From positions 1-40,277 of the forward strand of contig JAGAMD010000018.1 in assembly GCA_017624905.1 (NCBI GenBank): DNA of 40,277 nucleotides, given 5' to 3'. Positions 1 through 40,277 of the stretch are shown here, one piece after another. Both the position numbers and the translations under genes were made by a program. The notes beneath the pieces are model-generated. The model made no database searches, was not told the DNA's origin, and saw only the letters and a list, made by a program, of their open reading frames with translations. How positions within the stretch are numbered: the stretch's first letter is position 1; every line of letters begins with the position of its first letter. The DNA comes from Clostridia bacterium. Lineage in GTDB: Bacteria; Bacillota; Clostridia; Oscillospirales; CAG-272.

Positions 1-93
1 CTTAGGATTTTCGCAGATAACCATTACGGTACCTTTTCTCTTTATAATCTTGCACTTATCACAGATTTTCTTTACGGAAGGCTTTACTTTCAT
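1..93 (-). CDS. rpmJ: Ribosomal protein L36 (bL36), 3' end missing
   Basis: Small zinc-binding protein of the large ribosomal subunit. The 31 visible codons start [20 protein letters not shown] and run off the left edge; the family is about 37 residues, so roughly six residues are missing. The CxxC pair (C11, C14) and a third Cys near residue 27 mark the zinc-binding form. It follows infA by a 16-base gap that contains an AGGTGG-type ribosome binding site, the usual infA-rpmJ order ahead of rpsM. Found by reading the minus strand from the ATG at 93. Confidence 0.93.
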
Positions 94-109
94 TATAAAA
101 CCACCTTTC

Positions 110-328
110 TTATTTAGCACGCCATGTGATGCGTCCCTTTGTGAGGTCATATACTGAAACCTCTACGGTAACCTTGTCACCTGGCAGTATTCTTATATAA
201 TTTAATCTTAGTTTGCCTGAAATATGGGCAGTAATTATGTGCCCGTTAGGCAATTTTACCTTGAAGGTCGCGTTTGGAAGTGCTTCCGTTACTACGCCCT
301 CAAATTCCATTACGTTTTCTTTTCCCAT
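110..328 (-). CDS. infA: Translation initiation factor IF-1
   Basis: 72-residue single OB-fold protein that binds the A site of the 30S subunit during initiation. Length and sequence ([20 protein letters not shown], then [14 protein letters not shown]) are typical of the family. It lies between map and rpmJ, as in many Firmicutes, and is preceded by GAGAGGATTAT. The 117-base spacer from map is long for this operon and may carry a structured element. Confidence 0.97.
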
Positions 329-445
329 ATAATCCTCTCATAAATTTCTCGGGTATTTTGGTTCAGCCGTGACTCGAAGTAACGTGCAAGTCAACGGAAT
401 ATTCAGTCCTTTCAAAATCAGCCGCTAAAGGACTTTTATTTGGAA
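329..445 (-). other. map-infA spacer with inverted repeats
   Basis: On the minus strand this spacer holds AGTCCTTT paired with AAAGGACT (427-434 and 405-412, loop of about 14 nt) soon after the map stop. Further on it holds a weaker GTTGACT/AGTCAC pairing near 372-396. No T-run follows either, so they are not ordinary terminators. I see no convincing promoter: a TTGACT is present but no matching -10 box. Several Firmicutes carry a small KOW-domain gene at this position; none is encoded here. Confidence 0.4.
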
Positions 446-1204
446 TTAATCAACCTTTGTTAAAAGAATGACACCATTATCGGTTACTGCAATGCTATGC
501 TCGTAATGAGCTGATAGCTTACCGTCAGCTGTAACAACAGTCCACTTGTCGCCTAAGACTCTTATGTGGCGTGTACCCTCATTAATCATTGGCTCAACAG
601 CCAATGTCATACCCGGGTAAATCCTTACTCCACGTCCCTGTGTGCCATAGTTTGGTACATTTGGATCCTCGTGAAGCTCGGCACCAACACCGTGTCCTGT
701 ATACTCCTCAACTACTGAGAAGCCGTTGCTTCTTGCATGGTTAGCTATTGCAAAGCCAAGGTCGCCTAAGCGAGGATTTGGAGTATTTTCAATAGCCTCT
801 ATGCCCTTGAAGAAGCTTTCCTTAGTTACGTCAATTAACTTTTGAGCAGCCTCGGAAATTTCGCCTACTGCAAATGTAGCAGCACTATCTCCTGTAAAGC
901 CCTTATAAAATGCGCCAACATCAATTTTAACAATGTCGCCATTCTTAAGTATTTTACTGTGCGATGGAATACCATGTATTACCTCGTCGTTTATACTTAT
1001 ACAAGCACTTCCGGGAAATCCGCCGTATCCAAGAAATGTTGGTTTTGCACCACATTTCTTGATGTACGTACGTATCTTGTCATCGATTTCTTTAGTTGTG
1101 ATTCCTTCTTTAATCATTTCCTTTGCAACAAGTAGTGCTTCACCGGTAATTCTACCAGCTATTTGCATTATCTTGATTTGCTCAGGTGTTTTTAACTGAA
1201 TCAT
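446..1204 (-). CDS. map: Methionine aminopeptidase, type I
   Basis: Removes the initiator methionine from new proteins. The 252 residues have the standard type I fold and no N-terminal zinc-finger extension. Visible motifs include GYGGFPGSACISIN, the metal-site region KIDVGAFYKGFTGDSAATF, the conserved-His segment EYTGHGVGAELHEDP, and the late Glu in LAVEPMINEG. It starts three bases after the adk stop and continues the secY-adk-map-infA order of Firmicutes, which ties secretion, nucleotide balance and protein maturation to ribosome synthesis. Confidence 0.97.
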   Translation of the reverse strand: MIQLKTPEQIKIMQIAGRITGEALLVAKEMIKEGITTKEIDDKIRTYIKKCGAKPTFLGYGGFPGSACISINDEVIHGIPSHSKILKNGDIVKIDVGAFYKGFTGDSAATFAVGEISEAAQKLIDVTKESFFKGIEAIENTPNPRLGDLGFAIANHARSNGFSVVEEYTGHGVGAELHEDPNVPNYGTQGRGVRIYPGMTLAVEPMINEGTRHIRVLGDKWTVVTADGKLSAHYEHSIAVTDNGVILLTKVD

Positions 1205-1206
1205 AA

Positions 1207-1860
1207 TTACTTAATTGCGTTCTCAATAGCACTGAGTGTAAGAGCAGTTGTATCTTTAACTTCCTCTTGTCCCTCAACGAGCACGAGTACGCCCTTTTTG
1301 CCGTAGAAATCCTTGAGTGGCTCTGTTTGGTTGTGATAAACATTAAGTCTATCAAGAACAACCTCTGGAGCGTCATCCTTACGGATTGAAAGTGGTTCGC
1401 CACATTTATCGCAGCTTGTACCATTTTCAGAAGGATTATAAATAATGTGGTAAGAAGCACCGCACTTTGCACAGACACGTCTGCCGCTCATACGTTCAAC
1501 AATCTTTGTGTCCGCAACCTCTAAGCTAACAACGCAGTTGATGTCAACACCCATTGCGTCAAGAGCCTCTGCTTGTGGAACAGTTCTTGGAAAGCCATCT
1601 AGAATAAAGCCGTTTTGACAATCTTCCTTCTTAAGTCTTTCGCCGATAATACCGATAACTACCTCGTCAGGAACGAGTGCACCCTTCTCGGTGTAAGCCT
1701 TAGCAGCTAGTCCCATTTCTGTATTGTTTTTAATTGCTTCTCTTATCATAACGCCGGTAGAAATGGTAGGAATACCATACTTCTCAGCGACTATGTCTGA
1801 TTGTGTTCCCTTACCTGCACCCGGTGCACCAAGGAAAATCATTTTTAGATTCTTTGTCAT
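1207..1860 (-). CDS. adk: Adenylate kinase, zinc-containing LID form
   Basis: Interconverts ATP + AMP and 2 ADP. The 217 residues start MTKNLKMIFLGAPGAGKGTQ, with the P-loop GAPGAGKGT. The LID carries four cysteines in two pairs (CAKC and CDKC, about residues 133-156), the structural zinc site common in Gram-positive adenylate kinases. DGFPR, for AMP binding, is present. It sits 12 bases after secY and immediately before map. Confidence 0.97.
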   Translation of the reverse strand: MTKNLKMIFLGAPGAGKGTQSDIVAEKYGIPTISTGVMIREAIKNNTEMGLAAKAYTEKGALVPDEVVIGIIGERLKKEDCQNGFILDGFPRTVPQAEALDAMGVDINCVVSLEVADTKIVERMSGRRVCAKCGASYHIIYNPSENGTSCDKCGEPLSIRKDDAPEVVLDRLNVYHNQTEPLKDFYGKKGVLVLVEGQEEVKDTTALTLSAIENAIK

Positions 1861-1872
1861 ATTAACTCCTTA

Positions 1873-3381
1873 TTAACCAAGGAAGCCCTTGTAATGACGC
1901 ATTGTCATTTGAGCCTCGATATCTCTTACGATTTCAAGGATTACGCCAACAACGATGATAATTGATGTACCAATTGTCGCAAGCTCTGATAGGTATGTGA
2001 ATGACCAAAGAGCTGTTTCGATTGCCGGAACAGAATCGTGAATAAACTCTGCGTGTCTCAATACATCTAGGATGCAGTGAATAATTAGTGGCACTACAGA
2101 GATTAGAGAAAGTGCAAGAGCACCGATGAAGGTAATCTTTGAAAGAACCTTTTGAATGAATGTAGATGTTGCCTTACCCGGACGAATACCAGGGATAGCG
2201 CCACCTTGCTTTTGTAGGTTTCCGGAAACCTCATTAGGGTTAAAGGAAATTGCTACATAGAAGTATGCAAATGCTAAAATTAGACCAAATGTTAGGATGC
2301 AGTAGAACCAAGATGTATCAGAGAAGAATTGAACGATTGCTGCCCATGTAGCGTTTTTAACTTCTACTTGGCCATCTGAACCAATCTCTGTTACCGGTAT
2401 AAATTGTGCTACCATTGTTGGAATTGTAATAATTGCATTTGCAAAGATTACAGGCATAACACCTGCCATATTGAGCTTTAGTGGAATGTTGGAGTTTTGA
2501 CCACCATACATTTTTCTTCCAACTACTCTCTTTGCATATTGAACCGGAATTCTGCGTTCACTATCTGAAATAAAGATAATAAACCACATCATTGCTAGCA
2601 AGCCGGCAAGAACAAGTACAGTAAAGATTATTGAACCTACTGGAACCTTGTTGCCAAATAACTCATACTTAGGGAAGAATTGAGCTAGTCCCTTCTTGAT
2701 TTGCATATCGAGTGCATCATTTGCACCTGTAGCTGCGTCCATACCATTCATTTCAAGTTTAAACATATTTATAAACTTGAGAACAAGTGGAAGTGCACGA
2801 GATACGATGTTAGCAAACAAGATTACGGAGATACCGTTGCCGATACCATGCTCGTTAATTCTTTCTGCGAGCCACATTACGATTGATGAACCTGCACAGT
2901 AGCAAGCTACAACTGTAACACCAACTAACCAGTTAAGTGCAACTTGACCACCCTCGCTTGTTACAGCAAATGGGTTTTGAATACCACCCTGTGATTGAAG
3001 CAAGAAGTAGTAGCCTATACCTGTTACAAGTGCGATACCGATTGTAATGTATCTTGTGATTTGTGTGATTTTCTTCTTTCCCTCTTCGCCTTGCTTTGCA
3101 AGTCTTTCAAGAGGTGGGAGTGCAACTGTCAAAAGTTGAATAACGATTGACGCTGTGATGTATGGAGATACACCAAGTGCGAACAAGGATGCTTGTTCAA
3201 ATGCACCACCTGATAGTGTGTTGATAAATTGGAATGTGGAACCATCTGCAATCATAATTGAGCTGGCAAATGGAACCGGAATAGCAGATCCCAATCTATA
3301 TAGTAATATAATTAATATTGTGAAGATAAGCTTTTTTCTTAAATCTTCAACTCTCCAAGCGTTAGCTAAGGTTTTAAACAT
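1873..3381 (-). CDS. secY: Preprotein translocase subunit SecY
   Basis: Channel-forming subunit of the Sec translocon in the inner membrane. Ten transmembrane segments can be traced, from LIFTILIILLYRLGSAIPVP to GTSIIIVVGVILEIV, and the C-terminal tail ends MTMRHYKGFLG. At 502 residues it is about 60-70 longer than the E. coli or Bacillus proteins. The extra length lies in loops: a polar stretch after the NMFKLEMNGMD segment, and a segment around VTEIGSDGQVEVKN. It follows rplO by two bases. Confidence 0.97.
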   Translation of the reverse strand: MFKTLANAWRVEDLRKKLIFTILIILLYRLGSAIPVPFASSIMIADGSTFQFINTLSGGAFEQASLFALGVSPYITASIVIQLLTVALPPLERLAKQGEEGKKKITQITRYITIGIALVTGIGYYFLLQSQGGIQNPFAVTSEGGQVALNWLVGVTVVACYCAGSSIVMWLAERINEHGIGNGISVILFANIVSRALPLVLKFINMFKLEMNGMDAATGANDALDMQIKKGLAQFFPKYELFGNKVPVGSIIFTVLVLAGLLAMMWFIIFISDSERRIPVQYAKRVVGRKMYGGQNSNIPLKLNMAGVMPVIFANAIITIPTMVAQFIPVTEIGSDGQVEVKNATWAAIVQFFSDTSWFYCILTFGLILAFAYFYVAISFNPNEVSGNLQKQGGAIPGIRPGKATSTFIQKVLSKITFIGALALSLISVVPLIIHCILDVLRHAEFIHDSVPAIETALWSFTYLSELATIGTSIIIVVGVILEIVRDIEAQMTMRHYKGFLG

Positions 3382-3383
3382 AA

Positions 3384-3824
3384 TTATTTCACCTCAGCAT
3401 TTCCGCCCGCTGCTTCGATTTTCTCTTTAGCTGATGCTGTGAAAACCTTAGCTTCAACGGTGAGCTTCTTTGTGAGTTCGCCGTTGCCAAGCACTTTAAG
3501 TCCGTCATATTCTTTACGTACGATACCGCAGTTTACAAGTGACTCAAGAGTTACTGTTGCGCCGTCTTCAAATTTGTTTAGATCGCTAACATTGATTGTT
3601 GCATAAACCTTTGCAAACTTGTTATTGAAACCTCTCTTTGGAAGTTTTCTATATAGTGGAAGTTGACCGCCTTCAAAGCCTGGTCTAACTCCGCCGCCTG
3701 AACGTGCATTTTGGCCTTTGTGTCCCTTACCAGCTGTTTTACCATTACCAGAACCTGGACCTCTACCTTTACGCCATGCTGCCTTAGCTGAGCCTGCAGC
3801 TGGAGAAAGTTCGTGGAGCTTCAT
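3384..3824 (-). CDS. rplO: Ribosomal protein L15 (uL15)
   Basis: Large-subunit assembly protein that contacts 23S rRNA. The 146 residues begin [20 protein letters not shown], followed by the Gly/Arg-rich [20 protein letters not shown] tail that threads into rRNA. It is preceded by AAAGGAGGAAAAA and leads directly into secY. The rpmD-rplO-secY order is standard. Confidence 0.97.
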
Positions 3825-3900
3825 ATTTTTTCCTCCTTTTGAAATTGATTTTTAGGATTGATTGTTTTCCAACCAATTTCTGCCCTTTGGCAGCTTTAAG

Positions 3901-4080
3901 TTATGCGTTTTCTACCTTTACAAGGTGAGAAATAACTTTGATTTTGCCTGCCAAAACCTGATCGTTCTTACAAACGATGCTGTTACCAATCTTGGTAAGG
4001 CCAAGAGATTTTGCAGTTGCAATTTGGTTAGGCTTGCAAGCTATAAGACTCTTTACGAGAGTTACCTTTACGTTTTCCAT
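3901..4080 (-). CDS. rpmD: Ribosomal protein L30 (uL30)
   Basis: 59-residue protein read from the ATG at 4080 to the TAA at 3901: it begins MENVKVTLVKSLIACKPNQI and ends VISHLVKVENA. Length, the IGNSIV segment and position between rpsE and rplO identify L30, a peripheral large-subunit protein. The ribosome binding site GGAGGTCTATAAG precedes the start. Many L30 proteins have Arg/Gly in the first loop; here it reads SLIACKPNQ. Confidence 0.92.
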   Translation of the reverse strand: MENVKVTLVKSLIACKPNQIATAKSLGLTKIGNSIVCKNDQVLAGKIKVISHLVKVENA

Positions 4081-4093
4081 CTTATAGACCTCC

Positions 4094-4597
4094 TTAACCT
4101 AGCACTTTCTCAGCGGCAATGCCACGAGTCTTTGCAACTTCTTCTACGCTACGGAGCTGCTTCAAACCTTCAAATGTAGCCTTAACTACGTTTGTCTTGT
4201 TGTTTGAACGGAGGCTCTTAGCTCTGATATTCTTAATACCTGCAAGTTCAAGAACAGCACGAACTGTTTGACCTGCGATAATACCTGTACCGAGGGAAGC
4301 TGGCTTTAGAAGTACAGTACCTGCACCGAACTTACCAATTACCTCGTGTGGGATTGTTGTATCCTTAATTGATACTTCTATCATGTTCTTTTTAGCATCT
4401 TCGATACCCTTACGGATTGCGTCAGGAACCTCAGCTGCTTTACCAAGACCGTAACCTACGTGTCCGTTACCGTCGCCTACAACCATAAGAGCTGTGAAAC
4501 GAGCGATACGACCACCCTTTACTGTCTTTGAAACACGGTTGAGTGCAACCATTTTCTCTTGAAGATCAAGAGTAGCTGCGTCGATTTTAATAGACAT
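4094..4597 (-). CDS. rpsE: Ribosomal protein S5 (uS5)
   Basis: Small-subunit protein at the mRNA entry channel, involved in decoding accuracy. The 167 residues include the RNA-binding segment [20 protein letters not shown] and the C-terminal S5 domain ([19 protein letters not shown]). It is separated from rplR by 68 bases and leads into rpmD after 13 bases. Confidence 0.97.
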
Positions 4598-4665
4598 TTT
4601 AATTTCTCCTCTATTTGTTTAATTAACTTAAACAGTGTACAAACCAGAAGCTTAGCAAAGTTCAA

Positions 4666-5025
4666 TTAGAACTTCAAGCCGCCTTCTCTTGCGCCTTCTG
4701 CAAGCTCTGATACACGTCCGTGATATACATAACCGCCACGGTCAAATACAACTGTGTCGATTCCTTTTGCGAGTGCTTTTTCAGCAATCATAAGGCCAAC
4801 CTTCTTAGCTGCCTCCTTGTTGCTGCCGATACCTTCAAATCCGGCCTCCATTGTAGAAGCGGAAACGAGTGTTACGCCTGCCTCATCGTCAATGATTTGG
4901 CAAGAGATATTTTTGTTTGAACGATAAACGCATAGACGTGGACGGCTAGCTGTTCCTGAAATCTTACCACGAACTCTTGCATGTCTCTTAAGTCTTTGAG
5001 CGTTCTTATCTTTTCTTGATACCAT
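4666..5025 (-). CDS. rplR: Ribosomal protein L18 (uL18)
   Basis: 119-residue 5S rRNA-binding protein of the central protuberance. Visible motifs are the basic N-terminus [20 protein letters not shown], then [19 protein letters not shown], and the C-terminal [20 protein letters not shown]. In Bacillus, L18 is also the cofactor for RNase M5 maturation of 5S rRNA; an RNase M5-like gene lies at 36239-36811. Confidence 0.97.
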
Positions 5026-5043
5026 CTTTTTCCTCTCCTTTCA

Positions 5044-5586
5044 TTATTTGCCGGTCTTACCGGATTTACGACGAATCTTTTCGCCTTCGTATTTGATACC
5101 CTTACCCTTATATGGTTCCGGAGCTCTTCTTGAACGAACGAATGCTGCTGTTTCACCAACAACTTGCTTGTTGATACCCTTGATGATAATTGTGTTAGCA
5201 TCTGGAGTTTCAAAAGTGATTCCTTCCGGAGCGTCAACGATAACCGGGTGTGAGTAACCAAGTGTTAGGTTAAGTGATTTGCCTTGCATTGCAACTCTGT
5301 AACCTACACCATTAACCTCGAGCTTCTTTTGGTAGCCCTCAGTTACACCTACTACCATATTGTAGATAAGTGTTCTTGTAAGACCGTGAAGTGCACGATC
5401 TTCCTTTTCGTCGCTTGGACGAGTAACAGTAACTACGTTATTTTCGCAAACAACGTTCATTCTGCTGTTGTAATTTAAATCTAATGTACCCTTTGGGCCC
5501 TTTACGGTAACAACTGAGTTAGCTGCATCAACAGTAACAGTTACGCCAGCAGGAACATTGATTGGAGCTCTTCCTATTCTTGACAT
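5044..5586 (-). CDS. rplF: Ribosomal protein L6 (uL6)
   Basis: 180-residue large-subunit protein near the factor-binding site, with two L6 repeats. It starts MSRIGRAPINVPAGVTVTVD and ends KGIKYEGEKIRRKSGKTGK. I chose the ATG at 5586 over the upstream in-frame ATG at 5610 because GGGAGGTAACGAAT sits directly before it and MSRIG is the canonical N-terminus. The upstream option would overlap the end of rpsH. Confidence 0.97.
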   Translation of the reverse strand: MSRIGRAPINVPAGVTVTVDAANSVVTVKGPKGTLDLNYNSRMNVVCENNVVTVTRPSDEKEDRALHGLTRTLIYNMVVGVTEGYQKKLEVNGVGYRVAMQGKSLNLTLGYSHPVIVDAPEGITFETPDANTIIIKGINKQVVGETAAFVRSRRAPEPYKGKGIKYEGEKIRRKSGKTGK

Positions 5587-5603
5587 ATTCGTTACCTCCC
5601 GTA

Positions 5604-5999
5604 TTACCAAACAAATGCGAGAACTTCGCCGCCAACGTTTTCACGTCTAGCCTTTTTGTCTGTCATAATGCCCTTTGAAGTAGAGATAATAGCAATGCCG
5701 AGGCCGTTCATAACCTTTGGCATATCCTCACAGTTTGAGTAAATTCTAAGACCTGGCTTAGAAACTCTCTTAATACCGTGAATAACCTTTGCTTTACCAT
5801 CATACTTAAGTGTGATTCTGATTACGCCTTGTTTGCCGTCTTCGATAACGGAAACTGCCTTAATGTATCCCTCTTCGAGAAGGATGTCAGCGATTGCCTT
5901 CTTCATATTTGAAGCAGGAACATCAACTGTTTCGTGTTTTGCATTGCTTGCATTTCTAATTCTTGTAAGCATATCTGCAATTACGTCTGAAATTTGCAT
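5604..5999 (-). CDS. rpsH: Ribosomal protein S8 (uS8)
   Basis: 131-residue primary 16S rRNA-binding protein (helix 21). It starts [20 protein letters not shown] and ends with the diagnostic [20 protein letters not shown] and EVLAFVW. In E. coli S8 is the translational repressor of the spc operon. Here rpsH is preceded by an unusually long 140-base spacer with hairpins, a possible regulatory target. Confidence 0.97.
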
Positions 6000-6139
6000 T
6001 TTATTTTCCTCCTAATTATGCAAGGCACCAAGCTTTGCTGCCGAGTATTTCATCGGCCGCTTACCGATGGTTAAACTTTCGTTTCCTTCCGGTTAGATTG
6101 GAGTGAACACTCTTTGTGTTCGTTATTTTTATTTTTAAA
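6000..6139 (-). other. Structured rpsN-rpsH spacer
   Basis: A 140-base non-coding gap in an operon where most gaps are 10-30 bases. Read on the minus strand it contains GAACAC-AAAGA-GTGTTC (6 bp stem), then ATCGG-TAAGCGG-CCGAT (5 bp stem), then a G/C-containing segment before the AGGAGGAAAATAAA ribosome binding site of rpsH. No poly-T follows the hairpins. It may be a site for autogenous control by S8 or an RNA processing site; that is inference from position and structure only. Confidence 0.45.
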
Positions 6140-6325
6140 TTACCAGCTTGCTTTTCTTACGCCTGGAATTTCGCCAGCATAAGCAAGTTCACGGAAGCAG
6201 ATACGGCAAACGCCATATTTGCGGAGATAACCGTGAGGTCTGCCACAGATCTTGCAACGGTTGTATTCTCTTGTTGAATACTTTTGTGTTTTTTGCTGTT
6301 TAAGCACCATAGCTTTCTTAGCCAT
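6140..6325 (-). CDS. rpsN: Ribosomal protein S14, zinc type (uS14)
   Basis: 61-residue short type Z form of S14 with the CxxC...CxxC zinc site ([20 protein letters not shown]). Small-subunit head protein. Length and the four cysteines separate it from the roughly 100-residue zinc-free paralogue that many bacteria induce under zinc starvation; no such paralogue is present in this window. It follows rplE by 18 bases. Confidence 0.97.
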
Positions 6326-6343
6326 CTTTGCAAACCCTCCTAA

Positions 6344-6883
6344 TTATTTCGCAAATGGAGCACCCATAAGTGTGAGTAGCTCTTTTGCTTCTTCGTCATT
6401 TGTTGCTGTTGTTACGAATGTAATATCCATACCACGGATCTTGTCAACCTTATCATATTCGATTTCTGGGAATATGAGTTGCTCCTTAAGACCCATTGAG
6501 TAGTTACCACGACCATCAAAGCCGTTTGGATTGATACCCTTGAAGTCACGTACTCTTGGAAGAGCAAATGTGAAGAGTCTATCCATAAATTCATACATTC
6601 TTTCGCCACGAAGTGTAACCTTCGCACCGATCTTTACGCCCTCACGGAGCTTGAAGTTCGCTACTGACTTTCTTGCGTAAGTAGGAACTGCCTTTTGACC
6701 GGAGATTAGTGAGAGTTCCTCAATAATCTTGTCAATAACCTTTGAGTTGTCTTTTGCATCACCAGCACCAACGTTGATTACGATCTTGTTGAAGCGTGGG
6801 ATTTGCATTGTGCTCTTGTATGCGAACTTTTTCATAAGAGCTGGAGCAACTTCATTATTATATATGTCCTTAAATCTAGCCAT
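6344..6883 (-). CDS. rplE: Ribosomal protein L5 (uL5)
   Basis: 179-residue 5S rRNA-binding protein at the subunit bridge. It starts [20 protein letters not shown]; the [11 protein letters not shown] motif and the C-terminal [20 protein letters not shown] are typical. Placed between rplX and rpsN as in all standard spc operons. Confidence 0.97.
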
Positions 6884-6898
6884 TTTCAGTTACCTCCA

Positions 6899-7228
6899 TT
6901 AAAGCTCTTTGCCGCATTTTGCGCAAACGCGGATTTTCTTACCGTCAACAACGACATGCTTAACTCTTGTGCCCTTGTTGTACTTTTCGCATTTTGAGTT
7001 TTGGCAAACTAGTTGTACCTTTGATGCGTACATAGCGCCTTCTACCTTAAGAATACCACCTGTTTCGCCTTGTCTTCTTGGCTTTTGGTGCTTGGAAACA
7101 ATGTTTGCTCCCTCAACGATTACCTTGCCTTCTTCTGGGCTAACAGCGATTACCTTGCCCTTAACACCCTTATCGTCACCGGAGATAACAATAACTGTGT
7201 CATCGCGTCTTACGTGCATTTTCTTCAT
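6899..7228 (-). CDS. rplX: Ribosomal protein L24 (uL24) with Cys4 ribbon
   Basis: 109-residue assembly initiator of the 50S subunit. The KOW segment (DTVIVISGDDKGVKGKVIAV) is normal. The C-terminal half carries four cysteines, C-x4-C (LVCQNSKC) and C-x2-C (RVCAKC), about 25 residues apart: a plausible zinc ribbon. Some Firmicutes L24 proteins have a CxxC...CxxC pair at this position; the x4 spacing in the first pair is less usual. It starts at the ATG at 7228 after GGAGGTAAATAAT. Confidence 0.95.
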   Translation of the reverse strand: MKKMHVRRDDTVIVISGDDKGVKGKVIAVSPEEGKVIVEGANIVSKHQKPRRQGETGGILKVEGAMYASKVQLVCQNSKCEKYNKGTRVKHVVVDGKKIRVCAKCGKEL

Positions 7229-7244
7229 TATTATTTACCTCCAA

Positions 7245-7613
7245 TTAAAGTACTTCTGGTGCAAGAGAAAGAATCTTTGTGTATTCCTTTTCACGAAGCT
7301 CTCTAGCCACTGGGCCAAAGATACGTGTTCCTCTTGGTGTTTTATCTTCTTTAATAATTACTGCTGCGTTCTCATCGAACTTAATGTAAGAACCGTCTGC
7401 ACGACGTACGCCCTTAGCGCTTCTTACGATAACAGCCTTAACAACGTCGCCCTTCTTAACAATGCCACCAGGAGCAGCCTTCTTAACTGAGCAAACTACA
7501 ACGTCACCGATATTAGCATATCTTCTACCAGTACCGCCGAGTACTCTAATGCAAAGAAGCTCCTTAGCGCCTGTGTTATCGGCAACTTTCATTCTGCTTT
7601 CTTGCTGAATCAC
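7245..7613 (-). CDS. rplN: Ribosomal protein L14 (uL14)
   Basis: 122-residue protein at the subunit interface. The start is a GTG at 7613, giving the conserved N-terminus [36 protein letters not shown] precedes it. The conserved core ([20 protein letters not shown]) and C-terminus ([10 protein letters not shown]) match the family. A 76-base spacer separates it from rpsQ. Confidence 0.97.
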
Positions 7614-7689
7614 TTTCTTTATCCTCCTAATAAGGTTTCCCTAAACTTCGGCACATTATTTTTTTGATGTACCCTCATAAAGGATTAGA

Positions 7690-7950
7690 TTATTTTGCTT
7701 TTTCTATGATTTGAACAAGGCGCCATCTCTTTGTCTTTGAAAGAGGTCTGGTCTCCATTACTTCTACCTTGTCGCCGATGCCACATTCATTCTTTTCGTC
7801 ATGAGCGTGAATCTTTGTTGTTCTTTTGATAATTTTGCTGTATACAGGATGCTTAACATTGTCCTTAATAGCAACTACAATTGTCTTGTCCATCTTGTCG
7901 CTAACAACAATGCCAACTCTTGTTTTTCTGAGGTTACGTGTTTCTGTCAT
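7690..7950 (-). CDS. rpsQ: Ribosomal protein S17 (uS17)
   Basis: 86-residue OB-fold primary 16S rRNA-binding protein. It reads [20 protein letters not shown], then [28 protein letters not shown] and [14 protein letters not shown], all conserved. The start lies 16 bases after rpmC behind GGAGGAAAATGAGTT. Confidence 0.97.
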
Positions 7951-7966
7951 AACTCATTTTCCTCCA

Positions 7967-8155
7967 TTACGCATTCTTCTCATTGAGAATGGTTTTTACT
8001 CTTGCGATGTCTTTCTTAACATCAGCAATCTTGTGAGGATTTTCGAGCTGGTTGATCGCATGTTGGAAACGAAGATTAAAGAGTTCTTCTTTGAGTTCTT
8101 TAAGTTTCTTTTCAAGCTCTTGTACACTCAAATTTCTAATTTCAGTTGTTTTCAC
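7967..8155 (-). CDS. rpmC: Ribosomal protein L29 (uL29)
   Basis: 62-residue two-helix protein at the polypeptide exit, part of the trigger factor and SRP docking site. The signature is [20 protein letters not shown] followed by [20 protein letters not shown]. It lies four bases after rplP in the conserved rplP-rpmC-rpsQ order. Confidence 0.96.
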
Positions 8156-8159
8156 AGCC

Positions 8160-8588
8160 TTATTCCTCCTCTGCTTCGTTTTGCTCTTTTGTTACAAATT
8201 TACATTTGATTGGGAGCTTGTGCATAGCAAGACGCATAGCCTCTCTAGCAATCTCCTCGGAAACGCCGTCCATCTCAAACAATACTCTGCCTGGTTTAAC
8301 AACGGCTACCCAATACTCTGGTGAACCCTTACCGGAACCCATACGAGTTTCAGCTGGCTTTTCAGTGATTGGTTTGTCAGGGAATATCTTAATCCAAACC
8401 TGACCGCCACGACGAATATATCTTGTCATAGCAATACGTGCTGCTTCAATTTGGTTTGCTGTGATCCAAGCTGGTTCAGTAGCAACGAGACCATATTGTC
8501 CGTTTGTAACCTTATTTCCACGTGAAGCCTTACCCTTAAGGCGACCTCTTTGAACACGTCTGTATTTTACTCTCTTTGGCATTAACAT
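8160..8588 (-). CDS. rplP: Ribosomal protein L16 (uL16)
   Basis: 142-residue protein near the A site of the 50S subunit. It starts [20 protein letters not shown] and contains [20 protein letters not shown] and the [20 protein letters not shown] motif. Its ATG overlaps the rpsC stop by one base (TAATG), which suggests translational coupling. Confidence 0.97.
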
Positions 8589-9349
8589 TAGCGCTCGCCT
8601 CCTTCGGTATTCTTAGGAGCACGTGGTGCTCTGCGTGTATTGTTACGGCCTTCTTTAGCGTCCTTGTTGAACTTTCTTCTTGGTCTGTCCTTCTTTTCCT
8701 CTGTTGTTTTGTTAACTTCAGAAAGGATTTCACCCTTGTAGATCCAAACCTTAACGCCTATCTTACCGTAAGTTGTGTTAGCCTCCCAAAAACCATAGTC
8801 AATGTCAGCTCTGATTGTTTGTAGAGGAATTGTACCCTCGTGGTATTGCTCTGTACGAGCGATTTCAGCGCCTGCAAGACGACCGCTACATGCGATCTTG
8901 ATACCCTTAGCGCCGAGACGCATTGTTCTGCCGATTGCTTGTTTCATTGCACGACGGAATGCGATACGTCTTTCAAGTTGGCTACAAATGCTTTCTGCAA
9001 CGAGTTGTGCGTCAAGATCGATTGGCTTAACCTCAACTACGTTAACAACTGCCTTCTTGCCGGTGAGCTTTTCAACGTCTTCTCTGATCTTATCGATTTC
9101 AGAACCACCCTTACCGATGATCATACCAGGCTTTGCACAGTGGATAAATACCTTAACTGTTTCCTTAGCATCTCTTTCGATTTCGATCTTTGAAATACCA
9201 GCTGATAAAAGCTTGTTCTTAAGATGTTCTCTTAAGTTATAGTCAGATACAAGGATGTCGCCGAACTTTTCGTCAGATGCGTACCATCTTGAATCCCAAT
9301 TCTTAATTACGCCAACGCGTAATCCATGAGGATTAACCTTTTGTCCCAT
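8588..9349 (-). CDS. rpsC: Ribosomal protein S3 (uS3)
   Basis: Small-subunit protein at the mRNA entry site, with an N-terminal KH domain ([20 protein letters not shown]) and a C-terminal domain ([20 protein letters not shown], then RADIDYG). At 253 residues it is about 30 longer than typical. The extra length is a charged Arg/Lys/Glu/Asn-rich tail after [20 protein letters not shown], seen in other Clostridia. Confidence 0.97.
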
Positions 9350-9362
9350 AGTCGACTCTCCT

Positions 9363-9701
9363 TTACTCTTTCTCTGCCACTTCTACTGTGATGTGGCTTG
9401 TTCTTTTTAATATTCTGTTTGCGCTTCCCTTACCTCTAGGCATTACTCTCTTGAGCATATGGCTGCCTGGTGTTACAAAGCACTTTGAAACATAAAGTTT
9501 TGATTTGTCCATATTATGATTGTTCTCAGCATTCGCTACTGCGCTAGCTAGTACCTTCTCAAGAATCTCAGCACCTCTTTTTGGTGTGTTCTTAAGAATA
9601 GCTGCTGCCATTTCAACATCCTTGCCACGAATAAGGTCAAGAACTATTTGAACTTTGCGAGGAGCGATGCGAACATCATATAGATATGCTTTTGCTTCCA
9701 T
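9363..9701 (-). CDS. rplV: Ribosomal protein L22 (uL22)
   Basis: 112-residue protein lining the exit tunnel. It reads [40 protein letters not shown], and the tunnel hairpin [20 protein letters not shown] followed by SHITV. The MPRGKG loop is the site where macrolide-resistance changes are known in other species; nothing unusual is visible here. Confidence 0.97.
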
Positions 9702-9716
9702 GTGATGTTAGCCTCC

Positions 9717-10001
9717 TTATTTCTTACCGTTATTAGATGTTTTTGATCCTGCGTGACCTTTGAATGTTCTTGTAAGTGCAAACTCGCCGAGCTTGTGACC
9801 TACCATATCTTCGGTTACATATACTGGAACATGTTTTCTGCCGTCATGAACAGCGATTGTATGTCCAACAAACTCTGGGAAAATTGTTGAAGAACGTGAC
9901 CAGGTCTTCAAAACTTTCTTTTCGCCTTTTTCGTTCATAGCTACTACACGATTGAAGAGCTTTTCTTCTACGTAAGGCATCTTTTTCGAACTTCTGCTCA
10001 T
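9717..10001 (-). CDS. rpsS: Ribosomal protein S19 (uS19)
   Basis: 94-residue head protein of the 30S subunit, in complex with S13. It starts [20 protein letters not shown]; the core [20 protein letters not shown] and [18 protein letters not shown] is conserved. It lies between rplB and rplV. Confidence 0.97.
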
Positions 10002-10015
10002 TATTTCTTCCTCCC

Positions 10016-10843
10016 TTATCTACCGTTTCTTCTCTTAACGATGTATTTGTTGGTTCTTGCCTTCTTGTTTCTGGTCTTGTAACCAAGAGCAGGTTTACCC
10101 CAAGGAGTTACTGGGCCTGGTCTACCAACTGGAGACTTACCTTCACCACCACCGTGAGGGTGATCGCATGGGTTCATTACTGAACCACGTACTGTTGGGC
10201 GGATACCCATATGACGTGTCTTACCTGCTTTACCGATCTTAATAGTATCATGCTCGATGTTACCGATTTGACCGATTGTAGCCTTGCAATCAAGTCTTAC
10301 AAGTCTTACCTCACCTGAAGGAAGACGAACTTGTGCCATGCCGTTTTCTTTAGCCATAAGTTGAGCTTGAGCACCAGCTGTACGAGCAAGCTGACCACCC
10401 TTACCAGGATAAAGCTCAATGTTATGAATGATTGTACCTACTGGAATATTTTCAATAGGAAGTGTGTTACCTGGCTTGATATCTGCGTCTGCACCGGAGT
10501 AAAGAACGTCGCCGTCTGTTACACCTGCCGGAGCAAGAACGTAGCTCTTCTTACCTTCTTCGTTTTGGAGAAGTGCGATGTAAGATGTTCTGTTAGGGTC
10601 GTATTCAATACCGATAACTGTGTTCTTACCGTCTTCTCTCTTGAAGTCGATAATTCTGTATTTTTGCTTGTTTCCGCCACCTTGATGACGAACTGTGATT
10701 TTACCATAGCTGTTACGTCCTGCGTGCTTTTTCTTTGTTTCGATCAAGCTCTTTTCAGGAGTAAACTTTGTAACCTCTTCAAATGAAGCCACAGACATAT
10801 GTCTTCTTGAAGGTGTGGTTGGCTTATATTTCATTGTTGCCAT
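10016..10843 (-). CDS. rplB: Ribosomal protein L2 (uL2)
   Basis: 275-residue core protein needed for peptidyl transfer and subunit association. Landmarks are [40 protein letters not shown] and the C-terminal [20 protein letters not shown] segment containing the essential His. Length is standard. Confidence 0.98.
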
Positions 10844-10861
10844 TATACTTTACCTCCCACA

Positions 10862-11155
10862 TTAGTTCAAGCCGTTAAAGAACTCGATTTCCTTTGAAGA
10901 AGCTGTTAGTGTTACAATAGCTTTCTTCCATTCAGCTGTATAACCGAAGTGGTATCCAAGTCTCTTTGGCTTTTTCTTCATATTTATTGTATTAACCTTA
11001 GCAACCTCTACGCCGAATAGTTCTTCAACTGCTTTTGCAATTTCTGGCTTTGTTGCGTCTGTTGCTACCTTGAATGTGTATCTCTTGTTTGCGATACCAT
11101 CCATTGACTTTTCAGTAATTATTGGTTTGAGGATTATGTCCTGAGCGAATTTCAT
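10862..11155 (-). CDS. rplW: Ribosomal protein L23 (uL23)
   Basis: 97-residue exit-tunnel protein and dock for trigger factor and SRP. It starts MKFAQDIILKPIITEKSMDG; VNTINMKKKPKRLGYHFGYT is the conserved loop. Its ATG shares one base with the rplD stop (TAATG). Confidence 0.97.
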   Translation of the reverse strand: MKFAQDIILKPIITEKSMDGIANKRYTFKVATDATKPEIAKAVEELFGVEVAKVNTINMKKKPKRLGYHFGYTAEWKKAIVTLTASSKEIEFFNGLN

Positions 11156-11778
11156 TACGCATATACCTCCTCTAATTTTTGTACTGCAGCTTGTGCAAAT
11201 ACGATTGTGTTGCAGTTGAGGATATCGTATACATTAAGTGTATTTGTGTAAGCAACCTTAACACCAGGAATGTTTGCAAGGGACTTAACAACCATATCGT
11301 TCTTAGCATCGAGAACTACGAGAGCCTTCTTGCCAGCGCCGATTGCTGTTAGCATGCTTGCCATTACCTTTGTCTTGTAGCTTTCAGCAACGATTGAATC
11401 TACAACTACCATTTCATTGTTTGCTACCTTAGCGCTTAGAGCACTGAACATAGCGATTTGCTTAACCTTCTTATTAAGCTTCTTTGTATAAGAACGTGGC
11501 TTTGGACCAAGAGCGATTCCACCGTGTGTCCATTGTGGTGAACGTGTTGAACCTTGTCTTGCTCTACCTGTTCCCTTTTGTCTCCATGGCTTTCTACCAC
11601 CACCGGAAACCTCACTTCTTGTGAGTGTTGACTGTGTACCCTGTCTTTGGTTGAGAAGGTATGTTCTCACTGCAGCATGGAGGACAGCCTTGTTTACTTC
11701 TGCGCCGAAGATTACATCAGATAGTGCGATTTCGCCTACCTCAGCGCCAGTCATATTTACAACTTTAATACTTGGCAT
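11155..11778 (-). CDS. rplD: Ribosomal protein L4 (uL4)
   Basis: 207-residue 50S assembly protein with an extended tunnel loop (SEVSGGGRKPWRQKGTGRAR, then QGSTRSPQW). In E. coli L4 is the regulator of the S10 operon, acting on the leader RNA. A structured leader is present here too (12899-13163), although leaders differ between phyla and the ligand cannot be read from sequence. Confidence 0.97.
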   Translation of the reverse strand: MPSIKVVNMTGAEVGEIALSDVIFGAEVNKAVLHAAVRTYLLNQRQGTQSTLTRSEVSGGGRKPWRQKGTGRARQGSTRSPQWTHGGIALGPKPRSYTKKLNKKVKQIAMFSALSAKVANNEMVVVDSIVAESYKTKVMASMLTAIGAGKKALVVLDAKNDMVVKSLANIPGVKVAYTNTLNVYDILNCNTIVFAQAAVQKLEEVYA

Positions 11779-11796
11779 TGTTTATTCCTCCTTTGA

Positions 11797-12429
11797 TTAT
11801 GCTTTTACGCTGTTGCGAAGAACTACAATGCTGTTCTTTGCACCTGGAACTGCGCCCTTAACAGCGATAAGATTCTTCTCTGCGTCAACTTTTACTACTT
11901 CAAGGTTTAATACTGTAACTTGCTCGTTACCGTATTGACCTGCCATTTTCTTGTTTTTGAACACTCTAGATGGTGTTGAGTTAGCACCCATTGAACCAAC
12001 TTGACGGTGGATTGGACCTGTACCGTGTGTTGCTTGAAGCATGTGGTGGCCCCATCTCTTAACTGCGCCTGAATAACCATGGCCCTTTGTAATGCCTGTA
12101 ATGTCGACCTTCTCGCCTTGAGCGAAGGTATCGACTGCTATTACGTCGCCTACGTTGTAGTCAGCTGCGTTTTCGAGTCTGAATTCCTTTAGGTGTTTCT
12201 TTGCTTGAACACCTGCTTTTTCAAAATGACCCTTAGCTGGTTTGTTTACGTGCTTTGGTGATACGTCTTCATATCCTACTTGGATAGCATCGTATCCGTC
12301 TGTTTCTGTGGTCTTCTTTTGTGTAACCACACAAGGACCGGCCTCGATAACTGTTACAGGGATTACTGCGCCGTTTTCAGCGAAGATCTGTGTCATACCG
12401 AGCTTCTTACCGATAATTCCTTTTTTCAT
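11797..12429 (-). CDS. rplC: Ribosomal protein L3 (uL3)
   Basis: 210-residue assembly initiator near the peptidyl transferase centre. It starts [20 protein letters not shown] and holds [20 protein letters not shown], then VGSMGA. The in-frame ATG at 12444 is rejected because ATGGAGGAAAGC there is itself the ribosome binding site for the ATG at 12429. It is preceded by an unusually long 157-base spacer from rpsJ. Confidence 0.97.
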
Positions 12430-12586
12430 TTTGCTTTCCTCCATATTATTTGGTTATTGGTTGACGTTTGTTTTTGTCGTAGCCTTCGACACGCCAACTT
12501 GACCTGACCGTCATCATAGACTTACGTTCGTGAGTAACTTTGAACTGCTACTGCTCGGTGGGGTATGGCTTTTTGCTTAGCGAGAA
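12430..12586 (-). other. Structured rpsJ-rplC spacer
   Basis: Non-coding gap inside the S10 operon where only 10-20 bases are expected. On the minus strand it can form a bulged hairpin: TTGGCG (12497-12492), TGTCG/CGACA around a 7-nt loop (12491-12475), an 8-nt bulge, and CGTCAA (12466-12461), just upstream of the rplC ribosome binding site. There is no T-run, so it is not a simple terminator. No ORF or promoter is recognisable. Confidence 0.45.
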
Positions 12587-12898
12587 TTAAAGCTTAACTT
12601 CGATTTCTACGCCAGCTGGTAATTCGAGAGTCATGATAGCGTCAAGAGCCTTCTTAGATGGCTTAACGATTTCAATGAGTCTCTTGTGTGTGCGTTGCTC
12701 GAATTGCTCACGACTGTCCTTATACTTGTGAACCGCACGAAGGATTGTAACAATCTCTTTCTCGGTTGGAAGTGGAATTGGACCGGATACTGTCGCGCCA
12801 TTTCTCTTTGCCGCATCAACAATCTTTTCAGAAGCTAGGTCAACGAGCTTGTGGTCGTAGCCCTTAATTCTTACTCTGATCTTTTCATTTACTGCCAT
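12587..12898 (-). CDS. rpsJ: Ribosomal protein S10 (uS10)
   Basis: 103-residue 30S head protein, also the NusE antitermination factor. It starts [20 protein letters not shown] and contains [20 protein letters not shown] and [20 protein letters not shown]. First gene of the operon, behind an AAGGAGGAAAGCAAA ribosome binding site and a leader of about 265 nt. Confidence 0.97.
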
Positions 12899-13163
12899 TT
12901 TGCTTTCCTCCTTAAATTAGAAATTTGACGGGGACTTTTGCTCTTACACCGTCCCGTGTGTTTCCTCCACCTGCTTAACAAATCCGAACCGTGAGATGGT
13001 TCGGTACAAATGCAAGCCGGTGCTTGTCAGACCTTTGCTGACAGGAGATACACTTTGCTGCATTTCGCTGCTTTGTGAATCGAACGCGCTCCACGAAAAT
13101 TCCCTTCAAACGCCATAGCAGTAGGACATTTGAAGCAACCTTTCGCTTCTCCACACGTTAAGC
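12899..13163 (-). ncRNA. Putative structured leader RNA of the S10 operon
   Basis: The stretch between the promoter and rpsJ is G/C-richer than the spacer beyond it and holds many complementary segments on the minus strand. CCGAACC/GGTTCGG (13004-12984) is a 7-bp hairpin with a 7-nt loop. TGTCAG/CTGACA and CTTCAAATG/CGTTTGAAG form further stems. Long-range pairs are GCTTAAC (13163-13157) with GTTAAGC (12979-12973) and CGTGTG (13157-13152) with CACACG (12960-12955). The two long-range pairs cross, so they are either a pseudoknot or alternatives. Ribosomal-protein leaders are known ahead of S10 operons, including candidates in Clostridia; I did not match this one to a published model. Confidence 0.6.
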
Positions 13164-13169
13164 CTTGTT

Positions 13170-13198
13170 ATTTTATCATATATATAGTAATTTGTCAA
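13170..13198 (-). promoter_or_regulatory. Sigma-A promoter of the S10-spc operon
   Basis: On the minus strand TTGACA (13198-13193) is followed by a 17-base spacer and TAAAAT (13175-13170), with A/T-rich sequence upstream. The predicted transcript starts near 13163, exactly where the GCTTAAC arm of the leader begins. Confidence 0.8.
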
Positions 13199-13480
13199 CA
13201 TTTTTTTAAAAATTTGGTAATTTGAATTTTTGTCAAACGTAAAAAATAAAGGCGTTTTTGTGCAAGTTGACGAATTTTTTGTGCGTTTTTGTGCTTTTTA
13301 AAGCTTTTTAAAGATAAAATACTGCAATTTTCCTTGATATTTTCTTAAAATTTCGTATGATTGCACAAATCAGCACTTTTAGCATTTTGATTTTTCTCTT
13401 CCTTATTTATATATAGTTACTATTATATAGGGCTTTTTTCTTCTCCGTCTAACAACGCATTTGATTTTTGCTAAAGAAAA
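13199..13480. other. A/T-rich spacer without a recognisable gene
   Basis: About 280 bases between the S10 promoter and the araD terminator. It is very A/T-rich, with short near-repeats (gtgcgtttttgtgcttttt, and ctttttaaag twice around 13300-13312). I see no ORF with a ribosome binding site, no tRNA and no further convincing promoter. The upstream A/T tracts may act as an UP-type element for the strong ribosomal promoter. Confidence 0.4.
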
Positions 13481-13532
13481 AAATCGGATTTTGAGCGATT
13501 TTTTTCTTAATTTATCGCAAAAAATCCGATTT
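13481..13532 (-). terminator. Terminator of araD-like gene
   Basis: A perfect 12-bp outer stem, aaatcggatttt (13481-13492) with aaaatccgattt (13521-13532), encloses an inner gcgat/atcgc stem. On the minus strand it is followed by TTTTTTC. It lies 15 bases beyond the araD-like stop. Confidence 0.8.
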
Positions 13533-13547
13533 GTTTATCATTTTTTA

Positions 13548-14252
13548 TTATTTTTTCTGTCCATAATATGCGTTTGGACCATGCTTTCTATCATAATGCT
13601 TACGTAATAGAGTCTCTTGCATTCTCTCAACATTGCCGTTTGCTTGATACATCAGCATCTCTGTATTGTATGACATCATAGCCACCTGTTCAAGAACAAC
13701 CGCTGCTTCAACTGACGCTTTTGCATCATCTCCCCAAGTAAATGGTCCGTGCGAGTGAACAAGAGCTGCGTGCATCCTTTGAACGCCTGTTTCCTTTAGT
13801 GCCTCAAGGATTACTGTGCCTGTTTCCTTTTCGTATTCACCCTTTATCTCAGCATCAGTCATTTTTCTTGTGCAAGGAATTGTTGTGCCAAAATAATCTG
13901 CGTGAGTTGTGCCATATGGAGTAATACCTCTGCCAACCTGTGCATATATTGTAGCCCAAGGTGAGTGAGTATGGGTAACACCACCGATTTCCGGATACGC
14001 CTTGTATAGCTCTAAGTGAGTTGGTGTATCAGATGACGGCTTTAATGTTCCCTCTATTACATTACCATCGAGGTCAACAACAGGGAGCATATCAGGAGTT
14101 AAATCATCATATTCAACACCCGATGGCTTAATTACAACTAATCCCTTTTCTCTGTCAATACCGCTTACATTTCCCCAAGTGAATGTGATTAAATTGTATT
14201 TTACAAGCATCATATTTGCTTCATAAACTTCTTTTTTAAGTTGTTCCAGCAT
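13548..14252 (-). CDS. araD: L-ribulose-5-phosphate 4-epimerase / class II aldolase family
   Basis: 234-residue cytosolic zinc enzyme of the class II aldolase/epimerase fold. Sequence and length match AraD, which converts L-ribulose 5-phosphate to D-xylulose 5-phosphate. Metal ligands appear as H94 and H96 ([20 protein letters not shown]) and H168 ([10 protein letters not shown]). The active-site Asp is in KPSSDTPTH (about D75), and GNVSG is the phosphate loop. It stands alone: no araA, araB or transporter is nearby, so it could serve ascorbate/xylulose-type or uronate-derived pentulose phosphates instead. It has its own promoter and terminator. Confidence is high for the family, moderate for the exact substrate. 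Confidence 0.88.
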
Positions 14253-14285
14253 TTTATTTCTCCTAAAGATAAAAATTACACTTTT

Positions 14286-14314
14286 ATAGTATCAAAATTT
14301 TCATTTTTAGTCAA
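14286..14314 (-). promoter_or_regulatory. Promoter of araD-like gene
   Basis: Minus-strand TTGACT (14314-14309), 17-base spacer, TACTAT (14291-14286). The ribosome binding site TTAGGAGAAATAAA follows before the ATG at 14252. Confidence 0.7.
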
Positions 14315-14352
14315 TACTATTTTTAAATTTAAGTTACTTTTTATTAAAATGC

Positions 14353-14381
14353 TTGATTTTGTCTTGAGTATATGATAAACT
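14353..14381 (+). promoter_or_regulatory. Promoter of the 8-TM protein gene
   Basis: TTGATT (14353-14358), 17-base spacer, TAAACT (14376-14381), about 30 bases before the gene. It is divergent from the araD-like promoter, with only about 40 bases between their -35 boxes. An imperfect GAGT...ACTC symmetry spans 14366-14382. Confidence 0.55.
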
Positions 14382-14412
14382 CAATATGAATTAATGATTG
14401 AAAGGAGAAAAA

Positions 14413-15309
14413 ATGAAACAGTCGCAGCTTATATATAAAATTTTTCTGCCGATAGCGTTATTGCTTTTGGTGTTGGCTACCATTTTCAATTCTCTCTCCT
14501 TATCTCTCACCTATAATAGCTTCACAAGTAACATTGGGATTGGCTCACCATTGTCTATATTGTTTATAGTCTTTGTTTCACTTTGCTTTATAGCTCCTAT
14601 TGTTTTGGGATTTTTGACTAAGGAAACAAGCATAATTACAAGAACAGTTAAAAATACTATATTTGAAAAAATCGCATCTTCAATTGTTATCCTTAGCCTA
14701 CTAGCACTTTTGGGATATGATGTTGTGATTTTATTTCAAGAGATAGCTTATGCCGCTGACATCCAAGGCTACACTATGTCATTTTCAGAAGCCTTGAAGC
14801 AACACTTTGAATTATGGAGACTCTTTAGAGCTGTATTAACAATTCCATTCATAGTTCATCTTGTTTTTGGATTTTTGCCAAAGTCATCTGTTTCGCCACT
14901 AGTTAAAGCATTTTTCCATTGTACTGCAATTTTGTGGTGTATGATGACACCAATTATAATTTATTTTTACTCCGGCACTCCACCAATTCCTGAATATTTT
15001 AGAATAACATTTTCTATTATGTTTATTCTTTTCACTCTGTTTCTGTTGTTTGATTTCAAATGGATATATTTTGATTCAAGCATTAGAATTTACTCAGCAT
15101 TAACACTTATAACCTTCATATTCGCATCCGTTATTTCCGTCGGCACAGTAGTAGGACTTATTGCAAACAGTGAGCTAAGCATAAACGAGCTTTCACTTAG
15201 TCTCTTTGAGGTTATCGTCTCAATCTCACTTGCAATTTATTCACTATCCAAGTGGCTTGAAATTTACAAAACAGTAAACGTAGTAGCCGAAAATGAAGAA
15301 GAAAAATAA
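14413..15309 (+). CDS. Integral membrane protein, eight predicted TM segments, function unknown
   Basis: 298 residues. I see eight hydrophobic segments: about residues 5-30, 45-67, 83-105, 130-152, 165-187, 197-218, 227-250 and 262-283. The short charged C-terminus is rich in Glu and ends ENEEEK. No transporter signature, enzyme motif or signal peptidase site is recognisable. The start is the ATG at 14413 behind GAAAGGAGAAAAA; an in-frame TTG at 14398 would overlap that ribosome binding site. Monocistronic between its promoter and a strong terminator. I do not recognise the family. Confidence 0.75.
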   Translation: MKQSQLIYKIFLPIALLLLVLATIFNSLSLSLTYNSFTSNIGIGSPLSILFIVFVSLCFIAPIVLGFLTKETSIITRTVKNTIFEKIASSIVILSLLALLGYDVVILFQEIAYAADIQGYTMSFSEALKQHFELWRLFRAVLTIPFIVHLVFGFLPKSSVSPLVKAFFHCTAILWCMMTPIIIYFYSGTPPIPEYFRITFSIMFILFTLFLLFDFKWIYFDSSIRIYSALTLITFIFASVISVGTVVGLIANSELSINELSLSLFEVIVSISLAIYSLSKWLEIYKTVNVVAENEEEK

Positions 15310-15314
15310 AGAAC

Positions 15315-15344
15315 GCACAGCCTACATACGGCTGTGCTTTTTTA
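15315..15344 (+). terminator. Terminator of the 8-TM protein gene
   Basis: gcacagcc (15315-15322), 7-nt loop, ggctgtgc (15330-15337), then TTTTTT. It starts six bases after the stop. Confidence 0.9.
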
Positions 15345-15370
15345 TAAAAATCGGCTGACACGTATCTAAA

Positions 15371-15415
15371 ATAAAGAAAAAAGGACAAAATCGTTAAATT
15401 GGCGATTTTGTCCTT
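15371..15415 (-). terminator. Terminator of the 2-hydroxyacid dehydrogenase gene
   Basis: A 13-bp perfect stem, aaggacaaaatcg (15381-15393) and cgattttgtcctt (15403-15415), followed on the minus strand by TTTTTTCTTTATTTT. An imperfect outer inverted repeat (cggctgacacgt at 15352, acacgtgtcggcg at 15434) flanks it. Confidence 0.85.
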
Positions 15416-15458
15416 CATTTTTATTTAATTCTTACACGTGTCGGCGTTTTTTACAATG

Positions 15459-16469
15459 TTATGCCATTTTCTCAAACTTTTCTTGAGTTATCTCATACTG
15501 TGTTGCTTTATCGGCTAAAACTCTTTCAAACTCGTCAATCATATACTCTGCCATTCTACCAACCTCGTTAGCTTGGCTACCTGCAATATGAGGTGTTAAG
15601 AATATATTATCAAGCTTGTAAAAATCGCTACCCTCAACAGGTGGCTCATCTATTGTAACATCGAGTAGTGCACAAATATCACGTCTTTCACGCAATACCT
15701 TTAGCATTCCAGGCTCATCAACCTGTGCGCCACGTCCTGTGTTAATGAACACTGTGTTTGGCTTCATAAGTCTAAAGTGCTCTTCCTTTAAAATACCCAC
15801 TGTTGCAGGAACATTTGCTAAGTGGTTTGATACAACATCGCACTCCGAAAAAATTTCCTCAAGTGTCGCCTTCTTAGCACCCAAAGCTTTTACAGCACTC
15901 TTCGGTAAAAACTCGTCATATACATAGAATTGCAATGAGAATTTTTTAAGAAGCTGAATTACCTTGCGACCTATCATACCGGCACCGATAATACCAACCT
16001 TTGAATCGTAGTTACCTGTATGTGCCTTTGAATATTCAACAGCTCTATCATAATGGCCGCGTCTAACCATACGCATTGATTGGAAATATCCCTTGTTGGC
16101 AAGTAAGATTTGTGCCATTGTAAACTCAGCTACCGGAATTGCGTTAGCGGCAAATGCGCTGAACAGTCTAATTCCCTTATCAAGATAGTGTTGACCAAAA
16201 TATTTTACCGAGCCCGCTGCATAAAACAATGCCTTTAAGCTTGGAAAAAATCTCGCGAAATCATCCTTGTCCTCAGTACCGCCCGGCATTGACCAAGTAG
16301 AAAAAATATATTCTACATCCTTGAACTCATCAGGGTTAGCCTCAAGATCCTCTTGGCAATAAACCTTATCAACATTTATATCAACTAACTTTTTTAATCT
16401 TTCCTTTGCTTCAGCTGAATACACATAATCAACCGATGCTGCTCTGTTTGCTAAAAATATTGCTTTCAT
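15459..16469 (-). CDS. D-2-hydroxyacid dehydrogenase family protein
   Basis: 336-residue NAD(P)-dependent oxidoreductase that would interconvert a 2-keto acid and a D-2-hydroxy acid in the cytosol. The Rossmann motif is VGIIGAGMIGRKVIQLL. The catalytic triad residues are visible: Arg in FINTGRGAQVDE, Glu in DVTIDEPP, His in LTPHIAGSQANE. The ATG at 16469 has GGAGAGAATACAAT before it; the upstream in-frame start (19 residues more) has no ribosome binding site. It is divergent from the flavoenzyme operon, sharing a 229-base intergenic region, so it may act on products of that pathway. The exact substrate (glyoxylate, hydroxypyruvate or a sugar-derived acid) cannot be assigned. Confidence 0.88.
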   Translation of the reverse strand: MKAIFLANRAASVDYVYSAEAKERLKKLVDINVDKVYCQEDLEANPDEFKDVEYIFSTWSMPGGTEDKDDFARFFPSLKALFYAAGSVKYFGQHYLDKGIRLFSAFAANAIPVAEFTMAQILLANKGYFQSMRMVRRGHYDRAVEYSKAHTGNYDSKVGIIGAGMIGRKVIQLLKKFSLQFYVYDEFLPKSAVKALGAKKATLEEIFSECDVVSNHLANVPATVGILKEEHFRLMKPNTVFINTGRGAQVDEPGMLKVLRERRDICALLDVTIDEPPVEGSDFYKLDNIFLTPHIAGSQANEVGRMAEYMIDEFERVLADKATQYEITQEKFEKMA

Positions 16470-16516
16470 ATTGTATTCTCTCCTTGACATTTTACTTAAT
16501 AAAAGCATACAACTGT

Positions 16517-16545
16517 ATTTTCTCACAAATTACCACTTTTGTCAA
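16517..16545 (-). promoter_or_regulatory. Promoter of the 2-hydroxyacid dehydrogenase gene
   Basis: Minus-strand TTGACA (16545-16540), 17-base spacer, GAAAAT (16522-16517). The -35 is perfect; the -10 deviates at its first base, which could leave room for an activator. Confidence 0.55.
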
Positions 16546-16634
16546 GCGTTTTGAGGTTTTTTCTTAAATATTTTTTACCTTTTTAACTATGTTAAATTTT
16601 TTTCGGTTTTAAGCTCATTCCTTAGCCGTTTTTC

Positions 16635-16663
16635 TTGACAAATTTGTAATATTATGGTATCAT
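16635..16663 (+). promoter_or_regulatory. Promoter of the flavoenzyme/heparinase operon
   Basis: TTGACA (16635-16640), 17-base spacer, TATCAT (16658-16663). The ribosome binding site AAGAGGAG follows before the ATG at 16699. This is the only clear promoter found for the five-gene plus-strand operon. Confidence 0.75.
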
Positions 16664-16698
16664 CAATATAGTATATATTATATAAGAGGAGACCTTTT

Positions 16699-18018
16699 AT
16701 GGCTAATATTCCATTAAACAAAGAAGCTTTTTTGAAGCTTTGTGATGAGTCTGGCACATCCTTCCCATACTCCGAGGACATTTCTTGTCTTTCAAAGGGC
16801 ATAGAGATTGCTGGTAAAAAAGTTAATAACAGAATTGTATATCAAGCTATGGAGGGCTGTGATGGTACATATGATGGTGCGCCTGACGAGCTTACATATA
16901 GAAGATATTTACGTTTTGCACGTGGTGGTGCCGGTATCATTTGGTTTGAGGCTACTGCTGTTATGGGTGAGGGACGTGCTAATCCACGCCAAATGTACCT
17001 TACAGAAAAAACAGAAGATGAATTCAAGAAAATAGTAAACGATATCAAAGAAACCTGTATAAAGGAAAACGGCTTTGAGCCTATTGTTATTGTTCAGCTT
17101 ACACACTCAGGCAGATATTCCAAGCCTGAGGGCACTCCTGCTCCTCTCATCGCTTACAACAATCCTATCTTTGAAAAGGACAACCCTATTGATAAGTCAA
17201 GAATTGTCAGTGATGATTATCTCGACACCCTTACTGAAAAGCTTATAAATGGTGCTGTTTGGGCAAAGAAGCTTGGCTTTGATGGTGCTGATATTAAGAG
17301 CTGTCATAGATACCTACTTAGTGAAATTTTGTCAGCCTACAATCGTGAAGGCAGATATGGTGGTAGCTTTGAAAATCGTACACGCCTACTAACTACCGCT
17401 GTTAAAGAATCGAAGATTCTTACAGGTAAGGATTTTATCATCACCTCTCGCTTAAATGTGTATGATGGATTTGAGTATCCTTATGGCTTTGCAGTTAAAG
17501 AAGGCAATGGAATTGTGCCTGACTTCACGGAATCAAAGATGCTTGTTAAGAACCTGGTTGCAAATGGCATTGATATGATTGATATGACTATGGGTAACCC
17601 ATATTTCAATCCACACGTTAACCGCCCATATTCACAGGGTGGATATATTCCGCCTGAGCATCCAATGCAGGGCGTACAGAGAATGCTTGATGGTATTTCT
17701 GAAATTGCAAGTGAGATTAAGGGTACGCCTGTTATCTCCTCCGGCATTTCATTCCTCGGTGCTGTTAGTGCCAATGTTTGTGCGGGTTATATTAACGAGG
17801 GTAAATTCGATTTTGCAGGCTACGGTCGTGAAACCCTTGCATACCCATCTTGTGCAAATGCTATTACTTCAGGTGAAAATCTTGATCCTAAGAAGCTTTG
17901 TATTTGCTGTAGCAAGTGTACTGAAATTATGAGAAAGCCGGGAGGCACACCGGGTTGTGTTATCCGTGATGGTGAGGTTTATATGCCTCTTTATAAGAAA
18001 CTAGTTCTTGGTAAATAA
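16699..18018 (+). CDS. NADH:flavin oxidoreductase, Old Yellow Enzyme family with C-terminal Fe-S cysteines
   Basis: 439-residue FMN-dependent TIM-barrel reductase of the kind that reduces activated C=C bonds (enoates, dienoyl-CoA, steroid enones). FMN and active-site landmarks are NRIVYQAMEG (44-53), IVQLTHSGRY (131-140), the CHRYLLSEIL...NREGRYGGSFENRTR segment (202-229) and the late phosphate loop GYGRETLAYP (374-383). The C-terminus has C401, C403, C404, C407 and C420, resembling the 4Fe-4S motif of 2,4-dienoyl-CoA reductases. Those enzymes, however, carry a further FAD/NAD(P)H domain, and this protein stops 19 residues after C420. Electrons may therefore come from a separate partner. First gene of the operon. 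Confidence 0.9.
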   Translation: MANIPLNKEAFLKLCDESGTSFPYSEDISCLSKGIEIAGKKVNNRIVYQAMEGCDGTYDGAPDELTYRRYLRFARGGAGIIWFEATAVMGEGRANPRQMYLTEKTEDEFKKIVNDIKETCIKENGFEPIVIVQLTHSGRYSKPEGTPAPLIAYNNPIFEKDNPIDKSRIVSDDYLDTLTEKLINGAVWAKKLGFDGADIKSCHRYLLSEILSAYNREGRYGGSFENRTRLLTTAVKESKILTGKDFIITSRLNVYDGFEYPYGFAVKEGNGIVPDFTESKMLVKNLVANGIDMIDMTMGNPYFNPHVNRPYSQGGYIPPEHPMQGVQRMLDGISEIASEIKGTPVISSGISFLGAVSANVCAGYINEGKFDFAGYGRETLAYPSCANAITSGENLDPKKLCICCSKCTEIMRKPGGTPGCVIRDGEVYMPLYKKLVLGK

Positions 18019-18028
18019 GGAGATAAAA

Positions 18029-18784
18029 ATGAAAAAGGTTGCTATAATCACAGGTGCTGTTGGTGGCATTGGCTACGCAACAGTTGAAAAATTTGACAAA
18101 GAGGGCTACGCTATTGTAGCTATGGATATTGTACCAACAGAGGCTGGTAATGAAAAGCTAGCCAACATTAAGGATTGCGTTTATGTTAGTGGAAACCTAG
18201 CCTTGGGTGAAGACAGAGCTAATCTTGTTAAGACAGCCCTTGACAAATACGGCAGAATTGATGTGCTTGTTAATGTTGCCGGTGTTGCTCCAAGAGTAAG
18301 AAACGACATTCTTGAAATGACTGAGGAAAGCTACGATTTCGTTATGGGCATCAACACAAAGGGTACACTTTTCCTAACACAGCTTGTTGCTAACGAAATG
18401 ATTAAGCAAGAAAAGGTTGACGGTGCTAAGGGTTACATTGTAAATGTTTCCTCATGCTCCGCTTACACCTCATCCACTAGCCGTGGTGAATACTGCATTT
18501 CCAAGGCTGGTGCTACTATGATTACAAAGCTTTTCGCTGACCGTTTGGCTAGTGAGGGCATTACAGTTAATGAGATTTGTCCAGGTATTATCGCTACCGG
18601 TATGACAGAAAAGGTTAAGGAAAAATATGACAACCTTATCGCCGGTGGTCTTGTTCCACTTGGCAGATGGGGACTACCGGAGGACTGTGCTAACGCAATT
18701 TATGCTCTATCTAGCGGAGCTCTTGGCTATACAACCGGTCAATCAATTATAGTTGACGGTGGTATGCATATTCAAAGACTATAA
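18029..18784 (+). CDS. Short-chain dehydrogenase/reductase (SDR)
   Basis: 251-residue classical SDR. The NAD(P)-binding TGAVGGIG is at residues 8-15; an Asp at the end of beta-2 (AMDIVP) suggests preference for NAD(H). Catalytic Ser is about 142 (NVSSCSAY) and the YxxxK motif is Y155-K159 (EYCISK). Oxidises or reduces a secondary alcohol/ketone. The ATG at 18029 is chosen because TAAGGAGATAAAA precedes it, ten bases after the upstream stop. Its place between two flavoenzymes and ahead of a lyase suggests it handles a ring ketone or keto-sugar intermediate. KduD-type 2-keto-3-deoxygluconate chemistry is one possibility; the substrate is unknown. Confidence 0.9.
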   Translation: MKKVAIITGAVGGIGYATVEKFDKEGYAIVAMDIVPTEAGNEKLANIKDCVYVSGNLALGEDRANLVKTALDKYGRIDVLVNVAGVAPRVRNDILEMTEESYDFVMGINTKGTLFLTQLVANEMIKQEKVDGAKGYIVNVSSCSAYTSSTSRGEYCISKAGATMITKLFADRLASEGITVNEICPGIIATGMTEKVKEKYDNLIAGGLVPLGRWGLPEDCANAIYALSSGALGYTTGQSIIVDGGMHIQRL

Positions 18785-18808
18785 TTATCCCTCAAAAAGG
18801 AATAGAAA

Positions 18809-20773
18809 ATGAAAGAAACAACTACTATTTTTAACGGAGTTACTGTAAAAAAGATTACTCTTGATGCTCTTGTTGTCGGCACCGGTGCTGCCGGCTACAA
18901 TGCCGCACTAAGACTTGATGACTATGGTGTCAAGGACGTGGCAATTGTTACTGAAGGAGTTAAAATGGGCACCTCACGTAACACAGGCTCCGACAAGCAA
19001 ACATACTACAAAATGAATCTATGTGCCGACTACCCTGACTCACCAAAGGCAATGGCGCAGGACTTTTTCAACGGAAAATGCGTTGATGGAGATATTGCGT
19101 ATGCAGAGGCTGCACTCTCTGTTATGTCATTTTTACACCTATGCGAATTAGGTGTTGAGTTTCCTGTAAACAGATATGGTGAATACGTCGGTTATAAGAC
19201 CGACCACGATCCACGTGCTCGTGCAACAAGCGTTGGTCCTCTCACCTCAAAGATGATGACCGAATGCCTTGAAAAAGAGGTTAACAAGCGTAATATCAAA
19301 ATTTATGACAAGCTACAAGTTGTTGAAATAATCAAAAATGGCGACACCTGTGTCGGGATTTTGTGTTTAAACAAGGCTTCAAGTGATGAAAACAGTCGTT
19401 TTGTTCTCTTTAACGCAAAGAATACAATTTTGGCAACCGGTGGCCCTGCCGGTATTTACTCAAATACTGTTTATCCTATTGGTCATCACGGTGCAACCGG
19501 TGTTGCATTCGAGGCGGGGGTTAAGGGTAAAAACCTAACGGAATGGCAATATGGTCTTGCTTCTACCAATCCTCGTTGGAATGTGTCCGGTACATATATG
19601 CAGGTGCTTCCTCGTTTTGTATCCGTTGATGAAAACGGCAATGAATATGAATTTTTGAACGACTATTTCGACGATATTGGCACTTGCCTGTCCAAGATAT
19701 TCAAAAAGGGCTATGAGTGGCCTTTTGACTGCAAAAAGGTATTAAATGGCTCATCAATTATTGATCTACTTGTTTTCCGTGAGAATGTAATGAAGGGACG
19801 CCGTGTTTATCTTGACTTTAGAAAGAACCCATATGGTCTTGACGAGCTTCCTTACGACGCACTTGACAGTGAGGCTCGTGAATATTTGGAAAACGCACAT
19901 GCTTGCTTTGGCACTCCTTTAGCAAGACTTCAATTTATGAATATGCCGGCTTATGACCTATATCTATCTAAAGGTGTTGACCTTGAAAAGGAAATGCTCG
20001 AAATAGCTCTTTGTGCTCAACACAACAATGGTGGACTTGATATTGATATGTGGTGGCAAACAAACGTGCCTAACCTATTTGCTTGTGGTGAGGTTGCCGG
20101 TAGCCATGGTGTTTATCGTCCCGGTGGCAGTGCTCTTAATGCCGGTCAGGTTGGCTCTACACGTGCAGCACAATATATTTCAAAGCATCAAGAAAATATC
20201 AAGGCAGACGCGGAAATCTTCGACCAAGTGTCTAAAAACGCTGTAAACAAGCATATAAATATTACACGTGCTATTATTGATAGCGAGGACAATGTTCTCG
20301 CCCTTACCGAAAAATATCAAAAGCTAATGGACGAGGTAGCGGGTCCTATACGTAATGCATCAAGATTTGATGAAGTAAGCAAGGAATTTGCAAATGCTTT
20401 TTCTGATTTTGACAAGCTCGTTAAGGTTGACAAGCCAACAAAGCTGTGGCAAGCATATCGCTTACGCGATGCTCTTCTTGGTGAAATGATGTATATCTAC
20501 TCTATGAAATCATATGTATTAGCCGGTGGAAAATCCCGTGGCTCTGCTATTTACACATCTGAAAATGGCACAGCACCAGAGAAAATGGAGGATGTTTTCC
20601 GTTTTGAGCTTGATGATGGTGCTCTTAATGACAGAGTATTTGAAATAACTTACCATTCCGATCTCGAAGGTGGTATCGGTGGTGGTGCGCGTCCTGTAAG
20701 ACCATTACCTGAGGGCGGCGGTTTCTTTGAAAACGTTTGGCGTGACTATCGCGAAACGAAGAACATTTATTAA
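18809..20773 (+). CDS. FAD-dependent oxidoreductase, fumarate reductase/succinate dehydrogenase flavoprotein type
   Basis: 654-residue soluble flavoprotein of the FAD_binding_2 superfamily. FAD motifs are VVGTGAAGYNAALRL (22-36), the second dinucleotide loop TILATGGPAGIYSNT, and QHNNGGLDID plus LFACGEVAGSHGVYRPGGSA (about 402-445), where the fumarate reductase group keeps its substrate-binding His and Arg. It has no signal peptide, heme motif, FMN-attachment domain or adjacent iron-sulfur/membrane subunit, so it is probably not a respiratory fumarate reductase. Relatives include aspartate oxidase, urocanate reductase and 3-ketosteroid dehydrogenases. In this operon it could oxidise or saturate a cyclic substrate. 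Starts behind AAAAAGGAATAGAAA. Confidence 0.85.
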   Translation: MKETTTIFNGVTVKKITLDALVVGTGAAGYNAALRLDDYGVKDVAIVTEGVKMGTSRNTGSDKQTYYKMNLCADYPDSPKAMAQDFFNGKCVDGDIAYAEAALSVMSFLHLCELGVEFPVNRYGEYVGYKTDHDPRARATSVGPLTSKMMTECLEKEVNKRNIKIYDKLQVVEIIKNGDTCVGILCLNKASSDENSRFVLFNAKNTILATGGPAGIYSNTVYPIGHHGATGVAFEAGVKGKNLTEWQYGLASTNPRWNVSGTYMQVLPRFVSVDENGNEYEFLNDYFDDIGTCLSKIFKKGYEWPFDCKKVLNGSSIIDLLVFRENVMKGRRVYLDFRKNPYGLDELPYDALDSEAREYLENAHACFGTPLARLQFMNMPAYDLYLSKGVDLEKEMLEIALCAQHNNGGLDIDMWWQTNVPNLFACGEVAGSHGVYRPGGSALNAGQVGSTRAAQYISKHQENIKADAEIFDQVSKNAVNKHINITRAIIDSEDNVLALTEKYQKLMDEVAGPIRNASRFDEVSKEFANAFSDFDKLVKVDKPTKLWQAYRLRDALLGEMMYIYSMKSYVLAGGKSRGSAIYTSENGTAPEKMEDVFRFELDDGALNDRVFEITYHSDLEGGIGGGARPVRPLPEGGGFFENVWRDYRETKNIY

Positions 20774-20777
20774 CAGT

Positions 20778-20866
20778 ATGGCTCAGGCTGAAGAGCCTGA
20801 GCCATTTAACATTTAGCAATTTATGTGGTATTTTATCCACAGGGTGCGATTTTTACAGAATCGCAC
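20778..20866 (+). other. Three consecutive hairpins between flavoprotein and epimerase genes
   Basis: Hairpin 1 is a perfect 12-bp stem with a GAAG loop (20778-20789/20794-20805) and no following T-run. Hairpin 2 is tgtgg/ccaca (20824-20841). Hairpin 3 is gtgcgatt/aatcgcac (20844-20851/20859-20866), ending just before the AAGGAGATATT ribosome binding site of the next gene. The arrangement suggests RNA processing, differential mRNA stability or attenuation rather than full termination. Confidence 0.7.
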
Positions 20867-20884
20867 AAGAAATAAGGAGATATT

Positions 20885-21688
20885 ATGAAAAGTGGACTTG
20901 TTTCTGTTTCGTTTAGAAAAAAAGGAATAAAAGAGCTTATTAGAGCCACAAAGGAAAGCGGTCTTGAGTATATTGAATGGGGTGGCGATGTCCACATCCC
21001 TATGGGAAATGTCAAGCTTGCACGTCGTGTACGTAAGCTTATGCACGGTGCAGGTCTTAAATGTGCTTCCTACGGCTCTTATTTCGGTCTTATGTATCAT
21101 TGTGATGAGCACTTCCCTATGCCATTTAAAAAGGTATTAAAAACTGCTAAGGCTCTTGGTGCTAAAACTGTTAGAGTTTGGCTTGGTTGGCCACGCTGTG
21201 GCTGTAAGAAGGGCTGTGATCAATATGTATGTAATAACGGCTACAATCGTGCAGTAAGAATTACAAAGGATCTTTGCGACCAAACAAAGAAATTTGATCC
21301 TAACCTTACTCTTTCAATCGAATGTCATTTTGCAACCTTAACCGATGACTATCACGACACATTAAAATTTATAAATGATGTAAACAAGGACAATTTAAGA
21401 CTATATTGGCAACCAAACCATTCAAAAGGCTTTGAGTACAATTTAGAGGCATTAAAGGCTCTTTTGCCTTGGGTGACAAATGTTCACGTTTTCAATTGGG
21501 ACAAGGATGCAAAAAAGTATCCTTTATGTGAAGGAACAGGTGATTGGAACAAGTATTTAGAGGTTCTAAATGACGAAAATGCTGAGGGACGTATCTGTTT
21601 TCTTGAGTTTATGCCTGACGGAGAGCTTACCTCTCTTCCTTGTGAGGCTAACGCTTTAAACTCTTTATTAGGTGGTGAAAGAAAATGA
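20885..21688 (+). CDS. Sugar phosphate isomerase/epimerase family TIM-barrel protein
   Basis: 267 residues of the AP_endonuclease_2/xylose isomerase-like barrel. By comparison with D-tagatose/D-psicose 3-epimerases, metal-binding positions would be E146 (LSIECH), a position occupied here by Q176 (YWQPNH) instead of the usual Asp, H201 (NVHVF) and E241 (FLEFM). H179 fits the His three residues after that Asp. A Cys-rich insertion (C105, C107, C111, C116) lies in the middle of the barrel. It overlaps the heparinase gene by four bases (ATGA), so the two are translationally coupled and probably act on consecutive intermediates. Isomerase, epimerase, dehydratase and C-glycoside-lyase-like activities all occur in this fold. 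Confidence 0.85.
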   Translation: MKSGLVSVSFRKKGIKELIRATKESGLEYIEWGGDVHIPMGNVKLARRVRKLMHGAGLKCASYGSYFGLMYHCDEHFPMPFKKVLKTAKALGAKTVRVWLGWPRCGCKKGCDQYVCNNGYNRAVRITKDLCDQTKKFDPNLTLSIECHFATLTDDYHDTLKFINDVNKDNLRLYWQPNHSKGFEYNLEALKALLPWVTNVHVFNWDKDAKKYPLCEGTGDWNKYLEVLNDENAEGRICFLEFMPDGELTSLPCEANALNSLLGGERK

Positions 21689-23376
21689 ACTTAATCGGAA
21701 AAGCATCAGATCCAAAATTTTGGGCTGAAATAAAAAACAAACCTGAATTTAAGCATATGCTCGACTTGTTGATTAGAGATTATGAAAATGACGGTATGGG
21801 TGAGATCCCTTGCACTAAGTTTTCAAAATTTCGTCTTTTCAACGACATAGGCGACCGTTCGGTTTATCAGGTTGATTTCTTTAAGCGTCAGCACAGATTA
21901 TTTATTTTAACCGCTATGACTCTTATCTATGAAAACGAGCCAAAATATCTTGAGCTGCTACAGGACACAATTTGGGAGCTTTGCGACCAATATGTTTGGG
22001 CACTCCCTGCTCATATGCCTAACATCACTGAAAACAACAACTGTGAGCTTGACCTTGACTCAACAACAATTGGTTATGCTTTAGCCCTTATAAAGGCTAT
22101 GCTTGGCGACCGCTTGCACGATTTAATCAAAGCAAGAATCGATGCTGAGCTAGACAGACGTATAGTTAAGCCATTTCTTAGCAAAAGATGGCACTGGGAA
22201 TTTAGAGAAAATAACTGGACAACTGTATGCTCCGGTGCTGTCGGTTGTACTCTTATGCTTAACCGTCCTGAGGTTTTTGACCTTGTTCAAGACAGAATCA
22301 ATCACAATATGCAAACATATATTGATTTTGGCTATCAAGATGATGGCGTTTGTACTGAGGGTGCAGGATATTGGAGCTACGGCTTCGGTTATTACCTAAC
22401 ATATGCAGAAATGCTAAAGACCTACACAAACGGCAGAGTTGACTTAACCAAGGGCGAAAAGGTTAGAAATATTGCTATGTTTTTACAAAAGCTATTTCTT
22501 GATGAGAATGTTATAGTAAACTATGGCGACTGTGGCATTGGCAACAAGGTAACTATGCCGGCAGGATATTTATATCTTTTGAAAACACTATTCCCTGACG
22601 ATGTAGAATTACCACCGGAAAACACATTTGCATATGAAGTGCACTACTTTACATATTTCTTAAACACATTTCGTTTTTATGATCCATCTTATAAATCTGC
22701 TAAGCTATCTAAAAATGCTGAATATTTTATGGCTAACCAAGGCTGGTATGTAAAGCGTACTCCAAAATACGGCTTTGCTTGTCGTGGTGGCTCAAATGGT
22801 GAAAGCCATAACCATAACGACGTTGGCTCATTCATTTTCTCAAAAAATGATAGACAGGTATTTTGTGATATTGGCGGACGCCCATATACAAGACAATATT
22901 TTGAGCATCCTATAAGATACACATTTCTTGAAACCTCATCAAGAGGACACAATGTACCAATTATAAACGGCAAGTATCAAGGCAATGGTGGTGAACGTGC
23001 AACAACAACCTTTGAAAACGGCACTATCAAAATGGACTTTGCTTGTATCTATCATCAAGAAGAACTAACCAAGCTTGTGCGTAGCTATATGCCCGACGAA
23101 AATGGTGTTACCGTAACTGACGAGTTTATAGGTGCCAAGGAATTTACTGAAAGACTTGTTACATTGGTAGAGCCAACTATTGATGACGGCAAAATTACCG
23201 TTGACGGTGTTACTGTTACATTTGATAAAAATCAAGCTAAGGCAAGATACGAAACCGAAACACACGCACTTGAGCTTGATATAAACGGTGAAATAACCAA
23301 GGGACAAACAGTATACCTTATCAGCATTGATGTAAACGAGCCAAAGGACAAATTTACATTTAGAATTGATGCTTAA
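21685..23376 (+). CDS. Heparinase II/III family protein, cytosolic
   Basis: 563 residues: an N-terminal helical toroid (to about 310), then a beta-sandwich C-terminal half, the architecture of polysaccharide lyase families 12, 15, 17 and 21. Candidate catalytic residues are NNW (176-178), Tyr in EGAGYWSYG (225-233), His in NGESHNHNDVGSF (371-383) and SRGHN (419-423). It has no signal peptide or lipobox, so it would act inside the cell on short oligosaccharides or on an unusual uronic acid conjugate, not on extracellular heparin or alginate. Last gene of the operon, before a strong terminator. The family is clear; the substrate is not. Confidence 0.88.
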   Translation: MNLIGKASDPKFWAEIKNKPEFKHMLDLLIRDYENDGMGEIPCTKFSKFRLFNDIGDRSVYQVDFFKRQHRLFILTAMTLIYENEPKYLELLQDTIWELCDQYVWALPAHMPNITENNNCELDLDSTTIGYALALIKAMLGDRLHDLIKARIDAELDRRIVKPFLSKRWHWEFRENNWTTVCSGAVGCTLMLNRPEVFDLVQDRINHNMQTYIDFGYQDDGVCTEGAGYWSYGFGYYLTYAEMLKTYTNGRVDLTKGEKVRNIAMFLQKLFLDENVIVNYGDCGIGNKVTMPAGYLYLLKTLFPDDVELPPENTFAYEVHYFTYFLNTFRFYDPSYKSAKLSKNAEYFMANQGWYVKRTPKYGFACRGGSNGESHNHNDVGSFIFSKNDRQVFCDIGGRPYTRQYFEHPIRYTFLETSSRGHNVPIINGKYQGNGGERATTTFENGTIKMDFACIYHQEELTKLVRSYMPDENGVTVTDEFIGAKEFTERLVTLVEPTIDDGKITVDGVTVTFDKNQAKARYETETHALELDINGEITKGQTVYLISIDVNEPKDKFTFRIDA

Positions 23377-23445
23377 GTGCTACAAAGCCAATAAACACGG
23401 CACTTATCAAAATATGCTAATATGTTCATATGTTAGTTGAATATT

Positions 23446-23475
23446 AAAAGCCTTGCGTTTTGCAAGGCTTTTATT
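23446..23475. terminator. Bidirectional terminator, heparinase operon / sigma-regulon paralogue
   Basis: aaaagccttgc (23446-23456), loop gtttt, gcaaggctttt (23462-23472), followed by T-rich sequence on both strands. It lies 70 bases after the heparinase stop and 10 bases beyond the minus-strand gene ending at 23485. Confidence 0.88.
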
Positions 23476-23484
23476 TTGTTTGCG

Positions 23485-24264
23485 TCAGTATTCGGAAGCA
23501 AGATAAAATGTATATTTTTCCTTGTTTTCAATGCTTATATTGGAAAGCTGTTCTTTAGTTAAGGTTAAACATATTTGTTCTTCTTTGATTACTGCACTTG
23601 AGTTTATTTTTTTAAATACTTTTAGTCCTTCGTTTATGTTGCTAACTACAAGAGCTTTCTTTGCATCTTCAATGGTCGTTTTTAGACTGTCTATTTTATT
23701 TTTGGTATCTTCTACATCGCAAGATAGCTTTTCCTTAAAAAATTCACCATTTACTATATAGATGTTTAAAAAGTCTTCACCATAGTATAAAATTGTTTTT
23801 TCATACATTGTCTTTTTCCACTTTATCCCGTTTGGAGTACCATCAGTATACAGTACCTCACCATACTTTAGTAGTTCACCCTCATCTAATAGATACTCTG
23901 CCTTTTTTAAAAATGATTCTGCTTCCTTTAGCTCTGCAATGTATTCATCAAATAGCCTTCCGTTGTACACATAGTCATCAGGGATTGTATGATAAAGCGA
24001 AACAGCTATCTCAAGGCTATCCGTATCTTTTGCATTTAATAGCTCTTTATAAAGCTCGGGAGAAACACTTATCCCGTTCCATTCCTCATATAAAACCGGG
24101 ACTGTAACTTGATAGTTTTTATCATCTCCCGGGATTTTGATGTCGTCTGCATCGTTGTCAATATTTGCTTTTACTATAGCAAATATACATAAAGCAATTA
24201 AGGCAAGACATACTAAGACCAATACATATTTCTTCCAAGATAAGCAACCTTTATTTTCTTTCAT
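23485..24264 (-). CDS. Single-pass membrane protein, paralogue of the anti-sigma ectodomain
   Basis: 259 residues with a short cytosolic N-terminus (MKENKGCLSWKKY), one TM helix (about 12-31) and an extracytoplasmic domain of about 200 residues. From EEWNG (about 61) to the C-terminal YxLxSEx this domain aligns end to end with that of the anti-sigma factor at 24356-25231; YGE-x-LYTDGTPNG-x-KW is shared almost exactly. It lacks the cytosolic segment that would hold a sigma factor. It has its own copy of the sigma-type promoter (24306-24340), so it is probably a regulon member: a decoy, co-sensor or effector for the same external signal. No known domain is recognised. Confidence 0.82.
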   Translation of the reverse strand: MKENKGCLSWKKYVLVLVCLALIALCIFAIVKANIDNDADDIKIPGDDKNYQVTVPVLYEEWNGISVSPELYKELLNAKDTDSLEIAVSLYHTIPDDYVYNGRLFDEYIAELKEAESFLKKAEYLLDEGELLKYGEVLYTDGTPNGIKWKKTMYEKTILYYGEDFLNIYIVNGEFFKEKLSCDVEDTKNKIDSLKTTIEDAKKALVVSNINEGLKVFKKINSSAVIKEEQICLTLTKEQLSNISIENKEKYTFYLASEY

Positions 24265-24305
24265 ATTAAAATCATTCTCCCTTCATATAAAATGTCCTTT
24301 CATAA

Positions 24306-24340
24306 ATATATGTCGAGATTTTTTGTCAACTTTGGAATGT
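24306..24340 (-). promoter_or_regulatory. ECF-type promoter of the membrane paralogue
   Basis: On the minus strand, ACATTCCAAA (24340-24331), a 14-base gap, then TCGACATATAT (24316-24306). The 11-base -10 region is identical, and the -35 region differs at one base, from the element ahead of the sigma gene at 25840-25874, with the same 14-base gap. This is not a sigma-A promoter and lies 16 bases from the anti-sigma stop. Confidence 0.8.
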
Positions 24341-24355
24341 TTTTAATAATTTGTA

Positions 24356-25231
24356 TTATTTTTCCGAATAAAGCGAGAAGCTGTATTTTTCGCTATTTTC
24401 AACAAAGAGGCAGGAAAAGTCTTTTTTGGTTATAGTCATTTGTATTTCTCCATCCTCAATAGTTGCATTTTGACCTGCTTTTTCAAAATCACTTACGCTT
24501 TTTTCTAACGCTTCATTGCGAATATGATTCTTTGCCTCGTCAAGAGTTAGATTTAGCAGATTTATTTTGTTTTTTGTGCTTTCTGTATCATTAAGTAGCT
24601 TTTCCTTTAAAAATTCACCATCAACTATATAGGTGTTTAGTATGCTTTCGCCATAATAATCAATTACTTTGTCATATTTTGTTTTAGTCCATTTTACACC
24701 ATTTGGCGTACCATCTGTATAAAGTAATTCTCCGTATTTTAACAAATCGCCTTCATCTACGAGATATTTTGCCTTTGATAAAAAGTCTTTTGCTTCCTTT
24801 AATTCCTTTAAATATTCGCTGTATTTCTTTCCGTTGTATAAATAATCACTCGGGATTGAAATGCTAACAGTAGCAACTATATCAAAGGAATCCTCATCGT
24901 TTCCGTTCAAGAGTGATTCATATAGCGCCGAAGAAACCTTTAGACCATTCCACTCCTCGCCATTAATACTATCTGTTATATTAGTGTTTGGCAAAAAGCT
25001 TGAATTGGTGCTCGGTGGTGCTTTGCCTTGATTTATCATATTATTTCTAATAATAACAAGTGTGCTTACAAAAATCACGGCAAAGCAGGCTGCAATAGCA
25101 ATCCATCTTTTAAAAGAGAGGGTAATGTTTGGCTTTTTACGCTTTGTTTTTAATTCTTGCTTGGTTTTAAAATATTGCTCAATTATATCATTGTCAATAT
25201 TACTAATAGCTTCAACTAGCAGATTATTCAC
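24356..25231 (-). CDS. Membrane-bound anti-sigma factor of the ECF sigma
   Basis: 291 residues: a basic cytosolic N-terminus of about 40 residues (MNNLLVEAISNIDNDIIEQY, then Lys-rich), one TM helix (about 43-62), a Ser/Asn-rich linker, and an extracytoplasmic domain from GEEWNG (about 91) to the end. It overlaps the sigma gene by four bases (ATGA), the typical coupling of a sigma/anti-sigma pair. The N-terminus has no HxxxCxxC zinc motif, but short N-terminal segments of this sort are common in anti-sigma proteins of Clostridia. Assignment rests on context and topology. Its ectodomain is duplicated in the next gene, and no terminator separates the two. Confidence 0.8.
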   Translation of the reverse strand: MNNLLVEAISNIDNDIIEQYFKTKQELKTKRKKPNITLSFKRWIAIAACFAVIFVSTLVIIRNNMINQGKAPPSTNSSFLPNTNITDSINGEEWNGLKVSSALYESLLNGNDEDSFDIVATVSISIPSDYLYNGKKYSEYLKELKEAKDFLSKAKYLVDEGDLLKYGELLYTDGTPNGVKWTKTKYDKVIDYYGESILNTYIVDGEFLKEKLLNDTESTKNKINLLNLTLDEAKNHIRNEALEKSVSDFEKAGQNATIEDGEIQMTITKKDFSCLFVENSEKYSFSLYSEK

Positions 25232-25806
25232 AAGCTCACCCCTCTTTTCGTTAGATATTCCTTTAATCCTTTTTTTATTTTATCAATTGATTTATAAATG
25301 CTTGAAGCGGTTACGTCCATTTCATTTGCAATATATTCTATTGGATTTGACATATAAAATCTACTTACAAAAATATATTGTTGTTTTTTAGACAAGCTTT
25401 TCACATAGTCGCTTATCAGCTTTCCTAATTCCTTTGCGTTTAAGCCTGCGTCTATTTCCTCTTTACTATGTAAAAGATAACTCAAATCGTCTATCGTAGT
25501 CTTAAATTCCGATGGGATAGATCTTTTTCTGTTTTTTCTTCTGTAAAAATCTATTGATATTCTACGTATAATCTGCACTATAAAGGCAGGAAAAACGCGA
25601 GGACGAGTTGGTGGAATTGCATTCCATACTGCAAGATAAGTGTCGTTTTGACATTCCTCGCTGTCGCTTTTGTCGTTTAACACATTATAAGCAATTCTAA
25701 ATAATAGCTCTCCATATTTATTGTCGGTTTCTTCAATAGCTTTTTCTTCTCTTTGCCAATACAGCTCGATAATCTGCTCATCGTCAAGAATTTGCTTTTC
25801 CCCCAT
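25228..25806 (-). CDS. ECF-type RNA polymerase sigma factor
   Basis: 192 residues of the sigma-70 family with regions 2 and 4 only. Region 2 spans about residues 22-95 (ELLFRIAYNVLNDKSDSEEC, then NDTYLAVWNAIPPTRPRVFP and RRISIDFYRR). Region 4 spans about 130-188 (LSKKQQYIFVSRFYMSNPIE, then the helix-turn-helix YIANEMDVTASSIYKSIDKI). No promoter-like sigma-A site is visible upstream; instead the unusual element at 25840-25874 lies 34 bases from the start, implying autoregulation. Ribosome binding site AAAGGAGGACAAGCTG. The gene order sigma, anti-sigma, membrane paralogue points to an envelope stress or ligand-sensing circuit. Confidence 0.92.
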   Translation of the reverse strand: MGEKQILDDEQIIELYWQREEKAIEETDNKYGELLFRIAYNVLNDKSDSEECQNDTYLAVWNAIPPTRPRVFPAFIVQIIRRISIDFYRRKNRKRSIPSEFKTTIDDLSYLLHSKEEIDAGLNAKELGKLISDYVKSLSKKQQYIFVSRFYMSNPIEYIANEMDVTASSIYKSIDKIKKGLKEYLTKRGVSL

Positions 25807-25839
25807 CAGCTTGTCCTCCTTTCTAAATTGCTCTTTTTT

Positions 25840-25874
25840 ATATATGTCGAAATTTTTTCTTTAATTTGGAACGT
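25840..25874 (-). promoter_or_regulatory. Autoregulated ECF-type promoter of the sigma operon
   Basis: Minus strand ACGTTCCAAA (25874-25865), 14-base gap with an A-run, TCGACATATAT (25850-25840). It matches the element at 24306-24340 in both boxes and in spacing, while the surrounding sequence differs. Confidence 0.8.
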
Positions 25875-25916
25875 TTTTTCGTTTTTTATTTTTATATCAT
25901 TCCTTATATAAAGCGA

Positions 25917-25946
25917 GCTCCCTTATTTAAAGGGAGCCGTTTTTTA
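25917..25946. terminator. Hairpin terminator after the lipid kinase gene
   Basis: gctccctt (25917-25924), loop attta, aagggagc (25930-25937). The T-run is best on the plus strand (GTTTTTT); on the minus strand, the direction needed by the lipid kinase gene, only GCTTTATAT follows, so minus-strand termination may be partial. Confidence 0.6.
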
Positions 25947-26864
25947 TAATTTATGTTGAATTATGCTAACTGCCTTTGGTAGGACTTTTACATCAGCTAC
26001 ATTGTTTTCATATAGCTCACCGTCGGCTGAGATAAGCTCACAGCCCTCAACCTTAACACCTACACATTTTTTATACATTAGGAATTTTTCCGTTCCTTTT
26101 TTAACAATACAGTTATCCGGATCCTTTATGTGCTTGCCTTTTTTAAATGGGCCGACAAGAGTTAAAAATCTAAGTGCACTGATATTTTTAATTATTGTTA
26201 CATCAAGTATTCCGGAGTCTAGCTTGGCACCGGGGATAGCCTTAAAGCCACCACCATACCATCTGCCATTACCGATTGCAATAAGAAGGAATTTATCATC
26301 CATCTCCTCGGTTGTGCCATCCTCGTAGGTAAAGGTAACCTTCGCCTTAAGAGGCTTTTTGTGAAGCAGCTCACCAACAACACCAAGAATATATGCCATT
26401 GGGCCGTTTACAAACGGGAGCTTTTTAAGCTTATCTGCACGTTTGACAACGCCACAGTCAAAGCCCATATTTACTATATTAGCCGCATATTTATCATTAA
26501 ATTTCATTATGTCTGAGACAAACTCGTCAGGCATATCATCAAATGAACGGATAAAGTCATTGCCTGAGCCAATTGGCACGATTTTGAGCATTGCCTCATC
26601 GGCACATCCGCTTTCCATAACAGCATTAACGGCTCTATGTATTGTGCCATCTCCACCATAAACCGTAAAGCAGGTATCTGGCTCAACCTCACAGGATTTT
26701 CTTATAAACTCGCTGGTTTCAACCGGAGAAACAGACATGTATGTCTCATCAGTTTCGCGTATGTGCTTACGAACTCTTTTTGCTGTGCCTTTTCCTGCAA
26801 GTGGGTTCAAAATGTGCAAAATCCTTTTAATTTTGCGACCAAATGAAGTTTTAATTCCTTCCAT
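25944..26864 (-). CDS. Diacylglycerol kinase-family lipid kinase (YegS/DgkB type)
   Basis: 306-residue soluble kinase that would phosphorylate diacylglycerol or a related lipid at the inner leaflet, recycling it into phospholipid synthesis. Family motifs are HILNPLAGKGTAKRV (nucleotide loop), VYGGDGTIHRAVN, PIGSGNDFIRSF, and the C-terminal DGILDVTIIKN and ISADGELYE. It lies 29 bases downstream of the hydrolase gene, so the two are likely co-transcribed; the hydrolase could act on lipids or esters. No TM helix. Confidence 0.9.
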   Translation of the reverse strand: MEGIKTSFGRKIKRILHILNPLAGKGTAKRVRKHIRETDETYMSVSPVETSEFIRKSCEVEPDTCFTVYGGDGTIHRAVNAVMESGCADEAMLKIVPIGSGNDFIRSFDDMPDEFVSDIMKFNDKYAANIVNMGFDCGVVKRADKLKKLPFVNGPMAYILGVVGELLHKKPLKAKVTFTYEDGTTEEMDDKFLLIAIGNGRWYGGGFKAIPGAKLDSGILDVTIIKNISALRFLTLVGPFKKGKHIKDPDNCIVKKGTEKFLMYKKCVGVKVEGCELISADGELYENNVADVKVLPKAVSIIQHKL

Positions 26865-26893
26865 TATAAATCCTACCTTGATTTTTTATAGCA

Positions 26894-27541
26894 TTAAACA
26901 TCTGCTAACCATTTAATTAGGTCTGTTTCCTCAAAAGCTCTATCCCAACAGTTATGACTCAAGTCATCGAAGGCAACAAATTCTACGTTACCACCACTAG
27001 CTCTAACCGCATTTACCATAAGCTCAGAATATGCAAACGGAACAACGTCATCACGCTTGCCGTGATAAACGCGCACAGGCATTTTAATCATCCAAGCACG
27101 CCAGCTCATTCCACCTGAGCAAAGTGGAGCTATCTTTGCAAATCGCTCAGGATAAGTCATAGCTAACTCCCAAGTGCCAAAGCCTCCCATAGAAATGCCA
27201 CAGAGTGAAACTCTTTTAGGGTCAATTTGGTTGTTTGAAATAACCTCGTCGATTAACGCCATAACCTCGTTTTTAAAATCATACCAAGTAAATGGCCAAG
27301 CCGGGCATTGTGGACTAAGAGTATAAGCACGTACACCTTCATACTCCTCGTTAGCTGTAAAGAGCTTTGGTATGCAATATACCTTTAATTTTTCAATATC
27401 GTCGCCACGCTCACCAGCACCGTGCAAGAACACAATAAGAGGTAATTTTTCACCCTCTTTTATATCACTTGGAGCTGTTAAAATGTAGTTTAGCTGCTTT
27501 GCTTCAATACCATATGAAGCACTTTTCTCATACTTAATCAT
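26894..27541 (-). CDS. Alpha/beta hydrolase, esterase/phospholipase-carboxylesterase type
   Basis: 215-residue serine hydrolase. The oxyanion region is LIVFLHGAGERGDD, the nucleophile elbow GISMGGFGTWELAMTYPERF, the acid Asp in HGKRDDVVPF and the catalytic His in DLSHNCWDRAF. It has no signal peptide, so it is cytosolic. I chose the ATG at 27541, preceded by AAAGGCGAAAAAT, because upstream ATGs fall inside or beside the promoter at 27576-27604. The substrate is unknown; lipid esters are plausible from the adjacent lipid kinase gene. Confidence 0.87.
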   Translation of the reverse strand: MIKYEKSASYGIEAKQLNYILTAPSDIKEGEKLPLIVFLHGAGERGDDIEKLKVYCIPKLFTANEEYEGVRAYTLSPQCPAWPFTWYDFKNEVMALIDEVISNNQIDPKRVSLCGISMGGFGTWELAMTYPERFAKIAPLCSGGMSWRAWMIKMPVRVYHGKRDDVVPFAYSELMVNAVRASGGNVEFVAFDDLSHNCWDRAFEETDLIKWLADV

Positions 27542-27575
27542 ATTTTTCGCCTTTGGTAAATTTTTCTGCATTATA

Positions 27576-27604
27576 ATTATACCATAGATTTTGAATTTTG
27601 TCAA
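27576..27604 (-). promoter_or_regulatory. Consensus sigma-A promoter of the hydrolase-lipid kinase pair
   Basis: Minus strand TTGACA (27604-27599), 17-base spacer, TATAAT (27581-27576): both boxes are perfect. It argues against translation starts upstream of about 27570. Confidence 0.88.
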
Positions 27605-27699
27605 CCTGTGGATTTTTTTGCCATATCAGGACACAAAATATTGTGATTTTTACTTACATATGGTGCTTTTATTGTGTTATTGTGAAATGTCTTTTCGAT

Positions 27700-27740
27700 T
27701 ACTTTCGCACGGACGGTCGAGGACGCCTGTCCCTACAATT
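27700..27740. repeat. Candidate dispersed intergenic repeat
   Basis: cgcacggacggtcgaggacg followed by cctgtccctacaa, in an otherwise A/T-rich spacer. It is G/C-rich, imperfectly self-complementary (ggacgg...tgtcc), and resembles short elements scattered between genes in many gut Firmicutes. Only one copy is in this window, so repeat status rests on resemblance. Confidence 0.35.
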
Positions 27741-27776
27741 TATATTTTTTTGTTTTCATTCTTGTTTTTTGAGATA

Positions 27777-27812
27777 AAAAAAGAGATTTTGCGTTTGCAA
27801 AATCTCTTTTTA
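27777..27812 (-). terminator. Terminator of pduL
   Basis: A stem of about 14 bp, aaaagagattttgc (27779-27792) with gcaaaatctctttt (27797-27810), loop gttt, followed on the minus strand by a T-run. It begins about 10 bases beyond the pduL stop. Confidence 0.9.
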
Positions 27813-27822
27813 TGTATTTAAA

Positions 27823-28395
27823 TTATTTAATGATTTCGCCGTAAACAACGCCAAATGCACAAGAAGCATTAGCCTCGTCTGTGTCAATGTGCATTGCTGC
27901 TGCGAAGTTTGGATGTACTCTTACAACAACATCATCAAAGATTGTTGTTCTGTCTGATACAACCTTAACCTTTACGATTTCCTTATCGCTAACGCCCGCC
28001 TCAGCTGCCTCGTCTGGTGTGAAGTGGATATGTCTCTTTGCGATAATAACGCCCTCGCTAAGCTCAACCTCACCACATGGGCCAACGAGCTTACATGGAG
28101 CTGAATTTGCAACATCTCCGCTCTCTCTTACAGGAGCTGTAACACCAAGTGTACGAGCATCTGTAAATGAAACCTCAACCTGTGAAGCCTTTCTTTCAGG
28201 GCCAAGAATACTTACTCTCTCAATAGACTTCTTAGGGCCTACAACAGTAACTCTCTCTTGACAAGCGAATTGACCCGGTTGGCTGAGATCCTTAATATTT
28301 GTGAGCTGATAATCCTTGCCGAAAAGGATGTCGATGTGCTCACGTGAAAGATGCACGTGACGTGCGCTTGTTTCAACTAAAACCTTGTTATTCAT
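27823..28395 (-). CDS. pduL: Phosphate propanoyltransferase (PduL-type phosphotransacylase)
   Basis: 190-residue enzyme that exchanges CoA and phosphate on short acyl groups (acyl-CoA + Pi to acyl phosphate). Two PduL beta-barrel domains are recognisable. Metal-ligand histidines are H13 and H15 (SARHVHLSREH), H122 and H124 (AKRHIHFTPDEA) and H169 (MHIDTDEAN); the conserved Arg is near 90 (TAPVRESGD). It lacks the N-terminal encapsulation helix, and no microcompartment shell genes are nearby, so it is most likely a cytosolic phosphotransacetylase for acetate or propionate formation. Own promoter and terminator. Confidence 0.93.
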   Translation of the reverse strand: MNNKVLVETSARHVHLSREHIDILFGKDYQLTNIKDLSQPGQFACQERVTVVGPKKSIERVSILGPERKASQVEVSFTDARTLGVTAPVRESGDVANSAPCKLVGPCGEVELSEGVIIAKRHIHFTPDEAAEAGVSDKEIVKVKVVSDRTTIFDDVVVRVHPNFAAAMHIDTDEANASCAFGVVYGEIIK

Positions 28396-28429
28396 AATTT
28401 ATATCTCCTTAATATTTTTTCCGTATATT

Positions 28430-28458
28430 ATATTAGCACACTTTTCCTAAAATGTAAA
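28430..28458 (-). promoter_or_regulatory. Promoter of pduL
   Basis: Minus strand TTTACA (28458-28453), 17-base spacer, TAATAT (28435-28430), then AAGGAGATATAAATT before the start codon. Confidence 0.65.
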
Positions 28459-28589
28459 TATCTAAAAAGATTTTTCGACAAAAATTTCAACAACATGTTT
28501 CCACACTTATATTATTAAACAGTAAAATATTGACAATAAACTGAATACGGGGTCCCGTGGCTTTTCTTATTTGATGACTATATTGTTGT

Positions 28590-28631
28590 TAGGTAGCGAT
28601 AGATTCTATCGCGTTGCTTCAGAATGACAGT
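28590..28631. repeat. Candidate dispersed repeat with hairpin
   Basis: gcgatagattctatcgc forms a 6-bp stem (28596-28601/28607-28612) and runs into gttgcttcagaatgacag. The 'ttc...agaatgaca' tail is a type of short intergenic repeat found in many bacterial genomes. Single copy here; it lies just beyond the lysA terminator. Confidence 0.35.
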
Positions 28632-28661
28632 AAAAAAGCAGGAGTAAACTCCTGCTTTTTT
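28632..28661 (-). terminator. Terminator of dapA-dapB-lysA
   Basis: aaaaaagcaggag (28632-28644), loop taaa, ctcctgctttttt (28649-28661): symmetric hairpin with T-runs on both strands, three bases from the lysA stop codon. Confidence 0.92.
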
Positions 28662-28664
28662 GTT

Positions 28665-29981
28665 TTATAATAAAACATCAAGTCGTGACACATCCTCAGG
28701 TGTTTCGCGATTGATTACTACTCTGTCGGTGTCGCCAAGCATAACGACTGCGGGGCGTGGGACACGGTTATAATTTGATGCCATTGAGTAGTTATACGCG
28801 CCTGTTACCAAAACTGCTATATTATCGCCTCTTTGTGGCTTTGCAATCTTGACATTTTCTTGGATTAAGTCTCCGCTTTCACAGTTTCTACCGGCTATTG
28901 TACATTCATAGTCGGCTATCTTATCCATCTTATTTGATGTTAAAACCGTATAGCTTGACTGATATAATGCATAGCGAGGGTTATCTGTCATACCGCCGTC
29001 AATTGCAACATAATTTTTATAGCCATCTATTTCCTTAATAGAAAGTGCTGTATATAGTGTCATACCGCCATCGGCAACGACACTTCTGCCCGGCTCCATT
29101 AAAATGGTTGGCATTTTAATATCGTTTTCCTCGCAGTAGTCCTTAATATGCTCGGAAATAAGTCTAATATTCTCTGCATAATCGATTACAGGATCGCTCT
29201 CAACATATCTTACGCCAAAGCCACCGCCGAGGTTTAGTATTTCAGCCTCAAAGCCGAGCTCGTCCTTAACCTCACCGACAAATCTAATCATTATATCGGC
29301 AGAGTCGCAAAATGGCTTAATATCAAAGATTTGTGAGCCGATATGACTATGATAGCCACGCAAGTCAATATTCTTTAAGGAAAGTGCTTCCTTAACTATC
29401 TTTAAAGCTTGTCCTGTTTCAATAGCTGTGCCAAACTTACTATCAACCTTGCCTGTTGCAATAGCTGAATGTGTATGTGGGTCAATGCCGGGGGTGAGCC
29501 TTAAGAGTATCTTTTGTGTTTTGCCAAGCTCACCTGCAATTTTATCAATTGCATAAAGCTCGTCATAGGTATCAACTATAAAATAGCCAATTCCATTTTC
29601 GATTGCAAATCTAATATCGCCATCACTCTTTGCGTTGCCGTGGAAAAATGCGTTTTCAAGTGGGAAGCCCGCCTTTATAGCTGTATATAGCTCACCAATT
29701 GAAACAATATCTGTATTTATGCCCTCTTCCTTAGCAATTTGGTAAATACCAACAAAGGAAAGTGCCTTTGATGCATAAAGAGGACGTGAGCCAATGCCAA
29801 AATACTTCTCCATTGCGTTTTTATATATACGCATTGTATTTCTTATCTTCTTTTCATCAAGAAGCATAAGAGGAGTTCCGTATTTCTTTGCAAGCTCGGT
29901 TGTGTTATAGTCGGCGAAGTACAATGTGCCGTCTTTAACACTTAAATTGTCGTGTAGTAATTTAGTTTCTTGACAGTTCAT
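28665..29981 (-). CDS. lysA: Diaminopimelate decarboxylase
   Basis: 438-residue PLP enzyme; last step of lysine synthesis, meso-diaminopimelate to L-lysine + CO2. PLP lysine is K72 (LYASKALS). Other landmarks are GYHSHIGSQIFD, LNLGGGFGVRY, EPGRSVVADGG and AGRNCESGD, the last supplying the substrate-binding Cys-Glu of the second subunit. It lies 18 bases downstream of dapB behind CGAAAGGAGAAGTATT, in one operon with dapB and dapA. Confidence 0.97.
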   Translation of the reverse strand: MNCQETKLLHDNLSVKDGTLYFADYNTTELAKKYGTPLMLLDEKKIRNTMRIYKNAMEKYFGIGSRPLYASKALSFVGIYQIAKEEGINTDIVSIGELYTAIKAGFPLENAFFHGNAKSDGDIRFAIENGIGYFIVDTYDELYAIDKIAGELGKTQKILLRLTPGIDPHTHSAIATGKVDSKFGTAIETGQALKIVKEALSLKNIDLRGYHSHIGSQIFDIKPFCDSADIMIRFVGEVKDELGFEAEILNLGGGFGVRYVESDPVIDYAENIRLISEHIKDYCEENDIKMPTILMEPGRSVVADGGMTLYTALSIKEIDGYKNYVAIDGGMTDNPRYALYQSSYTVLTSNKMDKIADYECTIAGRNCESGDLIQENVKIAKPQRGDNIAVLVTGAYNYSMASNYNRVPRPAVVMLGDTDRVVINRETPEDVSRLDVLL

Positions 29982-29999
29982 AATACTTCTCCTTTCGAT

Positions 30000-30746
30000 T
30001 TATTTTTTGAACATATCATTCATTGTATAGAGTCCCTTGCCCATACCTACAAGGAATCTTGCTGCCTTGATTGCTCCATCGGCAAAGAGTGAACGGTCAT
30101 ATGCGTTGTGTCTTAATACAAGCTGTTGAGATTCAGTTGTGATATAAACCTCGTGCTCACCAACGATATTTGCCATTCTTAGTGCGTGAATACCAATCTC
30201 GTTCTTTGTTCTCTTAGCCTCTCCGCCTCTGCCATAGACATATTCTGCCTCAGGGCGAACCTCTTTGATTGAGTTAGCAAGCATAATAGCTGTTCCGCTT
30301 GGAGCATCAACCTTACGGTTGTGGTGTGCTTCAACGATTTCGATATCAGCATCCGGGAACATTTCTGCTGCTCTCTTTGCAAAATCAGCAAGAAGAGCGA
30401 CGCCTATTGACATATTGGCAGCGAGGAATACAGGCACCTTTTGTGATGCGTGTGCTACTGCCTTTTTGTCCTCGTCATCAAGTGCTGTTGTAGCAATAAG
30501 CACCGGACACTCTACCTTTACTGCATAGTCAAGAACGCTTTTAACAAGTGTGTGAAAGGAAAAGTCGATAATAACGTCAGGCTTGCCCTCTACCTTGTCA
30601 AAGCTATCATAATATTTGTAATTTTCGCATCCTGTGGATTTTAGGTCAACACCGCAAAACAGCTCCATATCTTCGCTTTTTGCAATTTCAGCCATTACGT
30701 GTCCACCCATTTTTCCATTAGAGCCGTGGACTAAAACCTTAATCAT
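30000..30746 (-). CDS. dapB: 4-hydroxy-tetrahydrodipicolinate reductase
   Basis: 248-residue NAD(P)H-dependent reductase of the lysine/diaminopimelate pathway. Motifs are the N-terminal VLVHGSNGKMGGHV, ANMSIGVALL, and the family signature EIVEAHHNRKVDAPSGTAIM. Its ATG overlaps the dapA stop by four bases, so the two consecutive enzymes are translationally coupled. Confidence 0.97.
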   Translation of the reverse strand: MIKVLVHGSNGKMGGHVMAEIAKSEDMELFCGVDLKSTGCENYKYYDSFDKVEGKPDVIIDFSFHTLVKSVLDYAVKVECPVLIATTALDDEDKKAVAHASQKVPVFLAANMSIGVALLADFAKRAAEMFPDADIEIVEAHHNRKVDAPSGTAIMLANSIKEVRPEAEYVYGRGGEAKRTKNEIGIHALRMANIVGEHEVYITTESQQLVLRHNAYDRSLFADGAIKAARFLVGMGKGLYTMNDMFKK

Positions 30747-31633
30747 ACGTCAAGTCCCTGCTCTCTCATAAGGTTAAGCATAACCTCATATTTTGCTTCA
30801 CTCATTGGTGTAAGTGGTAGTCTTAATGTGTTTGTACCAAAGCCCATTTTTGCTGTTGCAGCCTTAGCAGGAATTGGGTTAACCTCTGAAAATAGTGAAT
30901 CAATTACTGCGTGCATATTGAATTGAAGCTCAGCTGCACCCTTTACATCACCCTTTAAGAATCTAGCGCAAAGCTCAGATGTCTTTCTTGGCAAAATGTT
31001 AGAAACAACAGAGATAACACCCTTGCCACCGAGAGACATAATAGGAACAATTTGGTCGTCATTACCACTATATAGGTCGAGCTTACCGTTAACATAAGAC
31101 ATAGTTTCAACTATTTTGCTGATGTTACCATTCGCCTCCTTAATAGCGATAATATTCTCGTGGTCGGCAAGAGCCTTGTATGTTGATGGCTCGATATTTA
31201 CGCCTGTACGAGATGGTACGTTATATAGGATAACAGGTGCTTTAGACGCATCTGCTAAAATGTTGTACATTTTAATAAGTCCTGCTTGTGTTGCTTTATT
31301 GTAGTATGGAGTAACTGTTAAAACTGCGTCAGCTCCTGCATCGCAAGCATATTTTGTTAAGGAAAGTGCATAGTCAAGGTCATTTGAGCCTGTACCTGCT
31401 ATTACAGGAACACGCTTGTCCGCCTTTTCTACTACTCTTGCTATAACCTGTCTGTGCTCCTCGTCAGTTAGAGTTGATGCCTCACCTGTTGTGCCACAGG
31501 CAACAAGTGCACTAACTCCTTCTTTAATTTGCCAATCAACTAATTTATCAAGAGCTACGTAGTCTACACTACCATCGCTATTCATTGGTGTAACAAGGGC
31601 TGTTGCAACGCCTTCAAATAATGTCTTTTTCAT
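30743..31633 (-). CDS. dapA: 4-hydroxy-tetrahydrodipicolinate synthase
   Basis: 296-residue TIM-barrel aldolase joining pyruvate and aspartate semialdehyde. The Schiff-base lysine is about K165 (IIAIKEANGN), the proton-relay Tyr is Y137 (LYNVPSRTG), and the substrate threonines are in ACGTTGEASTLT. I chose the ATG at 31633 over an in-frame GTG at 31642, because the latter lies within the GGCAGGTG ribosome binding site. First gene of dapA-dapB-lysA. No lysine riboswitch or T-box features are visible upstream. Confidence 0.96.
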   Translation of the reverse strand: MKKTLFEGVATALVTPMNSDGSVDYVALDKLVDWQIKEGVSALVACGTTGEASTLTDEEHRQVIARVVEKADKRVPVIAGTGSNDLDYALSLTKYACDAGADAVLTVTPYYNKATQAGLIKMYNILADASKAPVILYNVPSRTGVNIEPSTYKALADHENIIAIKEANGNISKIVETMSYVNGKLDLYSGNDDQIVPIMSLGGKGVISVVSNILPRKTSELCARFLKGDVKGAAELQFNMHAVIDSLFSEVNPIPAKAATAKMGFGTNTLRLPLTPMSEAKYEVMLNLMREQGLDV

Positions 31634-31662
31634 AATAAGCACCTGCCTTTAAGAATAAAATA

Positions 31663-31680
31663 ACTTTAGTTTACTAAAGT
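31663..31680. promoter_or_regulatory. Palindromic operator candidate upstream of dapA
   Basis: ACTTTAGTTTACTAAAGT is a perfect 8-bp inverted repeat with a 2-base centre. It sits immediately downstream of the predicted dapA transcription start (near 31684), where a bound repressor would block transcription. The size and symmetry suit a dimeric winged-helix or HTH repressor; no regulator gene is adjacent. Confidence 0.55.
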
Positions 31681-31690
31681 AATATACATC

Positions 31691-31719
31691 ATTATAACAA
31701 TAAATATTTATACTGTCAA
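31691..31719 (-). promoter_or_regulatory. Consensus promoter of dapA-dapB-lysA
   Basis: Minus strand TTGACA (31719-31714), 17-base spacer, TATAAT (31696-31691): perfect sigma-A boxes, divergent from the pyridoxamine kinase promoter. Confidence 0.88.
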
Positions 31720-31760
31720 GAATTTCGAGCAATTTTTTTGCGTATGCGACAATTTTTGTA

Positions 31761-31789
31761 TTGACAACAGACAAAAGTAAGCGTATAAT
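31761..31789 (+). promoter_or_regulatory. Consensus promoter of the pyridoxamine kinase gene
   Basis: TTGACA (31761-31766), 17-base spacer, TATAAT (31784-31789), with AAAAGGAGGC as ribosome binding site before the ATG at 31821. Confidence 0.88.
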
Positions 31790-31820
31790 TGGAAATATCT
31801 AAAAAAAAGGAGGCTTTTTT

Positions 31821-32654
31821 ATGAAAAGGCTTGTAACAATTCAAGATATTTCGTGCTTTGGCAAATGCTCAATAACTGTTGCCTTGCCACTTATCAGTTC
31901 TATGGGTGTAGAGTGTGCTATTATACCTACCTCCGTGCTATCTACCCACACCGGTGGATTTAAAAACTTCACATTTAGAGATTTAAACGAGGACATTCCT
32001 TTAATTGCTAACCATTGGCAAGAATATAATATAAAATTTGATTCAATCTATACAGGCTATCTTGGAAACAAAAAGCAAATTGATTATGTAATCGATTTTA
32101 TTTCAAAATTCAGAGATGAAAAGACTCTTGTTTTTGTCGACCCCGCTATGGCTGACAATGGTAAAATGTATGCCGGATTTGATAAAGAATTTCCTTCTCA
32201 TATGGCTAGATTATGCTCCTTGGCTGACATAATTGTGCCTAACATTACCGAGGCTTCATTTTTGCTTGATATTCCTTACACCGAGGAATATGACGAGGCT
32301 TACATACTTGATGTTTGCAAAAAGCTTACAAAGATGGGTGCAAAAAAGGTAATTTTAACAGGTATTCACTTTGGTAATACAACACAGGGTGCTTATTTTT
32401 ATGATGGTGAGACTGAAAAAACATACTACTACGATCGTGATACAATTGATGTCGCATTCCACGGCACAGGCGACACATTTTCAAGCGTTTTGTGTGCGGG
32501 ACTTACCAAGGGCTACTCAATAGAGAAAGCTATACAAATTGCTGTTGACTTTACTGTTTTAGCAATACAAAAGACACTGCCCGACAAGGAAACCCACTCA
32601 TATGGTGTAAAGTTTGAGGAATGTATTCCCGAGCTTATTGAAATGATGAAATAA
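31821..32654 (+). CDS. Pyridoxamine/pyridoxal kinase (PdxY-like)
   Basis: 277-residue ribokinase-fold enzyme that phosphorylates B6 vitamers in salvage of pyridoxal phosphate. It starts MKRLVTIQDISCFGKCSITV; substrate-site landmarks include TSVLSTHTGGF and DPAMADNGKMY. The anion hole and catalytic Asp are in FHGTGDTFSS (Asp about 218). Its product is the cofactor of the divergent lysA product, but a functional link is not otherwise shown. Single gene with its own promoter and shared terminator. Confidence 0.9.
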   Translation: MKRLVTIQDISCFGKCSITVALPLISSMGVECAIIPTSVLSTHTGGFKNFTFRDLNEDIPLIANHWQEYNIKFDSIYTGYLGNKKQIDYVIDFISKFRDEKTLVFVDPAMADNGKMYAGFDKEFPSHMARLCSLADIIVPNITEASFLLDIPYTEEYDEAYILDVCKKLTKMGAKKVILTGIHFGNTTQGAYFYDGETEKTYYYDRDTIDVAFHGTGDTFSSVLCAGLTKGYSIEKAIQIAVDFTVLAIQKTLPDKETHSYGVKFEECIPELIEMMK

Positions 32655-32682
32655 GGGTCAGCACCTTAAACATAAGCAAAAG

Positions 32683-32712
32683 AAAAAGCACTCGTTTGAG
32701 TGCTTTTTTTAT
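32683..32712. terminator. Bidirectional terminator between pyridoxamine kinase and serine dehydratase genes
   Basis: aaaaagcactc (32683-32693), loop gttt, gagtgcttttttt (32698-32710). The right end overlaps the serine dehydratase stop codon (32709-32711), so one hairpin serves both convergent genes. Confidence 0.9.
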
Positions 32713-33914
32713 TCGTGATATTTATAGTGCTTAGCAAGACCACCGGATGATGTTTCACGATAGTCGCTGAGTAGATTTTTACCCGTTTCATACATAACCT
32801 TGACTACCATATCGAAGCTGATTTTACGCGAGTCGGTTAAGAAGTTAGCAAGAGATAACGCATTAATTGCACGCATAGCGGCGACCGCGTTTCTTTCTAT
32901 GCAAGGGATTTGCACAAGTCCGCCGATTGGATCACAGGTAAGACCTAGGTGATGCTCCATTGCTACCTCGGCTGCATATTCAATTTGAGAAAGTCCCATT
33001 TCAAACAGCTCACCTAAAGCAGCGGCAGCCATTGAACAGGCTGAGCCGATTTCTGCTTGGCAACCACACTCTGCACCGCTAATTGAGGCATTTTTCTTGA
33101 TAAGGTTGCCAATAATTCCGCCTGTTGCAAGAGCTTTTATGATTTTTTCATCATCGAAGCTATTCTTTTCTTGATAATACATAAGAACAGATGGTACAAC
33201 CCCGCAAGAGCCACAGGTTGGAGCAGTTACTATTGTACCACCCGATGCATTTTGCTCACTTACTGCAAATGCATACGAGCAAACAAGACGATTTTCTCTT
33301 GTTTGGGCTGACTCATCGATGTGCCTTTGGTTATATAAAAATTGTGATTTTCTCTGTGTGCCAAGGCCACCCGGGAGTGTGCCGACTGTTGTCAAGCCCT
33401 CTCTAATCGAGTTCTTCATACATTCCCAAACATCAGCAAGATATTTGAATATCTCCTCGCCCTCAAACTCTTTTACATATTGCCAAATGCGAATGTTGTG
33501 CTTTGCACAATACTCGGAAATCTCAGCAAATGAGTTGTGTGGGTAAACCTCGTTTAGCTTAGTGCTCTCTTCACCGTAAAAAAGGACACTTCCTCCACCA
33601 ACGCTATATACTCTTTCCTTGCCAAGAAGCTCATCTCCACAATAGGCATATACATCCATTGTGTTTGGATGAAAATCGCAGGGTGATTTTTTATCGAAGT
33701 TAATTTCACATTTTATTGGTGAAATTGTTTCTTTTATTATACGGTCAGTGCCATGCCCCTTGCCTGTTAAAGCAAGTGAGCCAAAAAGGTCAATTTTGAA
33801 AAAATCTGCCGAGGCGTATTTGCTTTTTATAATTTTCATAGCTTTTTCAGGTCCCATTGTGTGGGAGCTGGACGGCCCTCTGCCGATTTTATAAAGCTCA
33901 CGTAAGGATTGCAT
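32709..33914 (-). CDS. L-serine ammonia-lyase, iron-sulfur dependent
   Basis: 401-residue single-chain L-serine dehydratase (SdaA type) converting serine to pyruvate + NH3. The N-terminal beta domain starts SLRELYKIGRGPSSSHTMGP, with the substrate loop SSSHTMGP. Cysteines for the 4Fe-4S cluster lie in the alpha domain (APTCGSCGVVPS, GAECGCQAEIGSACSM, LTCDPIGGLVQIPC). An oxygen-sensitive cluster of this kind fits an anaerobe. It has its own promoter, whose -35 box overlaps the comEC stop. A serine acetyltransferase gene lies 4.4 kb upstream on the same strand, so two serine-consuming enzymes are encoded close together. Confidence 0.95.
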   Translation of the reverse strand: MQSLRELYKIGRGPSSSHTMGPEKAMKIIKSKYASADFFKIDLFGSLALTGKGHGTDRIIKETISPIKCEINFDKKSPCDFHPNTMDVYAYCGDELLGKERVYSVGGGSVLFYGEESTKLNEVYPHNSFAEISEYCAKHNIRIWQYVKEFEGEEIFKYLADVWECMKNSIREGLTTVGTLPGGLGTQRKSQFLYNQRHIDESAQTRENRLVCSYAFAVSEQNASGGTIVTAPTCGSCGVVPSVLMYYQEKNSFDDEKIIKALATGGIIGNLIKKNASISGAECGCQAEIGSACSMAAAALGELFEMGLSQIEYAAEVAMEHHLGLTCDPIGGLVQIPCIERNAVAAMRAINALSLANFLTDSRKISFDMVVKVMYETGKNLLSDYRETSSGGLAKHYKYHE

Positions 33915-33941
33915 ATATACCTCCTTTAAGGTTCTAATATT

Positions 33942-33970
33942 ATTTTATAATTATTACCTTTAAAAGTCAA
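33942..33970 (-). promoter_or_regulatory. Promoter of the serine dehydratase gene, overlapping the comEC stop
   Basis: Minus strand TTGACT (33970-33965), 17-base spacer, TAAAAT (33947-33942), then AAAGGAGGTATAT. The TGA stop of comEC lies inside the -35 box, leaving no room for a comEC terminator. Confidence 0.7.
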
Positions 33971-36231
33971 GAGTTATCTTTCAGTCTGAATTTCAGTGGC
34001 ATACACGGTGTTATTATTGCCTTGTTATCAAGCTTTTCCTTTAGCTTGTCCTTGGCATAATCATAGCTGTTGCCATAAAAGATTGCTTTGTCAAGATATG
34101 GCATATCATAAGAATACTTTACCTTGTAGGTTGGTCCGTATGAGCCAAACACAACTATATCGGCAGTTTGTGCTTTTTCTTCACTGAAATAATCAAAAAG
34201 CTCATAGCTACCGGCTCCCAAATATAATAGCTCACAGTTGTTTGATTTTATACTCAAGGTAACGCTTTTTCTCTCAGAACGATCGAGCGTGTCAAGCTTT
34301 GCTATTTTCAGCTTAAAGCCGGAAAGCTCCATTGATTTTTCAAGCATCCTTAATTCTACATTTTCGTTCTCGGTAATCTCCAATATCTCGTCATAGACCT
34401 CTTTTTCCTTTTCCGTAATTGGCTCGGGCAGATATAGTGTTTTTAGCTTGTAGTTGTTCGCTAAATTGTTGACACAGGCATAAGTAAGATGCGAATAATC
34501 CGTTATAATATAGTTTTCTATTTCCGAGTAGTTTAGACTTGATATTACACTACTTGCCTGTCTTGCTGAGGTGGTGCTCGTTTTTGAAATATCAATAACA
34601 TTTAAATCATTTTCAGATTCCAAAAATATAAAATCGTTTGTGCCTCTGCTGTAAGTGGTGATATATACATTGCTTTGCTTGTCGATAAAGTTAATTAACG
34701 AACCACCGAAAAAGGTAAACACGCCGACAAGTGTAAGAATTAAGCCATAGCGGAGATGTTTTTTCTTAATAAACATCAAAACAATAAACGATACAATAAT
34801 GAGAATCATACCACCATATTGAAGGTGCGAAAATGTTGGAAGAACTATTCCTTTAAAATTAGCTGTATGCTCTACTATAAGTAATGATAGCCACGATAGT
34901 CTTTGAGCAAGGTGTACAAACGGTATGCCGACATAAGGTATGCCGATTAGAGCGAGTAATATTGGTGCAAAATAAATTAAAAGATTAAAGATTGGTGCTA
35001 TTAGTAAATTTGCAAGTGGACTCAGCAAGGAAAGTGAGCCGAAAGCAGAAAATGTAACCGGCAAGGTAAAGCCGATAACCACTAGTGTAGTTATGATTAT
35101 TGTTTTTATTGAGTGAACAATGTATCTTAGAGCCTTGTTTTTTATTTTTATTTTGATTTTTCTCGCCAGCTTATAACCGATTAAGCAACCTAGCATTGCA
35201 AGGAATGATAAGCTAAGCGATACTGAAAAGATAGAAAACGGCGAGAATAAGCAAATTATACTAACTGACAAAAACAGTGCTGTAATTGTATCGGCAAAGC
35301 GTCCTGTAAGTAAAATCAAATAAGCTATTGTTACCATTATTCCTGCACGAACGGCTGAATCGGAAAAGCCTGTTAATGCAACAAAAAATATTGTAGTTAA
35401 AATAAGAATTATATTTTTTGCAAAATAGTTGACTCTAAGAAATCGCATAACTAAGCCTATTAGAGTTACAATTATTGTTATATGCATACCACTAACTGCC
35501 AAAACGTGGCTAATGCCAAGACGAGAAAAATCTCGCTTTATACTAGGATCAAGCAGATTGTCATTTCCTAAAAGCAACGAGGAAAAGAGCGACGCTGTGT
35601 CGTTATTTAAATACTTAAAGAGATAATTTGAAAGCTCGGTGTTTATTCTTTTAAACACACTCTCTTTAGCTGTGCCACTTGAAATTAAAGTATATTCGTC
35701 TATACCTATGCTTACTAAAATACCGTCATCTATATAGGCACTTTTCTCATAATGCTCAAAAGTGTTTTCAAGAGGTGTAATAACTGCTATCGCTTCTATT
35801 TTATCTCCCTTGTTCAAGGTTGATTTTGGTGATATCAAAAGAGAATTAAAGCTATATTTTTCATTGTCTATATTCTCTACTCTTACTATGTAGCCTCCCT
35901 CATAAGATTCTTCGTATTTTTCCTCTGTAACGGTGGCAACTATTTTGTGTTCATTCCCATCTGCAGCTTTTAGCTCCTTCTTTTGAAAGGCAATAAGCGA
36001 GGTTATCATTGCAAGAGCAATAAAAAAGCAAAGAAAAGCACATCTGATAAAGATATCAAGCGTACTTTTCCTTCTTCTTATTATAAATACTATTACTAAA
36101 GATATTAGTGCTAAAATTGAGGCAACTAAAAAGAGTATTCTTAAAAGATTACTCATAAAGTAAGAAATATATAAGCTAGCTAAAAACGCACCGCAACCGA
36201 GTGCAAGATGTCTATACTTAAATATTTCCAT
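33967..36231 (-). CDS. comEC: ComEC/Rec2-type DNA uptake channel protein, with degenerate C-terminal domain
   Basis: 754-residue polytopic membrane protein. It has two N-terminal TM segments, an extracytoplasmic OB-like region (about 75-230), the Competence domain (LLLGNDNLLDPSIKRDFSRL, then GISHVLAVSGMHITIIVTLI) with many TM helices to about residue 515, and a C-terminal beta-lactamase-like region. That last region normally has DxGQGD and a THxHxDH metal motif; here the matching places read YSRGTNDFIF and ITDYSHLTYACVNNL, so the metal ligands look lost. Channel function may persist without the nuclease. It lies downstream of holA and the Toprim gene. Confidence 0.9.
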   Translation of the reverse strand: MEIFKYRHLALGCGAFLASLYISYFMSNLLRILFLVASILALISLVIVFIIRRRKSTLDIFIRCAFLCFFIALAMITSLIAFQKKELKAADGNEHKIVATVTEEKYEESYEGGYIVRVENIDNEKYSFNSLLISPKSTLNKGDKIEAIAVITPLENTFEHYEKSAYIDDGILVSIGIDEYTLISSGTAKESVFKRINTELSNYLFKYLNNDTASLFSSLLLGNDNLLDPSIKRDFSRLGISHVLAVSGMHITIIVTLIGLVMRFLRVNYFAKNIILILTTIFFVALTGFSDSAVRAGIMVTIAYLILLTGRFADTITALFLSVSIICLFSPFSIFSVSLSLSFLAMLGCLIGYKLARKIKIKIKNKALRYIVHSIKTIIITTLVVIGFTLPVTFSAFGSLSLLSPLANLLIAPIFNLLIYFAPILLALIGIPYVGIPFVHLAQRLSWLSLLIVEHTANFKGIVLPTFSHLQYGGMILIIVSFIVLMFIKKKHLRYGLILTLVGVFTFFGGSLINFIDKQSNVYITTYSRGTNDFIFLESENDLNVIDISKTSTTSARQASSVISSLNYSEIENYIITDYSHLTYACVNNLANNYKLKTLYLPEPITEKEKEVYDEILEITENENVELRMLEKSMELSGFKLKIAKLDTLDRSERKSVTLSIKSNNCELLYLGAGSYELFDYFSEEKAQTADIVVFGSYGPTYKVKYSYDMPYLDKAIFYGNSYDYAKDKLKEKLDNKAIITPCMPLKFRLKDNS

Positions 36232-36238
36232 TTGACCG

Positions 36239-36811
36239 TCACTCCAAAATCTTTTCTAGTTCTTCCTTTGAAAGCAGCATATTAATAGCCGAGAGCATTG
36301 CATTTGGGCTCATATTAGTTGGTAAGTCGAGCTTTTTAAGTAGCTCTTGCCTTTTTGCTTGACTGTTTTCTCTGCCACTAAGACCATAAGCATATAAATC
36401 TGCTTTTGTTATTTTTCCATATTCCTTTGTGGGAGCATCCTCACTATATGGAGAAAGGAGCTCTATCAGCTTTTTACTGTCTATGCCCTCGACACCAAGT
36501 GTTCCTGCCTTAGATGGCTCTCTTTTTCTCTTTTCCTTACCCTCAACCTCGGGAATATATAGGTTGATTATTTGCTCAGGGGAAAGAGCTGTTTTTATAT
36601 GAGAGCGAATTAGATGCCCTGCACCGTCCGAATCGGTCAAAATAATGATTTTCGACTTCTCGGCTAGACGCTTAACAAGTGAAAGCTTTTCACGGCTGTT
36701 AAAAACCTCAAATCCACCTGTCGTTATTATGTTTGCATCAAATAGTGAGTCGAGCTTAATTTTATCGTATTTGCCCTCAACAATGATTGGATATTTAATT
36801 TTTAGCTTCAT
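36239..36811 (-). CDS. Toprim-domain protein, RNase M5-like
   Basis: 190 residues. The Toprim domain occupies about 1-90: IIVEGKYDKIKLDSL supplies the catalytic Glu and ILTDSDGAGHLIRSHI the DxD pair. The C-terminal half (KRKREPSKAGTLGVEGIDSK, then DLYAYGLSGRENSQAKRQEL) fits the DUF4093 region of RNase M5, which trims the 5' end of 5S rRNA precursor with L18. RNase M5 genes usually sit next to ksgA; here the gene is between holA and comEC, four bases after holA and eight before comEC. A Toprim nuclease paralogue acting on DNA cannot be excluded. Confidence 0.78.
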   Translation of the reverse strand: MKLKIKYPIIVEGKYDKIKLDSLFDANIITTGGFEVFNSREKLSLVKRLAEKSKIIILTDSDGAGHLIRSHIKTALSPEQIINLYIPEVEGKEKRKREPSKAGTLGVEGIDSKKLIELLSPYSEDAPTKEYGKITKADLYAYGLSGRENSQAKRQELLKKLDLPTNMSPNAMLSAINMLLSKEELEKILE

Positions 36812-36814
36812 AAT

Positions 36815-37855
36815 TTACCTACAAAATAGTGCACAAAGAGAACTAATTAGTCTTTCAAGTGCAACATATGAACTCGCATTTGATTGTGATTTTGATTTTA
36901 CATCCGCTTCACTGCAAAGCTCAAGTGCGCGAGTAAATTTCTTTGGATTTTCACCCGATATACATCTTAAATACATACCAACCTTAAATTCGTGCATTCG
37001 AAGTTGAGCTGCAATTTGTCCCTTATTGAGTCCCTTTTCATAAAGCTTTTGAACAAGTAGCAAATCAGAGTACATACGCACAATTGATGCAAGTATTGTA
37101 TAAGGTGGCTCGTGAGAGCTTTTTTGTCGATAGAGTGTCTCAAAAACGAGCTTTTTATTCTTTTCAAGGAGTGCATTTGTGAGCTGAAATTCACCATACT
37201 CAACTGTTTTACAGGTGATACTGTCAATATCATCCTTTAAAACTGTCTCTCTGCCTTGTGATTTTACATAGGCACTTAGCTTATCTATTTCATTTGAAAG
37301 TGTCCACATATCGTGACCACAAATTTCAACAAGTCCATCACACAAAGCACCATCGAAGGTAACACCTGACTCAGAAAAATGTCTTACAATCCAAGACTTC
37401 AGTCTTGCCGGAGTTGGAAACTCAAACTCAACAGGCTTTAAATATTGTGTGAGTGCTTTATAAAGAGCACTTGGATCCTTTGGCAATCGCCCTGGATTGA
37501 ATGTGCCTGTGTCTGCTCTAAAAATCAGAACAGTATGCTCATTTTCACTAAGAGTTGAGAGCACATCAATTGTTGCTTCAAGGATATCCTTCTTTAAAGA
37601 ATTAAGCTCTACGCCTCTTACCTCTACAAGCTTTTTTTCCGCCATCATCGGATAGGCACTTATTGCTTGAGAAAGTGCTGATGGTGTAAAGTCCTCTTTA
37701 TAGATGATTATGTGGTTAAATTCGTCAAATGTGCCGTCAAGTATCGTTTTTTGAACCATTTTTGAGTAGGAATACTTTAAGTAATCCTCTCCACCGAAAA
37801 ACAAATATCCGCCATTTAGGGATTTTAATTCGGCTTTAAACTCGGCTTCTGTCAT
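36815..37855 (-). CDS. holA: DNA polymerase III, delta subunit
   Basis: 346-residue clamp-loader subunit that opens the beta sliding clamp. It starts MTEAEFKAELKSLNGGYLFF, with GGEDYL in the usual nucleotide-like region; the C-terminal helical domain (EPPYTILASIVRMYSDLLLV, then QLRMHEFKVGMYL) is characteristic. It overlaps the upstream DUF1934 gene by four bases. A holA-comEC neighbourhood is common in Firmicutes. Confidence 0.92.
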   Translation of the reverse strand: MTEAEFKAELKSLNGGYLFFGGEDYLKYSYSKMVQKTILDGTFDEFNHIIIYKEDFTPSALSQAISAYPMMAEKKLVEVRGVELNSLKKDILEATIDVLSTLSENEHTVLIFRADTGTFNPGRLPKDPSALYKALTQYLKPVEFEFPTPARLKSWIVRHFSESGVTFDGALCDGLVEICGHDMWTLSNEIDKLSAYVKSQGRETVLKDDIDSITCKTVEYGEFQLTNALLEKNKKLVFETLYRQKSSHEPPYTILASIVRMYSDLLLVQKLYEKGLNKGQIAAQLRMHEFKVGMYLRCISGENPKKFTRALELCSEADVKSKSQSNASSYVALERLISSLCALFCR

Positions 37856-38334
37856 ATTTTTTCCACTTCCATTTTAAATACGGTTTTTTGTGCACAAGCT
37901 CCCTTGATTTCGATAAGATATAATATCTCAAGATATCCGTGTGTCATTAGTCTGTTGTCCACCATTTTTGAGTAGATGCAAATTTCAAATGGCATTATGC
38001 CTGTATTGTATACACAGATATGTCTTTTTCCCTCGTCAAAGTACATAAAGGTTTCAAGTGCACCTGTACGTGAAATGCTAATTTCCTTTGGCTTGTTTAT
38101 GTCAAACTTGATTTCAGTAAAGACACCGCCCATCCCCTCAGCCTCTTCCTCGTACTTTACAAGAAAGGTGTTGCCGTCGATTAATACATCACCGTATAGG
38201 CTGGTTTCTATCTTGTCCTCACCCACGCCATTATCAAAGGTTTCTTGTATCATAAGCTCTTCGGCTGCACGTTCAAAGATTGACTTGCCCTTATATTCTG
38301 TTTGTGTTGTTGTTATCTTAATTTTTGAATTCAT
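37852..38334 (-). CDS. DUF1934 family protein (YwiB-like beta-barrel), function unknown
   Basis: 160 residues, predicted mostly beta strand. It has the family pattern: an early charged segment (DVLIDGNTFLVKYEEEAEGM), then TEIKFDINKPKEISISRTGA, YFDEGKRHICVYNTGIMPFE and LEILYLIEI near the C-terminus. No catalytic motif or signal peptide. It lies ten bases after the serine acetyltransferase gene and overlaps holA by four bases, so it belongs to that operon. Members are widespread in Firmicutes and no function is established that I know of. Confidence 0.78.
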   Translation of the reverse strand: MNSKIKITTTQTEYKGKSIFERAAEELMIQETFDNGVGEDKIETSLYGDVLIDGNTFLVKYEEEAEGMGGVFTEIKFDINKPKEISISRTGALETFMYFDEGKRHICVYNTGIMPFEICIYSKMVDNRLMTHGYLEILYLIEIKGACAQKTVFKMEVEKI

Positions 38335-38343
38335 TTTCAGTCC

Positions 38344-39198
38344 TTAGTTTCTAATAATATGCTCAGGTGTTTTTACACTCACCTTTGAGCCCTTTGCTAT
38401 GCTTTCGGTAATAAATGAATTACCACCGATAACAGAGCCCTCGCCTATTACGGTTTCACCACCCAAAATCGATGCACCGGAATAAATTGTAACATTATCG
38501 CATACTGTTGGATGTCTTTTCTTACCACTTAAAATTTGTCCCTTTCTTGGGGAAAGAGCACCAAGAGTTACGCCCTGATAAATTTTAACGTGGTCTCCAA
38601 TTTCCGTTGTTTCACCAATAACTATGCCTGTACCGTGGTCGATAAAGAAATACTCACCAATTGTAGCACCCGGGTTTATATCAATACCCGTCATTGAGTG
38701 TGCGTGTTCAGTCATAATTCTTGGTACAAACGGCACGTGGCTTTTATATAGTAGGTTGGCAACTCTGTATACAAAAATTGCGTAAAGTCCTGGATATGAA
38801 AAGATAATAGCCTCCTTGCTTTCAGCCGCCGGGTCTCCTTCATAGGTAGCCTCAACGTCCTTTAAAAGAAGTGCGTGTACCCTTGGTAAGCCAAGAATAA
38901 ACTCGTCAGCTATTTTCTTTGCTTCCTTAGCTGATGACTTTTCTCCGTTCGCCATAAGTGCAAGTTCTATTTGCTTTTTAATTCTAAAGCTGATTGAGCT
39001 GATTCTCTCGCCTGCGAAGTCGTGAGCATCGCCTGTGCAATCCGCAAAAAATGCAGGGAAAAACAACCCTTGTATATCCTTTAAAATAGAGATTATTTCA
39101 TTTTTATCGGGTAGCTTTAAGGATGAAGAAAATGTTGTAATTTCAGAGCCTTCATAGCTCTTTACCATTTCCTTAGCTGCCTGCTCGTTTACTGTCAT
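38344..39198 (-). CDS. cysE: Serine O-acetyltransferase (EpsC-like)
   Basis: 284 residues; makes O-acetylserine from serine and acetyl-CoA, the first step of cysteine synthesis. An N-terminal helical domain (to about 175) is followed by a left-handed beta-helix: MTGIDINPGATIGEYFFIDH, GTGIVIGETTEIGDHVKIYQ, GVTLGAL and VTIYSGASILGGETVIGEGS. Active-site His residues are in EHAHSMTG and FIDHGTG. It is longer than E. coli CysE-like short forms of Bacillus, matching the EpsC group. First gene of the operon, with its own promoter. Confidence 0.92.
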   Translation of the reverse strand: MTVNEQAAKEMVKSYEGSEITTFSSSLKLPDKNEIISILKDIQGLFFPAFFADCTGDAHDFAGERISSISFRIKKQIELALMANGEKSSAKEAKKIADEFILGLPRVHALLLKDVEATYEGDPAAESKEAIIFSYPGLYAIFVYRVANLLYKSHVPFVPRIMTEHAHSMTGIDINPGATIGEYFFIDHGTGIVIGETTEIGDHVKIYQGVTLGALSPRKGQILSGKKRHPTVCDNVTIYSGASILGGETVIGEGSVIGGNSFITESIAKGSKVSVKTPEHIIRN

Positions 39199-39239
39199 AA
39201 TTCCACCTCCATCGATATGTTATGAAGTTATATAGAATA

Positions 39240-39268
39240 ATGATAGCATAAAGATTTAAAAATTTCAA
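39240..39268 (-). promoter_or_regulatory. Promoter of the cysE-holA-comEC operon
   Basis: Minus strand TTGAAA (39268-39263), 17-base spacer, TATCAT (39245-39240), then ATGGAGGTGGAATT before the start. No T-box stem I or specifier loop is evident in the short leader. Confidence 0.72.
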
Positions 39269-39269
39269 G

Positions 39270-39305
39270 TATATATAAAGAAAAGAGCCAAACGGCTCTT
39301 TTCTT
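39270..39305 (-). terminator. Terminator of rmuC
   Basis: aagaaaagagcc (39278-39289), loop aaac, ggctcttttctt (39294-39305), a perfect 12-bp stem overlapping the rmuC stop codon (39304-39306). T-rich sequence follows on the minus strand. Confidence 0.85.
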
Positions 39306-40277
39306 ATTCTTCTATTTCTAAAATTTCACGTGCCTCATCGCTTGATATTGTCGCTATTGTCTTTAGCTTTCTTGACATTACATTTGTTCTTGTGCCAATG
39401 AGATTAGCAAGATCGGCATCTGCCTGTTCGACCTTCTTTTTAGCCTTTGTGAGTGCATCTGCAAATGTTTCAAACTCGGTCTTGACAGCCTCAAGCAGCT
39501 TAAACACCTCTGCACTCTTTTTCTGTATTGCAAGTGATTTAAAGCCTTGCTTTAACGCATTAAGAAGTGCTGACAATGTTGTTGGACCTGCCATATTTAC
39601 ATTAAATTCTCTTTGGCATTCCTCAAAGAGCCCTGAGTCTACGACCTCAATATAGAGCCCCTCAGTTGGTAAAAACATTATAGCAAAATCTGTTGTGTTC
39701 GGTGGATCGATATACTTCGTTGAAATATCCTTTGCAAAGGCTCTAATCTTTGCTCTAAGCTCCTTACGTGCAAGATCAAGTGCTGCTTTGTCGCCAAGGT
39801 CAATCGCTTCCTTGATTTTGTAGTAGGTTTCAAGTGGGAATTTTGAGTCAATCGGCAAGTAAATAAATTCGCCATCGGAGGCAGGCATTTTAACTGCAAA
39901 CTCAACACGTTCACTATTGCTTTTTGTTGAAATATTTTCCTCGTATTGATCCTTTGTCAAAATTTCACTGATGATATTACCGAGAATAACCTCGCCGACA
40001 ATACCCTTTGTTTTAACGTTTGTAAGTACATTTTTAAGTGATCCGACATCTGTTGCAATTCCCTTGATTTCACCGATTGCCTTATTGACGTTGCCGATTT
40101 GTGAAACTACATTTTCAAAGGACTCCTTTAATCTGTCATCTATTGTTTTTTGCAACTTTTCGTCAACGGTCTTTTGTACGCCGTCAAGCTTTTCGCCAAC
40201 GGTTTTTTGAATGTTATCAAGCTTTTCGCTATTCTCTCGTCTTAATTCAGACAATGCTTTACCAACAGTATTTTCAA
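39304..40277 (-). CDS. rmuC: DNA recombination protein RmuC, 5' end missing
   Basis: The reading frame is open to the right edge, giving 324 visible residues; the start and probably an N-terminal TM helix lie outside. A coiled-coil at the visible start contains short repeats (EKLDNIQKTV, EKLDGVQKTV, EKLQKTI). The conserved RmuC domain follows: KTKGIVGEVILGNIISEILT, YLPIDSKFPLETYYKIKEAI, DFAIMFLPTEGLYIEVVDSG and GPTTLSALLNALKQGFKSLA. The family has a nuclease-like core and limits inversions at short inverted repeats in E. coli. A TTG at 40254 is not taken as a start because the frame continues upstream. Confidence 0.93.
   Translation of the reverse strand, partial: ENTVGKALSELRRENSEKLDNIQKTVGEKLDGVQKTVDEKLQKTIDDRLKESFENVVSQIGNVNKAIGEIKGIATDVGSLKNVLTNVKTKGIVGEVILGNIISEILTKDQYEENISTKSNSERVEFAVKMPASDGEFIYLPIDSKFPLETYYKIKEAIDLGDKAALDLARKELRAKIRAFAKDISTKYIDPPNTTDFAIMFLPTEGLYIEVVDSGLFEECQREFNVNMAGPTTLSALLNALKQGFKSLAIQKKSAEVFKLLEAVKTEFETFADALTKAKKKVEQADADLANLIGTRTNVMSRKLKTIATISSDEAREILEIEE

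Follow-up and report, generated by a model that had tools for sequence, protein, structure and literature searches.

A sigma operon on the minus strand of this 40,277-nucleotide stretch of DNA from a gut Clostridia bacterium (the window, meaning the whole stretch) is followed by a paralogue of the operon's own putative anti-sigma factor gene, and similar sequence boxes lie upstream of both units. The preliminary description of the locus proposed that the sigma factor recognizes these boxes and drives itself plus the paralogue. This raises the question of whether the two units form a regulon, and of what use a copy of part of the receptor would be as its output.

Genes and promoter-like elements in the window

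The first gene of the operon encodes an ECF sigma factor, with both region 2 and the overall ECF profile above curated cut-offs: the product matches Sigma70_r2 (PF04542) at 47.2 bits (cut-off 24) and TIGR02937 (sigma70-ECF) at 69.9 bits (cut-off 42.9), the latter over residues 24-185 of 192. The anti-sigma role of the second gene product is inferred from the gene arrangement (Table 1), and the order of sigma gene then anti-sigma gene is also kept in relatives. This protein consists of an N-terminal stretch, one hydrophobic stretch and a sensor domain from about residue 90. The paralogue has the hydrophobic stretch and the sensor domain, the similarity given in Table 1 being that of the region after the hydrophobic stretch, and it lacks the N-terminal stretch, where the alignment shows a gap. 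Because the N-terminal stretch is presumably the sigma-binding part of the anti-sigma factor, what had been described as a membrane-protein paralogue is, more precisely, a copy of the sensor that lacks this presumed sigma-binding region. Neither the anti-sigma protein nor the paralogue matches Pfam or NCBIfam at E 0.001. The genome has a second ECF gene (G000:C22:57912-58460), which shows 34% identity and has a different leader. A phage origin was also considered and set aside, as a viral-contig scan with the anti-sigma protein gave no relative.

Table 1. Genes and promoter-like boxes of the cassette (window positions)
Feature	Position	Strand	Basis
ECF sigma factor gene, 192 aa	25228..25806	(-)	Pfam and NCBIfam profiles
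Putative anti-sigma factor gene, 291 aa, GTG start	24356..25231	(-)	Position, 4-nt overlap with sigma gene, alignment
Paralogue (sensor copy) gene, 259 aa	23485..24264	(-)	51.7% identity over 209 residues to anti-sigma factor
Sigma operon upstream (-35-like) box GTTCCAAA	25865..25872	(-)	Pattern match and comparison with relatives
Sigma operon downstream (-10-like) box TCGACATATAT	25840..25850	(-)	Pattern match and comparison with relatives
Paralogue upstream (-35-like) box ATTCCAAA	24331..24338	(-)	Pattern match and comparison with relatives
Paralogue downstream (-10-like) box TCGACATATAT, then TTATGAAAG common to relatives	24306..24316	(-)	Pattern match and comparison

The pattern ACRTTCCAAA-N14-TCGACATATAT is present twice in the window with zero mismatches, in both cases on the minus strand, at 25842-25874 before the sigma operon and at 24308-24340 before the paralogue. 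These exact matches confirm the earlier count of 20 agreeing box positions out of 21 and the constant 14-nt gap. When up to three mismatches are allowed, 100 shuffles average 0.01 matches and none of them has two. Because the pattern was itself derived from the data, pattern-free tests were run too. Aligned without gaps, the two leaders share a best 35-mer with 29 matching positions, a value reached by none of 3000 dinucleotide shuffles (maximum 25). Among the 171 pairs formed by 19 upstream regions of the window (from a gene list picked by hand) they rank first, and the next pair has 25.

No match to a sigma-A promoter at 9/12 was found in either of the two leaders, which agrees with the earlier statement that neither resembles one. 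The companion statement, that most other transcription units of the window have such a promoter, holds only loosely: matches occur in 10 of the 17 other units (gap at least 60 nt). Shuffled versions of the full set of 19 regions average 5.2, and a count of 10 is reached in 3 of 200. Elsewhere in the window, a perfect 12/12 sigma-A promoter at 27576-27604 (-) overlaps the listed TTG start of an esterase reading frame, and the true esterase start is therefore probably further in.

Conservation of the element and extent of the regulon

Phylogenetic footprinting recovered seven sites in five genomes (G011 and the own genome with two each, G003, G009 and G001 with one each), at which the boxes read near ATTCCAAA and TCGACATATAT and the gap is constant. 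The boxes of the seven sites have mean pairwise identities of 93% and 83%. The spacer reaches 55%, the A/T-rich stretch of 15 nt upstream 58% and the remaining positions 32-50%, with composition by itself predicting 32-45%. The spacer and the near flanks are above the composition expectation (55% vs 39%; 58% vs 43%; 50% vs 32%), and thus common descent may explain part of the likeness. The footprint supports the proposal that an ECF-type promoter drives the sigma operon and the paralogue, and we infer that the ECF sigma factor contacts the element.

Like canonical ECF promoters, the element has two boxes, with a -10 of CGAC or TGAC type and a spacing close to the usual one. It differs from them in that the boxes here read TTCCAAA and CGAC, TGAC or TTAC; AAC in the -35 and CGT in the -10 were once regarded as typical, and the passages on this point in PMC8103513 state that an AAC/CGT promoter no longer defines an ECF sigma factor. 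The ECF promoters of Clostridia are poorly defined, and the three ECF consensus sequences of C. difficile are said to "remain to be identified" in the excerpted text of PMC7438776. The predicted promoter in the window is readable from relatives and small enough for rebuilding in a laboratory host.

When six genomes (G000, G001, G003, G009, G011 and G019) were searched jointly, 10 sites with at most two mismatches were found. Seven of them lie upstream of a sensor copy or of a sigma gene of the same type, at a distance of 2-41 nt, and the remaining three within reading frames of 149, 426 and 924 aa. An extended element, a stricter pattern that no longer picks up the own sigma site or the paralogue site of G011, matches once in each of 5 of the 29 genus genomes, always ahead of a sensor copy or a sigma gene of this type, and its reversed control matches in 0 of 29. 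All five genomes are among the seven in the genus with a sigma match of at least 50% identity (the match in G021 is partial). The two of these seven without the extended element are G021 and G019, the latter with a recognizable -10 and a weak -35. Moreover, the second sigma factor of G011 (55% identity) retains the element although its anti-sigma partner there has a different ectodomain, and thus the element travels with the sigma type. More distant sigma leaders (L062, L038 and L054) keep a GACTTATA-type -10 and have a changed -35.

A TGAAAG or TGAAGG string follows the -10 box at a near-constant distance, at 24297-24305 (-) and in the leaders L081, L082, L083, L061, L084, L067, L068 and L066, and recurs even in more distant ECF leaders with other boxes, a recurrence that is biased because the leader scoring included the string. 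It is present in six of the seven footprint sites. It may be a common start-region element or part of a ribosome site.

The pattern had also been offered as a tool for finding further members of the regulon. It does find both known sites, but no other site with at most one mismatch exists in the own draft genome (1.51 Mb, 74.7% complete); the visible regulon is thus the cassette alone. At three mismatches, forward and control counts are alike, 39 vs 29 in the own genome and similar across the 29 genomes. From the 39 own-genome matches, 30 were taken as loci, giving 27 distinct sites for examination because three loci yielded a site next to the intended one, and 25 of these lie inside reading frames of at least 131 aa, the other two being the sites already named. 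The six-genome scan gave 61 matches, among which all 10 with at most two mismatches and 20 of the 51 with three were examined. Two of these 20, L186 and a contig-end site (L192), lie outside any reading frame. A few others (L184, L195 and L199) lie in short frames only, with a 317-aa frame 63 nt downstream of L195. Because eight control genomes give similar numbers, the three-mismatch sites were treated as noise, and there may be a weak further site in the six genomes.

Locus arrangement in relatives and the proposed circuit

The element precedes the sigma gene, with no sensor copy alongside, in G003, in G001 and at the second locus of G011. In G003 the anti-sigma gene is followed by an unrelated lipoprotein-like gene; in G001 the anti-sigma factor has an extra C-terminal domain and its gene is directly followed by a subtilase gene (L084:3633-5585); and at the second G011 locus the anti-sigma factor has another ectodomain and a trypsin-like protease gene comes next (L061:2391-3350). 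In G009 the sensor copy comes first and has the element, and the sigma leader is without one (best score 16 vs 22-28 in leaders having one). This leader reads GTTATAAT by eye, with the sigma-A scan giving 9/12 in a different register, and a terminator-like hairpin, which the scan lists on the opposite strand only, lies between the sensor copy and the sigma gene. At the first locus of G011 two sensor copies lie upstream, the first with a weaker element, and the sigma leader has no element and a 10/12 sigma-A match. TATAAT stands in place of the element in the sigma leaders of both G009 and this G011 locus. Judged from sequence, self-activation is not universal, since at these two loci the element is found only before the sensor copy.

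A sensor copy lies beside the pair in 3 of the 35 regions of this sigma family (the window, G009 and the first G011 locus), the 35 being the window and 34 others, some of which end at contig ends. L068, L079 and L090 have other repeated pairs, which judging by their position are not the anti-sigma gene. In the tree, the own paralogue and the own anti-sigma factor are sisters (96/97), as are the G009 paralogue and G011 paralogue 1 (100/100), and the other 8 of 10 forks are weak. These pairings suggest that the sensor copy had more than one origin, or underwent homogenisation, and was each time brought under this element, which both kinds carry. A copy with the element where the sigma gene has none is the best argument for the copy as the intended output. 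Against this, the element stands before a sensor copy at three of the seven sites (own, G009 and G011) and serves sigma operons at the other four, and in two of the five genomes the pair has no neighbouring copy.

We propose that the locus is a self-activating pair of ECF sigma factor and membrane anti-sigma factor, in which the sigma factor drives its own operon and a spare sensor copy that catches ligand. The parts read directly from sequence are the order of the genes, both elements with their conservation in relatives, and the paralogue's lack of the N-terminal stretch. The circuit as a whole we consider probable; its promoter part is very likely to be right, and for its ligand-catching part, which is argued by analogy, we would put the chance at about even. 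In this circuit, the sigma factor would recognize TTCCAAA-N15-CGACATATA and transcribe two units, its own operon and the gene for the membrane-anchored spare sensor copy, and transcripts would be expected to begin 10-13 nt past the C of CGAC. A ligand outside the cell would bind the anti-sigma ectodomain, the anti-sigma factor would then be destroyed or opened, and the freed sigma factor would raise both transcripts. The spare copy might bind the same ligand, so that the cell would be protected and the signal damped, as with LbpA and lysozyme in C. difficile. Among the points that count against the circuit, all sites adjoin a sigma gene of this kind, so that the sigma factor and the element are linked by association, and TTCCAAA differs from the usual AAC -35.

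The present data fit alike a model in which the sigma factor drives both units and the paralogue, instead of catching ligand, is a regulator in competition with the anti-sigma factor for whichever protease or partner initiates signalling, thereby setting the gain or shutting the response off. The paralogue does have the sensor domain of the anti-sigma factor and the same element, as would be expected of a feedback part, and the N-termini of the G009 and G011 copies, which look like lipoprotein signals by eye, would hold these copies at the same membrane. However, the one published analogue, LbpA, is reported, in the passages of PMC9044953 that deal with it, to have no role in sigmaV activation or regulation, and we regard a regulatory paralogue as possible but rather unlikely. 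It could also be argued that the two elements are alike merely through a recent duplication of the sigma operon, the second copy being a relic without promoter function. This would accord with the sister relationship of the own paralogue and the own anti-sigma factor, with the excess identity in the spacer and near flanks, and with the own paralogue leader, whose likeness to the sigma leader of G003 extends past the boxes (both have TTTATGAAAGGACATT). It is nevertheless very unlikely, as the boxes (93% and 83%) are far more conserved than the spacer (55%) and flanks (32-58%), and the G009 paralogue, on a different branch, keeps the element though the G009 sigma gene is without one. A further reading, in which the element is bound by another DNA-binding regulator or acts as a local sigma-A promoter, is highly improbable: the association with sigma genes cannot itself name the protein, TTGACA lies in the own paralogue spacer and a 9/12 sigma-A-like match overlaps the element in G011 paralogue 1 and the G001 leader, but the two boxes keep a fixed promoter-like spacing just before start codons, TTGACA is missing from the spacers of the other six sites, the own leaders give no sigma-A match at the same threshold, and no further regulator gene common to the cassettes was seen by eye.

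The preferred circuit, with a ligand-catching copy under the control of the sigma factor, has a precedent in the csfV (sigmaV) operon of C. difficile, where LbpA is described as a membrane-bound relative of RsiV that lacks the sigmaV-binding domain, binds lysozyme and gives low-level protection (PMC9044953, passages on LbpA). The cassette would share with csfV/RsiV/LbpA, so far as those passages describe it, an ECF sigma factor, a membrane anti-sigma factor (here putative) with an outside sensor and a membrane-bound sensor relative without the sigma-binding domain. Its paralogue is likewise a relative of the anti-sigma factor without the presumed sigma-binding domain and, judged by the element, is in the sigma regulon; LbpA lies within the csfV operon, whereas the window paralogue has its own copy of the element (for the operon, PMC9044953 as excerpted). 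In contrast to csfV/RsiV/LbpA, the window sensor matches neither DUF4163 nor DUF3298 and no deacetylase gene was seen in the cassette. Because the sensor domains are unrelated by sequence, the cassette is not classed as an RsiV or LbpA member, though it would work like one. It would be a second, sequence-unrelated instance of the LbpA layout, in which the output of the sigma factor is a spare copy of its own receptor, and this suggests that receptor copies are a recurring answer to an outside threat rather than a curiosity of lysozyme sensing. The receptor-copy ECF layout itself is known; here it comes with an unnamed sensor domain and an unusual -35 box, and the regulon is smaller than hoped.

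The sensor domain and other comparisons

The sensor domain has no family name; in gut Clostridia it is also part of anti-sigma-like proteins encoded next to other sigma types. A Pfam search with nine related proteins, run to E 10, gave only stray matches, the best at E 0.0073 in a single protein, with none to DUF4163/DUF3298, the RsiV ectodomain, and no DUF3298 match was found anywhere in the own draft genome. Profile comparison of the sensor with DUF3298, using a DUF3298 profile of eight rows that include L218 in the wrong frame, gave 2% probability over the hydrophobic stretch only. For the window anti-sigma protein, the sole Pfam match up to E 10 is to DUF6674, with an E of 0.034 and a score short of the DUF6674 cut-off; the RsgI N-terminal family, for which Pfam includes a model, was not matched. 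The sensor profile found nothing better than E 0.73 among solved-structure sequences, and Foldseek with the sensor domain gave no match at E 0.001 or better in the PDB and viral libraries. RsiV is absent among the fold matches listed, which does not show that the folds differ. No paper on this domain was found in the open-licence literature, where the domain has no name to search by.

The models might be read as giving the shared sensor a subtilase-propeptide-like fold, its two beta-alpha-beta halves separated by an inserted long helical hairpin, but this is doubtful. On this reading the anti-sigma factor would sense a subtilisin-like protease, either the cell's own or that of competitors, and the paralogue would be a sigma-induced, membrane-anchored protease inhibitor or propeptide mimic. 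The order beta-alpha-beta, hairpin, beta-alpha-beta is present in both sensor models, the Inhibitor I9 / subtilase propeptide fold has a beta-alpha-beta beta-alpha-beta core, 3afg_A is the top VIA row for one of the two models, and in G001 a subtilase gene comes directly after the anti-sigma gene. The I9 match was not confirmed by Pfam (E up to 10), by profile comparison or by the second model. Compared with the propeptide region of the G001 subtilase, the sensor domain scored 0.3% probability and the additional C-terminal domain found in the anti-sigma factor of G001 scored 6%, and a third propeptide profile comparison was disregarded as circular because G001 sequence stood on both sides.

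The cassette also resembles sigmaV-RsiV of B. subtilis, an ECF sigma factor with a receptor-type anti-sigma factor, whose ectodomain both senses and inhibits its ligand and, in the portion of PMC5014341 that describes the assay, inhibits lysozyme almost completely at 1:1 in vitro. The window sensor differs in having no sequence relation to the DUF3298 profile. In SigI-RsgI systems, ectodomain modules recur in secreted products; here a dockerin protein with the sensor domain was seen only at the distant loci L133 and L134. Like SigI-RsgI of cellulolytic clostridia, which according to the excerpted text of PMC6056542 usually regulates itself and shares an operon with its anti-sigma gene, the cassette has a sigma operon that would activate itself; unlike it, the window sigma factor is of ECF type and the anti-sigma factor matches no RsgI family.

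By eye, comparison of window positions 23376-28395 with L081, L082 and L083 indicates that the cassette has moved locally. It lies after a lipid kinase gene in the window and in G003, and in G009 and G011 between a gene that we take to be PduL-like and an esterase gene. In G027 (L212:5006-5956) an orphan, internally shortened anti-sigma-like gene follows two DNA methyltransferase-like genes (by eye); no sigma gene was seen beside it, and the best element match in the 12 kb region has four mismatches. At L133:1012-3719 and L134:1458-4165, a sigma/anti-sigma-like pair is followed by the dockerin protein, which bears both its neighbour's ectodomain (41.8% identity) and the sensor domain of the window, and after it comes a large secreted-looking protein with an HEYGH stretch (by eye).
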